From: Clostridium sp. 'deep sea'
GTDB taxonomy: Bacteria > Bacillota > UBA994 > PWPR01
Assembly: GCF_014931565.1 (NCBI RefSeq)
Contig: NZ_CP063353.1
Location: 3,658,001 to 3,722,000 of the forward strand
Direction of reading: 5' to 3'
Length of the DNA: 64,000 nucleotides
The notes below the pieces were generated by a model that did not search any database, was not told the DNA's origin, and was given only the letters and a program-made list of their open reading frames with translations. Numbering within the stretch: the stretch's first letter is position 1; each line of letters begins with the position of its first letter. Position numbers and translations under genes: made by a program. Of this stretch, positions 1 through 64,000 are shown piece by piece.

Positions 1-42
1 AAAATATAATATACTACAACATTATATTTTCTCCTATTCAAA

Positions 43-91
43 CAGTACTAAAAAAGGTGTTGAAACAACACCTTTTTTAGTACTGTTTTTT
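43..91. terminator. Rho-independent terminator
   Basis: A perfect 20-bp inverted repeat (arms 43-62 and 66-85, 3-nt AAA loop) is followed by a run of six T. It should end transcription entering from the left edge, before the promoter region of the next gene. Confidence 0.85.
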
Positions 92-175
92 AAATAAGTA
101 AATTGACCAATGGAAATATTTACATTACAATAAGATATGTGTAAGTATTGTTAAAAAGAAAGGAGACAATAATTT

Positions 176-1285
176 ATGAAAAACAAAATAACTGACACAA
201 AAGATTTTGTTTTGTTTTGTCTTGTGGTAGTGGCATTTATTTTGTTAGCAACAGTGGGTGTTAAGCTATACATAAATACCGCTAATGAAAGCGTTTTGCT
301 TTATGAAGCTGATAGCCCTCAGCAGACTGTTTATAGCTATTTGTTAAAAGATATGAATAATTTAGAAGTCAATAAACAATACGAAATTACTTCTGTAGAA
401 GAGTTAGATAAAAGTAATTATTTACTCAGAAAATACGGTGGTAAAGAGCTTTTAATGAATGAAAACTTAACAGAAGATGATATTAGCGTAGTTTTGGCTA
501 AAATAAATATTATTGATAAAGTACATAATAATGATATTACTGAACTTACAAGAAGATTTTATTTAATAAAAAAAGAAGCCTGGTCTATTTACCAAGAGAG
601 TGAAAAGTATAACAACACATTTGATACTATTTATGAAGTAGCAGAGGATTCATGTAATGAACTTATAAAATTGCCAGAGGTAAACAGTATTTTTATAAAT
701 GATATACAGGAATTAAATAAAAATATGTACCCCAATGAGCTTAATTATATAAAACTATACAGTAAAAATGAAATAACAAATGATAAATTGAGTGTTTTGC
801 TAGTAGACTACTCTATTAAGTATAATAATGCTAAAACAGGTTTAAAAAGTGGACATTACAAACAACTAAAATACCTAATACGTGAAGATGATTTTTCTGA
901 ATGGCAAGTTACATATAGTACCATACCTCAAAAATATCAATTACTGAGTGCAGAAGACACTGTTACACAATACTTATTGAACATGAAAAATGACCCTTCA
1001 AATTATGTTAAAAGTTTTAAACTAGATAAAGTAACAAAGGCAGCTAAAAGTGAGATTGAACACTATGTTAAGATGTGGAAAAACACTACTAAATGGAGGG
1101 TTTATGAAGTACAAGAAGGTCATGCAACTATTATAGATGCTTATTATGATGTTCAATATGACAACACTAAAACCTTTAAGGATTCTGGCTACATTAAACA
1201 CCGCATGTATTTAGTAAGAAGAGACGAGAATAATCCTTGGATTATTTTAGATCAGATGAGCCATGAAACAAATAAGGAAAAGTAG
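176..1285 (+). CDS. Membrane-anchored protein of unknown function
   Basis: I do not recognise this 369-residue protein. Residues about 10-32 form one hydrophobic helix, so it is probably anchored in the membrane with the rest outside. The body seems to hold two related modules: one starting near residue 48 (QTVYSYLL) and one near 257 (EDTVTQYLL). Each ends in a similar stretch (YLIREDD...W and YLVRRDE...W), reminiscent of small NTF2-like/DUF4829-type domains; this is inference. The ATG start is supported by an AAGGAG site 9 nt upstream. It is a single-gene unit between terminators at 43-91 and 1331-1359. Confidence 0.65.
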   Translation: MKNKITDTKDFVLFCLVVVAFILLATVGVKLYINTANESVLLYEADSPQQTVYSYLLKDMNNLEVNKQYEITSVEELDKSNYLLRKYGGKELLMNENLTEDDISVVLAKINIIDKVHNNDITELTRRFYLIKKEAWSIYQESEKYNNTFDTIYEVAEDSCNELIKLPEVNSIFINDIQELNKNMYPNELNYIKLYSKNEITNDKLSVLLVDYSIKYNNAKTGLKSGHYKQLKYLIREDDFSEWQVTYSTIPQKYQLLSAEDTVTQYLLNMKNDPSNYVKSFKLDKVTKAAKSEIEHYVKMWKNTTKWRVYEVQEGHATIIDAYYDVQYDNTKTFKDSGYIKHRMYLVRRDENNPWIILDQMSHETNKEK

Positions 1286-1330
1286 AGCTTTATAAAAATT
1301 TTACCTCAAGCAGTAAATAAGACAAACTTA

Positions 1331-1359
1331 AAAATCCTATTAATAAATAGGATTTTTTT
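1331..1359. terminator. Bidirectional terminator
   Basis: AAAATCCTAT and ATAGGATTTT pair as a 10-bp stem around a 6-nt loop, with A-rich and T-rich flanks, between two convergent genes. It can serve both strands. Confidence 0.75.
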
Positions 1360-1373
1360 GGTTTATTAAATTA

Positions 1374-2810
1374 TTACACATACGGTATAATTGTCATATC
1401 TATTTCATTTATATATTCCTTAAAATAGGCAATTTGCAGTCTTAGCTGTTTTGCGAACCAGGCATTACCCGATTTAGTTTGCATGACCTTGTTATTTGAA
1501 TATCTTTCAAGCTTTTCGATACGCATTTTAATGGCTTCTTTTTCCTTATTTAAATTGCCCTTGTAATTGTTGGTGCTCCATTGAATATGTTTGTAAATTC
1601 TATAAGCTCCATAACGATCAATATTACCAGCATCACTAACTATGGCTGCCTCTAAAGTGTGTTTATATTCATAACCACATCTATTGTCTACATGGGCAGC
1701 AATAGCGTAACAAATGTCAGCTATATTTTGCCCGCTTAAATTTTGAGTTTTTAGAAATTCAAAAGCTATTTTAGCTGATACTCTGCCGTGTTCAACATTA
1801 TCATTTGTATCGTATTTTCCAATATCATGTAATAAACAGCTTAAGACTACTATATTTTTATTAGCTCCCTCTAGTTCAGCTAAATTAAGACCTATATTGG
1901 CAACCCTTAGACTATGATTATAACGATAAGTTTTTTCTTCTTTGGTAATATTGACATTACTTAAATACTGCTGTAAATAGCTTTGAGTAGCTAAAACTAT
2001 TTCGTTAAAATTATCACTATCACTTGTTGTTACTGCTATTTCAACATTAACATTATTATACTGCTCTAAATGTAGATTAATGTATTGCAATAATTCTGAG
2101 AACCTATCATTTATATTTTTTATTTGGCTTAAAATAGTTTCATCTCTTGAGTCTGTATAAGTTTCAATAACTTTAATTAAATCTGCATATTTGCTAAATA
2201 GAGACTGCTCTTTTATATAGGTAATTGACTGGGCTTTGGAGCAGTATTTATTGTTGTTTAAAAAGTAAATACTCCTAAATGCCCATAGTATTGCATGAAC
2301 TGTAAATTGAGGATCATTTAGGGTTGTGTTTTTTTCTACAAGGCTTTTATTATGGTGAAGTAAGTAATTTTTTAGAACATTGTTAGATATAAACTTAGGT
2401 AAAACCTTCATAAAATCTTTTCTGGTTTCGGCAGCTTTATAGTGATGTTTTTTTAAGATGTCTATCTCTAAAATAGAGTGTATTACTCCATTAATCCTTT
2501 TCCAACTTGTTTTAGAAGAGCCAATATATATACCACCAACTATTTGGTTATTTACTACTTCATAATATACTCCCTCTAACTTATTTAGGATATTATCAGT
2601 TATCTTAAACATGTCATGAAGTCTATAGATTCTATGTTCAATATTATTAGCTATTCTATCATCTATAAAAACAACAAAGTCAATATCACTTTTTTGAAAA
2701 ACATAGTCACCAAGTACAATAGACCCAGTTAATAGGAGCTCAAAATAAGTACTCTTAAAAATATTGGCTAATTCATTATAAAATATGGTACCTACAACCT
2801 GTTTATTCAT
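1374..2810 (-). CDS. Nucleotidyltransferase-fold / HD-domain protein
   Basis: This 478-residue cytoplasmic protein combines two domains. The N-terminus has the pol-beta-like nucleotidyltransferase signature: GS at 29-30 and DID at 42-44, the metal-binding pair. The C-terminal third is an HD phosphohydrolase domain with H299, H328-D329 (LLHDIGK), H341 and a late D393. Such domains hydrolyse phosphoester bonds of nucleotides or second messengers; the substrate here is unknown. The start is ATG at 2810, with GGAGG five bases upstream; an in-frame TTG five codons earlier lies in that RBS and is rejected. It stands alone, convergent with the preceding gene. Confidence 0.8.
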   Translation of the reverse strand: MNKQVVGTIFYNELANIFKSTYFELLLTGSIVLGDYVFQKSDIDFVVFIDDRIANNIEHRIYRLHDMFKITDNILNKLEGVYYEVVNNQIVGGIYIGSSKTSWKRINGVIHSILEIDILKKHHYKAAETRKDFMKVLPKFISNNVLKNYLLHHNKSLVEKNTTLNDPQFTVHAILWAFRSIYFLNNNKYCSKAQSITYIKEQSLFSKYADLIKVIETYTDSRDETILSQIKNINDRFSELLQYINLHLEQYNNVNVEIAVTTSDSDNFNEIVLATQSYLQQYLSNVNITKEEKTYRYNHSLRVANIGLNLAELEGANKNIVVLSCLLHDIGKYDTNDNVEHGRVSAKIAFEFLKTQNLSGQNIADICYAIAAHVDNRCGYEYKHTLEAAIVSDAGNIDRYGAYRIYKHIQWSTNNYKGNLNKEKEAIKMRIEKLERYSNNKVMQTKSGNAWFAKQLRLQIAYFKEYINEIDMTIIPYV

Positions 2811-3430
2811 TGAGTCCTCCAACAAAAGTTAAAGTGACTAAGTTATACTTAGTAAAACTTAGGCAAATATTATGGGTCTATTTTATGCTACCATAATAAA
2901 ATTAAATCTCCAATAGTTAATGAGATGTATGTTCAAAAAAAAACTAGAAAAAATTACAAATTAGTATATGCTAAATAAAATTTAAATTAAATTTAACTAA
3001 TTAAAATTGTTTTATGATTATGACTATTTTGGCTGTCTAAATATAATTTAAATTTGATTGTGATAATTCTTAGAATTAATAATTATTAGTTTTATAGAAT
3101 AAGTAAAGTTTACTATAATACCAAAATAATAGCTGTTACTTAATTTTAATATACCTTTAAAGTTACTGTAAATAAACAAAAATAGAATTTATGATACAAT
3201 ATATATGTATTAATAAAAAACATTAACATAGGTTTAATGCTAAAGAGAGTTTATATTTTAATTATTAATATCACTAAAAAATAATAGCATAGCAGGTGAA
3301 AAACCTTTGATTACTAAAGAAATCCCGTTAAGGTTTTATTACATCCTTATAAGAATAATATCAATATGGCATAAGAAAACAAAGTAACATTAACTAAACA
3401 ATTAAAACCTTAAACCTATAAAATTGTGAA
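2811..3430. other. Long AT-rich intergenic region, no gene seen
   Basis: About 620 bases with no ORF of coding character on either strand. It is very AT-rich with dispersed stop codons. It contains the upstream region of the nucleotidyltransferase gene on the left and leads into the first BlaI-type promoter at 3431. I see no RNA gene or convincing structured element. Confidence 0.5.
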
Positions 3431-3484
3431 TTGACATCTTCAGACTATCGTGATAGTATAGAATTGACTATCGCAATAGTCTGA
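3431..3484 (+). promoter_or_regulatory. BlaI-type promoter/operator, copy 1
   Basis: TTGACA (3431-3436), a 17-bp spacer and TAGTAT (3454-3459) form a sigma-A promoter. Two dyads overlie it: ACTATCGTGATAGT (3444-3457), covering the spacer and -10, and ACTATCGCAATAGT (3467-3480), over the likely start site. The two halves also form one larger inverted repeat beginning CAGACTAT and ending ATAGTCTG. Binding by the BlaI-like protein encoded at 8644 is inferred, because the same element precedes that gene. Confidence 0.85.
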
Positions 3485-3552
3485 AGCGTTTTTATACGCT
3501 TTTCTTAGTAATGTTTATTTATCAAATCATACAATAAGTTAGAGGTGAAATT

Positions 3553-5070
3553 ATGAAAGGCATAATTAAAGTAACCATATTTATGTTAATAATAGTTATG
3601 ACAATATCTGTATATATTTTGTATTGCCAAAAACAAAAAACTATATTATGTGAGATAAGTCAAACAAAATTAGAGCTTAAAAAACCAAAAAAAATACAGA
3701 GTGTTGGCAAAGATTTTGTTACAGTGATAGATGGCATACCACATATAAATCTAAATATTAAAACTAATTATGAAAAAATTAATGATTACTTTTCAAATAA
3801 AATTAATGAAATATCTATTAATAGCTTAATATTAAAGAAGCAAAATGACAGTATAATATATGATTTATATAATGCAAAGAATGAATTTAAAACAATAATA
3901 GAAGTTGAAGATGGATATGTATTAGCCTTTAAACAAGAGCAAGAAGAGCATAAGTTTGGTAAGCCTTACATAAAAAAAATAGACTTAACTGGTAAGGAAC
4001 AGTGGAAGTTAACAATAGATAAGGTGTTAGAAAATTTTAAAATATCTTACCTAAAACAGCTTAATAACAGGAGTATTATTATAGGTTTTGCTAGGTATGA
4101 CCCTATGTCACTTTTATTCTCCGGCAAACAGGTTCAGGATAAAAATTATTTAGTTTGTATAAGTCAAAAAGGTAAAGTTTTATGGAAGAAAGATTTTACA
4201 GAAACCTGTAAAAGTGTAATACAACATATTTTAATTTCTGATAAAGATGAACTGCTTTGTATAGGTGTATATAATACCTTAAATCCACCCAAATCAGAGC
4301 GAGCGTATTATCGAGATATTATGATAATTAAACTGGATAACAAAGGCACTATTATGAAGCAAAGAGTGTTTGGTGGTAGCAACTACGATAATGTGCGAAG
4401 TGTTGTTTATAACAAAGAGTTGGGTTTGCTTATCGGGGGTATCACTCAATCAACTGATGGCGACTTTAATCGTGAACAGGTGGGTATCCGAGAATTTATA
4501 GCTAGGCTAGATTCAGAGCTTAATACTATATGGTATAGATTAAGCAATAATACAAATACCTATAATGAAGCTTTATTAATAAGTGGCAAGTACTTATATG
4601 TTTCAAAACATGTTAGGTACTCTAGGGGTAATGCCATAATATCTTTAGATAAGTATAACAAAGATGGTGATATTTTATGTTCAGTTAAAGATGAACTGGA
4701 TCAAGAAAAAATGTTAAGTAAAACCCTTTTACCAAATGGGAATTTTTTAGTTATTTGCAGTAATGGTAAAAAGAATAAGTGTGATTTGCTAATTTATAAT
4801 AATCAAGCAGTTAAAAGATACTCACTAAAATATATACCACGAGAAATTATACCTACTAATGATGGAGGTTTTATTTTAAAGTCTGTAAGAAACATTAAAA
4901 CACTACCACAACCCTGTATTTCATATACATACTATGATACTGAAACTACAATCGAAAAATATAACAATGAATATAAGCTAGAGTGGCGTAAAAGTTATGA
5001 TCATTACCAAGATAAGTTAGGAACAGATTTTGTTTTACCATTGCCAAGTGGCAAAGTTATTGTACAGTAA
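3553..5070 (+). CDS. Secreted propeller-like protein, paralog 1
   Basis: This 505-residue protein is the first of four paralogs. Residues about 4-25 are a signal or anchor helix; no good lipobox is seen, so it is probably membrane-tethered or exported. The body carries repeated strands such as GGSNYDNVRSV, LLIGGITQSTDGDF and FIARLDSELNTIWYRL, the pattern of bacterial beta-propeller repeats in which a GG-x-x-Y-D block precedes a strand ending in W. No catalytic motif is visible. The last 45 residues, ending PLPSGKVIVQ, are almost invariant in the family. ATG follows GAGGTG. Controlled by operator copy 1. It most resembles paralog 4 (shared LNPPKS segment). Confidence 0.8.
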   Translation: MKGIIKVTIFMLIIVMTISVYILYCQKQKTILCEISQTKLELKKPKKIQSVGKDFVTVIDGIPHINLNIKTNYEKINDYFSNKINEISINSLILKKQNDSIIYDLYNAKNEFKTIIEVEDGYVLAFKQEQEEHKFGKPYIKKIDLTGKEQWKLTIDKVLENFKISYLKQLNNRSIIIGFARYDPMSLLFSGKQVQDKNYLVCISQKGKVLWKKDFTETCKSVIQHILISDKDELLCIGVYNTLNPPKSERAYYRDIMIIKLDNKGTIMKQRVFGGSNYDNVRSVVYNKELGLLIGGITQSTDGDFNREQVGIREFIARLDSELNTIWYRLSNNTNTYNEALLISGKYLYVSKHVRYSRGNAIISLDKYNKDGDILCSVKDELDQEKMLSKTLLPNGNFLVICSNGKKNKCDLLIYNNQAVKRYSLKYIPREIIPTNDGGFILKSVRNIKTLPQPCISYTYYDTETTIEKYNNEYKLEWRKSYDHYQDKLGTDFVLPLPSGKVIVQ

Positions 5071-5181
5071 ACTCGTTAGCTTAGATTACAACTGAGTTAA
5101 TATTTTATCGCTAATATTGTAGTGATGTGATTCCAGCGTTGTTCATTACCTAAAGAAGTATTATAGACTAAGTTAATAACG

Positions 5182-5236
5182 TTGACACTTACAGACTAAC
5201 ATGATAGGATAAATATAAACTATTGTGATAGTCTGA
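5182..5236 (+). promoter_or_regulatory. BlaI-type promoter/operator, copy 2
   Basis: TTGACA (5182-5187), 17-bp spacer, TAGGAT (5205-5210). The upstream dyad is degenerate (ACTAACATGATAGG, 5195-5208) while the downstream one is intact (ACTATTGTGATAGT, 5219-5232). Weaker repression than at the other copies is a possible consequence. Confidence 0.8.
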
Positions 5237-5362
5237 GGGGATGTTTTAAACAATAAAAATAAATTAAACAATGCAAAGAAACTTAGAAAACAACAGCAGA
5301 AATGACTGAATAACTGCAAGAAAAAAGTAGGTGTAATTATACAATATTTAGAAGGTGAAATA

Positions 5363-6832
5363 GTGAAGTATATTAATAAAATATCAATATTTATATTAAT
5401 AATAGTTGTGTTTATAACTTTAGGTGTAATAAGTATTGAAAAACAAATACAGATTATCGATACAGATAAAGATGTAACAACTATTTATGATATGCAACAT
5501 CTAAAAACGATTAAAATTAAATATTATGAAAAACTTAGTGATTATTGTTCTCATAAAATTAATGAGATACCCATTACTAGTATGTCACTAATGAAGATAG
5601 ATAATTTTAGAATATATGATGCAGATAACCCAAATAGTGAATTAAAAGAACTAATAGAAGTTGAAGATGGATATTTATTAGCATTTAAACAAAAGCAAGA
5701 TGTTATAGGATTTAAAGAGCGTGAGTTTTATAATACATACATAAAAAAAATAGATTTAACTGGGAAAGAGCTATGGAAGTTAACAATAGATAAAGCATTG
5801 CAGAAGTTAACGATAGATTACTTTAAAGTACTACCTAACCGAAATATAATTATTAGTTTTACAGCTTGTGAACTTCACGAGCAGTTACAGAAAAAGAGTA
5901 TAACTTGTATTAGCCAGCAAGGCCAAGTTCTATGGAAACAAAGCTTTACAGAAACCTGCGGAAGTGTAATAAAACATATTTTATATACTGAAAAAAATGA
6001 ATTGTATTGTGTTGGTGCTTGTAATACTAAAAACCCAATCGAGTCAGATCAGCAGTATCATAGAGATATAGTACTGACCAAAATAAATAACAAAGGCGTT
6101 ATTGTTAAACAGAGATTATTTGGAGGTAGCAATTACGATGATGTTCATTGTGTTGAATACAATAAGCAGTTTGGTTTGGTTATTGCAGGAGCAACTAAGT
6201 CATTTGATGGTGAATTTATAGAACGCATATTTAAAGATACTCGAGACTTTGTAGCTCTGTTTGATTCAAATCTTAACACTTTATGGTGTAGAATAAACAT
6301 GGATAAACATAACGATGACACGAACAATAAAAATATTATAGTAAATAATAAAATTATTTATCTTACTAAATATCTTTTTGATGATTATACTTACCATGAA
6401 AGAATAGCTATGATTAAAATATATGATAAGACTGGTGATAGATTATATAAACAATTAACTACCACCACACAATACGATATATTCAAAAAACATACACTAC
6501 TACCAAATGGATGGTTTATAGTGGCCAATGCTAATCGTAATAGTTGTTGTTTATTAATCTATAATGATCAGGGCAATTATAAAACAGGTTATTTCTTAGG
6601 ACATTCGCCACAAGATATTATACCCACTGTTGATGGAGGTTTTATTTTAAAATCTATTAGAGAAATTAAAACACTACCATTTTCATGTATGCGGCATGAT
6701 ACTGAAACAATAATCGAAAAATATAACAATGAATATAAGCTAGAGTGGCGTAAAAGTTATGATCATTACCAAGATAAGTTAGGAACAGATTTTGTTTTAC
6801 CATTGCCAAGTGGAAAAGTTATTGTGCAGTAA
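5363..6832 (+). CDS. Secreted propeller-like protein, paralog 2
   Basis: A 489-residue member of the same family. It starts with GTG at 5363 after GAAGGTG, and its first 25 residues (ISIFILIIVV...) form a signal/anchor helix. Repeated strands include GGSNYDDVHCVEYN and FVALFDSNLNTLWCRI. The segment DNPNSELKELIEVEDGY is shared with paralog 3, and the C-terminal 45 residues are nearly identical to paralog 1 even at the DNA level. It has its own promoter/operator, so each copy can be expressed as a single-gene unit. Function unknown; extracellular binding or sensing is inferred from fold type and context. Confidence 0.8.
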   Translation: MKYINKISIFILIIVVFITLGVISIEKQIQIIDTDKDVTTIYDMQHLKTIKIKYYEKLSDYCSHKINEIPITSMSLMKIDNFRIYDADNPNSELKELIEVEDGYLLAFKQKQDVIGFKEREFYNTYIKKIDLTGKELWKLTIDKALQKLTIDYFKVLPNRNIIISFTACELHEQLQKKSITCISQQGQVLWKQSFTETCGSVIKHILYTEKNELYCVGACNTKNPIESDQQYHRDIVLTKINNKGVIVKQRLFGGSNYDDVHCVEYNKQFGLVIAGATKSFDGEFIERIFKDTRDFVALFDSNLNTLWCRINMDKHNDDTNNKNIIVNNKIIYLTKYLFDDYTYHERIAMIKIYDKTGDRLYKQLTTTTQYDIFKKHTLLPNGWFIVANANRNSCCLLIYNDQGNYKTGYFLGHSPQDIIPTVDGGFILKSIREIKTLPFSCMRHDTETIIEKYNNEYKLEWRKSYDHYQDKLGTDFVLPLPSGKVIVQ

Positions 6833-6863
6833 TTTCATTCATGTTAACTAAACTATAAATATG

Positions 6864-6916
6864 TTGACACCAACAGACTATCGTGATAGTATGAGTATAC
6901 TATTGCGATAGTCTGT
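6864..6916 (+). promoter_or_regulatory. BlaI-type promoter/operator, copy 3
   Basis: TTGACA (6864-6869), 17-bp spacer, TAGTAT (6887-6892). Dyads ACTATCGTGATAGT (6877-6890, identical to copy 1) and ACTATTGCGATAGT (6899-6912), 22 bp apart start to start. Confidence 0.85.
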
Positions 6917-7004
6917 TTAGTTTACTTGAATAAAATTTAAAAAAATTAATGCAAAACTTAAAGTCCCATTATAGATTCAACAATAAATAAGAGAAGGTGA
7001 AGAA

Positions 7005-8489
7005 GTGAAGTATGTTAGTAAAATATCAATATTTATATTAATAATAGTTATGTTTATAACTTTAGGTGCCTTTAGTAGTGAAAAACCAACCCAAATCATA
7101 AATACAGATATAGAAGCAATTATAGATTCTATAGCAGATCTAAACGATGATAAAAATAAACATTGTCAAAATATTAGCGATTATCAACCTAATAAAATTA
7201 ATGAAATACCTCTTACTAGTTTGTCACTAATAAAAATAAATAATTTTAAAATATATGATGCAGAGAATCCCAATAGTGAATTAAAAGAGCTAATAGAAGT
7301 TGAAGAGGGATATTCATTAGCATTTAAACAAAAGCAAGATATAAAGGGCTTTAAAGAGCGTGAGTTTTATAAACCATACATTAAAAAAATAGATTTATCT
7401 GGTAAAGAATTGTGGCAGTTAACAATAGATAATGCATTGCAACATTTAACAATAGATTATTTTAAACAACTGGCTAACGGAAATTTAATTATTAGTTTTT
7501 CAGGCTGTGAAGCTAATCAACAGTTGCATAAAAAGAATAATTTAACTTGTATTAGCCAGCAAGGCGAGGTTTTATGGAAACAAAGCTTTGCAGAAACATG
7601 TGGAAGTGTAATAAAACATATTTTAAATACTGAAAATAATGATTTGCTTTGTGTTGGAATTTGTAACACCAAAAACTTAACTGATAAATCATCAGTCTCA
7701 GTTAGAGACATAGTAATAACTAAAATAAATAACAATGGCGTTATTGTTAAACAAAGATTATTTGGAGGTAACGATTACGATGATGTTCACTGTATTGCTT
7801 ACAGCAAGCAGTTCGGTTTAGTTATTGCAGGAGTAACTAAATCAACTAACGGAGACTTTAAAAATAGAGATTTCTCAGATAACCAAGGGTTTATAGCTAG
7901 GCTAGATTCTAATCTTAACACTATATGGTACAGACTAAATAAGATTAGCGAATGCTTTAATAATAATGTTTTAATAAGTGATAAATACTTATATCTTACT
8001 AAACATGCTAGAGATGTGGGCATTAATAGCATAGGTATTATTGAAAAATACAATGATAATGGAGATATAGTATTATCAACTAAAAGCAAGCTATCTCAAA
8101 AGCGATTTAAACATGAAACTCTTTTACCAAATGGCGATTTTCTAATTCCCTGTAGCAATTTTATAGTTAAATGTAGCAATAGGTATGTGGGTGATTTATT
8201 AATTTATAGTAATCAGGGATTAATTAAAAAAAATTATGCCTTAAACTATTCTCCACAAGATATTATTCCGACTGTTGACGGAGGGTTTATTATAAAATCT
8301 ATTAGATACATTAAACGAGCAACTCTGCCTATAGTTGTGTCTCTTGCACTTTATGATACTGAAACAATAATTGAAAAATATAATAATGAATACGAGTTAG
8401 AGTGGTGTAAAAGCTATGATAATTACCAAGATAAGTTAGGAACAGATTTTGTTTTACCATTGCCAAGTGGCAAAGTTATTGTGCAGTAA
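7005..8489 (+). CDS. Secreted propeller-like protein, paralog 3
   Basis: A 494-residue paralog with GTG start after GAAGGTG and an N-terminal hydrophobic helix (residues about 6-23) ending near GAFSSE. It shares the internal strands GGNDYDDVHCIAYS and FIARLDSNLNTIWYRL and the common C-terminus. It is closest to paralog 2 in its first half. A stretch near residues 445-460 (IKRATLPIVVSL) differs from the others. No catalytic residues recognised. The gene lies directly upstream of the repressor operon and has its own operator copy. Confidence 0.8.
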   Translation: MKYVSKISIFILIIVMFITLGAFSSEKPTQIINTDIEAIIDSIADLNDDKNKHCQNISDYQPNKINEIPLTSLSLIKINNFKIYDAENPNSELKELIEVEEGYSLAFKQKQDIKGFKEREFYKPYIKKIDLSGKELWQLTIDNALQHLTIDYFKQLANGNLIISFSGCEANQQLHKKNNLTCISQQGEVLWKQSFAETCGSVIKHILNTENNDLLCVGICNTKNLTDKSSVSVRDIVITKINNNGVIVKQRLFGGNDYDDVHCIAYSKQFGLVIAGVTKSTNGDFKNRDFSDNQGFIARLDSNLNTIWYRLNKISECFNNNVLISDKYLYLTKHARDVGINSIGIIEKYNDNGDIVLSTKSKLSQKRFKHETLLPNGDFLIPCSNFIVKCSNRYVGDLLIYSNQGLIKKNYALNYSPQDIIPTVDGGFIIKSIRYIKRATLPIVVSLALYDTETIIEKYNNEYELEWCKSYDNYQDKLGTDFVLPLPSGKVIVQ

Positions 8490-8578
8490 CTTGTTAGTTA
8501 TGGTAAGTATTTAAATTGGCTAAATTTTTTAGCTAAAACTCTAAGAAGCTAATGATAAATTTGACCTTCTTTGCAATA

Positions 8579-8633
8579 TTGACATCTACAGACTATCATG
8601 GTAGTATTGATATATACTATTACAATAGTCTGA
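8579..8633 (+). promoter_or_regulatory. BlaI-type promoter/operator, copy 4 (autoregulatory)
   Basis: TTGACA (8579-8584), 17-bp spacer, TAGTAT (8602-8607). Dyads ACTATCATGGTAGT (8592-8605) and ACTATTACAATAGT (8616-8629). It sits directly before the BlaI-type gene, which therefore very likely represses its own operon. Confidence 0.85.
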
Positions 8634-8643
8634 GGTGTTATAA

Positions 8644-9012
8644 ATGAAAAAAATAAAATTATTTGATGCAGAATTAAGATTAATGGAATTAATATGGCAG
8701 CAGCAAAAACAGCCAGTAAGTGCTAAACAACTTAGTATATTGGCAAACGATGAAATAGGTTGGAATAAAAATACCACCTATACTGTTATAAAAAAGTTAG
8801 TAGCTAAAAATGCTGTAAAGCGTGAAGAACCCAACTATATATGTGTGCCTTTAATTTCACGAGACCAAGTTCAATTAGCTGAAACCCGTGATTTAATTAA
8901 TAAACTATTTGAGGGCTCTGTAAAAACATTTTTTAGCTCATTTATAAAAAAAGAAAATTTAACTGATGATGAGATATCTCAGTTAAAAGACTTAATAGAC
9001 AAAAAGCTTTAG
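8644..9012 (+). CDS. BlaI/MecI/CopY-family transcriptional repressor
   Basis: The 122-residue length and layout match BlaI/MecI: an N-terminal winged helix with the recognition segment WNKNTTYTVIKKL (about residues 40-52) and a C-terminal dimerisation region. In the known family, dimers bind dyads over the promoter and are inactivated by proteolysis after a signal from an M56 membrane protease. Here the matching protease gene follows 10 nt downstream, and four dyad promoters lie nearby. The segment around FFSSF (about 97-101) lies where family members are cleaved. First gene of an operon with the protease and paralog 4. Confidence 0.9.
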   Translation: MKKIKLFDAELRLMELIWQQQKQPVSAKQLSILANDEIGWNKNTTYTVIKKLVAKNAVKREEPNYICVPLISRDQVQLAETRDLINKLFEGSVKTFFSSFIKKENLTDDEISQLKDLIDKKL

Positions 9013-9022
9013 TGGTAAAAAA

Positions 9023-10015
9023 ATGCTAAATACCATATTTTATTATTTACTCAACATGAGTATTATGGGTTCTTTTGTAGGGCTAATAGTTTTAGTTTTG
9101 GTAAAACTATTGCATAAATTTTTTCCTCAAAAGTTTATATTTGCTTTGTGGGCTATTGTTGCTTTTAGGTTTTTGTTTCCACTAACAATATCTAGTAAGT
9201 ACAGTTTAATTAATCTTATTGCTGGTAGGTTTGCAAAAGCAATACATGTTAAATTTGGAGAAACATTTATTCCAATAAGACCACCAGTAACAACCACTAA
9301 TTTTCTGTTGGCAGTAAAAAATTATCAGCCTTTAGTGTATAAAAATGATAACATAGAGAGTCTATTTAACATTATAAGTAACTTTTGGTTTGTAGGCCTA
9401 GTTATAGCTGTTATAGTAGCTATAGTATTGTATATATTAACTATTAAGCAGTTTAAGACAGCAACTTTAGTGAAAGGTTATGAAGCTGATTTAAAGAATT
9501 GCTGTAAAAAACTAAAACTCTCGAACAATATAAAACTTAAACAAATAAGTAAACTTAAAACTCCAGTAGTAATGGGTATAGTTAATGCAACAATTATCTT
9601 GCCTACTGTTATTAAAGAAGACTATGTAAACTATATTTTGTTGCATGAGTGTAGCCATATTAAAAGAAGAGATAATCTGTGGAGACTTGTAAGTATTTTT
9701 ATTACCTGTATTCACTGGTTTAACCCCTTTGTTTGGTATTTTTTATATCTTTGTGAACGAGATATAGAAAAGGCGTGTGATGAAAAAGTAGTAACTTTAA
9801 TTAGTAAACAACAGGTTAAAGAATACGCATCCGTACTAATTAGTCTTTCACAAAAACAAACAACACCATTATTGGCTTTGGGTAATACTGCTGTAAAAGA
9901 ACGAATAATAAACATAACAAACTATAAAAAATTGTCTCTGTTAATGATAATAATTACAGTAATTTTGTTGACTATCCTATCAGTGCTTTTATCAACAAAT
10001 CAAATTATAAGTTAG
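9023..10015 (+). CDS. M56 (BlaR1-like) membrane metalloprotease without sensor domain
   Basis: A 330-residue membrane protein of peptidase family M56. Hydrophobic segments lie near residues 13-30, 37-54, 120-140, 222-243 and 305-324. The zinc site HECSH is at 208-212, and the family motif ERDIEKACDE at 245-254 supplies the third ligand. BlaR1 and MecR1 carry a C-terminal penicillin-binding sensor of about 250 residues; this protein stops right after its last helix, so it has none. By analogy it would lead to cleavage of the BlaI-like repressor encoded just upstream. The signal may come from another protein, possibly paralog 4, whose GTG lies 11 nt downstream. Confidence 0.88.
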   Translation: MLNTIFYYLLNMSIMGSFVGLIVLVLVKLLHKFFPQKFIFALWAIVAFRFLFPLTISSKYSLINLIAGRFAKAIHVKFGETFIPIRPPVTTTNFLLAVKNYQPLVYKNDNIESLFNIISNFWFVGLVIAVIVAIVLYILTIKQFKTATLVKGYEADLKNCCKKLKLSNNIKLKQISKLKTPVVMGIVNATIILPTVIKEDYVNYILLHECSHIKRRDNLWRLVSIFITCIHWFNPFVWYFLYLCERDIEKACDEKVVTLISKQQVKEYASVLISLSQKQTTPLLALGNTAVKERIINITNYKKLSLLMIIITVILLTILSVLLSTNQIIS

Positions 10016-10026
10016 AAGGTGAAGTC

Positions 10027-11550
10027 GTGAAGTGTATTAGAAAAATTTTTACATTAATGTTATTAGTAGTTCTTTTAATAACCCTATGCGCCTTTAGTAG
10101 TGAAAATCAAAAAGATAAATCGAAATTAAGTGATGTAAAAGAGTTCAAACAAGAAAAGCATGAAGAAGTTAAAATTATAGACATAAATGGTGTACCACAT
10201 TTTAACCTAAATAGAAATACTAATTACGAAAAAATTACTGATTATTGCTCTCACAAAATTGATGAAATACCACTTACTAGTTTGGCAATGATAAAACAAA
10301 ACTATAGCAGAATATATGATGTAAATAATGAAAATATTGAATTAATAAAAATCATAGAAGTTGAAGATGGATATTTATTAGCATTTAAACAAAAGCAAGA
10401 TATCAAAGGCTTTAAAGATCGTAAATTTCATAAACCTTACATAAAAAAAATAGATTTTACTGGTAAAGAGTTATGGCATTTAACATTAACTAATGTATCA
10501 GAGCATTTAACAATTGATTTGTTTAAACAACTGCCTAACGGCAATATAATTATTAGTTTTACTGGTTATGAACCTGTTACTTTATTTATGTCAAGCCAAA
10601 AGGTGCAAAATAAAAACAACTTAACTTGTATCAGCCAGCAAGGTGAAGTTTTATGGAAGCAAAGTTTTATAGAAACCTGTGACAGTGTAATAAAACATAT
10701 TTTAGTTACTGAAAAAGATGAATTACTTTGTGTAGGTGTTTGTGATACCTTAAATCCACCAAAATCGGGGCAAGACTACCATAAAGATATAGTGTTAAGT
10801 AAAATAGATAACAAAGGTGCTATTATTAAACAAAGGATATTTGGGGGAAGTAATTTTGATAATGTGAGAAGTGTTGATTATAGTAAACAGTTTGGTTTGC
10901 TTATTGAAGGAATGACTGAATCAACTAATGGTGACTTTAAAAATCGTGAATCGTCAAACATGCAAAAATTTATTGCTAGGCTAGATTCAAACCTTAATTC
11001 TATATGGTGTAAATTAAGTAACAATAAAAATTACTATGGTGAAGATATTTTAATAAATGATAAGTATGTATATATTACAAAACATATTCGTGAAAATGCT
11101 AGTAGTGATAGAATAGGCATTATTGAAAAATACAATAAAAATGGAGATATATTATCTTCAGTTGAAATAAATCTACAGCAAAAGCACTTGTTAAATGAAA
11201 CCCTCTTACCAAATGGTGACTTTATAATTACCTGTAGTAGTGGTGATATGTGTGAATTAAGAATTTATAATCAGCTAGGAATTATTAAAAAAAGCTTTTC
11301 ACTAAAACATTCACCACGGGATATTATAGTTACTACAGATGGTGGCTTTATTTTAAAGTCTACCAGAAACATAAAAACATTACCACAACCTTTGGTTATA
11401 TCATGCATATGGTATGATACTGAAACCACAATTGAAAAATATAATAATAAATATGAGCTAGAGTGGCGTAAAAGTTATGATAATTACCAAGACGAGTTAG
11501 GAACAGACTTCGTTTTACCATTGCCTAGTGGCAAGGTGATTGTGCAGTAA
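10027..11550 (+). CDS. Secreted propeller-like protein, paralog 4 (in repressor operon)
   Basis: The longest paralog (507 residues), GTG start after GAAGGTG, third gene of the BlaI-M56 operon. The N-terminal helix ends LLITLCAFSSE; the Cys lacks a proper lipobox residue before it, so lipidation is doubtful. It shares with paralog 1 an N-terminal block (NTNYEKITDY), the insertion near VQNKNNL and the LNPPKSG segment. The same propeller-type strands (GGSNFDNVRSVDYS, FIARLDSNLNSIWCKL) and the family C-terminus are present. Its position downstream of a sensor-less M56 protease makes it a candidate ligand-binding partner; this is inference. Confidence 0.8.
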   Translation: MKCIRKIFTLMLLVVLLITLCAFSSENQKDKSKLSDVKEFKQEKHEEVKIIDINGVPHFNLNRNTNYEKITDYCSHKIDEIPLTSLAMIKQNYSRIYDVNNENIELIKIIEVEDGYLLAFKQKQDIKGFKDRKFHKPYIKKIDFTGKELWHLTLTNVSEHLTIDLFKQLPNGNIIISFTGYEPVTLFMSSQKVQNKNNLTCISQQGEVLWKQSFIETCDSVIKHILVTEKDELLCVGVCDTLNPPKSGQDYHKDIVLSKIDNKGAIIKQRIFGGSNFDNVRSVDYSKQFGLLIEGMTESTNGDFKNRESSNMQKFIARLDSNLNSIWCKLSNNKNYYGEDILINDKYVYITKHIRENASSDRIGIIEKYNKNGDILSSVEINLQQKHLLNETLLPNGDFIITCSSGDMCELRIYNQLGIIKKSFSLKHSPRDIIVTTDGGFILKSTRNIKTLPQPLVISCIWYDTETTIEKYNNKYELEWRKSYDNYQDELGTDFVLPLPSGKVIVQ

Positions 11551-11607
11551 CTGGCAAGTAAAATATTTATTATTTTACAGTTTTTTAATATCAACACCAA
11601 GTTAATA

Positions 11608-11656
11608 AAGCTAGTAAAAATGTCACTAATATTGTTGGTGACATTTTTACTAGCTT
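11608..11656. terminator. Bidirectional terminator
   Basis: A perfect 19-bp stem (11608-11626 with 11638-11656) around an 11-nt loop, A-rich on one arm and T-rich on the other, between the convergent paralog 4 and LysR genes. Confidence 0.8.
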
Positions 11657-11663
11657 AAACCAG

Positions 11664-12584
11664 CTATAGCTTTAACACATCGTTTACCAAATCAATATAT
11701 TCCTGAGCAATGGCAGACAATGGTCTGCTTTTGTTTGCTATCCAACCTAATTCAAATGTTAAATCCACATCTAAAAAGGGCAAAGCTCTTAGGTTTTTAT
11801 AGTATTCAGTATTGTTATAGGCATTAATGTTATGAACACCTACAGTAAATGCATTTGTATTGGTTAAAAAATCATTCATACTAGCTCTGTCGGAAACATA
11901 AATGCGATTATTAGGATTAAAAATTCCTACCTCTGCCCATTCCACACTAAAATTATATTGGTCATCATTATAAGTTACAAAAGGAAAATTTGAAATCATG
12001 TTGCGAGTAACTCCCTTAATGTTTTTACTAAAATAAGGGTTGTTAGGGCCAATAATAATGCTGGCTTTTTCAGTGGTAAACTTGTAATAGTTAATTCCAC
12101 GTGATTTTAAGAGCCTTAGTAAAACCTTTTTTTGCATTGAAGATAAAAGTAAAATTCCGATTTCTGATTGTTGATTATGTACAGAGGATATAACTTGAAG
12201 AATAGGTTCTTCTTTAAAAGAGAAATTAGTGTTTTTATTTTTGTATTTATTATAAACATCAATAAATACGGAGCTGGCAAACTTAAAATATTGGCTAGAA
12301 ACCGAAAAGCTTAAAGGGGCATCATAGGTAATAGATGAACAAAATTCTTCTAGGTAGTTAAATTGCTGATATGCAGGCTGGGCAATAGCAATAAACTCTC
12401 TTCCAAATTCAGTTAATTCAACGCCTTTACTGGTTCTAGTGAATATAAAGTTTTGTAATTCATCTTCTAAATTTTTAATAGATAAAGACAAGTTAGGTTG
12501 AGACAAAAATAACTCCTTAGCCGCCTTATTAATTGAACCTAGAGCCGCAATAGTTAAAACTTGTTTAATTTGCTGAATGTTCAT
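11664..12584 (-). CDS. LysR-family transcriptional regulator
   Basis: A 306-residue LysR-type protein with the N-terminal winged helix (residues 1-60; motif AALGSINKAAKELFLSQPNL) and a substrate-binding-like effector domain. The start is ATG at 12584, preceded by GGAGGT; a longer frame of 20 residues upstream is AT-rich and lacks an RBS. It is transcribed divergently from the deacylase operon across a very AT-rich spacer with imperfect dyads, the usual layout for a LysR activator and its target. The effector is unknown; an acylated D-amino acid would fit the neighbours. Confidence 0.85.
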   Translation of the reverse strand: MNIQQIKQVLTIAALGSINKAAKELFLSQPNLSLSIKNLEDELQNFIFTRTSKGVELTEFGREFIAIAQPAYQQFNYLEEFCSSITYDAPLSFSVSSQYFKFASSVFIDVYNKYKNKNTNFSFKEEPILQVISSVHNQQSEIGILLLSSMQKKVLLRLLKSRGINYYKFTTEKASIIIGPNNPYFSKNIKGVTRNMISNFPFVTYNDDQYNFSVEWAEVGIFNPNNRIYVSDRASMNDFLTNTNAFTVGVHNINAYNNTEYYKNLRALPFLDVDLTFELGWIANKSRPLSAIAQEYIDLVNDVLKL

Positions 12585-12726
12585 TATTACCTCCATATCA
12601 AAAATTAATATATGTATAATATATAAATTATATATAATATTCATATATCAATCAAGTGTTATACTGATTTAGAGATGTAATTATATACTCATAAAAATTT
12701 AATAGTGTTTGAAAGGGGACAAGCCA

Positions 12727-13443
12727 ATGAAAAATTATTTAGAGATTGCAAATAGTTCGGTGCTGTATATTATAGTTATTTTTTTATTAGCACTTATTAC
12801 TTGGCAGGCGATAGTGTACATAAAAATGGCCTTAAAAAGAGCAGATGAACTAGGTGTTTCGAGAGAAAAGCTTAAAAAAGCTGCTAAAACGGCTGCCATT
12901 ACCAGTGTTGTTCCAAGTATTGCAATAATAATTGCTTTAATTACTTTAGCAACTGTATTAGGAACCCCAATAGCTTGGGGTAGACTTTCGGTAATAGGTT
13001 CGTTAACCTATGAGTTATTAGCTGCCAACTTGGGCGCAACAGCTGGGGGTGTTGAGTTAGGAAGTGCAGCATATGGTGCACAGTCTTATTTAACCTCTGT
13101 ATGTACTATGACTATTGGCTCATTTGTAACTATTGGTTTAACTATTTTTATTTTTAAATGGTATAAAAAAAGCCTCAATAAAAGACTTGCAAAATCAAAA
13201 GACAATACCTGGAGTAAAATTTTAGTTGCAACAATTATAGTTGCCATGTATTCAAGGTTTATGGCAGAACCACTTGCCAAAGGTGGAACAGGCTTAATAA
13301 CTATGGTTACCAGTGGATGTGCCATGGTTATTATTGGATTAATAATAAAGAAAACTGAAGCAAAATGGCTTAAGGACTTTGCGATATCATTTAGCATGAT
13401 TATTGGCATGATTTCTGCTGTTGTGTTTTCAATGGCTTTTTAG
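12727..13443 (+). CDS. DUF5058-like integral membrane protein
   Basis: A 238-residue membrane protein with about six helices. The conserved-looking block GTPIAWGRLSVIGSLTYE and the glycine-rich GATAGGVELG match my memory of the DUF5058 family, often found beside amidohydrolases. ATG at 12727 has GGGGAC upstream; an in-frame TTG six codons earlier is rejected. It forms an operon with the next two genes (spacing 12 and 12 nt). A transport role for the deacylase substrate or product is inferred, not shown. Confidence 0.65.
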   Translation: MKNYLEIANSSVLYIIVIFLLALITWQAIVYIKMALKRADELGVSREKLKKAAKTAAITSVVPSIAIIIALITLATVLGTPIAWGRLSVIGSLTYELLAANLGATAGGVELGSAAYGAQSYLTSVCTMTIGSFVTIGLTIFIFKWYKKSLNKRLAKSKDNTWSKILVATIIVAMYSRFMAEPLAKGGTGLITMVTSGCAMVIIGLIIKKTEAKWLKDFAISFSMIIGMISAVVFSMAF

Positions 13444-13455
13444 GAGGTAAAAATA

Positions 13456-14124
13456 ATGAATAAAAAGAGTTACGATGACAAGGCTCATAGTTTTGGAAGA
13501 CTAAGTTTAACGTTAGGTTTTATTGGAACACTATTATTTCCTTTAACTCTAATATTTATCTTTGATGTGCCTGTATCAATACCTCATATTATTAAGGGTG
13601 CAGGCTCAATTTTAATGTTGATGTTGCCAGTTTCCTTAAGTGAGTTTTTAAGTATAGCCCCAATAATAGGTACATCAGCAATGTATATTATGGTCTTAAC
13701 AGGAAACTTCACAAATTTAAAAATACCTTCATCAATATCAGCTATGGAATCAGTAGGTTTAGATCCCTCTAATTACACCGAAGAATCTGATATTGTTTCA
13801 ACTATAGCAATGGCAACTTCCACGATTGTTTCAGAAATTATTATTGTACTAGGAGTATTATTAATGATTCCACTCTCAAAGCCATTGGCAAACCCAGTTT
13901 TACAGCCAGCATTTAGTAATATTATTCCTGCCTTATTTGGAGCACTAGGGGTAGGTATGATTTCAAAAAATCCCAAATTAGCAATTGTTCCTTTTACATT
14001 AGGTTTTGTATTACTAAAATTTGAGCTAATACCATCTGCTATAGTAATGCCTATCTTGATTCTTTTTGGGGTTATAACAAGCAGAATAATGTATAAGCAG
14101 AACTGGTTAAAAAAAGATAAATAG
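13456..14124 (+). CDS. Integral membrane protein, partner of the DUF5058-like protein
   Basis: A 222-residue protein with about six hydrophobic segments, starting at ATG after GGAGGT that overlaps the end of the previous gene. No catalytic motif. Tight coupling with the DUF5058-like gene suggests that the two act together, perhaps as a two-component permease. Function unknown. Confidence 0.6.
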   Translation: MNKKSYDDKAHSFGRLSLTLGFIGTLLFPLTLIFIFDVPVSIPHIIKGAGSILMLMLPVSLSEFLSIAPIIGTSAMYIMVLTGNFTNLKIPSSISAMESVGLDPSNYTEESDIVSTIAMATSTIVSEIIIVLGVLLMIPLSKPLANPVLQPAFSNIIPALFGALGVGMISKNPKLAIVPFTLGFVLLKFELIPSAIVMPILILFGVITSRIMYKQNWLKKDK

Positions 14125-14136
14125 AGAGGAATAAAA

Positions 14137-15732
14137 ATGATACAGCTACTTATAAAAAACGCTAATATAATTGATGGAACAGCAAATAAAAGCTATAAGG
14201 CAAATATAGCAATAGATAATGGAAAAATAATAGCTATAGATAAAGATTTACAATGCGAAGCAAAACAAATAGTTGATGCAAAGTCACAAACTGTAACCCC
14301 AGGATTCATAGATGTTCACGGACATACAGATATGTTTGCTTTTGTAGATCCAGAGTGTAGCGCCAAACTAAAACAGGGAGTTACTACCGAGTTAGCAGGT
14401 CAATGTGGTTTTACATTGGCTCCAATTAGTAATAATCACTGGGCTGAATTTTATGGTTATTATAGTAAACTAGGAGCCCCTCTTAATGAAAGCTTTAAAC
14501 AATACACTAGCTTTCAATCATATTTAAATATGTTAGAGCAATTACCGTTAGGCATTAACTTAGGTTTATTTGTTGGGCATGGTACATTAAGAATTGCTGC
14601 TATGGGTTTAGATAATGGTAAACCTAATACAGATCAATTGCAAAAAATGAAAATACTATTGCAAGAGTGTTTAGAGAGTGGAGCATTTGGTTTGTCGAGT
14701 GGCTTAATGTATGCCCCAGGCTCATATGCAGATGAACAAGAAATAATTGAGTTGTGTGAAATAGTAAACAAGTACCAGGGGCACTATACAAGTCACTTAA
14801 AAAATCAGGGAAATAGCTTAGTAGAGTGTGTTAAGCAAACCATTAATATAGGCGCCAAAACAAAGATTGCAGTTAATATATCTCACCATAAAGCAGTAGG
14901 TAAAAAAAATTGGGGTAAAGTTAAAGAAACGTGTTCTTTAATAAATGAGGCCAACAATGCTGGTATTAAAGTGAGCCATGATACTTATCCTTATATTGCT
15001 AGCTCCACAACCCTTAGTGGCACATTGCCGCCAAGTTGTTTAAAAGATGGTGCAGAAACATTTTTAAAGCAACTAAAAGATAAAAAATATCAACAACAAC
15101 TAAAAGATAAAATATTTAATCCAGATGAAGACTGGGATAACGATATAAAGGAAAATGGATTTAACTCTTTGTTGATTATTAGAGCTGCTCATACTCCAAA
15201 AGCAGTAGGCAAAACAATAACAGAATATGCCCTTAGTTTGGGTCAAGATGAGTTTGATACCTATGTTGAGCTATTATTGCAGAATCAGTTAGATGTCAGC
15301 GATATTTGTTTTTCAATGAGTGAAGATGATGTTGAATATTTATTAAAACATAAAAGCTGTATGATTTGCACTGATTCACTATATGTAGCAGGTATGCCCA
15401 TGACTCATCCACGCTCTATTGGATCTTTTCCACGGGTGTTGGGTAGGTATGTAAGAGAAAAACAGAGCCTAACATTAGAACAAGCAGTTTATAAAATGAC
15501 AGGTTTAGCAGCAGAAAACTATAACTTAACAAATAAAGGTAAAATAGCAGTAGGTTATGACGCAGATATTGTAATATTTAATAAAGAAAAAATAATAGAT
15601 AAATCAACATTTAGTAACCCTATACAAGACAATGAGGGTATTAAATATGTAATTGTAAATGGTGAAATAGCTGTAAAAGATAACAAAACAACTGGCATAA
15701 GGTGCGGTAAAATAATACGCAGAAATAACTAA
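14137..15732 (+). CDS. N-acyl-D-amino-acid deacylase (D-aminoacylase family)
   Basis: A 531-residue amidohydrolase. The metal-site HGH (H61, H63), the cysteine in AGQCGF (C90), a later SHL and SHHK, and the TDS acid near residue 410 follow the order of the D-aminoacylase/N-acyl-D-glutamate deacylase family. These zinc enzymes hydrolyse N-acyl-D-amino acids to the free D-amino acid and a carboxylate in the cytoplasm. It is the last gene of the operon with two membrane proteins, divergent from a LysR gene, suggesting uptake and deacylation of D-amino-acid derivatives. Confidence 0.85.
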   Translation: MIQLLIKNANIIDGTANKSYKANIAIDNGKIIAIDKDLQCEAKQIVDAKSQTVTPGFIDVHGHTDMFAFVDPECSAKLKQGVTTELAGQCGFTLAPISNNHWAEFYGYYSKLGAPLNESFKQYTSFQSYLNMLEQLPLGINLGLFVGHGTLRIAAMGLDNGKPNTDQLQKMKILLQECLESGAFGLSSGLMYAPGSYADEQEIIELCEIVNKYQGHYTSHLKNQGNSLVECVKQTINIGAKTKIAVNISHHKAVGKKNWGKVKETCSLINEANNAGIKVSHDTYPYIASSTTLSGTLPPSCLKDGAETFLKQLKDKKYQQQLKDKIFNPDEDWDNDIKENGFNSLLIIRAAHTPKAVGKTITEYALSLGQDEFDTYVELLLQNQLDVSDICFSMSEDDVEYLLKHKSCMICTDSLYVAGMPMTHPRSIGSFPRVLGRYVREKQSLTLEQAVYKMTGLAAENYNLTNKGKIAVGYDADIVIFNKEKIIDKSTFSNPIQDNEGIKYVIVNGEIAVKDNKTTGIRCGKIIRRNN

Positions 15733-15747
15733 ATAACAACAAAAAGT

Positions 15748-15778
15748 AAGGGATAGCTAATAACTATCTCTTATTTTA
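15748..15778 (+). terminator. Terminator of deacylase operon
   Basis: AAGGGATAG and CTATCTCTT pair as a 9-bp stem (one G-U pair), followed by a T-rich stretch. Confidence 0.65.
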
Positions 15779-15783
15779 TACAA

Positions 15784-15806
15784 CCAATGGGGACAGTCCC
15801 CTTTGG
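15784..15806. repeat. REP palindrome a
   Basis: A near-perfect 23-bp palindrome: CCAA, then GGGGAC-A-GTCCCC, then TTGG, with single unpaired T on each side. It lies 41 nt upstream of the RAYT transposase gene. Its reverse complement differs from copy b (18118) at one base. Confidence 0.85.
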
Positions 15807-15847
15807 CAAAAAGATGCGGTTATAGTATAATCTAAAGGGGTGATATT

Positions 15848-16651
15848 TTGGCTAGAAAAGCAAGACAAATAAGCAGTACAGGCTATTATCACGTTATGGT
15901 TAGAGGAAATAACAAAGAGCCTATATTTACCAAAAAGTCAGCAAAAATAAAATATATAAACTTACTAAATGAACATATGTTAAGCAATAATGTGCAATTA
16001 GTAGCTTGGTGTATTATGAATAATCACGCTCATTTAGTATTAAAATCAGAAATAACTGAGTTGCAAGAAACAATGAGCATTACCAATACCAAGTTTGCAA
16101 TGTTATATAATTATATTAATGATAGAGTTGGTCATGTTTTTCAGGATAGATATAAAAGTGAGCAAATAGAAACAGATGAGTATTTAATGAATGTTGTTAG
16201 GTATGTACATAATAACCCTGTTAAAGCTAATATAGTTGATGATGCTGATGACTATGAGTGGAGTAGCTATAAGGAATATTTTAAAACAACTTCTTATATA
16301 AGTAATGAACAAAAGCAGTTTATATTGCAGTATTTTAACAAAGATAATCTCAGATTTACATTGTTTCATAGTACAGATGACATTAATATCTACTTAGATA
16401 CCCAAGAAGACAAAGAGCTTTTTCTTATGAGTCGTGCTCAAAGTATATTATCAAGCTTTTGTCGCTTAAATGGAATAAGAAATGCCAAACAGTTGTATAA
16501 AGATAATGAGTTATTAGAGCAATTAATAACTGAGCTGTTATCAAAAACAAAACTATCACAAAGAGCAATTGCTAAACTAATAGGCACAAAAAGATACAAG
16601 GTAGATTCAGTAGCAAAAAAAATAAATACAGATTTAAATATTAATAACTAA
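15848..16651 (+). CDS. REP-associated Y1 tyrosine transposase (RAYT)
   Basis: A 267-residue TnpA-REP family protein. It has the N-terminal GYYHVMVRGNN block, the HUH motif NHAHLVL (about residues 60-66) for metal binding, and the downstream YVHNNPVKA block supplying the catalytic tyrosine. Such enzymes nick single-stranded DNA at REP palindromes. The C-terminal about 80 residues resemble a DnaA-like helix-turn-helix extension found in Firmicute homologs (LSQRAIAKLIGTKRYKV). The start is TTG after AGGGGTGA. Three matching REP palindromes are in the vicinity (15784, 18118, 18167). Confidence 0.9.
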   Translation: MARKARQISSTGYYHVMVRGNNKEPIFTKKSAKIKYINLLNEHMLSNNVQLVAWCIMNNHAHLVLKSEITELQETMSITNTKFAMLYNYINDRVGHVFQDRYKSEQIETDEYLMNVVRYVHNNPVKANIVDDADDYEWSSYKEYFKTTSYISNEQKQFILQYFNKDNLRFTLFHSTDDINIYLDTQEDKELFLMSRAQSILSSFCRLNGIRNAKQLYKDNELLEQLITELLSKTKLSQRAIAKLIGTKRYKVDSVAKKINTDLNINN

Positions 16652-16799
16652 ACTATCAATAGGATGTATATATAAACTATTTAGTTATATGAGTTTTTGT
16701 AATTTTGTATAACTAATATGGCAGCAACGCATAGCATTTATCGAATGAACTAACAGTTATTATAAGGTGATTTATGAAAAAGAAATGGAGGATATCAAT

Positions 16800-17624
16800 A
16801 TGAAAAATATATACGAAAAGGTTGTTCAGTCAGCTAAGTTTATTCAAGATAAAACTAACTTTAATCCTAAAATAGCAGTAATACTAGGGTCTGGATTAGG
16901 AGATTTGGTAAATGTAATAACTCATAAGCAAATAATTGAATATAAAGATATTCCTAATTTTCCACAAGTGACAGTACACGGTCACTCTGGTCGTATGGTG
17001 TTTGGCACTATTAATGGTGTAGAAGTTATGGCCATGCAAGGTCGATTTCATTATTATGAGGGTTACACAATGAAACAAGTAGCTTACCCTATCTATGTAA
17101 TGAAAATGTTAGGTATAGAAAAACTAATTGTTACCAATGCCTGTGGCGGTATTAACACTAGTTTTCAACCTGGTACCTTAATGATTATAAATGATTTTAT
17201 TAATTTAGTTTCAGACAACCCTTTAATAGGAGTAAATGATGAACGTTTTGGACCTCGTTTTCCAGACATGACTGAGCCGTTTAAACTAGCGTTAATTAAT
17301 AAAGCCAAAGCTATAGCAAAAGACTTAAATATCGATTATCAAGAGGGAGTTTATGCCGGCTTTATGGGTCCCTATTATGAGACAGCAGCTGAGATAAGGG
17401 CTATTGCAAAAATGGGTGCAGATGCAGTGGGCATGTCTACAGTGCCAGAGACTATAGCAGCAAATTACTTAGGTTTACAGGTATTAGGCATTTCCTGTAT
17501 TACAAATATGGCAACAGGCATTCAAAAAGTAAAGCACAGCCATGAGCGTGTAGTTGAAACAGCTAAAAAGGCTTCAATAATTTTCTGCAAATGGGTAGAG
17601 CAAATTATTCAAGAAATTAACTAA
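16800..17624 (+). CDS. punA: Purine nucleoside phosphorylase
   Basis: A 274-residue trimeric-type PNP. It cleaves inosine or guanosine with phosphate to the base and ribose-1-phosphate. Visible motifs are GSGLGDL near the N-terminus, HGHSGRM (phosphate site), NACGGIN, GFMGPYYETAAEI and the MSTVPE purine-site segment. Length fits the family. ATG at 16800 follows GGAGG; an upstream extension to 16767 lacks support. No purine riboswitch was recognised upstream. It is probably followed by the decayed acetyltransferase and the terminator at 17939. Confidence 0.92.
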   Translation: MKNIYEKVVQSAKFIQDKTNFNPKIAVILGSGLGDLVNVITHKQIIEYKDIPNFPQVTVHGHSGRMVFGTINGVEVMAMQGRFHYYEGYTMKQVAYPIYVMKMLGIEKLIVTNACGGINTSFQPGTLMIINDFINLVSDNPLIGVNDERFGPRFPDMTEPFKLALINKAKAIAKDLNIDYQEGVYAGFMGPYYETAAEIRAIAKMGADAVGMSTVPETIAANYLGLQVLGISCITNMATGIQKVKHSHERVVETAKKASIIFCKWVEQIIQEIN

Positions 17625-17638
17625 TAGAGGCTATTGTT

Positions 17639-17865
17639 ATGAATATTGAAATTAAAAGACTAAATAGAAATATAATTGACGATATATTAAATAGCTTTGC
17701 AAAATATAGTATTAAAAGATCAAAAGCATATTACGATAAATGTTTAGCTGAGCAAAAAGAGACTGTTTTATTGCCTATATTCAAGATGAAGTAGTAGGTA
17801 CTATTCATTTAATTTATAAAAGCAAATATGCCTCCTTTAGAGAAAACAGTATTCCAGAAAACTAG
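17639..17865 (+). pseudogene. GNAT acetyltransferase pseudogene
   Basis: An ATG-initiated frame runs 51 codons (MNIEIKRLNR...) to a stop. Near 17755-17765 the reading continues naturally in another frame as RDCFIAYIQDEVVGTIHLIY to a stop at 17865. The joined product resembles the first half of a GNAT N-acetyltransferase, with RDCFIAY and DEVVGT typical of strands 2-4. The acetyl-CoA-binding half is missing. It is therefore frameshifted and truncated. Confidence 0.75.
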
Positions 17866-17938
17866 TTTTTAACTATGATAAGTTATTCAGTTACTTCGAC
17901 ATCAGTTAATTGTAAAAAATGGTATATTAATAAAGTAA

Positions 17939-17974
17939 TAAGGTGTTTCACTAATTTTAGTGGAATGCTTTTTT
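17939..17974 (+). terminator. Terminator downstream of punA/GNAT remnant
   Basis: The stem TTTCACTAA / TTAGTGGAA, extended by wobble pairs, is followed by a run of T (GCTTTTTTATT). It separates punA from the small-peptide array. Confidence 0.6.
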
Positions 17975-17997
17975 ATTAACTAAAAGGGGTACTAAAA

Positions 17998-18123
17998 ATG
18001 AACTACATAATTGAACCACAAAATAATAAAGCTACATTAGGTTGCGATACACTTTATTGCACAAATAAAGAGTCTTGTAATATTGTTTGTACTGGCTACA
18101 ACAACATGAACCTTCGACCATAG
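17998..18123 (+). CDS. Small Cys-rich peptide 1 of tandem array
   Basis: A 41-residue peptide starting MNYIIEP, with cysteines at 16, 21, 27 and 31 (spacing C-x4-C-x5-C-x3-C). RBS AAGGGG lies about 9 nt upstream of ATG. The N-terminal pattern M-x-[FY]-[ILF]-[IV]-x-P is shared with three more small frames downstream. The stop codon lies inside REP palindrome b, so the last residues (RP) come from that repeat and the original C-terminus may differ. It may be a ribosomally made, modified peptide precursor; no maturase is adjacent. Confidence 0.7.
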   Translation: MNYIIEPQNNKATLGCDTLYCTNKESCNIVCTGYNNMNLRP

Positions 18124-18140
18124 GGGACTGTCCCCATTGG
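18118..18140. repeat. REP palindrome b
   Basis: CCA-TA-GGGGAC-T-GTCCCC-AT-TGG, 23 bp, one mismatch to the reverse complement of copy a. It overlaps the stop codon of peptide gene 1. Confidence 0.85.
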
Positions 18141-18166
18141 CTGAAGAGGGGGTAAAAATTAAGTGT

Positions 18167-18201
18167 ATTCAACCATAGGGGACTGTCCCTAATGGTTGAA
18201 T
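18167..18201. repeat. REP palindrome c
   Basis: A 35-bp palindrome with arms ATTCAACCAT and ATGGTTGAAT enclosing GGGGAC-T-GTCCC. Same orientation as copy b and 26 bp from it. It has the same core as copies a and b with longer outer arms. Confidence 0.85.
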
Positions 18202-18233
18202 GGGTTTAGTTAGTATGAGGGGGGTGAGTAATA

Positions 18234-18332
18234 ATGTTATTCTTAGTGAAAGCTCAAATTTATGATGATGTTAAAGATTGTGTTAGGTGTACAGGTGTAA
18301 ATCATTGTTATGACAGATGTTTTACAAAATAG
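18234..18332 (+). CDS. Small Cys-rich peptide 2 of tandem array
   Basis: A 32-residue peptide starting MLFLVKA with cysteines at 16, 19, 25 and 29. A very strong purine-rich RBS (GAGGGGGGTGAG) precedes ATG. The Pro found at position 7 in the other members is Ala here. It lies just after REP c. Too short for automatic gene callers; the shared N-terminus and Cys pattern support reality. Confidence 0.6.
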   Translation: MLFLVKAQIYDDVKDCVRCTGVNHCYDRCFTK

Positions 18333-18589
18333 TATTATCTTGTAGTATTTAGAAAAATGGAATATAATGTAGGTAATAGCTAACAATGGCTAAATGATTA
18401 TTTGGAGGTGTAATTTGGAAGGTTATTGATAAAGTATAAGATATTCTCAGTGCTTAGGTGGTAAATAAAAGTGTATTATTATGATAAAAACAATAAATAT
18501 CTATAAAGTATATAACTGTTTATGTCTTGTAAGTAAATAAGCTAAGCATGTATTATTGAAATTTAATTATTAAATCAGGAGGAACCTTT
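18333..18589 (+). other. Spacer inside peptide array
   Basis: About 257 bases without a recognisable peptide. A good RBS (GGAGGTG near 18403-18409) is followed by TTG GAA GGT TAT TGA, which stops after four codons and may be a decayed array member. Confidence 0.3.
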
Positions 18590-18694
18590 ATGACTTTTTT
18601 AGTTAGCCCATTAAATAAACAGCCAATTGATTTGCCAGACTGCGACCCTTGGACCTGCCCTAAATTTTGTTTAGTGTGTCCAAGAAATTCATAA
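18590..18694 (+). CDS. Small Cys-rich peptide 3 of tandem array
   Basis: A 34-residue peptide starting MTFLVSP with cysteines at 18, 23, 27 and 30 (C-x4-C-x3-C-x2-C). A textbook AGGAGG site sits seven bases upstream of ATG. The core DCDPWTCPKFCLVCP is rich in Cys and Pro. N-terminus and first Cys pair match peptides 1 and 4. Confidence 0.75.
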   Translation: MTFLVSPLNKQPIDLPDCDPWTCPKFCLVCPRNS

Positions 18695-18837
18695 AAAGCA
18701 TTTATCTAAAAGTATAAAATTATCATAATGTTAATATCGCAAGTTAAAACCTAAAGTATCAAGTTGCAATTAATACTTATTTTACAATCGATAATAATGG
18801 TAAACATTGATAATTAGCATATAAGGAGAGAATATAA

Positions 18838-18954
18838 ATGCATTTTTTTATTAAGCCTAATAGTAAATCAATAGACGATGATATAAGTCATTGCAATAAA
18901 TTCAGTTGTGTGCAAGTCTGTTCTGCATTTTTACAGGATATTAGATTATACTAA
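18838..18954 (+). CDS. Small Cys-rich peptide 4 of tandem array
   Basis: A 38-residue peptide starting MHFFIKP with cysteines at 19, 24 and 28 (C-x4-C-x3-C, as in peptide 3). RBS AAGGAGAG lies about 7 nt before ATG. It is the last member before the convergent GNAT gene. Confidence 0.7.
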   Translation: MHFFIKPNSKSIDDDISHCNKFSCVQVCSAFLQDIRLY

Positions 18955-19025
18955 AGTGCATTTTTTCTTTACTTAAATTGTAAATTTTTAAGCAAGTTTA
19001 GTTAAGCTAAAACTAAAGTGTAAAG

Positions 19026-19523
19026 CTAAGCTAGGTTTAAAATATATGAGTAACCATTTTTAGTTGCTTTATTTTTAGTAAACCCTGCTTTTTCGAATGT
19101 TTTTTGTGAACCAACATTAAATTTGTAAATCTCCCTAATGGAAATTTGCTGATAACCTAGTGTTTTGGCTCTTTCAATTAGGGATTTTACAACTTTAAAG
19201 CCAATTCCTTTACCCCTGTAACTTTTTTCTCCAATCACAATAGGCATATCATTTTGCCAAAACGTAACATCTCCAATAGGTTTAAATCTATTATTCTCTT
19301 TTACTTCAATAAAATATAACTCTCCTATATTGTTTAAATAGTTATACATCTTTGTTACCTTTGTTAGGTCATATGGCTCTTTATCTCTATTGTCAAGCAG
19401 TTTTAAAGTAGGTAAGTCTTGATACCAGTGTAAAGCAAATTCAAAGTTATTATCAAATTTACGCAATCTAAGTTCTGAACTTATTACTATGATTTGGGGT
19501 TGATTAACTCCTAGTATTGGCAT
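19026..19523 (-). CDS. GNAT-family N-acetyltransferase
   Basis: A 165-residue RimJ/RimL-type acetyltransferase. The acetyl-CoA site reads EKSYRGKGIGFKVVKSLIERA (R-x-x-G-x-G/A motif within), followed by QISIREIYKFNVGSQKTFEKAGF, the usual C-terminal strand with the N-x-x-S-x-x-x-F-x-K-x-G-F pattern. Substrate unknown (protein N-termini, antibiotics or small amines are all possible). Single gene transcribed toward the peptide array. Confidence 0.85.
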   Translation of the reverse strand: MPILGVNQPQIIVISSELRLRKFDNNFEFALHWYQDLPTLKLLDNRDKEPYDLTKVTKMYNYLNNIGELYFIEVKENNRFKPIGDVTFWQNDMPIVIGEKSYRGKGIGFKVVKSLIERAKTLGYQQISIREIYKFNVGSQKTFEKAGFTKNKATKNGYSYILNLA

Positions 19524-19666
19524 ATTTTAGATCCTTTCATTTTTATGGCTATTATAGCATATTTATTTTACATTATTTAATTAAATATTTATTGCTGAAT
19601 TAAAAAGTGGGTGTTATAATGAATCAATATATTAGATATAAATAAATGTTATATAAGGAGTTAGAC

Positions 19667-20557
19667 ATGAAAAAAATTGCTTTAATTGCTGTAACGATGG
19701 TATTAATTTTTAGTTTAAGTGCATGTAATAATCAGTCTACAGACACTTCTGTAGAAAAAATAGGCGAGATAATTATGACTGGTTCATCAACTTTAGGTCC
19801 TGTGGTAACTCAACTAATTAGTGAGTTTACTGATAAATATAGCACCTGGGATCAAGTAAATAGTGAGTTTCCTAAGGAGCCAATTAGTATAGTTATTAAT
19901 GGTGGTGGCTCGGGTGCAGGAATTAAGTCTGCAATCGACAAATCTGCTAATTTTGGTTTGGCTTCTAAAAGTGTTTCTGAAGAAGAGCAGGCTAAGTTCG
20001 AGAAATATCAGCAGTTTAAGCTTGGTACAGATGCTTTAACTATTGCAGTTAATCCAAATAATAACGTATATAACTTACAAGAAGGTTTTACTACTGAGCA
20101 ACTCAAAAAAATCTTTTCTGGTGAGTATAAATTATGGAGCGACGTTAATAAAGACTTGCCAAAAGAAGAGATTGTAGTTATTACTAGAGATATTGGTGGC
20201 GGTGCTCATTCTGTATTTCAAAAGAAAATAATGGGTGATGCCGAGGTAAGCGCTAATGTTATTCAATCACCTTCAATGGGTGCATTAGTTACTAAAATTA
20301 TTGATAACGAAAACGCTATTGGTTATGCTTCATTTGGGGTTGTTAATCAAAATAGTGGTAAATTAATAGCTATGAATGTAGATGAAGTTGAGCCAAGCAA
20401 AGAAAATATTATCAGTGGTGACTATAAAATTTCGAGACCACTATTAGTATTAAAAAATGGTGAACTAAAACAGCAAGAACAAGCGTTTATAGATTTTTTA
20501 ATCTCTGAGCGTGGTATGCAGGTTGTTACTGAGTTAGGGTTTGTTTCAGCCAAGTAA
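19667..20557 (+). CDS. pstS: Phosphate-binding lipoprotein of ABC transporter
   Basis: A 296-residue PstS-type solute-binding protein. The signal peptide ends FSLSAC with the lipidated Cys at 20. The mature part has the phosphate-site blocks TGSSTLGPVV and NGGGSGAGIKSA, and the family segment TRDIGGGAHSVFQKK. It captures inorganic phosphate at the cell surface and delivers it to PstCA. ATG at 19667 is preceded by AAGGAG; an upstream in-frame ATG seven codons earlier is not. First gene of pstSCAB; no phoU in the window. Confidence 0.9.
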   Translation: MKKIALIAVTMVLIFSLSACNNQSTDTSVEKIGEIIMTGSSTLGPVVTQLISEFTDKYSTWDQVNSEFPKEPISIVINGGGSGAGIKSAIDKSANFGLASKSVSEEEQAKFEKYQQFKLGTDALTIAVNPNNNVYNLQEGFTTEQLKKIFSGEYKLWSDVNKDLPKEEIVVITRDIGGGAHSVFQKKIMGDAEVSANVIQSPSMGALVTKIIDNENAIGYASFGVVNQNSGKLIAMNVDEVEPSKENIISGDYKISRPLLVLKNGELKQQEQAFIDFLISERGMQVVTELGFVSAK

Positions 20558-20576
20558 TGTAAACTGCAATTATTTT

Positions 20577-20611
20577 GTAAATCTGTGGGTTTAATAAATC
20601 CACAGATTTAC
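20577..20611 (+). promoter_or_regulatory. Strong intercistronic hairpin pstS-pstC
   Basis: GTAAATCTGTGG pairs with CCACAGATTTAC as a 12-bp stem extended by inner wobble pairs, without a T-run. A structure here could partially terminate transcription or protect pstS mRNA, giving more binding protein than permease; this is inference. Confidence 0.6.
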
Positions 20612-20641
20612 TATTGTTATAATTTAAGTTAGGTGATTATT

Positions 20642-21517
20642 ATGAATAAGTACCAAAAACTGAATGCAATTATTCATTATGTTGTTAAGGCAGTTTCACT
20701 AGTTACCTTATTGCTACTTGCCTTAATATGTTTTTTTATTTTAAAGGAAAGCCTAGGCTTTGTGTTTAGTGGAAATATTAAGTCAATTTTAAGTTTTAGT
20801 TGGCGCCCTTTATCAAAAAATCCTAGCTTTGGATTACTATCGATGATTACTGGTACTCTTTATATTGGTTTACTGGCCTCATTATTTGCCTTACCAATGG
20901 CTATTGGCTGTGCCTTATTTATAAGTAGGTATATAACGGGTAGGTTGAAGTATGTGACTATGTCTATGTTGGATATGCTTGCTGGAATTCCATCGGTAGT
21001 GTATGGCTTTTTAGGTTTAGTAACTATAGTAAAGCTACTTGAAAAAAGTAAATTACTTACTACAGGCGAAAGTATTTTAGCAGCAGTGATTACTTTAACG
21101 ATAATGGTTATTCCGTTTATGATTTCAAGCTATGTTAAAGCCTTTGATTATATTAGTAATAAGTACCTTTTGCAAACCACAGCTTTAGGTACAAGCCCTT
21201 GGTATAACTTAACTCACTTAGTATTGCAGGCCACAAAGGGGCACATCTTAACTGGCTATATGCTGGCATTATCTCGTGCTTTAGGTGAAACTATGGCAGT
21301 TATGATGGTAGTAGGTAATAGTACAATTGCACCTAAATTATTAGGCAAAGGTATAACTTTAAGTGGCTTAATAGCTCTAGAAATGAGTGGATCTCAATTG
21401 GGTAGTTTGCATTACCAAAGTTTATATACCGCGGGAGCTATTTTGATGTTATTTTTAGTTATTATTAACTACTTAATTCGTAAAATAGATAGAAAGGTAA
21501 ATAAATATGAATCCTAA
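20642..21517 (+). CDS. pstC: Phosphate ABC transporter permease
   Basis: A 291-residue permease with six predicted helices. It carries the ABC-permease EAA-like loop around ALGTSPWYNLTHLVLQATKGHILTGYMLALSRALGETMAV, typical of PstC (ALGETMAV). It forms the membrane channel with PstA. ATG at 20642 is chosen over the in-frame GTG three codons upstream, which forms part of the RBS. It overlaps pstA by 11 nt. Confidence 0.9.
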   Translation: MNKYQKLNAIIHYVVKAVSLVTLLLLALICFFILKESLGFVFSGNIKSILSFSWRPLSKNPSFGLLSMITGTLYIGLLASLFALPMAIGCALFISRYITGRLKYVTMSMLDMLAGIPSVVYGFLGLVTIVKLLEKSKLLTTGESILAAVITLTIMVIPFMISSYVKAFDYISNKYLLQTTALGTSPWYNLTHLVLQATKGHILTGYMLALSRALGETMAVMMVVGNSTIAPKLLGKGITLSGLIALEMSGSQLGSLHYQSLYTAGAILMLFLVIINYLIRKIDRKVNKYES

Positions 21518-22352
21518 ACACAGGCTATTTAAAGCCCATATTTTTACCAAACTACTTGCCATATTTTCATTTATCTTTATTATAAGTGCCGTACTATTTA
21601 TATTTGCCTTAGTATTTTATAAAGCGGGCAGTAGCCTAAGCTTAGAATTTATTTTTAGTAAACCTAAGGGTTTTCCTATAGGAACTAGTGGTGGAGTATT
21701 TCCAGCGGTTATTGGTAGTTTATACTTTACTTTTGTAGCAACAGTTTTTGCTACAGCTTTAGCTTTTTGTGTAGCTATTTTTTTGGAGTTTTATTGCACT
21801 AATGGTAAGCTAAAGCAGTTAATTAAGGTTGTAATTGGGGTAATTGCAGGAATACCCTCTATTATTTTAGGATTGTTTGGTTATAGTTTTTTGGTGGTTT
21901 ATTTAGGGATTGGTATTTCTATTCTTGCTGGTGGATTGGTTTTGGGGTTAATGATTTTTCCGTATATTGAAGTTAAGTTTGAGCGTATTTTTAGTGATAT
22001 AAATAAACGTTATGCTCTATACTCCTCTGCTTTAGGAGTAAATAATATTTTCTTTATTTTTAACATTGTTTTACCCGTAGCATGGCGTGATTTATTATCT
22101 ACTATAAGTTTAGCATCTAGCTTAGCAATGGGTGCTACTGCTCCAATTTTATTAACAGGAGCTGTTTTTTATGCCTCCACAGCAAAGTCTATTTTGTCTC
22201 CCTCAATGGCACTGCCATTGCATTTATACTATTTAGTAGGAGAGAATATTTCAGTGCAAAATGCCTTTGCTACCGCCTCAGTTTTACTAATATTATTGCT
22301 GATTATTAATATATCAACTTATATTTTTAGCTACTGGAGAAGGGAGCGTTAA
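21507..22352 (+). CDS. pstA: Phosphate ABC transporter permease
   Basis: A 281-residue partner permease, six helices, with the PstA-like pattern GTSGGVFPAVIGSLYFTF near the N-terminus and ALGVNNIFFIFNIVLPVAWRDLLSTISLA as the cytoplasmic coupling loop. ATG at 21507 lies inside the end of pstC with AAGG upstream, implying translational coupling. Confidence 0.88.
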   Translation: MNPKHRLFKAHIFTKLLAIFSFIFIISAVLFIFALVFYKAGSSLSLEFIFSKPKGFPIGTSGGVFPAVIGSLYFTFVATVFATALAFCVAIFLEFYCTNGKLKQLIKVVIGVIAGIPSIILGLFGYSFLVVYLGIGISILAGGLVLGLMIFPYIEVKFERIFSDINKRYALYSSALGVNNIFFIFNIVLPVAWRDLLSTISLASSLAMGATAPILLTGAVFYASTAKSILSPSMALPLHLYYLVGENISVQNAFATASVLLILLLIINISTYIFSYWRRER

Positions 22353-22354
22353 CT

Positions 22355-23095
22355 ATGGTTATAAAGGTAAATAATTTAACTTCATCTTATAATAACAAGG
22401 TGGTACTCAAAGATGTTTCTTGTACATTTCATAAAAATAAAATCACCTCAATAATAGGCCCCTCGGGTTGCGGTAAAACAACTCTGCTTTTAACCCTGGC
22501 TGGCTTAGTTAAACACATAGCCCACTACCATATGCAGGGCTCAATTATTTATAACAATAATAATTATAATGAAAGCAATATTAGTGATTTAATAGGTAAA
22601 ACAGGCTTTGTTTTTCAACAACCAATGGCATTTCCTTTAAGCATTATTAAAAACCTAACATATGCCACCAAGTACTTAGGAAAAAGTAAAAGTGAGCGTG
22701 AAAAAATAGCCATTGCAAAACTAAAAGAGGTTAACTTATATAATGAAGTAAAGCAAAATTTAAATCTCAAAGCCAATAACTTAAGTGGAGGCCAACAGCA
22801 AAGATTATGTATTGCAAGAGCGCTTACCACTAACCCTAGTGTTTTATTATTAGACGAACCTTGCTCTGCTCTCGATGTTAAAAATACTGCAATTATTGAA
22901 AGTTTGCTTCTTAGGCTTAAAGAAAAATACTCTATCATTTTGGTAACTCATAATTTAGCCCAGGCAAAACGCATTAGTGATGATACGCTATTTTTTAATG
23001 AGGCACAATTAATAGAAGCCAATGATACTTATAATTTATTTAATAATCCTAAAAATAAAAAAACTCAAGACTACCTTAATGGTGATTTTGGTTAA
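22355..23095 (+). CDS. pstB: Phosphate ABC transporter ATPase
   Basis: A 246-residue ABC ATPase: Walker A GPSGCGKTT, Q-loop VFQQPMAF, signature LSGGQQQRL, Walker B LLLDEPCSALD, H-loop VTHN. It powers PstCA. It starts 2 nt after pstA ends. The operon lacks phoU, unusual but not rare in Clostridia, so the family could instead serve a related oxyanion; phosphate remains most likely. Confidence 0.9.
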   Translation: MVIKVNNLTSSYNNKVVLKDVSCTFHKNKITSIIGPSGCGKTTLLLTLAGLVKHIAHYHMQGSIIYNNNNYNESNISDLIGKTGFVFQQPMAFPLSIIKNLTYATKYLGKSKSEREKIAIAKLKEVNLYNEVKQNLNLKANNLSGGQQQRLCIARALTTNPSVLLLDEPCSALDVKNTAIIESLLLRLKEKYSIILVTHNLAQAKRISDDTLFFNEAQLIEANDTYNLFNNPKNKKTQDYLNGDFG

Positions 23096-23176
23096 GATTT
23101 ATTTGATAGTAAAGTGAAAATAACTAAGCAAAAAACTGTAATACCAGTAGTTCTTGGGATTATAGTTTTTTTAAAT

Positions 23177-23223
23177 TTGATAGACTAACAGTGTTAGTGT
23201 ATAATTAAACTAACAGTGTTAGT
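23177..23223 (+). promoter_or_regulatory. Promoter with two TetR-type operators
   Basis: TTGATA (23177-23182), 17-bp spacer, perfect TATAAT (23200-23205). Identical 15-bp palindromes ACTAACAGTGTTAGT occupy the spacer (23184-23198) and the region just after the -10 (23209-23223), 25 bp apart. The TetR gene starts 25 nt later, so autorepression is strongly suggested. Confidence 0.9.
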
Positions 23224-23247
23224 TAAGTTGATAAAGAGGATATATAC

Positions 23248-23871
23248 ATGAAAACAAATCAAAGCAATACCAAAAGGCGCATAATAGAGTCAGCCATAAG
23301 TTTGTTTTATGAAAAGGGTTATGAACATGTTACAATACGCGAAATTGCCAAAGCAGTAGGTATAAGAGGTAGCTCTATATATAATCACTTTAATAGCAAA
23401 GAAAATATTTTAGAAGAAATTCTTAACAGCCATAAACAAAGATTAGCTGCTACTTATAATAATGAAAAGATTAAAACAAGGGTAAATCAATTACTAAAAG
23501 GCCGTGATCTTAATGTAATTTTAACTGAGTTGTTGAAAATTGCTCTTTTAGGACTACAAGACCCTCTATTACTTAAGGTTTTAAAAATTTTATCGGTAGA
23601 GCAACTAAAAATAAATATGGTAAGGGAGTATTTTTATAACTATTACCTATTAAAAGCAAGAGCTGTTTTTAAAGAAATCTTTGATATTATGTTAAATAAC
23701 AACGTAATAACTTACACAGATACTGAGTTTTTAGCTCATGAATTTCATTCATTTATTATTTATAAGTTTTATGAGCATTACATGCTGCTGCAAAACTATA
23801 GTATAAATAATACAGCCATAACAACTAATTTTAAAAAGCATATTAGCTTTTTTGTTAACTCAATAACTTAA
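23248..23871 (+). CDS. TetR-family transcriptional regulator
   Basis: A 207-residue TetR repressor. The N-terminal HTH is clear: RRIIESAISLFYEKGYEHVTIREIAKAVGIRGSSIYNHFNSKENIL. The C-terminal ligand-binding domain is not assignable. It probably represses itself and the metallo-beta-lactamase gene 14 nt downstream through the double operator at 23184-23223. Confidence 0.92.
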   Translation: MKTNQSNTKRRIIESAISLFYEKGYEHVTIREIAKAVGIRGSSIYNHFNSKENILEEILNSHKQRLAATYNNEKIKTRVNQLLKGRDLNVILTELLKIALLGLQDPLLLKVLKILSVEQLKINMVREYFYNYYLLKARAVFKEIFDIMLNNNVITYTDTEFLAHEFHSFIIYKFYEHYMLLQNYSINNTAITTNFKKHISFFVNSIT

Positions 23872-23885
23872 TAAAGGGGTAAAAA

Positions 23886-24632
23886 ATGAGCATTACTTTA
23901 AGTAAAAAAAGACCTAAACAGGCTAGCAGTTTAATAATTAACAATAGTACTAACCTAACCGCTATAGGTGCTGTACACATAAATATACCGTTTTTAGTAA
24001 ACCATGTTGACTTTTTTACATCAAGTTTTAGGCTTGTATTAGACAATAAAGTAATCTATATTGATCCTGTTATTACAGCTGAAACACATGAGGCTGACTA
24101 TATCTTAATTACTCATGTCCACCAAGATCACTTTTGCATAGATACTATTAAAAAACTAGTTACTAATAATACAGTGATTATTACACCCCAAAAAGCATAT
24201 AAAAAACTAGTAAAAAAAATGTCTAACACTAAAATACTCTGCACAGAGCCAGGCAAATTATTTAGTTTTGGTAGTATAACAATTAAGTCAGTGGCTGCTT
24301 ATAATAACAAGTCACACCTATTAACAGCCCATAAAAAGTCCCATAAATATGTTGGTTATGTAATTAGCTTTGCTGATTTTAGCTTATATCACGCTGGAGA
24401 TACCGATTTAATTTCAGAAATAACAGAACTTAATAATATAACAGTGGCACTAGTACCTATAGATGGAGGTAAATTAACTATGTCTACTGCGCAGGCAGCT
24501 GAACTAGTTAATTTACTAAAACCTAAATATGCTGTACCTATGCACTACAATTTAGGAACAGAGCAACTGCAGGTATTTAAAGATCTTATAAATAAATCTA
24601 TAAAAGTAAGTACACTAGATGGTCAAAGTTAA
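23886..24632 (+). CDS. Metallo-beta-lactamase-fold hydrolase (UPF0173-like)
   Basis: A 248-residue metal-dependent hydrolase with the binuclear site THVHQDH (H77, H79, D81, H82), the later HAGDTD and PMHYN motifs. Compared with the 225-residue relative at 34917 it has about 40 extra N-terminal residues. Substrate unknown. Co-operonic with and presumably controlled by the TetR gene, suggesting detoxification or turnover of the TetR ligand. Confidence 0.85.
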   Translation: MSITLSKKRPKQASSLIINNSTNLTAIGAVHINIPFLVNHVDFFTSSFRLVLDNKVIYIDPVITAETHEADYILITHVHQDHFCIDTIKKLVTNNTVIITPQKAYKKLVKKMSNTKILCTEPGKLFSFGSITIKSVAAYNNKSHLLTAHKKSHKYVGYVISFADFSLYHAGDTDLISEITELNNITVALVPIDGGKLTMSTAQAAELVNLLKPKYAVPMHYNLGTEQLQVFKDLINKSIKVSTLDGQS

Positions 24633-24718
24633 AGCCAAAATTATAAAAGGATAAATTAAGGGAAATAGAGAATTTATTATACAAAAGCCTTAGTACAAAA
24701 TAAAAGGTGTGTATTATT

Positions 24719-25462
24719 ATGATTCATTTTATTGAAGAGTTATCTATAAATGCGTGGCCATCTATTCATACTTATCATTACGATGGTTGGTTATTACGGT
24801 ATGCCAATGGTTATTCTAAACGGGCAAATTCAATTTTGCCCTTGTATGATGAGGTCTATCAGTTGCCTAAAAAAATTAGCTTTTGCAGGGATTTTTATAA
24901 TAACCGCAATTTACCTACAATTTTTAAGCTCACCTCTAACTTAAAACACCAAAAGATAGACCAATATTTATGTGCTAAACAGTATTTAAAGCTAGATGAA
25001 ACTAGGGTTATGTTGAATGATATAAGTAATAAAAACTGTGTTAACAATGATAATATACTTGTGCAAAATAGCTTATCAACACAATGGATAGATAACTATA
25101 TAAACTGTGCAAAATTAAATAGCTATAATGTGTTTAATACCCTGCAAAACATGTTAAGTAAGGTTGTAGGTGAAACCATATGGTTAACATACATTCATAA
25201 TCGTTTTGCTGTTGGCTGCGGATACGGGGTTATTGATAGAGGTTATTTAGGGGTATATAATGTCTATGTATCAAAGCAGTTTAGAGGTAAAGGCTTTGGA
25301 GAAGCTCTTGTGACTCAGCTTTTTCACGAGGCCCAAAAGCGAAATATACATAAAACTTATTTGCAGGTTTTAATAAAAAATGAAGTAGCAAATAACCTCT
25401 ATAATAAGTTAGGTTATACCGAGGCTTATAAGTACTGGTACAGAAGATCTTTTTTTGAATAA
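24719..25462 (+). CDS. GNAT-family N-acetyltransferase
   Basis: A 247-residue protein with a C-terminal GNAT domain: YVSKQFRGKGFGEALVTQLFHEA (acetyl-CoA loop R-G-K-G-F-G) then VANNLYNKLGYTEAYKYWYR. The N-terminal half (SINAWPSIHTYHYDGWLLRYANGYSKR) is typical of stand-alone GNATs of this size with an N-terminal GNAT-like fold. ATG at 24719 is preferred; GTG at 24707 is in frame. The next gene follows within 14 nt. Confidence 0.85.
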   Translation: MIHFIEELSINAWPSIHTYHYDGWLLRYANGYSKRANSILPLYDEVYQLPKKISFCRDFYNNRNLPTIFKLTSNLKHQKIDQYLCAKQYLKLDETRVMLNDISNKNCVNNDNILVQNSLSTQWIDNYINCAKLNSYNVFNTLQNMLSKVVGETIWLTYIHNRFAVGCGYGVIDRGYLGVYNVYVSKQFRGKGFGEALVTQLFHEAQKRNIHKTYLQVLIKNEVANNLYNKLGYTEAYKYWYRRSFFE

Positions 25463-25475
25463 ATGAGGTGAAGTT

Positions 25476-26876
25476 ATGGGAAGAATTACAGCATTTTATG
25501 TTATGCCACATCCCCCTATTATATTGCCTGAAATAGGCAAAGGTGAAGAGCAAAAAATTAGTGATACAAGGCATGCCTGTGAGCAAATTGCTCTACAAGT
25601 TGCCAGCATTAAACCCACTACTATTGTCATAATAAGTCCCCACGGACATATGTTTAGTAATGCAGTTACGCTAGCCTACTCACAAAACATAGAAGGTGAT
25701 TTTGGCAATTTTGGTGAGCCAAATTTAGGCCAACGTTATAATATTAATTGCACATTAACTAAAAATATATTACAAAGCGCAACTCAAAATAATATTGCTT
25801 GTGCTGTTTTTAATCAGCAAACAGCAAGCACCTACAGTCTTAATTATCGCTTAGATCATGGGGCTATGGTTCCACTTTATTTTATTAATAAGCAGTATAA
25901 AAACTATAAGTTAGTGCATATAACTTATGGTATGTTACCAAAATTAGAGCTCTATAAGTTTGGTGAAATAATTCAACAAGAGGTAGTTAATAGCAGTGAA
26001 AACGTGGTATTCATTGCTAGTGGAGATTTATCTCATAAACTAGCAGATAGTGGACCATACAAATATAGTAATAAAGGGGCAATTTTTGACCGTACCATAA
26101 CTAATCATTTGCAAACAGGCGATGTGCAAGCTATTTTTAATATGAGTGACAGCCTTATAACTGAGGCTGCAGAGTGTGGAATGAGATCCTTTTATATTAT
26201 GTTAGGTGCCATGAACGGCAATAGTATAAAAGGTAATTTGTTGTCTTATCAAAATACCTTTGCAGTGGGTTATGCAGTTTTAAGCTTTGACCTACAAGCT
26301 AATGGCTCAAATGCGTATTTACAACTAGTAAGTCAGCACAAACAGACTCAAAATAACAGAATAAGCAATGAAAGCATTTATGTTAAGTTGGCACGTGATA
26401 GCTTAAAACACTATTTAAACCATGGTACAAAAATAAGTATTCCGAATTATGTGTCTTCAAAAATGCTAAATTCACAACAAGGGGTGTTTGTATCACTGAA
26501 AAAGCAAGGTGTTTTAAGGGGTTGTATTGGTACATTTTTACCTACCACAGACAATATTGCGACAGAGATTATTAATAATGCTATTCAGGCTGGTTTACAC
26601 GACCCTAGATTTAAAGAGGTTAACCTAGCTGAACTGCCCGAGCTAACTATATCGGTAGATATTTTAAGCAAACCACATACTGCAACAATAAACGAACTTA
26701 ATCCATTAAAATATGGGGTTATTGTTAGTTGTGGGCATAAACGTGCTTTGTTACTGCCTAATTTAGAGGAAGTAGACACTGTTGAAAAACAGTTAAATAT
26801 AGTTTTGCAAAAAGCAGGAATTAAAAAACATGATGACTATAGTATAAAAAAGTTTGAAGTGATAAGACATAAATAG
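25476..26876 (+). CDS. AmmeMemoRadiSam system protein B-A fusion
   Basis: A 466-residue fusion of two domains. Residues about 1-270 are a MEMO1/class III extradiol dioxygenase-like domain (AmmeMemoRadiSam B; HPPIILPEIGKGEE, SPHGHMF, DHGAMVPLYF, ASGDLSHKL). Residues about 290-466 are the AMMECR1 domain (RDSLKHYLN, GVFVSLKKQGVLRGCIG, DPRFKEV). The radical-SAM third component follows 9 nt downstream, so the set is complete. Its chemical role is not established to my knowledge. RBS GAGGTG. Confidence 0.9.
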   Translation: MGRITAFYVMPHPPIILPEIGKGEEQKISDTRHACEQIALQVASIKPTTIVIISPHGHMFSNAVTLAYSQNIEGDFGNFGEPNLGQRYNINCTLTKNILQSATQNNIACAVFNQQTASTYSLNYRLDHGAMVPLYFINKQYKNYKLVHITYGMLPKLELYKFGEIIQQEVVNSSENVVFIASGDLSHKLADSGPYKYSNKGAIFDRTITNHLQTGDVQAIFNMSDSLITEAAECGMRSFYIMLGAMNGNSIKGNLLSYQNTFAVGYAVLSFDLQANGSNAYLQLVSQHKQTQNNRISNESIYVKLARDSLKHYLNHGTKISIPNYVSSKMLNSQQGVFVSLKKQGVLRGCIGTFLPTTDNIATEIINNAIQAGLHDPRFKEVNLAELPELTISVDILSKPHTATINELNPLKYGVIVSCGHKRALLLPNLEEVDTVEKQLNIVLQKAGIKKHDDYSIKKFEVIRHK

Positions 26877-26885
26877 GGGTTTAAA

Positions 26886-27869
26886 ATGTTAAAGGAAGCT
26901 ATGTTTTATGAACATAAAAATAACAGTATTCAGTGTTACTTATGTCCTCATAATTGTTTAGTAACAGCTAATAACTATGGAAAGTGCGCTGTTAGACTTA
27001 ATAAAAATAATAAGCTAAACACAGTTAACTATGGAGAAATAACCGCAATTGCGATAGACCCCATAGAAAAAAAGCCACTATATCATTTTATGCCAGGTCA
27101 CAATATTTTATCTGTTGGTAGTTATGGCTGTAATTTTAGCTGTTTATTTTGTCAAAATTACCAGCTAGCAAAACAACAACCAGCTAGTAGGTTTATTGAA
27201 CCACAAAAGTTAGCTGAAATATGTAATCAACAGCACAATAATATAGGCCTTGCCTTTACCTATAATGAACCAACTGTTTGTTATGAATATGTTTATAGTA
27301 CTGTTAAAATTATAAAAAGAGATTTTCCTCATTTAAAAGTGGTATTGGTTAGTAATGGTTTTATTAATCTAGAGCCATTACAAAATTTATTACCCTATAT
27401 AGATGCAATGAATATTGACTTAAAAGCCTTTAATAATGAGTTTATGAAAGATGTTTGTGGTGGTAAATTAGAGCCGGTATTAAAAAGCATAGAGTTAGCA
27501 AATAAGTATTGCCATGTAGAGATTACAACACTATTGGTAAATGGCTTAAATGATTCTTTAGTAGAAATAGAAAAAATAGCTAAGTTCTTAAAGAATATTA
27601 ATATAGATATTCCGCTTCATTTAACACGTTATTTTCCAAATTATAAGCTTAACATACCAGCTACAGATTTAAATGTATTAATAAATAGCAAACAAACAGC
27701 CTTAAAATATCTCAACTATGTTTATATAGGTAATGTTGCTAATATAAATAACTCTACTTATTGCCCTAAATGCGGAGAGTTAATTATTGAAAGAGACCTT
27801 TATAATTGTAAAATTCATTCTGGAGTGGTTTGTAAAAATTGTAGTAATAAATTAGCAATATATTTTTAA
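26886..27869 (+). CDS. amrS: AmmeMemoRadiSam system radical SAM enzyme
   Basis: A 327-residue radical-SAM protein. The [4Fe-4S]/SAM motif GCNFSCLFC gives C82, C86 and C89. An extra N-terminal Cys group (C17, C20, C24, C34; QCYLCPHNC) and a C-terminal zinc-finger-like set (CPKCG ... CKIH ... CKNC) match the family, which resembles pyruvate-formate-lyase activating enzymes. It is co-operonic with the B-A fusion. Confidence 0.9.
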   Translation: MLKEAMFYEHKNNSIQCYLCPHNCLVTANNYGKCAVRLNKNNKLNTVNYGEITAIAIDPIEKKPLYHFMPGHNILSVGSYGCNFSCLFCQNYQLAKQQPASRFIEPQKLAEICNQQHNNIGLAFTYNEPTVCYEYVYSTVKIIKRDFPHLKVVLVSNGFINLEPLQNLLPYIDAMNIDLKAFNNEFMKDVCGGKLEPVLKSIELANKYCHVEITTLLVNGLNDSLVEIEKIAKFLKNINIDIPLHLTRYFPNYKLNIPATDLNVLINSKQTALKYLNYVYIGNVANINNSTYCPKCGELIIERDLYNCKIHSGVVCKNCSNKLAIYF

Positions 27870-27875
27870 TCAATT

Positions 27876-27915
27876 AGGTTATTACCCTATGCACAGGGTA
27901 ATAACCTTTTATATT
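27876..27915 (+). terminator. Terminator after amrS
   Basis: A perfect 13-bp stem AGGTTATTACCCT / AGGGTAATAACCT with 6-nt loop, followed by TTTATATTT. Confidence 0.85.
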
Positions 27916-27978
27916 TGATAGTATATTGACATATGTTATAATAAGCATGTGTTTAACATATAAACAAAAGTTAAGTAG

Positions 27979-29076
27979 GTGAGCATAATAACTAAAAGGG
28001 AACAACAAATTCTAACTATTATAAGAGATAATCCACTTATATCACAAAAACAGCTAGCAGAACAGCTGGGTTTAACAAGGTCTTCTGTGGCTGTTCATAT
28101 TACAAATTTAATGAAAAAAGGGCTAATTAGGGGTAAAGGATACATCTTAAACGAAAACAACTATGTAACAGTAATTGGTGGTTCTAATATCGATATTATA
28201 GGTTTTCCTAATCAACCTCTTCGTGTAAAAGACTCTAACCCTGGGGTAGTAAAAATATCTGTAGGTGGAGTGGGCAGAAATATAGCAGAAAATATAAGCA
28301 GATTAGGTATATGTTCAAAGCTTATCACAGCAGTAGGAAGTGATTTGTATGGCAAAAAAATTGTTAATGAGTCTAAAGTTGCTGGCATAAATATGGATCA
28401 TATTATGGTTTTAGAGAATGTTTCTTCTTCCACCTATTTATCAGTTATGAATAAAAATGGTGACATGAATATTGCAATATCACATATGGAAGCTATAGAG
28501 CATTTAGCCATAAGCTATTTAAAAAAACATGATTCTATTATTAAAAATAGTACATGTCTTGTATTAGATACTAATTTAACTAAAGATGTAATTGAGTTTT
28601 TAGTAAATAATTATCACTCAACAAACATTTTTGTTGACACTGTATCTGTGGCTAAGTCTTCAAAAATAAAAGATTTACTACCCTATATTCATACAATTAA
28701 GCCAAACAGATATGAGGCAGAGCATTTAACGGGTATTACACTTAACAATAAAAAAAGTATTTATAAAGCCCTAAAACATTTGCTTACTTTAGGCGTTAAA
28801 AATGTAGTAATTAGTATGGGTAATCAGGGTGTATTTTATAGCAATGAAAATGGTGAGGGACATGTACCTGTAACCAATGTTAAACTAGTTAACTCTACTG
28901 GTGCAGGCGATGCCTTTATGGCAGGTTTGGTTTATGGCTATCTTAATCATAAAAGCCTTAAAAAAAGCTGTGAAATTAGCATGGCAGCATCGGCTATTAC
29001 ATTAAGTAGTCAATTAACAATTAACCCTAACTTAAATATCAACACTGTTAAAAAAATTGTTAAGGAGAACTATTAA
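27979..29076 (+). CDS. psuK: Pseudouridine kinase with N-terminal helix-turn-helix
   Basis: A 365-residue fusion. Residues 1-60 form a winged helix (KREQQILTIIRDNPLISQKQLAEQLGLTRSSVAVHI), the rest a PfkB/ribokinase-family sugar kinase (VGGVGRNIAENISRLG; DTVSVAK; NSTGAGDAFMAGLVYGY with the catalytic Asp). PsuK phosphorylates pseudouridine to its 5'-phosphate. The adjacent psuG supports the assignment among PfkB members. The HTH may let it sense or regulate its own operon. GTG start after TTAAGTAG. Confidence 0.85.
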   Translation: MSIITKREQQILTIIRDNPLISQKQLAEQLGLTRSSVAVHITNLMKKGLIRGKGYILNENNYVTVIGGSNIDIIGFPNQPLRVKDSNPGVVKISVGGVGRNIAENISRLGICSKLITAVGSDLYGKKIVNESKVAGINMDHIMVLENVSSSTYLSVMNKNGDMNIAISHMEAIEHLAISYLKKHDSIIKNSTCLVLDTNLTKDVIEFLVNNYHSTNIFVDTVSVAKSSKIKDLLPYIHTIKPNRYEAEHLTGITLNNKKSIYKALKHLLTLGVKNVVISMGNQGVFYSNENGEGHVPVTNVKLVNSTGAGDAFMAGLVYGYLNHKSLKKSCEISMAASAITLSSQLTINPNLNINTVKKIVKENY

Positions 29077-29077
29077 A

Positions 29078-29986
29078 ATGATTTTAGAAATAAATCCAAT
29101 TGTAAAAAAGGCCTTAGATAATAATGAGCCAGTAGTTGCTTTAGAGTCGACAATTATCGCACATGGTATGCCGTATCCTAAAAATGTTAATACAGCCTTA
29201 AAAGTTGAGCAAATTATTAGAGACAATGGAGCTATTCCTGCTACTATAGGCATTATAAATGGTGTAATAAAGGTTGGTTTAACTCATAGTGAAATTGAGT
29301 TTATGGGAAAATCCAACAATATATTAAAGGTTAGCAGAAGAGATTTGCCCTTTGTAATAGCTAAAAAACTAAATGGTGCTACAACCGTAGCTTCAACTAT
29401 GATTGCCGCTAATCTAGCTGGTATTAAGGTATTTGTTACGGGTGGTATCGGTGGAGTACACCGAGGTGCAAGTCAATCTTTTGATATATCTGCCGATTTA
29501 CAAGAGTTAGCAAAAACCAATGTTGCTGTTGTTTCAGCAGGTGTAAAATCTATTTTAGATATAGGTTTAACCCTAGAGTACCTAGAGACCTTTGGAGTAA
29601 CTACTGTAGGTTATAAAACAGACGTATTTCCTGCATTTTATACAAGTGAAAGTGATTATAAAGTAGATTATCGTGTCGAAAATGCCCAAGAGCTAGCATA
29701 TGCATTGTTTGCAAAATGGCAATTAGGTTTAAACGGTGGAATGGTGATTGGTAACCCAGTGCCTAAACAATATGAAATGAATAAACAAGAGATTTCCCAG
29801 GTAATAGAACAGGCATTGCTTAAAGCAAATGAACTGGGTATTAAAGGCAAAAAAATCACCCCATTTTTATTAGATGCTATTAAACAAATAACCAAAGGCA
29901 AAAGTCTTGAAACAAATATTCAATTAGTATATAACAATGCCAAAATAGGGGCTGAAATTGCTGTTGAACTAGCAAAATTACAATAA
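29078..29986 (+). CDS. psuG: Pseudouridine-5'-phosphate glycosidase
   Basis: A 302-residue PsuG: ALESTIIAHGMPYPKN at the N-terminus, VTGGIGGVHRGA, and GNPVPKQYEMN near the C-terminus. It splits pseudouridine 5'-phosphate to uracil and ribose 5-phosphate, so with PsuK the pair degrades pseudouridine from RNA turnover. ATG at 29078, one base after the psuK stop, with AAGGAG inside the end of psuK. Confidence 0.93.
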   Translation: MILEINPIVKKALDNNEPVVALESTIIAHGMPYPKNVNTALKVEQIIRDNGAIPATIGIINGVIKVGLTHSEIEFMGKSNNILKVSRRDLPFVIAKKLNGATTVASTMIAANLAGIKVFVTGGIGGVHRGASQSFDISADLQELAKTNVAVVSAGVKSILDIGLTLEYLETFGVTTVGYKTDVFPAFYTSESDYKVDYRVENAQELAYALFAKWQLGLNGGMVIGNPVPKQYEMNKQEISQVIEQALLKANELGIKGKKITPFLLDAIKQITKGKSLETNIQLVYNNAKIGAEIAVELAKLQ

Positions 29987-29987
29987 T

Positions 29988-30017
29988 AAGCAGCTTGCTC
30001 ATAAGTGCAAGCTGCTT
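29988..30017 (+). terminator. Hairpin after psuG
   Basis: AAGCAGCTTGC and GCAAGCTGCTT pair as an 11-bp stem directly after the stop. No strong T-run follows, so termination efficiency is uncertain. Confidence 0.55.
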
Positions 30018-30027
30018 GTGTTGTGCT

Positions 30028-30200
30028 TTCCTTTTAGGAATCGCGTGTTGTGTATTTAACTTGTTAAATACGTAGTGTACACACTTTGTGTGCGTGGTGC
30101 GCTATCGCTGTAATCGCGTCAGCAAAAACCGTAACTCACAGTTACCCAAACCGTGTTCCTAAAAGGAACACCCACCCCGCGAAGCTACGTAGGCGAGCCC
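30028..30200. repeat. GC-rich island of short perfect hairpins
   Basis: About 170 bases with clearly higher G+C than the surroundings and no ORF. Perfect dyads follow one another: TTCC-5-GGAA (30028-30040), GTATTTAAC-2-GTTAAATAC (30052-30071), CACAC-3-GTGTG (30080-30092), GTAACT-3-AGTTAC (30131-30145), GTGTTCCT-3-AGGAACAC (30153-30171), and the palindrome CTACGTAG (30184-30191). The first 13-mer (TTCCTTTTAGGAA) is the exact reverse complement of TTCCTAAAAGGAA inside the fifth. It could be a non-autonomous repeat or a structured RNA; unidentified. Confidence 0.6.
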
Positions 30201-30306
30201 AGCCCAAATCAATAGTATATTACTTAATTTTACTTGTCTCTAAAAGAGGTAAAAGTTGAGTAAAGTTGAAATATAGTTATACAATGTTTATAGGGAGTTG
30301 GTTTTT

Positions 30307-31698
30307 ATGAATAATTTGGACTTATCTCAGCAATCTTTGCTTAAATCAATGAAACAATACTATAACGAGGGGCATACTAGGCCTTTAGAATTTAGGATTA
30401 AGCAGTTAAAAACCTTTAAAAATCTAATCTATAAATATGAAAATGAGATAGTGTTAGCATTGTATAGTGACTTAGCTCGGCATGAGTTAGAGTCTTACTC
30501 TGCTGAAATAGGGGGTATATACGGTAGTATTACTTATACTATTAAACATTTAGCAAAATGGATGAAGCCTAAAAAAGTTAAAACTCCACTTCACCAGATT
30601 GGCTCTAAAAGTTACATATATAGCGAGCCCTATGGAGTTGCCTTAATTATAGGTCCATTTAACTATCCCTTTAATCTTTGTATAGAGCCCCTAATAGGTG
30701 CAATTGCAGCAGGAAACTGTGCTGTCATTAAACCCTCAGAGCAAAGCCCTAATGTAGCTAAAGTAATTTGTGAAATAGTAAAAGAGGGTTTTAACAACCA
30801 GTATATTAGGGTAGTTGAGGGCGGTAAACAAGAAATTACACGCTTAATACATTCGCCTTTTGACTATATATTTTTTACGGGTAGTGTGACTGTTGGTAAA
30901 ATAATTATGAAAGCAGCAAGCGAAAACTTAGTACCAGTTACCCTGGAGTTAGGAGGTAAAAGTCCTTGCATAGTTGCTAACGATGCTAATCTTGAGGTTG
31001 CAGTAGAAAGGATTGTTTGGGGTAAATTTTTTAATGCTGGACAAACCTGTATTGCCCCCGATTATTTATATATCCACAGTAGTATTAAAGATAAATTTAT
31101 TTCATTACTTAAAGCCAAAATAACTAGCTTTTATGGCGCTAATATAAAACAATCTAAAGACCTTGCTCGTATGGGTTCTCAAAAACATGCTGAAAGGTTA
31201 GCTGTAATGATAAATACTGATAAACAAAAAATAATTTTTGGTGGAGATTATGATATCAATAGCTTGTACATTCAGCCAACCTTAATAGCTAATGTAACTT
31301 GGCAAGATGCCTGTATGCAAGAAGAAATATTTGGACCAATTTTGCCTATCTTAACATTTACAAACATTAATGAAGTTATTAAAACAATTAATAACCATGA
31401 AAAACCTTTAGCGCTATACTTATTTACAAAAAGTAAAGAGTTACAGACTCAAGTATTACAGCAAACAAGTGCTGGTGGTTGTTGTATTAATGATAGTCTT
31501 AGCCATTTTACATCTCATTATTTACCATTTGGTGGGGTTGGCAATTCTGGCATAGGAGCCTATCATGGCAAATACAGCTATCAAACATTTTCACACTATA
31601 AAAGTGTGTTAAACAAGTCTACAAGAATTAGAATGAAAATGATATTTCCCCCATACAGCCCTAAAAAGCTTAACCTGATTAAAAGGTTTTTGAAATAG
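30307..31698 (+). CDS. Aldehyde dehydrogenase (class 3 type)
   Basis: A 463-residue NAD(P)-dependent aldehyde dehydrogenase. Motifs: GPFNYPFNLCIEPLIGAIAAGN (cofactor fold), FTGSVTVGK, ELGGKSP with the general-base Glu, and the nucleophile Cys in NAGQTCIAPDY. The shorter C-terminal part, which ends in a basic hydrophobic tail (RMKMIFPPYSPKKLNLIKRF), resembles class 3 fatty-aldehyde enzymes that associate with membranes. ATG at 30307 is chosen over an upstream in-frame TTG. Followed 3 nt later by a GNAT gene. Confidence 0.9.
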   Translation: MNNLDLSQQSLLKSMKQYYNEGHTRPLEFRIKQLKTFKNLIYKYENEIVLALYSDLARHELESYSAEIGGIYGSITYTIKHLAKWMKPKKVKTPLHQIGSKSYIYSEPYGVALIIGPFNYPFNLCIEPLIGAIAAGNCAVIKPSEQSPNVAKVICEIVKEGFNNQYIRVVEGGKQEITRLIHSPFDYIFFTGSVTVGKIIMKAASENLVPVTLELGGKSPCIVANDANLEVAVERIVWGKFFNAGQTCIAPDYLYIHSSIKDKFISLLKAKITSFYGANIKQSKDLARMGSQKHAERLAVMINTDKQKIIFGGDYDINSLYIQPTLIANVTWQDACMQEEIFGPILPILTFTNINEVIKTINNHEKPLALYLFTKSKELQTQVLQQTSAGGCCINDSLSHFTSHYLPFGGVGNSGIGAYHGKYSYQTFSHYKSVLNKSTRIRMKMIFPPYSPKKLNLIKRFLK

Positions 31699-31701
31699 AG
31701 C

Positions 31702-32205
31702 ATGCAAATGAAAACAAAACGTACCTATATTAATAAAATTACAGCTAAAGATAAAATAGAGATAAGTAAGCTATTTAGTAATGAAGAGGTCAGAAAATAC
31801 TTAGGTGGGCCAGTTAGTAAGCATAGCTTTAATAATTGTTTTAATAATATGTGTAATTCTAAATCAAATCATTACTTTGTAGTAAGAAGTAAAAATAGCC
31901 TAGAGTTAATAGGTTTGGTTTCTATAGATACTTACCATAACAACAAGAATAAGGAGCTGTCATATCAATTCTTACCTCAGTGGTGGGGTAATAACTATGC
32001 AACAGAGATTTTAACACCTATAATTAATTATGCCTTTACAAGTTTACACTTACCTGTGTTATATGCCGAAACTCAAACAAAAAATAAAGCATCGTGTAGC
32101 TTATTACAAAAATTAGGTTTTAGCTTAAAAGAAAAGCTTTTAAGATTTAATGCAGAGCAAGCAGTATATTGCAAGTATAATTATTTTAAAAAAACAAAGT
32201 TATAG
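31702..32205 (+). CDS. GNAT-family N-acetyltransferase
   Basis: A 167-residue RimJ/RimL-like acetyltransferase: EVRKYLGGPVS, SYQFLPQWWGNNYATEIL (acetyl-CoA loop with G-x-x-Y-A-T-E), and AETQTKNKASCSLLQKLGF. No obvious RBS; translation is likely coupled to the aldehyde dehydrogenase gene. Substrate unknown. Confidence 0.82.
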   Translation: MQMKTKRTYINKITAKDKIEISKLFSNEEVRKYLGGPVSKHSFNNCFNNMCNSKSNHYFVVRSKNSLELIGLVSIDTYHNNKNKELSYQFLPQWWGNNYATEILTPIINYAFTSLHLPVLYAETQTKNKASCSLLQKLGFSLKEKLLRFNAEQAVYCKYNYFKKTKL

Positions 32206-32229
32206 TTTTAACTATTTTAGCTATAGCTT
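32197..32229. terminator. Possible bidirectional terminator
   Basis: AAGTTATAG and CTATAGCTT (one G-U pair) form a 9-bp stem across the convergent junction; the stop codon of the GNAT gene is inside it. Confidence 0.4.
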
Positions 32230-32233
32230 GTAT

Positions 32234-32956
32234 TTACTTTTTAGCAACAACAACTGTTGAGTAACTAGTGGGGGTATAAGAGTCACCTTTAAAACTACCA
32301 TAGAATTTCATAGTATTAAAGCCCGCCTTATTTAAAGTTTGCTGTAACTCTTGTTGACGTAAAGGAATAAGATTAATTACATTTTTATATTCTTTATGGG
32401 CTTTTAAAGTGGTAACAAACTTAATTTTTTTACTCTTGGGGCAATATTCATAGTTTCTAGTAAAGGTTAAAGCCTGTTCTTTATTTACGATAGTTGGTAG
32501 CTGAGTTATGTTATTATCTAAAACCCTATCAAAGTTAATAATTTGAATCAATAAAACCCCTTTAGTTTTTAGTAATTTATAAGAGTTGTTTATAAAATTT
32601 ATGATTTCGTTTTTTGTATTTAAATGAACTAAAGAGTTACCAGTGCAAAGAAGAGAGCTAATTGAGTTATTATCATAATATTTATTAATATCTAACATAC
32701 TAGCTTCAAAAAATTTTATTTTGAGTTGCTTTTGTTTAGCACTATTAACTGCTTTTATTATCATTTCACTCTCTAGGTCAAATCCTTCAATATTATAACC
32801 CTGTTTTGTTAAGGCTATGGCATCTATACCTACACCACAGGCTACATCTATTGCTAAACCCTCTTTAGCAATGTTATCTTGAATAAATTTTAGCTTATAA
32901 GCATTTAAGGGAAAAACTCCATCATAAAAACTGCTTAGATCATAGTAAAAGCTCAT
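32234..32956 (-). CDS. Class I SAM-dependent methyltransferase
   Basis: A 240-residue Rossmann-fold methyltransferase: motif I AIDVACGVGIDAIALTKQGY, acidic loop EGFDLESEMI, and motif LLCTGNSLVHLN. Substrate not predictable. ATG follows AGGGTGA. It is a single gene divergent from the lipoprotein pair. Confidence 0.85.
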   Translation of the reverse strand: MSFYYDLSSFYDGVFPLNAYKLKFIQDNIAKEGLAIDVACGVGIDAIALTKQGYNIEGFDLESEMIIKAVNSAKQKQLKIKFFEASMLDINKYYDNNSISSLLCTGNSLVHLNTKNEIINFINNSYKLLKTKGVLLIQIINFDRVLDNNITQLPTIVNKEQALTFTRNYEYCPKSKKIKFVTTLKAHKEYKNVINLIPLRQQELQQTLNKAGFNTMKFYGSFKGDSYTPTSYSTVVVAKK

Positions 32957-33148
32957 TTTATCACCCTAATATATAGCATTCCAACTTTATCACTAAAAAT
33001 TCGTTTTTTGAAAGTAGCTAGGAATATTAACAGTTTTTAATACAAAATATATATAAATATTAATAATAATGTTATAAATTAGGGCAACTTATTGCTATAT
33101 TTTATAAAACAGCTATAATAAAAGTTATTACATAAAAGGGGTTAAATA

Positions 33149-33913
33149 ATGAGAAAACTTAAGTTAGCATTATTAATTGTTACTTTGTTATTTGTAGTAG
33201 TAGGATGTGCAGATAATATTACTACAGAAGAAATACTAAAGGATACAATTGCAAAGTCAAAAGATTTAAAGAGTGTGCAAGTAAATGCAATCAATGAGCA
33301 AACAGTAAAAATGAACTCTGAACAAGAGACAACAACTTCTACTATTTTAGCATTAAGTATCAATTATGAACAGCCAGCTGTATATCAAGAATTAGAATAT
33401 AACAATAATAAAAAAGAAACAATGTATATAACTAAAAATGATTTATATGCACTGCGAAACAATGCACAATGGATAAAGGTAGAGAACTATGATGTAGAGA
33501 ATTTTATGAAAACAATTAAAGAACTTAGTAATAATGTATTAGAAATATTTGTTGAATATACTGATGATGTTGAACTATTAAAAGAGGATAATCAGTATAT
33601 CTTAAAATTGGATGGTTCAGGAGATAAATTTATGGATATTTTTAAAGAGCAATTAACTAAAACTATGCCTGTTGGTAGTAATTTTGATAAACTATCAGAA
33701 ATTTTAAAGATTAATACATCTACTTATGAGTATGTAATAGATAAAAAAACAGGTCTCATACTAAAAACTATAATTGATATGGATTATGAATTAACCATTT
33801 TAAATAATACAATGAACTTCATTCAAAAGACAACTAGTGAGTTTAGCAATCATAATAAAGTGCCTAAAATTATTGTTCCACAAGAAATTATAGATTCTGC
33901 TATAACACAATAG
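33149..33913 (+). CDS. Lipoprotein with LolA-like/DUF6612-type fold, copy 1
   Basis: A 254-residue lipoprotein: the signal peptide ends VVVGC with lipid Cys at 20. The mature domain has alternating strands such as ILKDTIAKSKDLKSVQVNA and MYITKNDLYALRNNAQW, reminiscent of the LolA-like half-barrel of Firmicute lipoproteins (DUF6612-type). A paralog follows 28 nt downstream. Function unknown; probably binds a hydrophobic ligand or cell-envelope component. Confidence 0.7.
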   Translation: MRKLKLALLIVTLLFVVVGCADNITTEEILKDTIAKSKDLKSVQVNAINEQTVKMNSEQETTTSTILALSINYEQPAVYQELEYNNNKKETMYITKNDLYALRNNAQWIKVENYDVENFMKTIKELSNNVLEIFVEYTDDVELLKEDNQYILKLDGSGDKFMDIFKEQLTKTMPVGSNFDKLSEILKINTSTYEYVIDKKTGLILKTIIDMDYELTILNNTMNFIQKTTSEFSNHNKVPKIIVPQEIIDSAITQ

Positions 33914-33941
33914 TATTAAATTAAGCTAAGGAGAATATGAA

Positions 33942-34700
33942 TTGAAAAAGCTTAAAATTGTTTTTTTAACTATAATTGTCTTTGTGACTATAGCTGGCTG
34001 TGTGGGCACTAATAAAGAATTAACTGCTCAAGATATTTTGCAAGATGTTTTTAACAAAACTCAAAAGCTTAAAAGTTTTAGAGTGAATATTAGCGATGAA
34101 CAGGAGAATTATTTAGATAATTTTAAAAGTACTAATTCCATAAATATTATAATGGAAATAAATAAGCAGCAACCTGCTATTCATCAACTTATTAAAGATT
34201 TACGAGCAGATAATGAAGTAGAGTTGTACATAAGCGAGAATGATTATTATGTTAAATGTGCTAATACTGAGTTTGCAAAAATAAATAATTATGACTTTAA
34301 TAAAAAATATCAGGAATTTTTAACATTAAGCTTTGGCTTTTTAGATCAAATTGCTGAGTATAGTGATAACTTGATATTAGTGAATGAGGAAAATAGCTAT
34401 ATTGTAAAGCTGGATGCAACTAGTAAGGATTTTGCAGACCTACAAAAAGAGTATCAAAATCAAATAATACTACCGTCTATGAAAGGCATAGAACCCTTTT
34501 TAAAACTAAATAAGGTTAATTCATTTGTTTATGAACTTACAATTGACCAAGAAACTCATACTGTACAACAAGCAGTAGTAGATATGGATATAGAGTTAAC
34601 TGCTAAAAAAATGGCTTTAAAGATAAAAAATAAAGTATCATATGAGTTTAGTGATTATAATAATGTGTCTAAAATAGATATCCAGCAAAGCATAAAATAA
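33942..34700 (+). CDS. Lipoprotein with LolA-like/DUF6612-type fold, copy 2
   Basis: A 252-residue paralog of the preceding gene (signal peptide ends TIAGC, Cys 20; shared TAQDILQDVFNKTQKLKSFRVN and YELTIDQETHTVQQAVVDMD). The start is TTG at 33942 after AAGGAG; an ATG between RBS and TTG opens only ATG-AAT-TGA. Divergence is substantial, so the duplication is old. Confidence 0.7.
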   Translation: MKKLKIVFLTIIVFVTIAGCVGTNKELTAQDILQDVFNKTQKLKSFRVNISDEQENYLDNFKSTNSINIIMEINKQQPAIHQLIKDLRADNEVELYISENDYYVKCANTEFAKINNYDFNKKYQEFLTLSFGFLDQIAEYSDNLILVNEENSYIVKLDATSKDFADLQKEYQNQIILPSMKGIEPFLKLNKVNSFVYELTIDQETHTVQQAVVDMDIELTAKKMALKIKNKVSYEFSDYNNVSKIDIQQSIK

Positions 34701-34718
34701 TTTTAATATATTAATTAA

Positions 34719-34756
34719 CAAGAGCTGTGGCATAGAGCTACAGCTCTTGCTAATTT
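34719..34756 (+). terminator. Hairpin after the lipoprotein pair
   Basis: CAAGAGCTGT and ACAGCTCTTG, a 10-bp stem with further inner pairs, followed by CTAATTTTAA. Confidence 0.65.
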
Positions 34757-34916
34757 TAAAGTAAGTAAATTCTATTATTACACTTACAGAGTTAAAATAG
34801 CTATGTATTTGATAAAAAAATGTGAAATAATGCAAAAAAATAACATACATTACGAATAATATGATACAATTTTTTTAAATCTACTTATTAAAAAAATTTA
34901 AAAAAGGAGAGTATCA

Positions 34917-35594
34917 ATGAAAATAACCTTTTTAGGTCATTCAGCCTATTTAGTTGAAGCCGATAATTTTAAGGCTTTAATTGACCCGTTTATATCTGGA
35001 AACCCTGATTGTGATTATAAAGTGGAAGACTTTACTGATATAACTCATATATTTGTTACACATGGACATGGAGACCATTTAGGTGATGCAGTACCAATAG
35101 CTAAAGCAAATAACGCTACAATAATTACCGTTTTTGAGTTAGGTGAAACCCTAATGAAAGAAGGTGTAGATGTATTCACCATGCATATAGGTGGTAGATC
35201 TAATTTTGATTTTGGCAATGTTAAAATGACACCTGCCTTACATGGTTCAGGCATAGCTTTAGGAGATCATTTCATTTCGGGCGGAAACCCTTGTGGCTTT
35301 TTGATAACAATCAAAAACAAAGTACTATACCACGCTGGAGACACTGGTTTAACAATGGACATGCAGTTATTGGCCTATGAAAACGTAGATGTAGCATTGT
35401 TACCTATTGGTGGAAAGTTTACTATGGATATAAACGATGCAGCTAGAGCTGTAAAGTTTATTGAGCCTAAAATTGTGGTACCAATGCACTATAATACTTT
35501 TCCGGTGATTAAGGCTGACCCTCAAGATTTTGCAAATAAAGTTACCAATGCTGAGGTAAAAATATTAAAAGCTGGCGAAAGTTTAGTGTTATAA
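34917..35594 (+). CDS. Metal-dependent hydrolase, UPF0173 family
   Basis: A 225-residue metallo-beta-lactamase-fold protein with THGHGDH (H49, H51, D53, H54), HAGDTG and [11 protein letters not shown], all typical of UPF0173/YtkL-like hydrolases. Substrate unknown. AAAGGAG precedes ATG. Single-gene unit with terminator at 35654. A longer relative is encoded at 23886. Confidence 0.9.
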
Positions 35595-35653
35595 TTAATT
35601 ATAATTCTATGTTAGTAAGTGAGTAAGTGTTACTATAATTAGTGACAATAGTA

Positions 35654-35690
35654 AAGGGACTACTGCTTAATTTGTAGTAGTCCCTTAAAA
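35654..35690. terminator. Bidirectional terminator
   Basis: AAGGGACTACT and AGTAGTCCCTT form a perfect 11-bp stem with A-rich and T-rich flanks, between convergent genes. Confidence 0.75.
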
Positions 35691-35696
35691 ACACCC

Positions 35697-36242
35697 TTAA
35701 TGATTATATTCACTATTTAATAAAGCATATTGATAAGAATCTTTCCAGATAGGATAGCCATTTTTATCGAGTTTAAAATAAATGTTTTTTAATTGATGAG
35801 CCTCTTTGCGCATTTTTAAACGCTCTAAAAGTCTCCATGAAGCTCTATTTTTAACATCTACTTGGGCTATTATTCTGTGAGCATTTTTTACTTTAAAACC
35901 GTAATCAAGCATTTCTTTACAGGCTTCTGTGGCATAACCTTTACCATAGTATTGAGGATTAAATACATAACCTATTGAGTAGGTATTTAACTCTGCTGGC
36001 TCTGCTAAAGAAAAATATAAATGACCAATCATAGTATTTGAGTTTTTTAAACAAACAGCCCAAAAGCTGTGTGTTTTATCTTGGCTTCTTTTATAACATT
36101 CTTTTACACAATCTTGCTCAGTAAATACTTCATATGGCTCAAACATTACAACCTCTGGTAAAGTCATATAGTTATGTAAATCTTGCCAATCTGTTTCTAC
36201 AAATGTTCTTATAATTAGTCTATTGGTCTCTAAAATATTCAT
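35697..36242 (-). CDS. RimJ/RimL-type N-acetyltransferase
   Basis: A 181-residue GNAT: ETNRLIIRTFVETDW at the N-terminus, GYVFNPQYYGKGYATEACKEMLDYGF (acetyl-CoA loop), AQVDVKNRASWRLLERLKM. RBS AAGGAG. It follows the next GNAT gene on the same strand by 19 nt, so the two form an operon of paralogous acetyltransferases. Substrate unknown. Confidence 0.87.
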   Translation of the reverse strand: MNILETNRLIIRTFVETDWQDLHNYMTLPEVVMFEPYEVFTEQDCVKECYKRSQDKTHSFWAVCLKNSNTMIGHLYFSLAEPAELNTYSIGYVFNPQYYGKGYATEACKEMLDYGFKVKNAHRIIAQVDVKNRASWRLLERLKMRKEAHQLKNIYFKLDKNGYPIWKDSYQYALLNSEYNH

Positions 36243-36261
36243 TATTACTCCTTAATAGATT

Positions 36262-36831
36262 TTAAGTAGTAATTTTATTAATTTTTTCTTTCAGTAAATC
36301 ACTCTTAAAATCTCTTTTTAATATTTGCATATAAATTGTGTCATAATATATATCATTAACAATATAAGATTCACTTCTTGTACCAAGAGTTTTAAAACCT
36401 AATTTTTTATAGGCGTGTATGGCTAGTTCATTAAAAGAGTAGACCTGTAGCATAATATTATTAAGGTTAAGTATCTTAAAACCATAGTTTAATATTAGCT
36501 CAATTGCCTCAGATCCAAAGCCTTTATTACGATTACTTTTATTACCAATAAAAATACCTAAGGTAGCTGTTTTATGCAAATGATTTATATCAGTTAATCC
36601 ACAGTTACCTAATAATTCATTATCTTTTAAGGTAACTATAGCATAGCTATGTTCTTTTGATAGGTTTATTAATAGCTCTTTTTCAGTATGTAAAGGTACA
36701 TTCTTAGTTGCTAAACCAATGGGTAATGAAACACCTAAGTCGTTAATCCATTCACAATACTGATTATAGTCATCAACATTAATAGGAGATAAATAAACTT
36801 TTTTGCCTACTAATTTTTTAAAGTATCTCAC
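36262..36831 (-). CDS. RimJ/RimL-type N-acetyltransferase
   Basis: A 189-residue GNAT related to its downstream neighbour: KVYLSPINVDDYNQYCEW, LGIFIGNKSNRNKGFGSEAIELILNYGF, and LQVYSFNELAIHAYKKLGFKTLG. GTG start at 36831 after AAGGGGG. First gene of the two-gene unit. Confidence 0.87.
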   Translation of the reverse strand: MRYFKKLVGKKVYLSPINVDDYNQYCEWINDLGVSLPIGLATKNVPLHTEKELLINLSKEHSYAIVTLKDNELLGNCGLTDINHLHKTATLGIFIGNKSNRNKGFGSEAIELILNYGFKILNLNNIMLQVYSFNELAIHAYKKLGFKTLGTRSESYIVNDIYYDTIYMQILKRDFKSDLLKEKINKITT

Positions 36832-36967
36832 AAAAATTCCCCCTTATACTTATATTAATAAAACATTATAGCTTAAATAGCATAGTTTGTACATTTTTTA
36901 CTATTATTTTGTATAGATTAGCTCTTGATTTTTTTAATAAATAATGTATTATATAAAACAATTGCAT

Positions 36968-37088
36968 AAGACAGTTCGTTCGTACCATCCTGTCTTTAAT
37001 TAAAACTAGGGCATGTAATTTTGTGACTTTAGGTAGTTACTAAATTACGTTCTTAAAGGTGCGGTTTTTAAAATCGCCTTTTTATTTT
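36968..37088 (+). promoter_or_regulatory. preQ1-I riboswitch with terminator
   Basis: A 7-bp stem AAGACAG/CTGTCTT (36968-36974, 36990-36996) closes a loop TTCGTTCGTACCAT, and is followed by an A-rich tail TTAATTAAAACTAGG (to 37010). This matches the compact preQ1-I (type 2-like) architecture, in which the tail folds back into the loop as a pseudoknot. Downstream, a hairpin at 37015-37049 and a terminator (AAAGG-T-GCG / CGC-CTTT, 37055-37080, then TTTATTTT) complete an expression platform. Ligand binding would end transcription of the queuine-salvage genes that follow. Confidence 0.8.
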
Positions 37089-37184
37089 GTTATTATATTA
37101 ACTTATATTAACGTTTTAAATTAAAAGGTGATGAAAAACTACCTTTTTTTAGTTTAAATAAATATAGAATAGTAGGGGTTTATT

Positions 37185-37865
37185 ATGGATCGATATAGTG
37201 TTTTACAGAATAGAGAAATTGTATTATTAAAATCTTTTCCTTGTTTTTGGGGCAAGTGTAGTTTTTGTGATTATATAAATGACAATAGTTTTGATAAAGA
37301 GAAAATTATTAATACTAATGAAGAAGTTCTTGCTAAAGTAACAGGGGTAAGGGGTACCTTAGAAGTAATAAACTCAGGTAGCTGTTTTGAATTACCACTA
37401 CAAACGCATCAGCTTATTAAAAGCTTAATATATAAACTAAATATTAAAAAATTATGTTTTGAAAGCCATTGGCATTACCGAAATAGGTTAGACGAAATAC
37501 GCGATTATTACGATATACCTGTTATGTTTAAAGTAGGTATAGAAACATTCGATAATAACTTTAGGAATAAAGTACTAAACAAAAATGCTATTTTTAAAAA
37601 TGCCGAAGAAGTCAGTAGGTATTTTGATTCAGTATGTTTGTTAATAGGTATAAAAGGCCAAACTAAAGAAATGTTAACTAAGGATGTAGAGTTGTTACTG
37701 AAATATTTTAACCATGGTACAATTAATATTTTTACAGAAAATAGCACAAAACATAAGAGAGATGAAGAGTTAATTAACTGGTTTTATGAAAAATATGGTT
37801 ATTTAGCAGAATATCAAAATATAGATTGGTTAAACATTAATACCGATTTTGGAGTAGGAGAATAG
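37185..37865 (+). CDS. queL: Radical SAM protein, probable queuine lyase
   Basis: A 226-residue radical-SAM-like protein with an atypical cluster motif C-x4-C-x2-C (C20, C25, C28; FPCFWGKCSFCDY). The family known as QueL in Clostridioides converts salvaged queuine to preQ1; I assign it from the small size, unusual motif, the preQ1-type riboswitch upstream and the queuosine-precursor transporter 15 nt downstream. The single lines of evidence are weak but they agree. Sequence homology could not be checked. Confidence 0.68.
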   Translation: MDRYSVLQNREIVLLKSFPCFWGKCSFCDYINDNSFDKEKIINTNEEVLAKVTGVRGTLEVINSGSCFELPLQTHQLIKSLIYKLNIKKLCFESHWHYRNRLDEIRDYYDIPVMFKVGIETFDNNFRNKVLNKNAIFKNAEEVSRYFDSVCLLIGIKGQTKEMLTKDVELLLKYFNHGTINIFTENSTKHKRDEELINWFYEKYGYLAEYQNIDWLNINTDFGVGE

Positions 37866-37880
37866 AAAGGAATTTAACAC

Positions 37881-38558
37881 ATGAACAATAATATACTATG
37901 GCTAATATTGTTAATAGTAAACTTTATTGGAATAACACTGAGTTATAAGTTTTTAAAAAATACAGGATTATATGTGTGGATTGCTATGGCTGCAGTTATT
38001 GCCAATATTCAAGTAATGAAAACAATTGAAGTAATGGGCTTTGTAACTACTTTAGGGAACATAATTTATGGCACTTCTTACCTAGCAACAGATATTTTAA
38101 ACGAGAAATATGGCAAAAAGGCTGCCCAAAAAGGTGTTTATATTGGCATTTTTACTTTAATAACAGTGACTGCAATAATGCAAATTTGTTTACAGTTTAC
38201 AGCCCATGCTACAGATACAGCAGATGGTGCTTTTCAAACAATTTTTGGATTTTTACCTCGTATTGCATTGGCCAGTGTTATAGCATATGTCATTAGTCAA
38301 ACTCACGATGTTTGGGTCTTTGATAAATTAAAAAAAAGAATGCCTAATAAACTATGGCTTCGAAATAATGTTTCTACTATTATCAGTCAGTTTTTAGATA
38401 CTGTTATTTTTACCTTTATTGCATTTTGGGGAGTAATGCCAACTCATATTGTATTAGAGATATTTTTTGTAACTTATATAATGAAGTTTGTAGTAGCTGC
38501 TTTAGATACTCCATTTATTTACTTTGCAAAAAAGATTCATACTGATGAAACTATTTAG
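37881..38558 (+). CDS. yhhQ: Queuosine precursor transporter (YhhQ/VUT family)
   Basis: A 225-residue membrane protein with about six helices and the family blocks NIIYGTSYLATDILNEKYGKKAAQKGVYIG, SQTHDVWVFDKLKKRMP and WLRNNVSTIISQFLDTVIFTFIAFWG. The family imports queuosine precursors (preQ0, preQ1 or queuine). Co-operonic with the probable queuine lyase and under the riboswitch at 36968. Confidence 0.92.
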   Translation: MNNNILWLILLIVNFIGITLSYKFLKNTGLYVWIAMAAVIANIQVMKTIEVMGFVTTLGNIIYGTSYLATDILNEKYGKKAAQKGVYIGIFTLITVTAIMQICLQFTAHATDTADGAFQTIFGFLPRIALASVIAYVISQTHDVWVFDKLKKRMPNKLWLRNNVSTIISQFLDTVIFTFIAFWGVMPTHIVLEIFFVTYIMKFVVAALDTPFIYFAKKIHTDETI

Positions 38559-38577
38559 TAAATAAAATAAGTTGGTA

Positions 38578-38607
38578 AAGTAATTGTTTAGGCAATTGCT
38601 TTTTTTA
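38578..38607 (+). terminator. Terminator of queuine-salvage operon
   Basis: AAGTAATTG and CAATTGCTT (one U-G pair) around TTTAGG, followed by TTTTTTA. Confidence 0.75.
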
Positions 38608-38771
38608 CTTTTAAACATGTTATTAATTATTAATATATCATGCGTAAATACATAATAGGCTATTTATGTTAAGTTAATCGATATAAATTCGACATTATTG
38701 GACAATAGTCAATCAATTAGATTACAATAGTTATATGTATTGAACATATAGGATTAAGTGAGGGATAAGCA

Positions 38772-39833
38772 GTGAATAATATACAAGGGTTAAATCGGAG
38801 GTTATTTAATACTATACTTTCATTAGCTATTATTGCTTCTGTACTTTGTATTGTAGGCAATATTTTTTGTGGATTGCCTTTATATTTAAACTACAAATGG
38901 CTATTAATTATGATTATATCTTTTTTATTAAAATGGCAATTAGCTAAAGCAAAAAACATTGATTTGGTAAAATTACTTTTTTTTATTGTTGTTATTTTAG
39001 TATTTATTCCTTACGGTTATCTGCAGTCTGGTGGTAGTGCCAATAATGCCATAGCTTATATATTTTTAGTTATGATTTGTGTTGCATTTTTCTTTTCAGG
39101 AAAAAAACGTTTAGCATTATTATTTATGTTAATTGCTACTTTTGCAGTACTACATATTATTGAATATTATTATCCCCATATTTTACATGTACACAGTTCT
39201 AAGAGCCAATTTTTAGATCAACTTTTTCAAGTACCCCTTACTCTAGTTGTAGGATTTATATTACTTAAACAATTTGCAGATGCTTATGTCAGTGAAAGAA
39301 CAATGTTAGAAAAGTATAGTTTGGAGCTTAAAAAAGCAAACAAAGAGTTAGATTATATGGCCAATCATGATTCTTTAACAGGGATGTTTAATAGAAGATA
39401 TTTTGATAATAAATTTGATGAAATATTTACTAAAAAACTCTATAAAAATAAATCTATTTGTATTGTTTTATTAGATTTAGATAGTTTTAAACATTTTAAT
39501 GATACCTATGGTCATAAAGTAGGAGATACTATAATAAGGAAGTTATCTAAAGTAGCTCAAAAAACCATGCCTCACAATACCATTATTTCGCGCTGGGGTG
39601 GAGATGAGTTTGCTATGATAGTTTTTTGCTCAATAACACAATTAACTATTCATGTAAAAGAGTTATATAACTTAGTTGCATTAAATGAAAATGATTTATT
39701 TCAAACAGCAACAATAAGCATGGGTATTACAGTAATTAAAGAAAATGATAGTAAATATGAGGTGTTTAAAAGGGCAGATATAGCTCTTTACAATTCAAAG
39801 AGTCAAGGCAAAAACCAGTATAACATATTGTAG
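38772..39833 (+). CDS. Membrane diguanylate cyclase
   Basis: A 353-residue protein: residues 1-170 hold six or so hydrophobic helices, then a coiled linker (TMLEKYSLELKKANKELDYMA) and a GGDEF domain with the intact catalytic motif GGDEF at 276-280 and the SLTGMFNRRYFD start. It should make cyclic di-GMP from GTP. No RxxD inhibitory site is seen just before the motif. GTG start after GAGGGA. Monocistronic. Confidence 0.88.
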   Translation: MNNIQGLNRRLFNTILSLAIIASVLCIVGNIFCGLPLYLNYKWLLIMIISFLLKWQLAKAKNIDLVKLLFFIVVILVFIPYGYLQSGGSANNAIAYIFLVMICVAFFFSGKKRLALLFMLIATFAVLHIIEYYYPHILHVHSSKSQFLDQLFQVPLTLVVGFILLKQFADAYVSERTMLEKYSLELKKANKELDYMANHDSLTGMFNRRYFDNKFDEIFTKKLYKNKSICIVLLDLDSFKHFNDTYGHKVGDTIIRKLSKVAQKTMPHNTIISRWGGDEFAMIVFCSITQLTIHVKELYNLVALNENDLFQTATISMGITVIKENDSKYEVFKRADIALYNSKSQGKNQYNIL

Positions 39834-40052
39834 TTTTACGTATTAAATATCTTACAAACTAAAATTTTGAACTGAAACTAAATAGCTTAAGTTTAAACTT
39901 TTTAGTTGATTTTAAAATGCCAGTTTAAATATATTGCATATGTTAAGAAATTTAAATGTATTATTGCAAATAATTGACAAGTGACTGTTAGATATTTTTC
40001 TGTTATTCTTAAAATAATACTGATAAAAGTATTAATAATCGTGGGGAAAGAT

Positions 40053-41390
40053 ATGATAAATAATAAATTAGTAAGTTTAAATAAAATAGAAAAATTTATA
40101 GAGTCTTATCAATATAGTAAGGCTCTATTATGCTTTTCTCAAAATATTAATGAACTGCTATCTACTCCTAATATAAGAGGTGTTTATAAAGTTATTGCAA
40201 GAATACCAAAAACCTATTTTAAAAAAGCTGAACATAAACTGCTTTACGGCTGGCTTTGTTTAGAAGTAAATAATAATAAAGGTTTGAAGTGGGTTTTAGC
40301 TGAACTTGATTTTAGTAAAATGAAAAGCAATCAGAGCAGAGCTAGTTATTTAGCTCTTAGTTCTATGTCTTTAAACATTAGTAGACCCGAAAAAGGTTTA
40401 TATTTAACTCAAAGAGCCTTAACTTATTTTGAAGATGGTGATATATCTATTGCTCGAGCAAATATTTATTATAACTACGCTAAACAGTTAACATCATGTA
40501 ATCTGTTTTATATGGCATCTCAAAATTTTTATGAGGCAGCTAAAATATTTGAGGCACAAAAGTGTTACTACTTTGCAATAACTTGTTATGTAAATAGCTT
40601 TATAAATAAATGTAACGTAGGAAAGTATGATGATGTAGTAAAAGAGTGTTATGATTTATTAAATAATAACACTAGATTAAACAATAAATTAAAGCAATTA
40701 ATAAAACTGCCTTTGGCAATTTGTTTTTATTACAAAAATGACTTAGTAAAAAGTATAGATTTATTACTAGAGGTAAAAAAAATAATCAAAAACATAGCTG
40801 TTCCTAGTTATCATATTTTATTAATGAATTATATGATTCATATCTATTTAATTCAGCAAAGAACTAATGACGTTAATAATTTATTGAATGAGATAAAACT
40901 AAACAAAATGTATCAGCAAATGCCAGCAATGAAACAACTAGTAATAGCTACTGTTATAGATAAGGAAATTTTGATAAATAGAAATGTTTCTAAAGATAGT
41001 TTAAAAGTACTATTAGATATTTTGAATACTGCTAAGTTTAAGGCCCCTTTTTATGTGATTGAGAGTTTGTTTAGGTTAAAGTTACTTGGCAAGATAAATG
41101 GCTTAAAAATAGATAGTTTATTATCTCACTTTAGCAGAGCCAGAGATATTGGAAATGCCAGTAATATACAATCAATGGCCTTATTTTTAGCGGATATTTA
41201 TTATAATAAAGGCGACAGTGAAAAAACTAAGTACCATTTAGAGATTGCTTTTAAGGTATATCAACATACAGGTAGCGTAAACAGTTTTTATAATCGTAAG
41301 CTGTACTGTCTTGAGTCACTTTTAGAGCTAGATAAAGACTTTTATAATCAAGTTTTACTATACAATAATAACCAAAGGGACTTAGCTTAA
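40053..41390 (+). CDS. TPR-repeat protein of unknown function
   Basis: About 445 residues, almost all alpha-helical pairs of TPR type (for example SIARANIYYNYAKQLTSCNLFYMASQNFYEAAKIFEAQ). No enzymatic or DNA-binding domain is visible. ATG at 40053 has GGGGAAAG upstream; a longer frame to 39981 gives an unlikely hydrophobic N-terminus. It lies behind a diguanylate cyclase, and another TPR protein with a GGDEF domain is encoded at 44985, so a signalling role is possible but unproven. Confidence 0.65.
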   Translation: MINNKLVSLNKIEKFIESYQYSKALLCFSQNINELLSTPNIRGVYKVIARIPKTYFKKAEHKLLYGWLCLEVNNNKGLKWVLAELDFSKMKSNQSRASYLALSSMSLNISRPEKGLYLTQRALTYFEDGDISIARANIYYNYAKQLTSCNLFYMASQNFYEAAKIFEAQKCYYFAITCYVNSFINKCNVGKYDDVVKECYDLLNNNTRLNNKLKQLIKLPLAICFYYKNDLVKSIDLLLEVKKIIKNIAVPSYHILLMNYMIHIYLIQQRTNDVNNLLNEIKLNKMYQQMPAMKQLVIATVIDKEILINRNVSKDSLKVLLDILNTAKFKAPFYVIESLFRLKLLGKINGLKIDSLLSHFSRARDIGNASNIQSMALFLADIYYNKGDSEKTKYHLEIAFKVYQHTGSVNSFYNRKLYCLESLLELDKDFYNQVLLYNNNQRDLA

Positions 41391-41411
41391 AATTATTTGC
41401 TAAGTCCCTTT
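41374..41411. terminator. Bidirectional terminator overlapping gene end
   Basis: AAAGGGACTTAGC and GCTAAGTCCCTTT form a perfect 13-bp stem. The left arm encodes the last residues of the TPR gene and its stop codon lies in the loop. It sits 6 nt from the end of the convergent TfoX-C gene. Confidence 0.8.
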
Positions 41412-41416
41412 ATAAC

Positions 41417-41680
41417 TTAATTAAAAAAATCAATAGGAAGACTATTGTACTGTTTTTTTAAATCGTCTTTAACCTCTTTGGCTAAATTATGCCATCTTAT
41501 ACCTTGAATTGCTCCCTCAAGGGCATAGAGCTTGTTTAAACAAACATCATAGTGTTTATTTAATAATAATAAAGCAGAAAAACTCCCACATTTTTTTAGC
41601 TCTTCTAAACTATTTATTCCTACAGAATTTAAATCGTGTTCTAAAATGGCACCAATATTTATGGCTTTGGATAATCTCAT
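41417..41680 (-). CDS. TfoX C-terminal-domain protein
   Basis: An 87-residue protein matching the TfoX/Sxy C-terminal domain alone (KAINIGAILEHDLNSVGI, LYALEGAIQGIRWHNLAK), a helix-hairpin-helix-like module. Full-length TfoX/Sxy carries an additional N-terminal domain absent here. In Firmicutes such stand-alone proteins have no proven role. AGGAGG before ATG. Confidence 0.85.
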   Translation of the reverse strand: MRLSKAINIGAILEHDLNSVGINSLEELKKCGSFSALLLLNKHYDVCLNKLYALEGAIQGIRWHNLAKEVKDDLKKQYNSLPIDFFN

Positions 41681-41736
41681 ATTTGCCTCCTAAAACTATG
41701 TTACCTTGCCTTAGTTTACACTATAATAGACTAAAA

Positions 41737-42285
41737 TTATTTATTTTTAAATAATTTAAAATAATTTTGAGGTATTTTTTTAATAATAACTACTATAACA
41801 AACAGCACTACTATAAGTGCTAAAGCAGTAATTGATACCAACCAAGGTGCAATAGTGGAGTTACTTAAAAATTTTATAACATCATCACTAGCTGGTGCTG
41901 AACTTGTATTATAAATAAACGGTAAATAAACCCAGGGAACTAAACTAGATATAACGCTTATTGGAAAGATAAAATAAAATACCTGATAAAAAATATTTTG
42001 CACTTTTTTATTGTAAATCAAAACCAGAATTGTGCAAACAAGTATAGGTAATATAGTTCCAAAGGCATTCATTAAGGGATGAGTAAAGTTAGTATAGTTG
42101 GCATTGGCTATGCAAATATGCGCTCCAAATCCTAATTTTAGTTTAACTATAGTTCCACCAGCTAATAAGCCAATAACACCATGTCCTATTTCATGAATAA
42201 AGGTGTAAAAGTAAATTGAAAAAATAGCTGTAACTAAAGCTGCAACAGTTAACTTAATTGTATTGTTAGTAATTGAGTTATTCAT
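41737..42285 (-). CDS. M50-type membrane metallopeptidase
   Basis: A 182-residue, four- to five-helix protein with HEIGH in the first third (TFIHEIGHGVIGLLAGG), the zinc motif of site-2-protease-like M50 peptidases. The expected second motif with Asp in a later helix is not clear (NAFGTILP could supply the N-x-x-G block). Co-transcribed with the gene 11 nt upstream. Confidence 0.75.
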   Translation of the reverse strand: MNNSITNNTIKLTVAALVTAIFSIYFYTFIHEIGHGVIGLLAGGTIVKLKLGFGAHICIANANYTNFTHPLMNAFGTILPILVCTILVLIYNKKVQNIFYQVFYFIFPISVISSLVPWVYLPFIYNTSSAPASDDVIKFLSNSTIAPWLVSITALALIVVLFVIVVIIKKIPQNYFKLFKNK

Positions 42286-42296
42286 TTTTTCCTCTT

Positions 42297-42833
42297 TTAA
42301 ATAAATTTTGAATAGGGATTGTTTGCTAAATCACAAACCTTATACTGATTATAAGCATTTAAACATTTCAACATTTTTTCATAACTATGTTTATTATAGT
42401 TTAGATTTAGGCAATTACAGATACTACGTTGAATTTGATTTAAATCTGGAATATCATTTAAAATTTCCTGCTGCCACTCAATTATTTTATTTGCTAACTC
42501 TTCACTATTATATAAACTGTTGTTTTGTAGAATATCATTCCAATAATAGGGATGTGAAACTATTGTGGATAGAAAATCTACTAAATTATTAGCTATAACT
42601 GCATATGAACCCTCATGGTTTACATATAAAACTGGTGAGTCCTCTGAATTATCATCAAGAAAGCCAAAGCAGTTTCCGGCACCATCGGTGGCAAAAATAT
42701 AACAATTAGCGTTTAAAGTAAAAAGAAAATCACTAGTAGATAAGCTTTTAGTGTTAATAATAAAGTCAAAAATAGTCTCTAGTTGCTCCTGTATTTCTTT
42801 ATTATTTTTTATGATTGATAATCTTGTTAACAT
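42297..42833 (-). CDS. SUKH (SMI1/KNR4)-like protein
   Basis: A 178-residue soluble protein. The central part (FATDGAGNCFGFLDD ... VLYVNHEGSYAVIANNLVDFLSTIVSHPYYWNDIL) is reminiscent of the SUKH superfamily, whose bacterial members are often immunity proteins to contact-dependent toxins. No toxin gene is adjacent. First gene of the unit with the M50 peptidase. Confidence 0.55.
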   Translation of the reverse strand: MLTRLSIIKNNKEIQEQLETIFDFIINTKSLSTSDFLFTLNANCYIFATDGAGNCFGFLDDNSEDSPVLYVNHEGSYAVIANNLVDFLSTIVSHPYYWNDILQNNSLYNSEELANKIIEWQQEILNDIPDLNQIQRSICNCLNLNYNKHSYEKMLKCLNAYNQYKVCDLANNPYSKFI

Positions 42834-42962
42834 GAAAAAGCCTTTCTTTATAGATTTACAAAGTACAACAAGTACTATGCTCTAATTACAATATTATAGT
42901 AGATAATACCCAGTTAAACCATAGTTTTAGCAAAAATAATAAAATTTTAGTAACTATAATCA

Positions 42963-42991
42963 TTGCCACATGGGTAGTTGTCTGCTATAAT
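42963..42991 (+). promoter_or_regulatory. Promoter of hflX leader
   Basis: TTGCCA (42963-42968), 17-bp spacer, perfect TATAAT (42986-42991). Transcription would begin near 42998, about 25 nt before the small upstream ORF and more than 400 nt before hflX. Confidence 0.75.
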
Positions 42992-43022
42992 TTAATAGAA
43001 TATTTTGTAAATGGGGTGTAGA

Positions 43023-43079
43023 ATGTGCGCATTGCTTACATTAAGTTACGTAATCTATACGATCTATAAAATCAAATAG
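43023..43079 (+). CDS. Upstream ORF (leader peptide) of hflX
   Basis: An 18-codon frame, MCALLTLSYVIYTIYKIK, with ATG five bases after GGGGTG and shortly downstream of a good promoter. Its position, followed by alternative stems and a terminator before hflX, fits a ribosome-sensing leader peptide. hflX-type genes with antibiotic-induced attenuation are known in Listeria. Confidence 0.6.
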   Translation: MCALLTLSYVIYTIYKIK

Positions 43080-43094
43080 ATATAAGTAAATTAA

Positions 43095-43265
43095 TGCCTA
43101 TATAAAGGCTTATTTAATATGCCTTTGTATATACTAAATGCAATGAATACATTTATGCACACATTAATAATAATATTCGTTAGTAGTATAGTTTTTTAAC
43201 TATACAGCTGTTTTAATATGTTTATTAAGGTTACGCATAATTAATGTGTAACCTTTTATTTTTTA
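43095..43265 (+). promoter_or_regulatory. Attenuator-like leader upstream of hflX
   Basis: AAAGGC (43104-43109) can pair with GCCT upstream (43096) or with GCCTTT downstream (43121-43126), two exclusive choices. A perfect 8-bp stem GTATAGTT/AACTATAC (43186-43205) follows, then a terminator with a 12-bp stem (43227-43238 with 43244-43255) and a U-rich tail. Ribosome stalling on the upstream ORF could shift the folding to read-through into hflX. Confidence 0.65.
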
Positions 43266-43433
43266 GAGAAACCAGTTATTTAAATTTATAATGCTTTGCG
43301 AATGTATTATTGCATTTACCTTTATAACAAAAAAGCGTGTATGAGGTGAGTCAAAATGACTTTTATTCGATTCTTATAATTAAAAATGTTGAGATAGGTT
43401 TTCGTGAATATAAGAATAAGAGAGGTGCTAGAT

Positions 43434-44711
43434 ATGCTTAGCAAACCAAAAGCAATATTAATAGCTGTTAACATAAATAATCAAAACAGATTTAAAGAGT
43501 CTGTGAAGGAGCTTCATAATTTAGCAGAGGCCTGTAACTTTGAGGTAGTGGGTGAAATAGAGCAAAATCTCAAAACCCCCAATGTTAGCTTATACATTGG
43601 CAAAGGCAAAGCCGAGGAGGTTCAGTATTTAATAAACCATACCGATGCTGAAATCTTAATTTTTAACAATGAGTTATCTCCATCACAGTTAAAAAATCTA
43701 GAGAAGCTTTTAGATAAGGAGATATTAGATAGAACAGCTCTTATACTAGAGATATTTGCTACAAGAGCTAAAACTAAAGAGGCCAAGTTACAAGTTGAAA
43801 TAGCCAGACTACAATACATGTTACCTCGAATTATTGGAGCTGGCTCAGCCTTAAGTAGACAGGGCGGAGGAACTGGTGGTGCTGGTATAAGAAGTAGAGG
43901 ATCTGGCGAAAAAAAATTAGAGTTAGATCGCCGTAAAATTGAAGATAAAATAGTTAAAATCAAGAATGAGCTAAAAACCATTACCAACAATAGATTAACT
44001 CAACGTAAAAAGCGCAAAAATTCAAACTTACCTATGATATCTTTAGTTGGATATACCAATGCCGGAAAGTCGAGTTTATTAAATGCTATGTTAGAGTGTT
44101 TTACAGATAAAGATTCTAAAAAGGTATTTGAAAAAAACATGTTATTTGCAACCCTTGATACCTCAGTAAGAGAAATATTATTGCCAAATAACAAGCATTT
44201 TTTAATATCGGATACAGTTGGCTTTGTAAGCAACCTACCACATAACCTAGTAAAAGCATTTAGATCTACCCTAGAAGAGGTCTGTGAAGCTGATTTATTA
44301 TTACATGTAATAGATTGCTCAGATGAAAACTATGAACATCACATTGAGGTTACCAAAGATACTTTAGCTCAAATTGGGGCAGAAAATATACCAACAATTA
44401 GTGTTTATAATAAAGCAGATTTAACTAATATTAAAATACCTTTTGTTAGTAGTGATAATGAAATTTATATGTCTGCTACAAAAAAAATAGGGTTAGAAAA
44501 TCTTATTGCCCTTATGCAAGAAAAGGTATTTGAAAAATATGTTGATTGTCGTTTTTTAATACCTTATACTAACGGCAGTTTGTTAGGTTATTTAAATAAC
44601 AGTGCCAATGTTAAGTCTATGAAATATGAAAATGAAGGAGTTTTAATGCACGTAGAGTGTAATAATAGTGACTTTGAGAGATTTCAAGAATTTTTATATT
44701 TAGGAGACTAA
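43434..44711 (+). CDS. hflX: Ribosome-splitting GTPase HflX
   Basis: A 425-residue HflX. The N-terminal nucleotide-binding-like domain (VSLYIGKGKAEEV, NNELSPSQLKNLE) is followed by the glycine-rich linker (RQGGGTGGAGIRSRGSGE), a coiled coil and the G domain: G1 GYTNAGKSS, DTVGFV, NKAD. HflX binds the 50S subunit and splits stalled or stressed ribosomes. ATG at 43434 is chosen for the GAGAGGTG six nt upstream; an in-frame GTG ten codons earlier has no RBS. Confidence 0.95.
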   Translation: MLSKPKAILIAVNINNQNRFKESVKELHNLAEACNFEVVGEIEQNLKTPNVSLYIGKGKAEEVQYLINHTDAEILIFNNELSPSQLKNLEKLLDKEILDRTALILEIFATRAKTKEAKLQVEIARLQYMLPRIIGAGSALSRQGGGTGGAGIRSRGSGEKKLELDRRKIEDKIVKIKNELKTITNNRLTQRKKRKNSNLPMISLVGYTNAGKSSLLNAMLECFTDKDSKKVFEKNMLFATLDTSVREILLPNNKHFLISDTVGFVSNLPHNLVKAFRSTLEEVCEADLLLHVIDCSDENYEHHIEVTKDTLAQIGAENIPTISVYNKADLTNIKIPFVSSDNEIYMSATKKIGLENLIALMQEKVFEKYVDCRFLIPYTNGSLLGYLNNSANVKSMKYENEGVLMHVECNNSDFERFQEFLYLGD

Positions 44712-44847
44712 GAGTAATTAGTAAAGGGGTAGTCTGGTAAAAAATAGTTTTCTAATAACAAGTTAGATTGATTGTTTGATATGGTTTTAGTAGGTTGGCA
44801 TCTTGTTTATTGTTGTTACCTGATAGTATAGTACAAATTGTCCGTAG

Positions 44848-44869
44848 GGAATCACCTCTGTGTGATTCC
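44848..44869. other. Short GC-rich hairpin downstream of hflX
   Basis: GGAATCAC-6-GTGATTCC, a perfect 8-bp dyad without a T-run in the 270-base convergent gap. It resembles the dyads of the island at 30028 in style only. Confidence 0.4.
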
Positions 44870-44984
44870 GCTGTGGATACCTAGATGAAGCGTATTAATT
44901 ACAGTTTATTGAGATGCACTATGTATCAAAAAAGACAGCCAGCAAATTTAAGTCTATTTTCCAACTGCCCCTTTTATAAATATC

Positions 44985-46499
44985 TTAGCTTAACTCTATA
45001 TAGGAAATTTGATTTCTTCCTCTGCTTTTAGCCTCATACAAAGCCTTATCTACAACACCTAAAACGTCTTTAAAATTCATATTATTAATGTCTTTTATGG
45101 TTGTTAAGCCAAAGCTACAAGTAATAAATTTACAGGTTTTAGAATTCTTATTGGGTATTCTTAAGCTTGAGATTTTCTTTTTAGTTATATCAACTAGTTT
45201 AACTGCTTCTTTTTTACTAATATTAGGCAACACAGCAAAAAACTCATCTCCGCCATATCTAAATAGTTGATTATCTTTGTTATCTAAAACTACAGCTAAC
45301 TGATTAACAATCTTTTTTAAACAGTCATCTCCCAAAGAATGACCATAACAATCGTTAAATTCCTTAAAATAATCTACATCAACCAATACAATAGAAGTCT
45401 CGGTTTTTATTTGATTACTAGCTAACATTCTTTTAAGATACTCAGTTAAAGAATATCTATTTTTAATTCCTGTTAAGGAATCTGTTTGAGAAATTCGCTC
45501 TAATGCTGTTACTTTTTTAGTTATTTCAAGTAGTTTAACTTTACTTTTTAAGTTTTCTACTCTGGTATGTATGCTGCGCATTTCATTGTTTTTAATAACT
45601 TCTATATATTCTGAATAAGCCTTATTTGATTTTTGATAATTATTTTTTTGCTCATGTACTCTAGCCAATAAAAATAAATCATTACAATTTTTATCTCCTA
45701 AGCTATGTTCAAGTCGTAAAGACTCTATTAATGTTAGTTTCTCAATAACTCCATCATAGTCTTTGAGCTCAAATAATACATTAGCATGGTTTCTTAAAAG
45801 ATCAGAGTAGTGCAAAGTGAATTTTTCAATATTATAGTTTGCTTCACCAAGTTTAAAGTACTCAATTGCCTTTTCATAGTTATTTTTTTTAGTTTCTATT
45901 AAACCATAGGAGTTATAAAGACTGCTTGTGCCGATGGGGTTATCGGAACTAAGCATAATGTCATGAGCAATGGTTAATAAATTTTTGGCCTTATCATAAT
46001 TACCAAACTCACATTCACACTCAGCAATATTATTGTAGATAATAGACTTTAACCTTTCACTATGATTAATATCTATTTTTTGAGATGCCGTAGTAAAGTA
46101 CTTATAGGCCTCTTCAATATCTCCTAAAATGTGAAAAATAACACCAATATTATTAATTACTCTGGGGTGATCATTGTGCTTTAAGGCAACTAAATAATAA
46201 TCTATAGCTTTTTCGAAATTCATACAATTAGTATACATGTAACCTAAATGAATACTAATTTTTTCAATAAGAAAAGTATTGTTATTAAAGCTTGCACTTT
46301 TATAAGCCTCTTCTGCCAACTCTATAGCGCATTTAACATCTTTACTAAAATTAGCTAATAAAGATTCTCTAAATAATCTATACTCTGCACTTACTTTGTT
46401 GAGGTCACCTTCTATATTATTTAAATTGAGAATAGTTTTATTAACATCAATGTACTCATCTACTAGGATTTCATCAAATTTTAAATCAATGTTTATCAT
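44985..46499 (-). CDS. TPR-GGDEF protein (soluble diguanylate cyclase)
   Basis: A 504-residue cytoplasmic protein. Residues about 30-330 are TPR repeats (SFNNNTFLIEKISIHLGYMYTN ...; YLVALKHNDHPRVINNIGVIFH). The C-terminal GGDEF domain starts SLTGIKNRYSLTEYL and has RYGGDEFFAVL intact. No transmembrane segment. TPRs presumably bind a protein or peptide that controls cyclic-di-GMP synthesis. RBS AGAGGT. Confidence 0.87.
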   Translation of the reverse strand: MINIDLKFDEILVDEYIDVNKTILNLNNIEGDLNKVSAEYRLFRESLLANFSKDVKCAIELAEEAYKSASFNNNTFLIEKISIHLGYMYTNCMNFEKAIDYYLVALKHNDHPRVINNIGVIFHILGDIEEAYKYFTTASQKIDINHSERLKSIIYNNIAECECEFGNYDKAKNLLTIAHDIMLSSDNPIGTSSLYNSYGLIETKKNNYEKAIEYFKLGEANYNIEKFTLHYSDLLRNHANVLFELKDYDGVIEKLTLIESLRLEHSLGDKNCNDLFLLARVHEQKNNYQKSNKAYSEYIEVIKNNEMRSIHTRVENLKSKVKLLEITKKVTALERISQTDSLTGIKNRYSLTEYLKRMLASNQIKTETSIVLVDVDYFKEFNDCYGHSLGDDCLKKIVNQLAVVLDNKDNQLFRYGGDEFFAVLPNISKKEAVKLVDITKKKISSLRIPNKNSKTCKFITCSFGLTTIKDINNMNFKDVLGVVDKALYEAKSRGRNQISYIELS

Positions 46500-46914
46500 A
46501 ATAGGACCTCTTTTACTTGAAAATTACAAAATTACTTTAATATATTATATCAGATATTTTTAATACTCTGTATATTTTTATTTAATTTATAACAGTTTTT
46601 TATTGTGTTTTGTATATTGTGGTCATTATTTATTTATAGTAGATATTTAGAACAAGTAATGTGCATTAAGCAGGCGTTTAGGGTATAATTATAAGGATTT
46701 ATTATTATAATAATTAATTCAACTTTGGCTTTGTATTTAGTAACCTATTAGTTGAAAAATTTTTTGCTTTTAACCTAAAGAGTGAAATATTATACAATGA
46801 AATACTAATGTCATACTAACCGTAAGAGAAATAAAAAAAGAGATAATACTAAACCAATAATAGCTGAAAGTTGAATACAAAATAGTAATTAAAATAATTG
46901 AGATAGGTGATTAC
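46500..46914. other. Divergent intergenic region
   Basis: About 415 AT-rich bases between the TPR-GGDEF gene and rlmD. It should hold both promoters. No gene or stable hairpin was seen. Confidence 0.5.
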
Positions 46915-48345
46915 ATGAAAGAGAAAACTAAGAAGAGTAAGAAAACTAAAAAGAGTAATAAGTATAGTAAAAAGGTAAATCCTACTAAGAGTTTTCAAAG
47001 AAGAATGCCTGCCAGAAACAAGAGAATGGTAGCAGAATGTTTAGGCGTAGATAATATGGGTAATGGTATTGTAAAAATAAATGAGCAAGATGTTGCAGTT
47101 CCTAATTTGCTTAAAGGTGAACGAGCAATTATTGAGATTATTAACAAACCAAAGTACACTACTGGAAAAGTAGTGAAAATTAAAAAATCATCGATGTTAA
47201 GGTCTAAGCCAAAATGTGTACATGCCGCCTCATGTGGTGGTTGCCAAATACAACATATGAATAAAGATGCTCAAAAAGAGTTTAAACAAAATATTGTAAA
47301 AAGCTTTTTAGGCAAGTATGGTAAAGTTAACGATATTATTGCTATGGAAGATCCATATAACTATCGTAATAAAATCCATGCCACATTTAAATATGGAAAA
47401 GATAAAAAGATTATATCTGGCATGTACGAACAGTTTAGCCACTGGGTAATTGAAGTAGAGCAGTGTTATATTCAGGATTCCGTTGCCGATAAAATTTTGG
47501 CAACAATCAGAAGCCAAATGAATAACCTTAAAATAATGCCTTATGATGAAGATTCAGGCGAGGGATTTTTAAGACATGTGTTAATAAGAACCGGATTTAA
47601 TAGCAAGCAGGTAATGGTAGTTTTAGTTGCTTCAACTATCGAGTTTCCGAAAAGAAATAACTTTATTAGTGCACTCTTAAAAAAACATCCAGAGATTACT
47701 ACCATTGTTTTAAACATTAATAACGAAAAAACAAATTTAGTATTAGGTAAAGAGCAGTCAACATTATACGGCAAAGGTTATATAGAAGACTCTCTATTAG
47801 GTTGCAAATTTCAAATTTCGCCTAAGTCTTTTTACCAAGTGAATCCTATCCAAACCGAAAAACTTTATAATAAGGTAATAGAAATGGCTGAATTTAAACA
47901 AGATGAAGTTGTTTTGGATGCCTACAGTGGTATAGGAACTATTGGTTTAATAATTAGTAACAAAGTAAAACAAGTCTTAGGTGTAGACCTAAGTAGAGCT
48001 GCTATCAAAGACGCCCGTAATAATGCCGAGATAAACGGCATTAAAAATGTGCGTTTTTACCAGGGTGACGCTGGCAAATTTATGTTAGATAGAATAAAAG
48101 ACAATAAAAAAATAGACACAATAATCTTAGACCCCCCACGCAGTGGTAGCGATGAAAAGTTTTTAAGTTCCTTAGGTCAGCTAAAACCTAATAAGGTTAT
48201 TTATATATCATGTAACCCAGAAACCCAAGCCAGAGATATATCACAGCTGGTAGGTTATGGTTATGAGGTTAAAGAGATTCAGCCTGTGGATATGTTTCCG
48301 CAGACTGTGCATGTGGAGTGTGTTGTTAGGTTGGAAAAGCAATAG
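46915..48345 (+). CDS. rlmD: 23S rRNA (uracil-C5)-methyltransferase, RlmD/RumA family
   Basis: A 476-residue enzyme that methylates a uracil in 23S rRNA using SAM. A Lys-rich tail (residues 1-36) precedes the TRAM domain (about 37-92). The [4Fe-4S] cysteines C101, C107 and C110 (CGGCQIQH) are followed by a later C in EQCYIQD. The SAM motif is LDAYSGIGTIGL and the catalytic block is DPPRSG ... YISCNPETQARD. In Firmicutes the target may be U747, U1939 or both. RBS AGGTGA. Confidence 0.92.
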   Translation: MKEKTKKSKKTKKSNKYSKKVNPTKSFQRRMPARNKRMVAECLGVDNMGNGIVKINEQDVAVPNLLKGERAIIEIINKPKYTTGKVVKIKKSSMLRSKPKCVHAASCGGCQIQHMNKDAQKEFKQNIVKSFLGKYGKVNDIIAMEDPYNYRNKIHATFKYGKDKKIISGMYEQFSHWVIEVEQCYIQDSVADKILATIRSQMNNLKIMPYDEDSGEGFLRHVLIRTGFNSKQVMVVLVASTIEFPKRNNFISALLKKHPEITTIVLNINNEKTNLVLGKEQSTLYGKGYIEDSLLGCKFQISPKSFYQVNPIQTEKLYNKVIEMAEFKQDEVVLDAYSGIGTIGLIISNKVKQVLGVDLSRAAIKDARNNAEINGIKNVRFYQGDAGKFMLDRIKDNKKIDTIILDPPRSGSDEKFLSSLGQLKPNKVIYISCNPETQARDISQLVGYGYEVKEIQPVDMFPQTVHVECVVRLEKQ

Positions 48346-48405
48346 GGTTGGGGGTTGCTTTCAATCCACGGTTGCTTCCATAATTGTTCCATCTCTTCGT
48401 CGAAC

Positions 48406-48460
48406 AAAAAAATATCCAAAAACATATATTAGCTCATATTATGTTTGTGGATATTTTTTT
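48406..48460 (+). terminator. Terminator of rlmD
   Basis: Long hairpin: AAAAAAATATCCA pairs with TGGATATTTTTTT, and inner AAACATA pairs with TATGTTT. The right arm ends in a T-run, so it is a strong terminator. Confidence 0.8.
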
Positions 48461-48988
48461 TACTCCTAAATCTGAAACAATTCTGAAAGCCACGGCAGAA
48501 TGGGGGTGGGAGGTGGTTCGTGTAGTACCTATTAATACAATTATTAATGAAGGTGAACTTTTAAAGGATTAGAAACTTAAAGCTAGTTATTGGGAGTAGT
48601 AATAATAAAATTAAAATATTAATGTGTATTCTATATTTAACCAAAATATATTGTGATAGAATGAAACTCGGGACATAACACTAAGCCTCAAAAAAATAAA
48701 TAAAGATAGTTCCCGTCTAGCTATGTGGCTAAGGCTAGAATTACATTAGATAAATAGAGTTAATCAAAAGCAATTGACAATGCTGAGTTCATTTACAATG
48801 AAAAGGTATATAGCACTGTCAAAAGGTAAAGAGTGGCAAATAAATAAACTCAGAATAATAGCAGAAGTAGAAGAACAGTTATATCTTTGGATTTAGATAG
48901 TTAAAAAAAGTACTAAAGGGTAAGAAAATTAAATAGTTTAAAAATGAGTAGAGAACAATTGTTAAATTATTTGAAAGAAGGGTAGCTA
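48461..48988. other. Intergenic stretch with decayed coding remnants
   Basis: A 30-odd codon open stretch to 48572 on the + strand (TPKSETILKATAEWGWEVV then VVPINTIINEGELLKD) has coding character but no start or RBS, so it is probably the tail of a lost gene. Its family is not recognised. The rest, to the FRG gene, is full of stops in all frames. Confidence 0.45.
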
Positions 48989-49888
48989 ATGTGTTTTAAT
49001 CAGATTTATGAAGGTAATGAGATAAAAAATATTGAAGATTTATCTAAAATTATAAATGAGTTTAACGGATTTACCGGTAATTGCTATGCTGATATTGTAG
49101 TATTTCGTGGACAAAAAAATATTTCATGGGATATTATTCCTTCAGTTTTTCGTGACAATTTAGTAGTCTATGAAAGTCAAATTATTAAGGATTTAATTAA
49201 GAGAAACTATCATGAATTTGCAGGATACAGTAATATTAACATTTTAACCAAATTACAACACTACTCTGCACCAACGAGATTAATAGATGTGACAACTAAT
49301 CCTTTAGTTGCTCTATACTTTGCATGTGAAGATAACCAGGTTGATGGAAGTTTATATATAATAGGTATGCCTGTTTTATCTTCTATAAATTATGTTAATC
49401 TACTTGCATTTATTGCTAAAGAAGATAAATTATCAATTAATAGTAAACAAGCAATTAGAATCTTTAATAAGTTTTTCCCATTTTATGATGAAAAAGATGA
49501 CAGTGAGAAAGTATCTTTATTAAAGTTCTATTTATCAAATAGTTATTTGTTTTTTCCAGAAATAAATACACAGCGATTAAATAATCAATCAGGTGCATTT
49601 ATAATTATGGGAAACCTGATAGAAACTATACCATACAATAAAAATAAAACTGTTGACACATTAGAAAGATATTATAATCGCAACTTTAAATATAATTCTA
49701 AAGAAAACCCTTTAGTTACACTTCCTAATGCAATAAGAAAATATAAGATTCCAAAAGAGAACAAGTCTGAACTAAGAAGCTTGCTAAATATATTTGGCAT
49801 TAATGAAAGCACTTTATTTCCTGAACTAGAATATAGCTGTAGATATATCAGTCGGAAATATAAGTTAAAGCTTACTTCTTATAAATAG
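48989..49888 (+). CDS. FRG-domain protein
   Basis: A 299-residue protein. The FRG domain is clear in the first 130 residues: VVFRGQKNISWDIIPSVFR, LLTKLQHYSAPTRLIDVTTNPLVALYFACE (here ILTKLQHYS). FRG proteins occur in phage-defence and toxin contexts, but their biochemical activity is unsettled. The C-terminal half is unassigned. RBS AGAAGGG. Its base composition and broken neighbours suggest acquired DNA. Confidence 0.87.
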   Translation: MCFNQIYEGNEIKNIEDLSKIINEFNGFTGNCYADIVVFRGQKNISWDIIPSVFRDNLVVYESQIIKDLIKRNYHEFAGYSNINILTKLQHYSAPTRLIDVTTNPLVALYFACEDNQVDGSLYIIGMPVLSSINYVNLLAFIAKEDKLSINSKQAIRIFNKFFPFYDEKDDSEKVSLLKFYLSNSYLFFPEINTQRLNNQSGAFIIMGNLIETIPYNKNKTVDTLERYYNRNFKYNSKENPLVTLPNAIRKYKIPKENKSELRSLLNIFGINESTLFPELEYSCRYISRKYKLKLTSYK

Positions 49889-50318
49889 TAGTCTTACATC
49901 AAGAAAAAGGACAACCTATATAAATGAAATCTATAATTAAGTTATACAGCAAGGGATAATTATGAAAATTATGTGGTATTTACATATTGCAGTCATTATG
50001 AGTTCAAGTTAAATGGTATTCAATAACCATGAAGAAAAAAGCTCTAAAAGCTATATATCAGAGAAGAGAAATCTATAAAAAGTTCAGTCCAGTTTACATT
50101 GATGACTAATCAGCGATGGATAGAAAATTTTAATGATTTTCCAGAGCTTCATAGCTTGGTAAATTACTCCCAAAAAAACCTGTAAAGGCGTATAGAAATA
50201 AGGTTTGCTATATGCTTGATACGTGGAAATATGTCGGAGAAATAGCAAGAACATATTAAAATAGAGCCAATTAATATAGTAAGCAGTAAAAAATAACTGA
50301 AAAATTTTAATTAAGTAT
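49889..50318. other. Gap with no supportable gene
   Basis: 430 bases between the FRG gene and the HEPN-like gene. Short open stretches (for example around 50100) have no RBS or recognisable product. It probably contains eroded DNA. Confidence 0.45.
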
Positions 50319-51200
50319 TCAGTCAATTTTTATTATTTGATTAAAGGTATTTAGTTGGTTTATTACAGCTTTTAATACTTGAAAGCATATTTTGGCAGTA
50401 TGTAAATCAGGTGAAAATCCTGTGTTCATTTGTTCATATGGATGTATGTAGTTTCTAAAGTCCCTTAATGCATGACTAAATTTTTTTACATCATCTTTTA
50501 GAATTCCAATTTCATATGCACTATCAATAAAATTATTTAGAGTCCAATTGGGAAATTTTTTAACTTTACCATCTGGTTTTTTTGGCGCAGATTTTGAAGT
50601 GTTAAATTTTTTAGGATTTGAACATGCTGTATTAAGTAATAGTCCTTCAAGTATACTTCCACATAAAAATATTACTGATAAAGGAGCATTTGAATTTAGG
50701 CATTTTTTTACTTCTTCCATTCTATTTTCTAAAATTAATCTAACACTTTGGTTTAGTCCAAGCTTATCAAAAGATATATAGGAAAATTCTTTCTCAAGAA
50801 ATGTATTTTCATCATTTATAGAATTTGAAGAATATCCATCTAGCCAATCTATTTTATCCTTTTTTACAAAAGTGATATTTTTATTTTTTCTAACTACATT
50901 CCAACCGTCAAAAGATAGATATTGGTTAAAATCTTTAATGCATGTATCTAATTCTTGGATTTTATTCACAAAGTTGATTGGTGAAAATAGATTTTTAATA
51001 CATTTATCTAATTCTGGAGTACCATTGATTTTTTTTAGTTTATCGTCAGTATATAACCATCTAGATGGAAAACCCTGTCCGTAAGAATCAGAAAAACCAA
51101 TTTCGTTAAAAAAATCAACAAGTTGTGGTCCTGATCTGTATTGTGTTTCTTCATTAATTAAAATTCTAAGCTTTTCTAAAGTTTTTTTATTTAAATTCAT
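50319..51200 (-). CDS. HEPN-like protein, possible abortive-infection type
   Basis: A 293-residue protein. The N-terminus (KTLEKLRILINEETQYRSGPQLVDFFNEIGF) resembles a module seen in abortive-infection-type proteins. The C-terminal part (CGSILEGLLLNTA ... DDVKKFSHALRDFRNYIHP) has HEPN-like helices, with R and H spaced R-x6-H as in HEPN ribonucleases. An RNase role in defence is plausible but unproven. ATG after AAGGAGG. Next to an FRG gene and an antitoxin-like remnant. Confidence 0.65.
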   Translation of the reverse strand: MNLNKKTLEKLRILINEETQYRSGPQLVDFFNEIGFSDSYGQGFPSRWLYTDDKLKKINGTPELDKCIKNLFSPINFVNKIQELDTCIKDFNQYLSFDGWNVVRKNKNITFVKKDKIDWLDGYSSNSINDENTFLEKEFSYISFDKLGLNQSVRLILENRMEEVKKCLNSNAPLSVIFLCGSILEGLLLNTACSNPKKFNTSKSAPKKPDGKVKKFPNWTLNNFIDSAYEIGILKDDVKKFSHALRDFRNYIHPYEQMNTGFSPDLHTAKICFQVLKAVINQLNTFNQIIKID

Positions 51201-51219
51201 AAATTATCCTCCTTATGAT

Positions 51220-51354
51220 TTATATTCTATCGTCATCCTCATCCACAAAATAACCTTCAAACTCACATTCCAAAGCTTCAGCAATAGCTTCTAATTCAAT
51301 CGTAGAAAAACCATCCAGATTAAACTTATTAGTTAGAATTCTGATTTGAAGTGC
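51220..51354 (-). pseudogene. C-terminal remnant of an XRE-type HTH regulator
   Basis: The frame reads ...FNLDGFSTIELEAIAEALE then CEFEGYFVDEDDDRI-stop. This LEAIAEALE-C-x-FEG pattern is the usual end of small XRE/Cro-type regulators. A stop lies just upstream and the HTH-coding part is missing. Confidence 0.65.
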
Positions 51355-51584
51355 CTAATTTGTAGTTTAATTTAACGATAGTAAAATTTTTTGAGATAGA
51401 GAGCGTTGGTACTTTCAGCTGAGTAACTACGAATAAAGTTTCTTGCAGAGTTGCTTCAATATAACTTTTTGAAACATATTGACATCTACAATCGCTATAA
51501 GTAAATACTGGTTTAGCTATTTGAAGTTAACTTTTGCCAGGGTTAATTGGTAAAAAAATTACAAATTAATTTAATGATTGAAGA

Positions 51585-51621
51585 TTTTAAAAGGCGAATT
51601 GAGATATACCTCTAATTCGCC
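51585..51621 (-). terminator. Terminator of the methyltransferase gene
   Basis: GGCGAATT and AATTCGCC (8 bp, 13-nt loop). On the minus strand the stem is followed by TTTTAAAATC. The surrounding 51355-51689 holds no other feature. Confidence 0.6.
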
Positions 51622-51689
51622 AGATAAATTTAATAAATATTTACACAAAAAACTTGACAAGTGCCATCAAATCATACATTATATTTCTT

Positions 51690-52421
51690 TTATTTAGATG
51701 CTTTTAAAAATACTGTATTGCTATTTAAGAATGGTTTGTTTAAAACTTCTACTCTGGTAAAACCGACATAACTTAATAATTCAATTTGATGTTTTATTGT
51801 GAGTGGTATATCAATATGTACAAAAACATCATCAGGAATGTTGTATTTTTTTCTACGTTTTTCAGAGTATTCAAGACAAATTTTCTCATACTCTTCATCT
51901 TGAGCCATATAGTCAAGTTCATAATAAAATCCATTATCTTTAGTAGCATGATAAATTTTACCGTATATTTCTTTTTTCTTATCGTACTTAAAATGGTGCA
52001 GTGTTTGAACAGATAAAACTACATCGTATTGATTTTTTTCAAAAGGATATTTGAAATAATCAGCATTAATTAGCTCAATATTTTTATCAATAAATTTTTG
52101 TCTAAACTTATCAAGCATGGCATTGCTAATATCAATTCCTGTTACGTTTATGTTTGGATATTTATTAAAGATAAAATTAAACTCAAATCCACTTCCACAG
52201 CCGATATTAAGCATGGTATTAAATTTATTTGGAAGATAATTGGGGATTATTTTATAATCATCCCAAAATTCATCCATACGCAATTTATCATAACCATCTG
52301 AACGTTTATTAAAAAATGTTCTTATCTCTTCTACTGGTTGATCAATTGCTTTATCTAGCCATTCTTTAGTTTCAGTGTATTCTTTAATCATATTATCTTT
52401 GTTTCTATAGTTTAGTTGCAT
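51690..52421 (-). CDS. Class I SAM-dependent methyltransferase
   Basis: A 243-residue methyltransferase: motif I MLNIGCGSGFEFNFIFNKYP, VTGIDISNAML, and DVVLSVQTLHHFKYDKK. It resembles small-molecule methyltransferases of the Methyltransf_11/25 type. Substrate unknown. RBS AAGGAG ten nt before ATG. Isolated in an eroded region. Confidence 0.85.
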   Translation of the reverse strand: MQLNYRNKDNMIKEYTETKEWLDKAIDQPVEEIRTFFNKRSDGYDKLRMDEFWDDYKIIPNYLPNKFNTMLNIGCGSGFEFNFIFNKYPNINVTGIDISNAMLDKFRQKFIDKNIELINADYFKYPFEKNQYDVVLSVQTLHHFKYDKKKEIYGKIYHATKDNGFYYELDYMAQDEEYEKICLEYSEKRRKKYNIPDDVFVHIDIPLTIKHQIELLSYVGFTRVEVLNKPFLNSNTVFLKASK

Positions 52422-53029
52422 AATAAAAAACTCCTTCTCTTAATATAACTACAAGAAAATAGAGTTGCTAAAAAGATGTATTTCAAAGGCAATACACAAT
52501 AGAACAAGCAAATCTATAATCACACAACAAATACAGGTCTATTTTGACTGAGTTTCATGTTTATCATAAATTAATAAATGCTTATTATTTTACCATTGGA
52601 TTATTACCTTTCTTTAATAATATCAGTATAGAATAATTTCCTCTTCATGTAAAGTAAATACATCGCAGTCAGACTAACGCCAATTTTCAGTACTATTGTT
52701 AGGAAAGTAGCTAATCATTAAAAAGTCATTGAAGTTAATATGTAATAACAATTAGTAGGCAATTGAGAATCTCTAGAAATACGAAAAGTGGATTATTATG
52801 AGAAAAGATATTGGTATACCTATAAAATTAATGCCAACTAATATTTTTACGTGAGAATAAATCCAACGTTAAATAAACAAATCCTGCAATTGTATTAATA
52901 TATTAACCAAAACTGCATTAGGAGTACTTGGAGTAACCTGTCTTGCTAATAACGAATCCATTTATGCAGAGTGGATACTGCGATTTTTAATTTTACTGCT
53001 ATTACACTTATTGTTTTTTTAATCTATGT
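52422..53029. other. Intergenic stretch with eroded sequence
   Basis: About 600 bases. A short frame from 52798 (MRKDIGIPIKLMPTNIF-T) stops after 18 codons. Another stretch near 52910-53020 encodes a hydrophobic piece (YAEWILRFLILLLLHLL). Both look like debris of a membrane-protein gene. Nothing intact. Confidence 0.4.
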
Positions 53030-53067
53030 ATTTAAAAATGCCCGACAAAATAACTTCAATCGGGCAT
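53030..53067 (-). terminator. Terminator of the PfpI-like gene
   Basis: ATGCCCGA and TCGGGCAT (8-bp, GC-rich); on the minus strand followed by TTTTTAAATAC. Confidence 0.75.
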
Positions 53068-53138
53068 ACGAGTAAATAAATCTTACTAAATGATATGTGT
53101 ATTTATAATGGACAAGCATATGGTATATAATCTCAGCT

Positions 53139-53771
53139 TTAATTGCTAGACGGCAAAGTTTGCATGAGGGCGAAGAAATGTTTAGGATCACCGGTACTAA
53201 AATATTCATACCAAGATTCCAGTGTGTCTGATTGAAAAACACCTAAATGTTCAATAATTTGTTTCGCCCACAACAAAGCACCGGTGGAGCTTGCAGTAAT
53301 AAGGTTGTTGTCTGCTACAGATGGTTTATCTATATAAAAACTTTGTCCTTTATAACTAGCAGAAACCATTTCCAGAAATCCTGGTCCATTACTGGTATGT
53401 GGACGCTTATCCAATAATCCATAGTTGGCAAGTGCAGCGGTAGCCCCACAGATTGCACACACCGTAGCGCCTAAAGAGAGAAATTGGCTTGCTTTTTCAA
53501 TGATAGCGCTATGCTTTGGGTCGTTCCAGGTATCTGCGCCCGGTAATAACAACACGTTTGTTTTACTCACAACAATATCATCAATTAAGCAATTGGGCAC
53601 TATTGTCATGCCTCCCATTGTATTGATTGGTTCTTTTGAACAACTAACCGTTTTAAGCAATACACGTTGCTCTCCCTTCTTGAAAAACCGACCAGAATTT
53701 AACTCCGAAATAACATGCCCCAGTTCCCAGTCCGCTAAAGTATCAAGAACGTAAACATAAATTGTAAACAT
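53139..53771 (-). CDS. DJ-1/PfpI-family protein (glutamine-amidotransferase-like)
   Basis: A 210-residue protein of the DJ-1/PfpI superfamily: LLLPGADTW (oxyanion-hole acid region), the nucleophile elbow VCAICGATAALA with Cys near residue 108, then HTSNGPGFLE. Members are chaperones, glyoxalase-like or proteases; activity here is unknown. RBS GGGGGA. Divergent from a WYL regulator that probably controls it. Codon use is less AT-rich than in most of the window. Confidence 0.87.
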   Translation of the reverse strand: MFTIYVYVLDTLADWELGHVISELNSGRFFKKGEQRVLLKTVSCSKEPINTMGGMTIVPNCLIDDIVVSKTNVLLLPGADTWNDPKHSAIIEKASQFLSLGATVCAICGATAALANYGLLDKRPHTSNGPGFLEMVSASYKGQSFYIDKPSVADNNLITASSTGALLWAKQIIEHLGVFQSDTLESWYEYFSTGDPKHFFALMQTLPSSN

Positions 53772-54021
53772 AAATTTCCCCCATTTTCATTATTTTTTCG
53801 CCATATTAACTGCTCAATTAATAGCTTATTGATATTGTTAATAATATCCTTGTAATTCTTTATTATGTCATTTTGAATAACAATTATTACAAGGCTTTTT
53901 GCATAGTTTCTCCTCCTAAAAGGTAGATTGATTTACTTGCTTTTTTATTGTACTATTTAATTGTTGCCAACATTATGGCAACAATATAAAATAACTTAAA
54001 GAAATTTTGGAAGGCTATTAA

Positions 54022-54954
54022 ATGAAAATAGACAGACTTGTTAGCATTATTATGATTCTTCTTGATAAAGAGCGGATAGGCGCACAGGCGTTAGCAGATA
54101 TGTTTGAAGTTTCACCCCGCACAATCTACCGCGACATAGATACTATCAATATGGCGGGTATTCCTGTCCGCTCAACATCTGGAGTGGGTGGTGGCTTTGA
54201 AATTATGCAGAAATACAAGATTGATAGAAAGGTTTTTTCTACTGCTGACCTTTCTGCTATCTTAATGGGACTTTCTAGTCTATCCAACATGATACGAGGT
54301 AATGAACTGGTAAACGCTCTTGCGAAAGTCAAGAGTTTTATTCCTGCCGACAGGGCAAAAGACATTGAATTAAAAGCAAATCAAATATATATAGATTTAA
54401 GTCCGTGGATGGGCAACAGGAATATACAACCATACTTAGAAATTATCAAAACAGCTTTACAGGATAGCAAGCTGCTTTCGTTTGAATATGCAGACCGCTA
54501 TGGAAATAAAACCACACGAACAGCAGAACCGTATCAGCTTGTATTGAAAAGTAGTCATTGGTACTGGCATGGCTATTGCCATAAAAGAAATGATTTTCGC
54601 TTATTTAAACTATCTCGTATATCAAACCTGCAAATACAAGAGGAAATATTTACGCCACGAGATTATCAAAATCCGCAGTTAGATTTTAGTGATATTGTGG
54701 CAACTATGCAAACAAAAATCAAAATTCGTATTCATAAATCTGTTATGGACAGGGTACTTGATTATTGCACTTCTGAACACTTTACGCCAGATGGTGCTGA
54801 GCATTACATTGTTAGTTTTCCTTTTATAGAGAACGAATACTACTACAATATTCTTTTCAGTTTTGGGGATAAATGCGAGTGTTTAGAACCGTTGCATATC
54901 CGTGCAGAAATGAAGCGTAGAATACATGATATAGCTATCTTATACGAAAACTAG
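54022..54954 (+). CDS. WYL-domain transcriptional regulator (YafY type)
   Basis: A 310-residue regulator. Residues 1-60 carry an HTH (ERIGAQALADMFEVSPRTIYRDIDTINMAGIPV). The WYL-domain spans about 140-310 (SFEYADRYGNKTTRTAEPYQLV; WYWHGYCHKRNDFRLFKLSRI). WYL proteins sense ligands or nucleic acid. Divergent from the PfpI-like gene and convergent with the flavodoxin gene. Less AT-rich composition, as in its neighbours. Confidence 0.9.
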   Translation: MKIDRLVSIIMILLDKERIGAQALADMFEVSPRTIYRDIDTINMAGIPVRSTSGVGGGFEIMQKYKIDRKVFSTADLSAILMGLSSLSNMIRGNELVNALAKVKSFIPADRAKDIELKANQIYIDLSPWMGNRNIQPYLEIIKTALQDSKLLSFEYADRYGNKTTRTAEPYQLVLKSSHWYWHGYCHKRNDFRLFKLSRISNLQIQEEIFTPRDYQNPQLDFSDIVATMQTKIKIRIHKSVMDRVLDYCTSEHFTPDGAEHYIVSFPFIENEYYYNILFSFGDKCECLEPLHIRAEMKRRIHDIAILYEN

Positions 54955-54973
54955 TAAAAGGATTGTATTCTCA

Positions 54974-55465
54974 TTACAGATTATCTGCCCAGGATGTGAT
55001 TGCCTGCCAATCACGAAAGTCGCCTTCGGTAGCTTTTACATTTTTAACAATCCACTTTTCAAAAGGATTCAACGTTTTCAATACCAGTTTGCCACCAAAG
55101 CAGGTAATTTCTTGAGGACGTATACGTTCAATAACCGGTTGTAAAGATTTAGGATAAAAGCGACCGTTTATTTGTTCAATTGGATCTCCAGGACTTGTAG
55201 GGCCACAGATATAAAGCCAAACAGGCAATTTTTCCAGTGATGCGATGTTCTTCTTTAAAAAACCTACGGCTTTTTTATGCCAAAAACCAATATAAACCGA
55301 ACTGCCGAGAATAATTTTATTGTATGGAGTTAGATCTTTTACTTTACCAGCATCTAACACATCTATCTTAAAGCCTTTTTGTTTGAGTCTTTCACCGATT
55401 TTTTCAGCAATCTCCGCAGTTGAGCCTCTTTTTGAGCCATAAGCCACTAATACTTTTTTATTCAC
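54974..55465 (-). CDS. Flavodoxin-domain protein
   Basis: A 163-residue FMN-binding flavodoxin: the phosphate-loop YGSKRGSTAEIA, IILGSSVYIGFWHKK and YICGPTSPGDP. It resembles the HemG/flavodoxin-5 type and probably acts as an electron carrier or quinone/porphyrinogen redox enzyme. GTG start at 55465 after GGAGG, overlapping the upstream membrane gene by 8 nt. Last gene of the TetR operon. Confidence 0.88.
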   Translation of the reverse strand: MNKKVLVAYGSKRGSTAEIAEKIGERLKQKGFKIDVLDAGKVKDLTPYNKIILGSSVYIGFWHKKAVGFLKKNIASLEKLPVWLYICGPTSPGDPIEQINGRFYPKSLQPVIERIRPQEITCFGGKLVLKTLNPFEKWIVKNVKATEGDFRDWQAITSWADNL

Positions 55466-56144
55466 TGGTTACCCCTCCTTTGTAAATATCATGAGCGCAT
55501 CCCGATATGAACGCTAGAATCAAAAACAGTAGTCCAGCACCCAAAGTAGAAACCATTATTATGCTGATGATGTTTGGATTAGATACGCCGGGTACAAATC
55601 CAAATATAGCGATTTGTAGCGCAAAAAGTATCAACACAGTGCTGGCAATTAGGAAAGGTCGCCACAGCTTTGATAAAAACCTGCGCATAGTTGCCGGTAG
55701 AACTTTTCGCCACCAGTTAAGAGGACTGTGAATGCACGTAGACATTGCCCATGCAATCATAAAGAACACTACCTGACCTATTCCACCACCAACTAAAAAT
55801 AACAAGATAAATAACGACAGAAATACTGTAGATGCATGTTTTTTATGCATAAATCCCCATGACCAGATAATGACGGCAATGCCAACCAACATGGCTGCAA
55901 TACCGGTTATCAGAAAATTTGGAATGATAGTAAAGGCTGGTTCATTTCCATACAGCCACATTCTGTTTGCTTCACCAATAGCATGAATTACATAACCATT
56001 TGTTGCTTTATTACCTTGTAGTGCTTCAAAAAAACCATGCCCTACTCCACCTATACCAAAAGTGACACCGAGCGTGGCAACAATTGTTTGAATTGCACGA
56101 TTGATGTTACCCTGTATCGATTTGTTTGTTTTTATATTTATCAT
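55458..56144 (-). CDS. Integral membrane protein of TetR-flavodoxin operon
   Basis: A 228-residue protein with five hydrophobic helices and no catalytic motif. The N-terminal GVTFGIGGVGHGFFEALQG and the repeated glycine pairs suggest a transporter or membrane redox component. It overlaps the TetR gene by 4 nt (ATGA) and the flavodoxin by 8 nt, so it is translationally coupled. Family not recognised. Confidence 0.7.
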   Translation of the reverse strand: MINIKTNKSIQGNINRAIQTIVATLGVTFGIGGVGHGFFEALQGNKATNGYVIHAIGEANRMWLYGNEPAFTIIPNFLITGIAAMLVGIAVIIWSWGFMHKKHASTVFLSLFILLFLVGGGIGQVVFFMIAWAMSTCIHSPLNWWRKVLPATMRRFLSKLWRPFLIASTVLILFALQIAIFGFVPGVSNPNIISIIMVSTLGAGLLFLILAFISGCAHDIYKGGVTSE

Positions 56145-56725
56145 TTATCTATCACCTTGGTTTGTCTGGATAATACATGATTAATCATTTGGTTAATCTT
56201 TTGCTTTCGCATCTTTTCATTTGCAAAATCCGTGTCCAAATACCTGCTATAAAGCTCTGGTTCAAGTACAATATGGTGAAACGGAATCATTAATTGCATG
56301 GCGATAATATTTAAATCCGATTCATCTAACTCAGTCATTATCTCTTTCAGTATGGGTATGACTAATTTACAAGAGTTCTGACATCCGGATTTAAGTTCTT
56401 GTGAAATAGCTATTTTGCATATACTAGGATATTTGAATGCCGCATCCGCTGTAGAGAACAGTATACTGCGTAGTCTTGTTTGTGCATCGGTATCTGCACG
56501 GTTATTTGGATTTAATTTCTCAATAACATCACCCATTAGTGACCCTACAACTTGACTAAGCAGATTTTCTTTTGACTGATAATAATAATTGATAAGCGCA
56601 AGATTCACACCGGCTTTTAATGCAATCTCTCGTGTTGTTATTTGCTTATCGTTTTTTCCCTCAAGCACTAATTCCATTGCAGCTTGAAATACCTTATCTT
56701 TAGCTTTTGATTTATTTAGGTTCAT
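56141..56725 (-). CDS. TetR-family transcriptional regulator
   Basis: A 194-residue TetR protein with the N-terminal HTH (KVFQAAMELVLEGKNDKQITTREIALKAGVNLALINYYYQSKENLL). First gene of the operon with a membrane protein and a flavodoxin. A perfect operator-like inverted repeat lies at the predicted transcription start (56750-56778), indicating autorepression. Confidence 0.92.
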   Translation of the reverse strand: MNLNKSKAKDKVFQAAMELVLEGKNDKQITTREIALKAGVNLALINYYYQSKENLLSQVVGSLMGDVIEKLNPNNRADTDAQTRLRSILFSTADAAFKYPSICKIAISQELKSGCQNSCKLVIPILKEIMTELDESDLNIIAMQLMIPFHHIVLEPELYSRYLDTDFANEKMRKQKINQMINHVLSRQTKVIDK

Positions 56726-56749
56726 ATTATCATACCTTTATTAAACGTT

Positions 56750-56809
56750 ATTTAAACATGTTTTAATCATGTTTAAATTCATGATACATCATACAATAAT
56801 GATTGTCAA
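56750..56809 (-). promoter_or_regulatory. Promoter and TetR operator
   Basis: On the minus strand: TTGACA (56809-56804), 17-bp spacer, TATCAT (56786-56781). Immediately downstream, 11-bp arms ATTTAAACATG and CATGTTTAAAT separated by 7 bp (56750-56778) cover the likely transcription start. Confidence 0.85.
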
Positions 56810-56818
56810 TAAATTTTG

Positions 56819-57284
56819 AATGATTGATTGCTATCCCTAAAGGTAAAGTGGTACAAATGGTAAAAAGATAATAGATTAAATAACTATAGATAATTCGTTA
56901 AAGAATAAACAGAACATAATTATCCAAATATCCATGCTTTTAATGGGTACTCATAAGCGTTTAGAAAAATAAAAAACCACTTACCAAAAGGATAAGCGAT
57001 TTTTTATAGTGTCGATAGTTCCATATAGAAATATAAATTTTATTACATTTAAGTTAGTAAGTAGATTATATAGAAATTTGCATATTTGCATAGATTGATA
57101 AATAATAGTTTATGGTTTAGAATATTAATAAGGCTAATGATGGAAGTTTAGCAGTCAAATATTGAATAGCCATACGTTTTTTTGAATAATGATTACGATT
57201 GATTTTGTTAACTATTATATGTAGTCAGTATAATTTGATGTATAAGGAGAGATATACTAATATGAATTTGGTATACATAAATAT
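56819..57284. other. Intergenic region with terminator-like hairpin
   Basis: About 465 bases with no gene seen. At 56968-57005 CCACTTACC-AAAA-GGATAAGCG with A/T-rich flanks (AAAAAA and TTTTTT) could terminate on either strand. It also contains the promoter region of the regulator at 57285, whose RBS is weak. Confidence 0.45.
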
Positions 57285-58523
57285 ATGATAGCAGTTATTG
57301 GAACCAAACAGACAAATGAATTAATTAATAACATTATAGGTGGTAGAAGAAAAGATTTTGATATTGAGTACTTTAACTATACAAATTTGAATCAAATTGA
57401 GGCTATCATTCAAAATGATAATATTGAAGGGATTTTATTTAGTGGATTTATTGGCTTAAAAGCATACGAATCACTTGAGAGTAGAACTAATGTACCTTAT
57501 GATATGATTGGTTCTAATATGATATCTTTTGTAATGTATGTATTGGAAATTCTTTTAAAATATAAAGAATACAGTCTAGAAGAAATTTATTTTGATTATA
57601 TTGATCTATTGAAACAGTTTTCACCGGATTTTTACAATATGTTTCCTGAGAAACTTGTGAGGTCGGTTAAAACTTTTAAATTTGATAAACTAGAGAACTT
57701 CACAAGAGAGAATATATATAATGATATAAAGTCAAAATATGAAGCGGGAGAAATAAAAGTAGCTGTTGTCTCTGCAGCTAAGATTTCAAAAGAGTTAGAT
57801 GAGTTGGGTATCTTGTATCATATTAATACAATGGTCTATGAAGACGACCTGATCTCAAGTTACAATAGACTGATTAAAGATGTAATTCAACATAAACTTA
57901 ATACACTTAAATACTTTACTGGAGTAATTGAAATTGATGAAGAACATCAAAAATTATTTTTTGAGAAGGGTGTATTCAATAATATTGCTAAAACTAAAGA
58001 TGACAAAGTAATAACTTTTAGGCTGAAATCAGATGAAATTATTATAAGTCATGAACAAGTTTATTATAAAAAAATACTTGAATTTTGTTGCTTTGAGAAA
58101 ATACGATTTGGTATTGGAATTGGTAGAACTGAAATTGAAAGTGAACATAATGCCTTTAGAGCTTTAAAATATTCTAAAACTTTTAATAGTAATCAAGGGT
58201 TTTTACTTACAGATGCAAGAGATATTTACGGTCCCATAAATCATGAGAATTGCCTTAAAATAAATGAATATCAGTTAGAGTCATGTTATGAGTATTCAAG
58301 AAGTGTTGGAATAAAGAGCTTTAATTATTGTAGACTGCTTGCTTTGTATGATAAGAAAACATTGCTTTCTACAGAAGAAGTGAGTGAACACTTGAATATA
58401 GCCCATAGAAGTAGCAATAGAATACTAACAATTCTAGAAAGTAAAGGTATTATAGAATTAAGTAAGTCACCCGTTAAGAGTAAAGTTGGAAGACCACAAA
58501 AAAAATATAGATTAGTGAAATAA
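57285..58523 (+). CDS. Transcriptional regulator with sensor and C-terminal winged helix
   Basis: A 412-residue protein of unusual layout. Residues about 1-180 resemble a periplasmic-binding/PrpR-N-like sensor (MIAVIGTKQTNELI; NIEGILFSGFIGL). Residues about 200-310 look like a degenerate nucleotide-cyclase-like domain (FGIGIGRTEIESEHNAFRALKYSK) without GGDEF. The last 70 form a winged helix (LLSTEEVSEHLNIAHRSSNRILTILESKGIIEL; RPQKKYRL). It is encoded upstream of and in line with the transporter/hydrolase operon and probably controls it. I do not know an exact family name. Start choice at 57285 is tentative. Confidence 0.65.
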   Translation: MIAVIGTKQTNELINNIIGGRRKDFDIEYFNYTNLNQIEAIIQNDNIEGILFSGFIGLKAYESLESRTNVPYDMIGSNMISFVMYVLEILLKYKEYSLEEIYFDYIDLLKQFSPDFYNMFPEKLVRSVKTFKFDKLENFTRENIYNDIKSKYEAGEIKVAVVSAAKISKELDELGILYHINTMVYEDDLISSYNRLIKDVIQHKLNTLKYFTGVIEIDEEHQKLFFEKGVFNNIAKTKDDKVITFRLKSDEIIISHEQVYYKKILEFCCFEKIRFGIGIGRTEIESEHNAFRALKYSKTFNSNQGFLLTDARDIYGPINHENCLKINEYQLESCYEYSRSVGIKSFNYCRLLALYDKKTLLSTEEVSEHLNIAHRSSNRILTILESKGIIELSKSPVKSKVGRPQKKYRLVK

Positions 58524-58546
58524 CCTGGATATCCAGGTTATTTTTT
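58521..58546 (+). terminator. Terminator after regulator gene
   Basis: TAACCTGGATATCCAGGTTA (58521-58540) is a perfect 20-bp palindrome that includes the stop codon and is followed by TTTTTT. Confidence 0.85.
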
Positions 58547-58838
58547 ATGTGAGGGATAGGCTATGAAACAAGTCTTAGAGAAAATATATTGGTCTGGGGA
58601 ATACAAACTAAACCTAGTAATAGAGTAGGGATAGCCCTGTGAGAGGAAGGTAATTGAATTAAATAGTAATATTTATATTTGTGTGATTTAGATGCATTGG
58701 ATTAAATAGGTTTAATTTACTTATAAATGCTTATTAAAAAGACTTATATTTAAAATAAGTCATAAAAAGCTTGTAATAATATAATTTATGATATAAAATT
58801 AATTTGAGTCATAAAATACATTGTTAAAAGGGGAAAAT

Positions 58839-60188
58839 ATGAAAAATGATCAAAGCATGAAAAAAGTTACTGGTTTTGAAATCTTTCGATATGGTTTTGG
58901 AGGATTCGGAGTTAATTTGATGTATATCCTTGTTTCAAGTTTCATTATTTATTTTTTAACAGATGTAGCAGGTGTTTCTGTTGCAATGGCAGGTACAATG
59001 TTTTTGTTTTCAAGAGTAATTGATGCATTATTTGATCCAATTATAGGTGCATTATCAGATCGTACAAAATCAAGATGGGGAAGATATAGACCTTTCATGA
59101 TGTTTGGCTCTATAATAGGAGCTTTAATTTTTATTCTGTTATTTACTGTTGTAAATTTTGATGAAACAGGTAAAAATGTTTATTATTTTGTTGTTTACTG
59201 TTCTTGGTCAATTGGCTACACCTTAATGGTACTGCCGTATCAATCTATAGTTTCAATTGTTGCTAAAAATAAAGCCCGTAGAAATTTAATGGTTATGTCA
59301 TCTAAGTTGTTGACGGTGCCTGCAGGTCTAATTGCATTTAATGTTTTTACTATTATAGGTAAAATGGGTGGTGGAGCTGAAGCATGGCAAAAGTTAGCCA
59401 TTATTTTATCATTATTAATAGTACCAAGTATGTGGATTTGCGCCAGCTGTGCAAGAAGGTTTGATACAAAAGAAGCTGCTGAAAAAGCAATGTTAAAAGC
59501 TGATGGTAAGAAGTTTTCATTTAAAGAACAGTTAAAAGTTGTTACAACTAATAAGGCTTTGTTATTATTAATTATTGCTTTTTCAACAAATAATTTAGCA
59601 GATTCATCTATTAAGGCAGTACAATCATATTTTGCAAAGTATGTTTTAGGAGATATGAGCTTTATAGCTAAAGTCGGTAATACTGGAATGATGCTCTCTA
59701 TAGTGGCAATGATTCTAGTTCCGTTAATTGCCAAAAAATTCGCAAAAAAGGACATATTTATTTTCGGAACAGTTATTCATATTACTTATCCGATTGCTCT
59801 TCTTATTCTTAATCCAGCTACAAACTTAGGATTGATTACTATTTTAGCAATTTTAAGTAGTGTTGGTGGAATGATTTGTAACATAGCAGCATTTATGATG
59901 CTTCCTGACTGCGTAGATTTTGGTAAGAAATTGACAGGCTTAAAGAGTGCTGGCATGGTAACATCTGGCTTTACATTTTCACTAAAAGCCAGTGCAGCAA
60001 TTGGTGGTACTTTAGCAAGTTATGCATTAAGCATTGCAGGTTTTAAGGCTAATGTAGTTCAGAATAGTGCAGTTCTAACTGCAATTGTACTATGTATAGC
60101 GATACCAGCAATTGGTTCTGACATTGCATCTTATTTTGCAATGAAAAAATATCCAATTGATGAAAGAACAGCAGATTTTTTAGAATAA
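58839..60188 (+). CDS. GPH-family (melibiose-type) cation symporter
   Basis: A 449-residue, 12-helix MFS transporter of the glycoside-pentoside-hexuronide family: SRVIDALFDPIIGALSDRTKSRWGRYRPFMMFG is diagnostic. These symport sugars, but members also carry other solutes. Here the two downstream genes are amide hydrolases, so the cargo may be an N-acyl or peptide-like compound (inference). ATG at 58839 follows AAAGGGGAAAAT; an in-frame TTG six codons earlier is rejected. Confidence 0.9.
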   Translation: MKNDQSMKKVTGFEIFRYGFGGFGVNLMYILVSSFIIYFLTDVAGVSVAMAGTMFLFSRVIDALFDPIIGALSDRTKSRWGRYRPFMMFGSIIGALIFILLFTVVNFDETGKNVYYFVVYCSWSIGYTLMVLPYQSIVSIVAKNKARRNLMVMSSKLLTVPAGLIAFNVFTIIGKMGGGAEAWQKLAIILSLLIVPSMWICASCARRFDTKEAAEKAMLKADGKKFSFKEQLKVVTTNKALLLLIIAFSTNNLADSSIKAVQSYFAKYVLGDMSFIAKVGNTGMMLSIVAMILVPLIAKKFAKKDIFIFGTVIHITYPIALLILNPATNLGLITILAILSSVGGMICNIAAFMMLPDCVDFGKKLTGLKSAGMVTSGFTFSLKASAAIGGTLASYALSIAGFKANVVQNSAVLTAIVLCIAIPAIGSDIASYFAMKKYPIDERTADFLE

Positions 60189-60206
60189 GTAGAATAGGAG
60201 AAATAT

Positions 60207-61295
60207 ATGAAATATGAATGGAGAGAATCAAATAAGCAACCTTACTTATATGTTGAAGCGACTAATCAGTTTGAGTTAGGTGTTGGTCTTGGACAAAATT
60301 TGACTAAACAAATTACAGCAACTCAAATGGTTTTTGAAAAAATGATATCTAATACTAAAGGCACTCCAGCTGAGAAGTATTTGAATAGAGAGATTTTAAG
60401 TAATATGGTAGGTGCTTATATGCAGTATGTTCCTGAACATGATCTTGAGGAAATTAAAGGTATGCATAAAGGTTATGTAGAAGCTACTGGTGAATCACTT
60501 ACATTGGATGATTTTAAATTCCAATCGGTAATGATTAATGTAATTTATCAGTTTATGTCCAAAATGCCACCTGAAATGAGTTTGCAAGGTTGTACAAATT
60601 TTGGTGTTGTTAACCCCGATGGAACTATTGTACATGGTCAAAACTATGATGCAGATGGAAGAATGAAGGCTGGTAATGCATTTGTTCATCATAAATTGAA
60701 GGGCGAACCCGAAGCTTTTCTGTATAGAACTGGGGCAGATTTAGGTACAGCCACTGGTAAAAATGAAGCCGGTGTTTGTATGACTGTTAGTGTACTTCAA
60801 TCAAATCAAGTTGCACCAATCATGAAGCCAAGAGGGGTGTTAGTAAGAGAAGCAATGCGACAAAACACTGCAAGGGCAGCCGTAGATGCCATGATTGACG
60901 ATAAGGGACAAAGTCCGTTTTCCTATAATTTAGTGATTAGTGACAATACTTCAATCATAGCTACCCAAGCTATTCCAACTGAGCAAAGAATGACATATGT
61001 TAAAAATCAAATTGTTCAATCAAATCAATATGATTATTATGATTGGATTAAGTATTTAAAAAAACCAAGTTACTCGAAGAAAAGACACTTATACTCAGAA
61101 AATTTATTAAACTCAATATTCTCTAGGTATGGAAAAGTAACGAATGAGGATTTACTAGAAATATTAAGAGATAAACCCATAATATGCCGTCAGGCTATTG
61201 ATGACGGTATTGGTACAACGATACTGTTCTTAACTAGAGAGTCTTTTGGACATGGGAATGCAAGTGATTCTACAATAGGAAAATTACCATTTTAG
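60207..61295 (+). CDS. C45-family autoproteolytic acyltransferase/amidohydrolase
   Basis: A 362-residue Ntn-hydrolase. The self-cleavage Gly-Cys pair is at 128-129 (LQGCTNFGVVNPDG), after which Cys129 becomes the N-terminal nucleophile; HGQNYD and TGADLGTATGKNEAGVCMTVS follow as in acyl-coenzyme A:6-aminopenicillanate acyltransferase relatives. It would hydrolyse an amide. No secretion signal. It lies 18 nt after the transporter gene and 9 nt before the M20 gene. Confidence 0.87.
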   Translation: MKYEWRESNKQPYLYVEATNQFELGVGLGQNLTKQITATQMVFEKMISNTKGTPAEKYLNREILSNMVGAYMQYVPEHDLEEIKGMHKGYVEATGESLTLDDFKFQSVMINVIYQFMSKMPPEMSLQGCTNFGVVNPDGTIVHGQNYDADGRMKAGNAFVHHKLKGEPEAFLYRTGADLGTATGKNEAGVCMTVSVLQSNQVAPIMKPRGVLVREAMRQNTARAAVDAMIDDKGQSPFSYNLVISDNTSIIATQAIPTEQRMTYVKNQIVQSNQYDYYDWIKYLKKPSYSKKRHLYSENLLNSIFSRYGKVTNEDLLEILRDKPIICRQAIDDGIGTTILFLTRESFGHGNASDSTIGKLPF

Positions 61296-61304
61296 GAGTT
61301 AGAT

Positions 61305-62717
61305 ATGTTTAAACATTTAAATGATAATAAGATAAAATATGCAAAAATGAGCGATGAAATTTGGGACAATCCGGAGTTAAAATTTAATGAACACGTTTCT
61401 AGCCAAGTATTAATAAAGGAACTTGAACGAGAAGGCTTTAGTATTGTTAAAGGTGTTGGAAAGATGGAGACTGCCTTTGTTGCTTCATATGGCTCAGGCC
61501 ATCCTTATATAGGATATTTAGGTGAGTACGATGCTTTAGATGGACTGTCACAAGTAGAAAATAGTACTGAAGAAAAAAAACGAGAGCATTTTAGAACTGG
61601 CCACGGTTGTGGTCATCATTTACTTGGAGTAGGTTCCTTAGCTGCAGCTGTAGCATTAAAGGAATACATGAAAGAACATAATATAGTTGGAACAGTAAAA
61701 TACTATGGTTGCCCTGGTGAAGAGGGGGGATCTGGTAAAGCGTTCATGGCTAGAGAAGGTGTTTTTGATAATTTAGATGTTGCAATAACATGGCATCCAG
61801 GATCAGTAAACAGCATGTTTTCAGTAGGCACACTTTCAAATATACAATGCTATTTTAGGTTTAAAGGAAAGAGTTCACATGCTGCGGTATCTCCTCATTT
61901 AGGTCGTAGTGCTTTAGATAGTGTAGAATTAATGAATGTAGGAGTAAACTATCTGCGTGAACATATTATTCCAGATGCCCGAGTACACTATGCTGTAACA
62001 AATAGTGGTGGTAGTTCACCGAATGTAGTGCAAGCTGAGGCAGAAGTTTTATATTTGATTAGAGCACCTAAAATTTCACAAGCATTAGATATTTTAGAAA
62101 GAGTTAAGAACATAGCTAAGGGAGCCGCTTTAATGAGTGAAACGGATGTGGAGGTTGTATTTGATAAAGCATGTTCAAATATTATTCCAAATTCAATTCT
62201 TAGTGAAGTAATGAGTGACATTGGGCGTAAGTTAGAGCCAATTGATTTCACCGACAGCGAAAGAAAATATGCAAAGAATTACATTGAAACTCTATCTAAA
62301 CAAGAGCAAAAAAGTAATTTATTGACAATGAAAATGGTTGGCTTAAATGATTCAAAGATATTGCAGGAATTACAAAGTGAGTTATTTACACTATTCTTAC
62401 CCTACGTGCCAACTAATAAGATAATGCCTGGATCAAGTGATGTTGGTGATGTTTCATGGATTGTACCAACCGTGCAATGTATAACAGCTTGTTATGCAAA
62501 TGGCACACCTGCGCACAGTTGGCAAATGGTTGCTCAAGGAAAGGCTTCTATAGCACATAAAGGAATGATTAGAGCATCTGAGATAATGTTTAAAACTGGA
62601 GTTGAGTTGCTAAGTAATCCCAATTTAATCATAAAAGCAAAAGAAGAACTTGAAACCAAATTGGCAGGTGAAACATATACTTGTCCAATACCTAATTCTG
62701 TAGATCCAAATATTTAA
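61305..62717 (+). CDS. M20-family amidohydrolase (AbgB-like)
   Basis: A 470-residue zinc amidohydrolase of the M20D type. HGCGHH (zinc site), CPGEEGGSGKAFM (metal and general base Glu), and the late zinc region DVGDVSW and TPAHSWQM are present. It resembles the aminobenzoyl-glutamate hydrolase subunit AbgB. In the operon it could finish what the C45 enzyme starts. RBS AGGAG. Confidence 0.9.
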   Translation: MFKHLNDNKIKYAKMSDEIWDNPELKFNEHVSSQVLIKELEREGFSIVKGVGKMETAFVASYGSGHPYIGYLGEYDALDGLSQVENSTEEKKREHFRTGHGCGHHLLGVGSLAAAVALKEYMKEHNIVGTVKYYGCPGEEGGSGKAFMAREGVFDNLDVAITWHPGSVNSMFSVGTLSNIQCYFRFKGKSSHAAVSPHLGRSALDSVELMNVGVNYLREHIIPDARVHYAVTNSGGSSPNVVQAEAEVLYLIRAPKISQALDILERVKNIAKGAALMSETDVEVVFDKACSNIIPNSILSEVMSDIGRKLEPIDFTDSERKYAKNYIETLSKQEQKSNLLTMKMVGLNDSKILQELQSELFTLFLPYVPTNKIMPGSSDVGDVSWIVPTVQCITACYANGTPAHSWQMVAQGKASIAHKGMIRASEIMFKTGVELLSNPNLIIKAKEELETKLAGETYTCPIPNSVDPNI

Positions 62718-62806
62718 TTAATAATTTATATGTAGATGCTACATTCAGGTGATACATTTCTATGCAAATAGCTTTGTGTCTCAAATTAGAAGGTGTATTG
62801 AAAGGT

Positions 62807-62838
62807 CTGTACCAGCAATCATTGCATTGCTGGTACAG
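62807..62838. terminator. Hairpin after the amidohydrolase operon
   Basis: CTGTACCAGCAAT and ATTGCTGGTACAG, a perfect 13-bp stem with 6-nt loop, without a T-run. It overlaps the end of the remnant on the minus strand. Confidence 0.6.
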
Positions 62839-63145
62839 ATGGTATATCCAATCCTGTTGCTAATCGATATAAAAGTTCTTCTGGATTTTTAATATTATTT
62901 TGCTTAGTATACTTTTCATATGAAATACTGCTAACCTCTTTACTACAAAACCAGGTCTTTACCCTCAATGATTCCCTTGATCTTATATTTCTAATAACCC
63001 TTTCCAAGAGAACTCAAAGGGTAAATTTCTTTTGATTCGTACCCTAAAGTGCTAGTGTTTACTGCTTTTAATTCATAGCTTGCATCTTGAATGAACTATA
63101 AAAACTCGTCAAAGGTTTTCAGCGTTTGGCAAGCACATTATCTAT
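62819..63145 (-). pseudogene. Decayed gene, family not recognised
   Basis: On the minus strand a coding-like stretch (KTFDEFL, FIQDASYELKAVNTSTLGYE, IYPLSSLGKGY) is broken by stops near 63092 and 62995. It then continues in another frame to a stop at 62819 (ISYEKYTKQNNIKNPEELLYRL). I count at least two nonsense changes and one frameshift. No start found and no family identified. Confidence 0.5.
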
Positions 63146-63249
63146 GTTTGTCTTTAATTATGTCAAGGCACGTCTTCTTGAAATAGAATGGTAATTACTT
63201 TATGCTTCGTTGTGTTACAATTAAAGCAAAAACAAGAAGAGGGATTATG

Positions 63250-64000
63250 ATGCCAATAAAAAAATATGATAAACCAAATAAAACAATTCAGTGCATTAGA
63301 CTCCTAAAGATACTTAAGTCAAAGAAATACGTTAAAAAAGCAGAGATAGCATACCTCTTAGGAGAGGAAACTACAAGAAATATCAACAACTATAAAAATA
63401 CATTGTATGATGCAGGTTATCCGATTTGCTATAAGCCAGGAAAAAATGGTGGTTATACTTTAGAATTTGATGCAATGCTGCCAAGTATGAAAATGAATGC
63501 CTTCCAGTTAAAATCACTAAGCGTGGCATATGAATACTTATTAAAGGAGAGTAATGTGCCAAATAAAAACACATTGCTAGAATACCTTGGTAATGCATTT
63601 TTAGAGAATGAGAAGACATACAGTAATGATGAACTAGCTCTTTATGGTCATTTTCCATTGAGTATGCCTCCAGAGCAGATTGAAAAAAGGTACTACATAA
63701 TCCAGACAGCAATAGATTCCAAAAAAAAGGTAAGAATATTATATAAGGGTTACAAACAGGACAATTATAAAGTCATTCATCCATATAAGCTGTTCAAGTA
63801 TTCAAATTGGCTTGTTTTTGCATGTGATGAAAGTGTTTCAAGTAAGAAGTATTCAAGATTTAATAAGTTTAAACTGCATAGAATGAAAGAAATTGAGTTG
63901 TTATATGATGAGTATACTAAAGATACTAACTATAATGAAGATGATTACTTCGACAATCAAGGAACGAAAGAAGACTCTACTCATGTAAAACTTAAGATTT
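63250..64000 (+). CDS. WYL-domain regulator, cut by window end
   Basis: The frame opens at ATG 63250 (an adjacent ATG at 63247 is too close to GAGGG) and runs off the window at 251 codons. The N-terminal HTH (TIQCIRLLKILKSKKYVKKAEIAYLLG) and the WYL-type region (KKVRILYKGYKQDNYKVIHPYKLFKYSNWLVFACDE) identify a YafY-type regulator. The C-terminus is outside the window. Target genes are unknown. Confidence 0.82.
   Translation, partial: MPIKKYDKPNKTIQCIRLLKILKSKKYVKKAEIAYLLGEETTRNINNYKNTLYDAGYPICYKPGKNGGYTLEFDAMLPSMKMNAFQLKSLSVAYEYLLKESNVPNKNTLLEYLGNAFLENEKTYSNDELALYGHFPLSMPPEQIEKRYYIIQTAIDSKKKVRILYKGYKQDNYKVIHPYKLFKYSNWLVFACDESVSSKKYSRFNKFKLHRMKEIELLYDEYTKDTNYNEDDYFDNQGTKEDSTHVKLKI

Follow-up and report, generated by a model that had tools for sequence, protein, structure and literature searches.

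The locus at positions 3431-11550 of the DNA analysed here (the window, a 64,000-nucleotide stretch from Clostridium sp. 'deep sea') raises the question of which genes a BlaI-type repressor and its membrane protease control, and how a signal reaches the protease when it carries no sensor domain. Genes for four paralogous exported proteins (P1-P4) lie here together with genes for a repressor of the BlaI/MecI type and an M56 metalloprotease, all on the + strand. P1, P2 and P3 each form a separate transcription unit and blaI-M56-P4 a single operon, within which the GTG start of P4 is 11 nt past the M56 stop. The features are as follows.

3431-3483, + strand: O1, predicted promoter/operator of P1 (TTGACA 3431-3436; dyad 1 3444-3457; -10 TAGTAT 3454-3459; dyad 2 3467-3480)
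3553-5070, + strand: P1, exported (secreted or membrane-anchored) predicted beta-propeller paralog, 505 aa
5182-5235, + strand: O2, predicted promoter/operator of P2 (dyads 5195-5208 and 5219-5232; the most diverged first dyad, ACTAACATGATAGG)
5363-6832, + strand: P2, predicted beta-propeller paralog, 489 aa, GTG start
6864-6915, + strand: O3, predicted promoter/operator of P3 (dyads 6877-6890 and 6899-6912)
7005-8489, + strand: P3, predicted beta-propeller paralog, 494 aa, GTG start
8579-8632, + strand: O4, predicted promoter/operator of the blaI-M56-P4 operon (dyads 8592-8605 and 8616-8629; same site in the sibling species G001)
8644-9012, + strand: BlaI/MecI-type repressor, 122 aa
9023-10015, + strand: M56 metalloprotease, 330 aa, without an extracellular sensor domain
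10027-11550, + strand: P4, operon-encoded predicted beta-propeller paralog, 507 aa, GTG start, candidate detached sensor

Elsewhere in the window, a membrane-anchored protein with a DUF4829 match barely above the cut-off is encoded upstream of the propeller cluster (176-1285), and an ORF at 15848-16651 was judged by eye to resemble a REP-associated (Y1-type) transposase.

The repressor was assigned to the Penicillinase_R family (Pfam PF03965; E = 1.7e-22, 80.4 bits against a curated cut-off of 22.6). BlaR1 is described as cutting BlaI at the N101-F102 bond (PMC9834060), and in the alignment with MecI this bond was matched by S99-F100, with F100 in the position of MecI F102, so that the Phe at P1' is retained. 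The protease was assigned to Peptidase_M56 (PF05569; E = 6.7e-51, 173.6 bits against a cut-off of 31), with HECSH at residue 208 and four predicted transmembrane (TM) helices. Residues 9-322 of its 330 residues aligned to the solved BlaR1 structure (8exs). Since the protein ends 8 residues past this aligned core, it has no ectodomain, which together with the four predicted helices bears out the earlier note's claim of a protease with no sensor. The C-terminal penicillin-binding sensor domain of BlaR1/MecR1 receptors was likewise absent, and the score against the NCBIfam model blaR1_generic was 110 bits for a cut-off of 400. The TM prediction leaves an extracellular loop of approximately 66 residues between the end of TM2 at residue 56 and the start of TM3 at residue 123. 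Six further M56 frames occur in this genome, each 483-987 codons long and with an ectodomain, and nearly all of the approximately 100 M56 frames listed for relatives exceed 400 codons. Other short M56 frames in relatives were considered as further split receptors and rejected as truncated, frame-shifted or ambiguous.

The earlier note had proposed that four promoters with the same double dyad drive P1-P3 and the BlaI-M56-P4 operon. Paired dyads were found at all four, on the promoter plan TTGACA-N17-TAGTAT (TAGGAT for P2). The first dyad (GACTATCGTGATAGT at O1) occupies the spacer and overlaps the -10 element, and the second begins 22-24 bp downstream. Single-dyad matches were enriched in the window (23 against 5.9 expected, a count reached in none of 100 shuffles); genome-wide, a pattern search for the single dyad with up to two mismatches returned 234 forward matches, compared with 212 for its control. 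As the single dyad is this common in an AT-rich genome, only the paired site is diagnostic. A genome-wide scan with the gapped pattern GACTA-N6-TAG-N(4-14)-CTAT-N4-ATAGTC gave exactly four matches in 3.83 Mb, all at O1-O4, plus one in the same-genus genome G001, and the reversed control pattern gave no match in the same genome scan. The search for the dyad elsewhere in the genome, advised in the earlier note, thus had a divided outcome, with the paired site exclusive to these four promoters and the single dyad widespread. The match in G001 is the promoter of that genome's own blaI-M56-propeller operon, and the strongest argument for a functional paired site is that it is conserved between the two species.

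With the paired site present genome-wide only at P1-P3 and the blaI operon, and with no beta-lactamase or PBP2a gene among the operator-bearing genes, the locus falls outside the BlaR1/MecR1 beta-lactam regulons, and both the self-contained regulon and the absence of the classical targets held as originally described. A closed regulon comprising BlaI/M56 and the four propellers is well supported and very probable. The remaining BlaI operators of this genome have half-sites that differ from the GACTAT class, which suggests that its BlaI circuits may be insulated from one another.

The promoter plan itself is already known, and BlaI operons of related genomes usually have it. Approximately 55 BlaI genes adjoining an M56 gene were compared, from this genome and its relatives, and the same double-dyad plan was seen at most of their promoters, with half-sites that varied (e.g. 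TTACA/TACA, GTCTAT and GTTTAT). This layout was judged by eye; a shuffled null for the promoter geometry was poorly tuned and was left out of the evidence. For C. thermocellum, DAP-seq and gel shift are described as pointing to a pair of BlaI proteins that use GTCTAT and GACTAT half-sites, each promoter having two inverted pairs and the regulons being very small (PMC8457756). As the relatives and C. thermocellum share the plan, the operator here is a standard design in one of its specificity classes.

The four paralogs are 49-63% identical in pairwise comparison, begin with a hydrophobic segment, vary hardly at all in a stretch at the C-terminus, and are the sole members of their family in the genome. 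The AlphaFold2 model of P4, built from a six-sequence alignment, was a seven-bladed beta-propeller of seven four-strand blocks (pLDDT 76.7, pTM 0.73), with low confidence for residues 23-65. Foldseek matched this model to many propellers. At the level of prediction, the propeller fold is clear for the paralogs, in agreement with the propeller-like nature first ascribed to them. The 3' ends of P1 (to 5070), P2 (to 6832) and P3 (to 8489) were approximately 97% identical at the DNA level, with mostly 50-89% identity over the rest, and the near-identical stretch suggests local gene conversion. P4 was not cleanly separated from P1-P3 in a small tree. A clear lipobox was not present in P4; the propeller of G001 has a lipobox-like LSSC, on the basis of which it would sit at the membrane surface.

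The same gene order was found in G001, where BlaI was 70%, M56 47% and the propeller 31-35% identical to the proteins of the source genome. The G001 protease also lacks a sensor and was the sole M56 detected in that genome at E <= 1e-20. G001 has a single propeller copy, which is the third gene of the operon as in the source genome and has P4 as its best-scoring match. The gene-neighbourhood search proposed in the earlier note, for a sensor-less M56 beside similar proteins, therefore found one further instance, the G001 operon, and the three-gene module of BlaI, M56 and propeller was seen in these two species only. The closest family members outside the genus were lone propeller genes in G161 and G403 of another genus (L055, L183); the stretches read around them contained neither BlaI nor M56. 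Because of these lone genes, the propeller family is not inherently an M56 partner. More distant propeller matches in nine genomes (G188, G027, G157, G153, G282, G305, G063, G200 and G324) were rejected as generic repeat proteins, and no BlaI or M56 gene was found beside them in the fetched stretches. The search for propeller relatives gave none in viral contigs, one weak partial match in plasmids and only distant repeat proteins, mostly from Bacteroidota, in named genomes; a literature search for M56 with propellers returned nothing relevant.

A possible precedent for a propeller as sensor came from other M56 loci of this genome. In a 530-aa M56 at G000:C1:3358-3360 kb (locus G000:C1:3355.9-3359.8 kb; L137:409-3501, L057), the ectodomain shared 33-38% identity with two secreted proteins encoded in tandem just upstream, the homology taking in the last membrane helix of the ectodomain. 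These two secreted genes sit behind a double-dyad operator resembling that of the local blaI. Like the propeller locus, this second locus combines secreted paralogs in tandem with a BlaI-M56 operon, under similar operators; it differs in that M56 itself contains the paralog domain, fused on as the ectodomain, and this domain is unrelated in sequence to the propellers. The ectodomain of a 671-aa M56 in a BlaI-M56 pair (L058/L138; G000:C1:3432-3437 kb) was homologous to the downstream secreted neighbour (E = 7e-18). Five further loci with such a mirror were found in the relatives surveyed, the neighbour proteins being of transpeptidase-fold, Amidase_6 and NAGPA types, and most M56 loci surveyed had no ectodomain-like neighbour. 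In L177 and L179, from two genomes of one genus, the M56 ectodomain was 56-62% identical over 229-243 residues to an NAGPA (phosphodiester glycosidase) neighbour. A beta-lactamase is what the BlaR1 system induces. The BlaR1 sensor domain is described as related to class D beta-lactamases (PMC9834060). The likeness between ectodomain and secreted neighbour in these loci is comparable to that between the BlaR1 sensor and the induced enzyme.

A separate region (L056 and L139; G000:C1:3326-3341 kb) holds three BlaI-M56 pairs, two of which are divergent, in approximately 12 kb. WG repeats and an Ig-like domain are present in one of the ectodomains, and another is a region of 541 aa that matched no family. 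When the ectodomain of the 917-aa M56 (L139) was probed as a fused propeller, its predicted fold had a pLDDT of 34.8, and one weak relative was found.

In the mechanism that we propose, BlaI dimers would bind the two promoter-overlapping dyads at each of the four sites and repress P1-P3 and blaI-M56-P4. An extracellular signal would activate the membrane-embedded M56, BlaI would be cut, and the four promoters would be freed together. P4 would act in trans as the sensor subunit of M56, making contact with the long extracellular loop that joins TM2 to TM3, and P1-P3, as duplicated exported copies, would bind or neutralise the same ligand class and so constitute the output. The steps of repression, cleavage and derepression are inferred from BlaI/BlaR1 biology, and the division between P4 as sensor and P1-P3 as outputs is modelled on the other loci of this genome. 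P4 was read as the sensor because M56 has no ectodomain and the propeller gene comes directly next in the operon, and as a split-off sensor because the array and operators follow the plan of the mirror locus but the M56 ectodomain is missing. As a whole, the account of a closed proteolytic switch with P4 as sensor and P1-P3 as outputs is judged slightly the better bet. That P4 in particular is the sensor for M56 is plausible, while falling somewhat short of probable.

A substantial minority probability attaches to the four propellers being outputs only, with P4 merely co-expressed and M56 using its own helices or loop to sense, e.g., a metal or stress on the envelope, or else relying on an unlinked partner. 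A sensor-less BlaR1 homologue is described in M. tuberculosis (PMC9834060), a cyanobacterial BlaI-family repressor and BlaR1-family protease respond to copper (PMC7896320), and the propeller family occurs alone elsewhere, all of which fit such an arrangement, as does the M56 loop of approximately 66 residues, set beside EL1 of BlaR1 at residues 56-96 (PMC9834060). Against it, both species have a propeller gene in third place in the operon, the single propeller of G001 leaves no additional copies there to serve as outputs, and some linked M56 ectodomains of this genome mirror secreted neighbours.

The propellers might alternatively belong to a known enzyme family, such as one like arylsulfotransferase or CylK, induced by its substrate. 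P3, alone of the four, gave a weak match to Arylsulfotrans (PF05935; E = 1.3e-4, 21.5 bits), under the curated cut-off of 24.2, and CylK was the best Foldseek match of the P4 model (TM approximately 0.5). A profile comparison with CylK gave a weak match over part of the propeller (E = 0.001-0.003). This reading is nevertheless unlikely: none of P1-P4 passed the curated cut-off of any Pfam family, and the Foldseek identity was approximately 12% with many unrelated propellers matched. Far-fetched by comparison is a decaying M56 that has lost its sensor, leaving the repressor effectively always on and the cluster a silenced duplicate array. The broken, truncated or ambiguous short M56 frames of relatives would be in keeping with decay, but here both species have an intact M56 that retains HExxH and the four helices (47% identity between them), BlaI is 70% identical and the operators are nearly identical. 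The dN/dS of 0.37-0.51 between paralog pairs indicates that the paralogs are under constraint.

If P4 is the detached sensor of M56, one protein family would both read and answer the signal. How BlaR1-type proteases without a sensor perceive their signals is an open question, stated as such for M. tuberculosis (PMC9834060), and the two species that keep a compact module with a candidate partner next door make it directly testable. In a wider pattern, the outside domain of M56 resembles a neighbour's secreted protein in several loci, and this domain might be either fused or separate.

The locus resembles the BlaI-BlaR1 and MecI-MecR1 systems of staphylococci and bacilli in its BlaI-family repressor with a conserved Phe at the cut site, an M56 protein that aligns with BlaR1 throughout the protease region, predicted dyad operators and a putatively autoregulated operon. 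It differs from them in that M56 lacks a C-terminal sensor domain and the operators precede no beta-lactamase or PBP gene, in having beta-propeller targets, and in its half-site, GACTAT rather than TACA, the consensus half-site of BlaI/MecI operators. The C. thermocellum BlaI regulons are likewise small and closed (one to three operons), with two inverted-repeat pairs per promoter and GACTAT or GTCTAT half-sites; the targets given in the available text are BlaR1 and hypothetical proteins, with no propeller paralog family, and a sensor-less M56 does not feature in that description (PMC8457756). The BlaI and BlaR1 homologue of M. tuberculosis share with this locus an M56 without an equivalent sensor domain, but a kinase is proposed there as the substitute sensor, and the available text mentions no adjacent secreted propeller (PMC9834060). 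PetR-PetP of Synechocystis is a BlaI/BlaR1-family pair that also serves a non-antibiotic signal, although it controls plastocyanin and cytochrome c6 in a copper-dependent manner and has no secreted paralog array (PMC7896320). As these sources describe them, small BlaI regulons with hypothetical proteins (PMC8457756) and a sensor-less BlaR1 homologue (PMC9834060) are already known. What this locus may add, as a tentative proposal, is a split BlaR1-type receptor, in which a sensor-less M56 would be signalled by the exported P4 and amplified paralogs of the sensor would form the regulated output.
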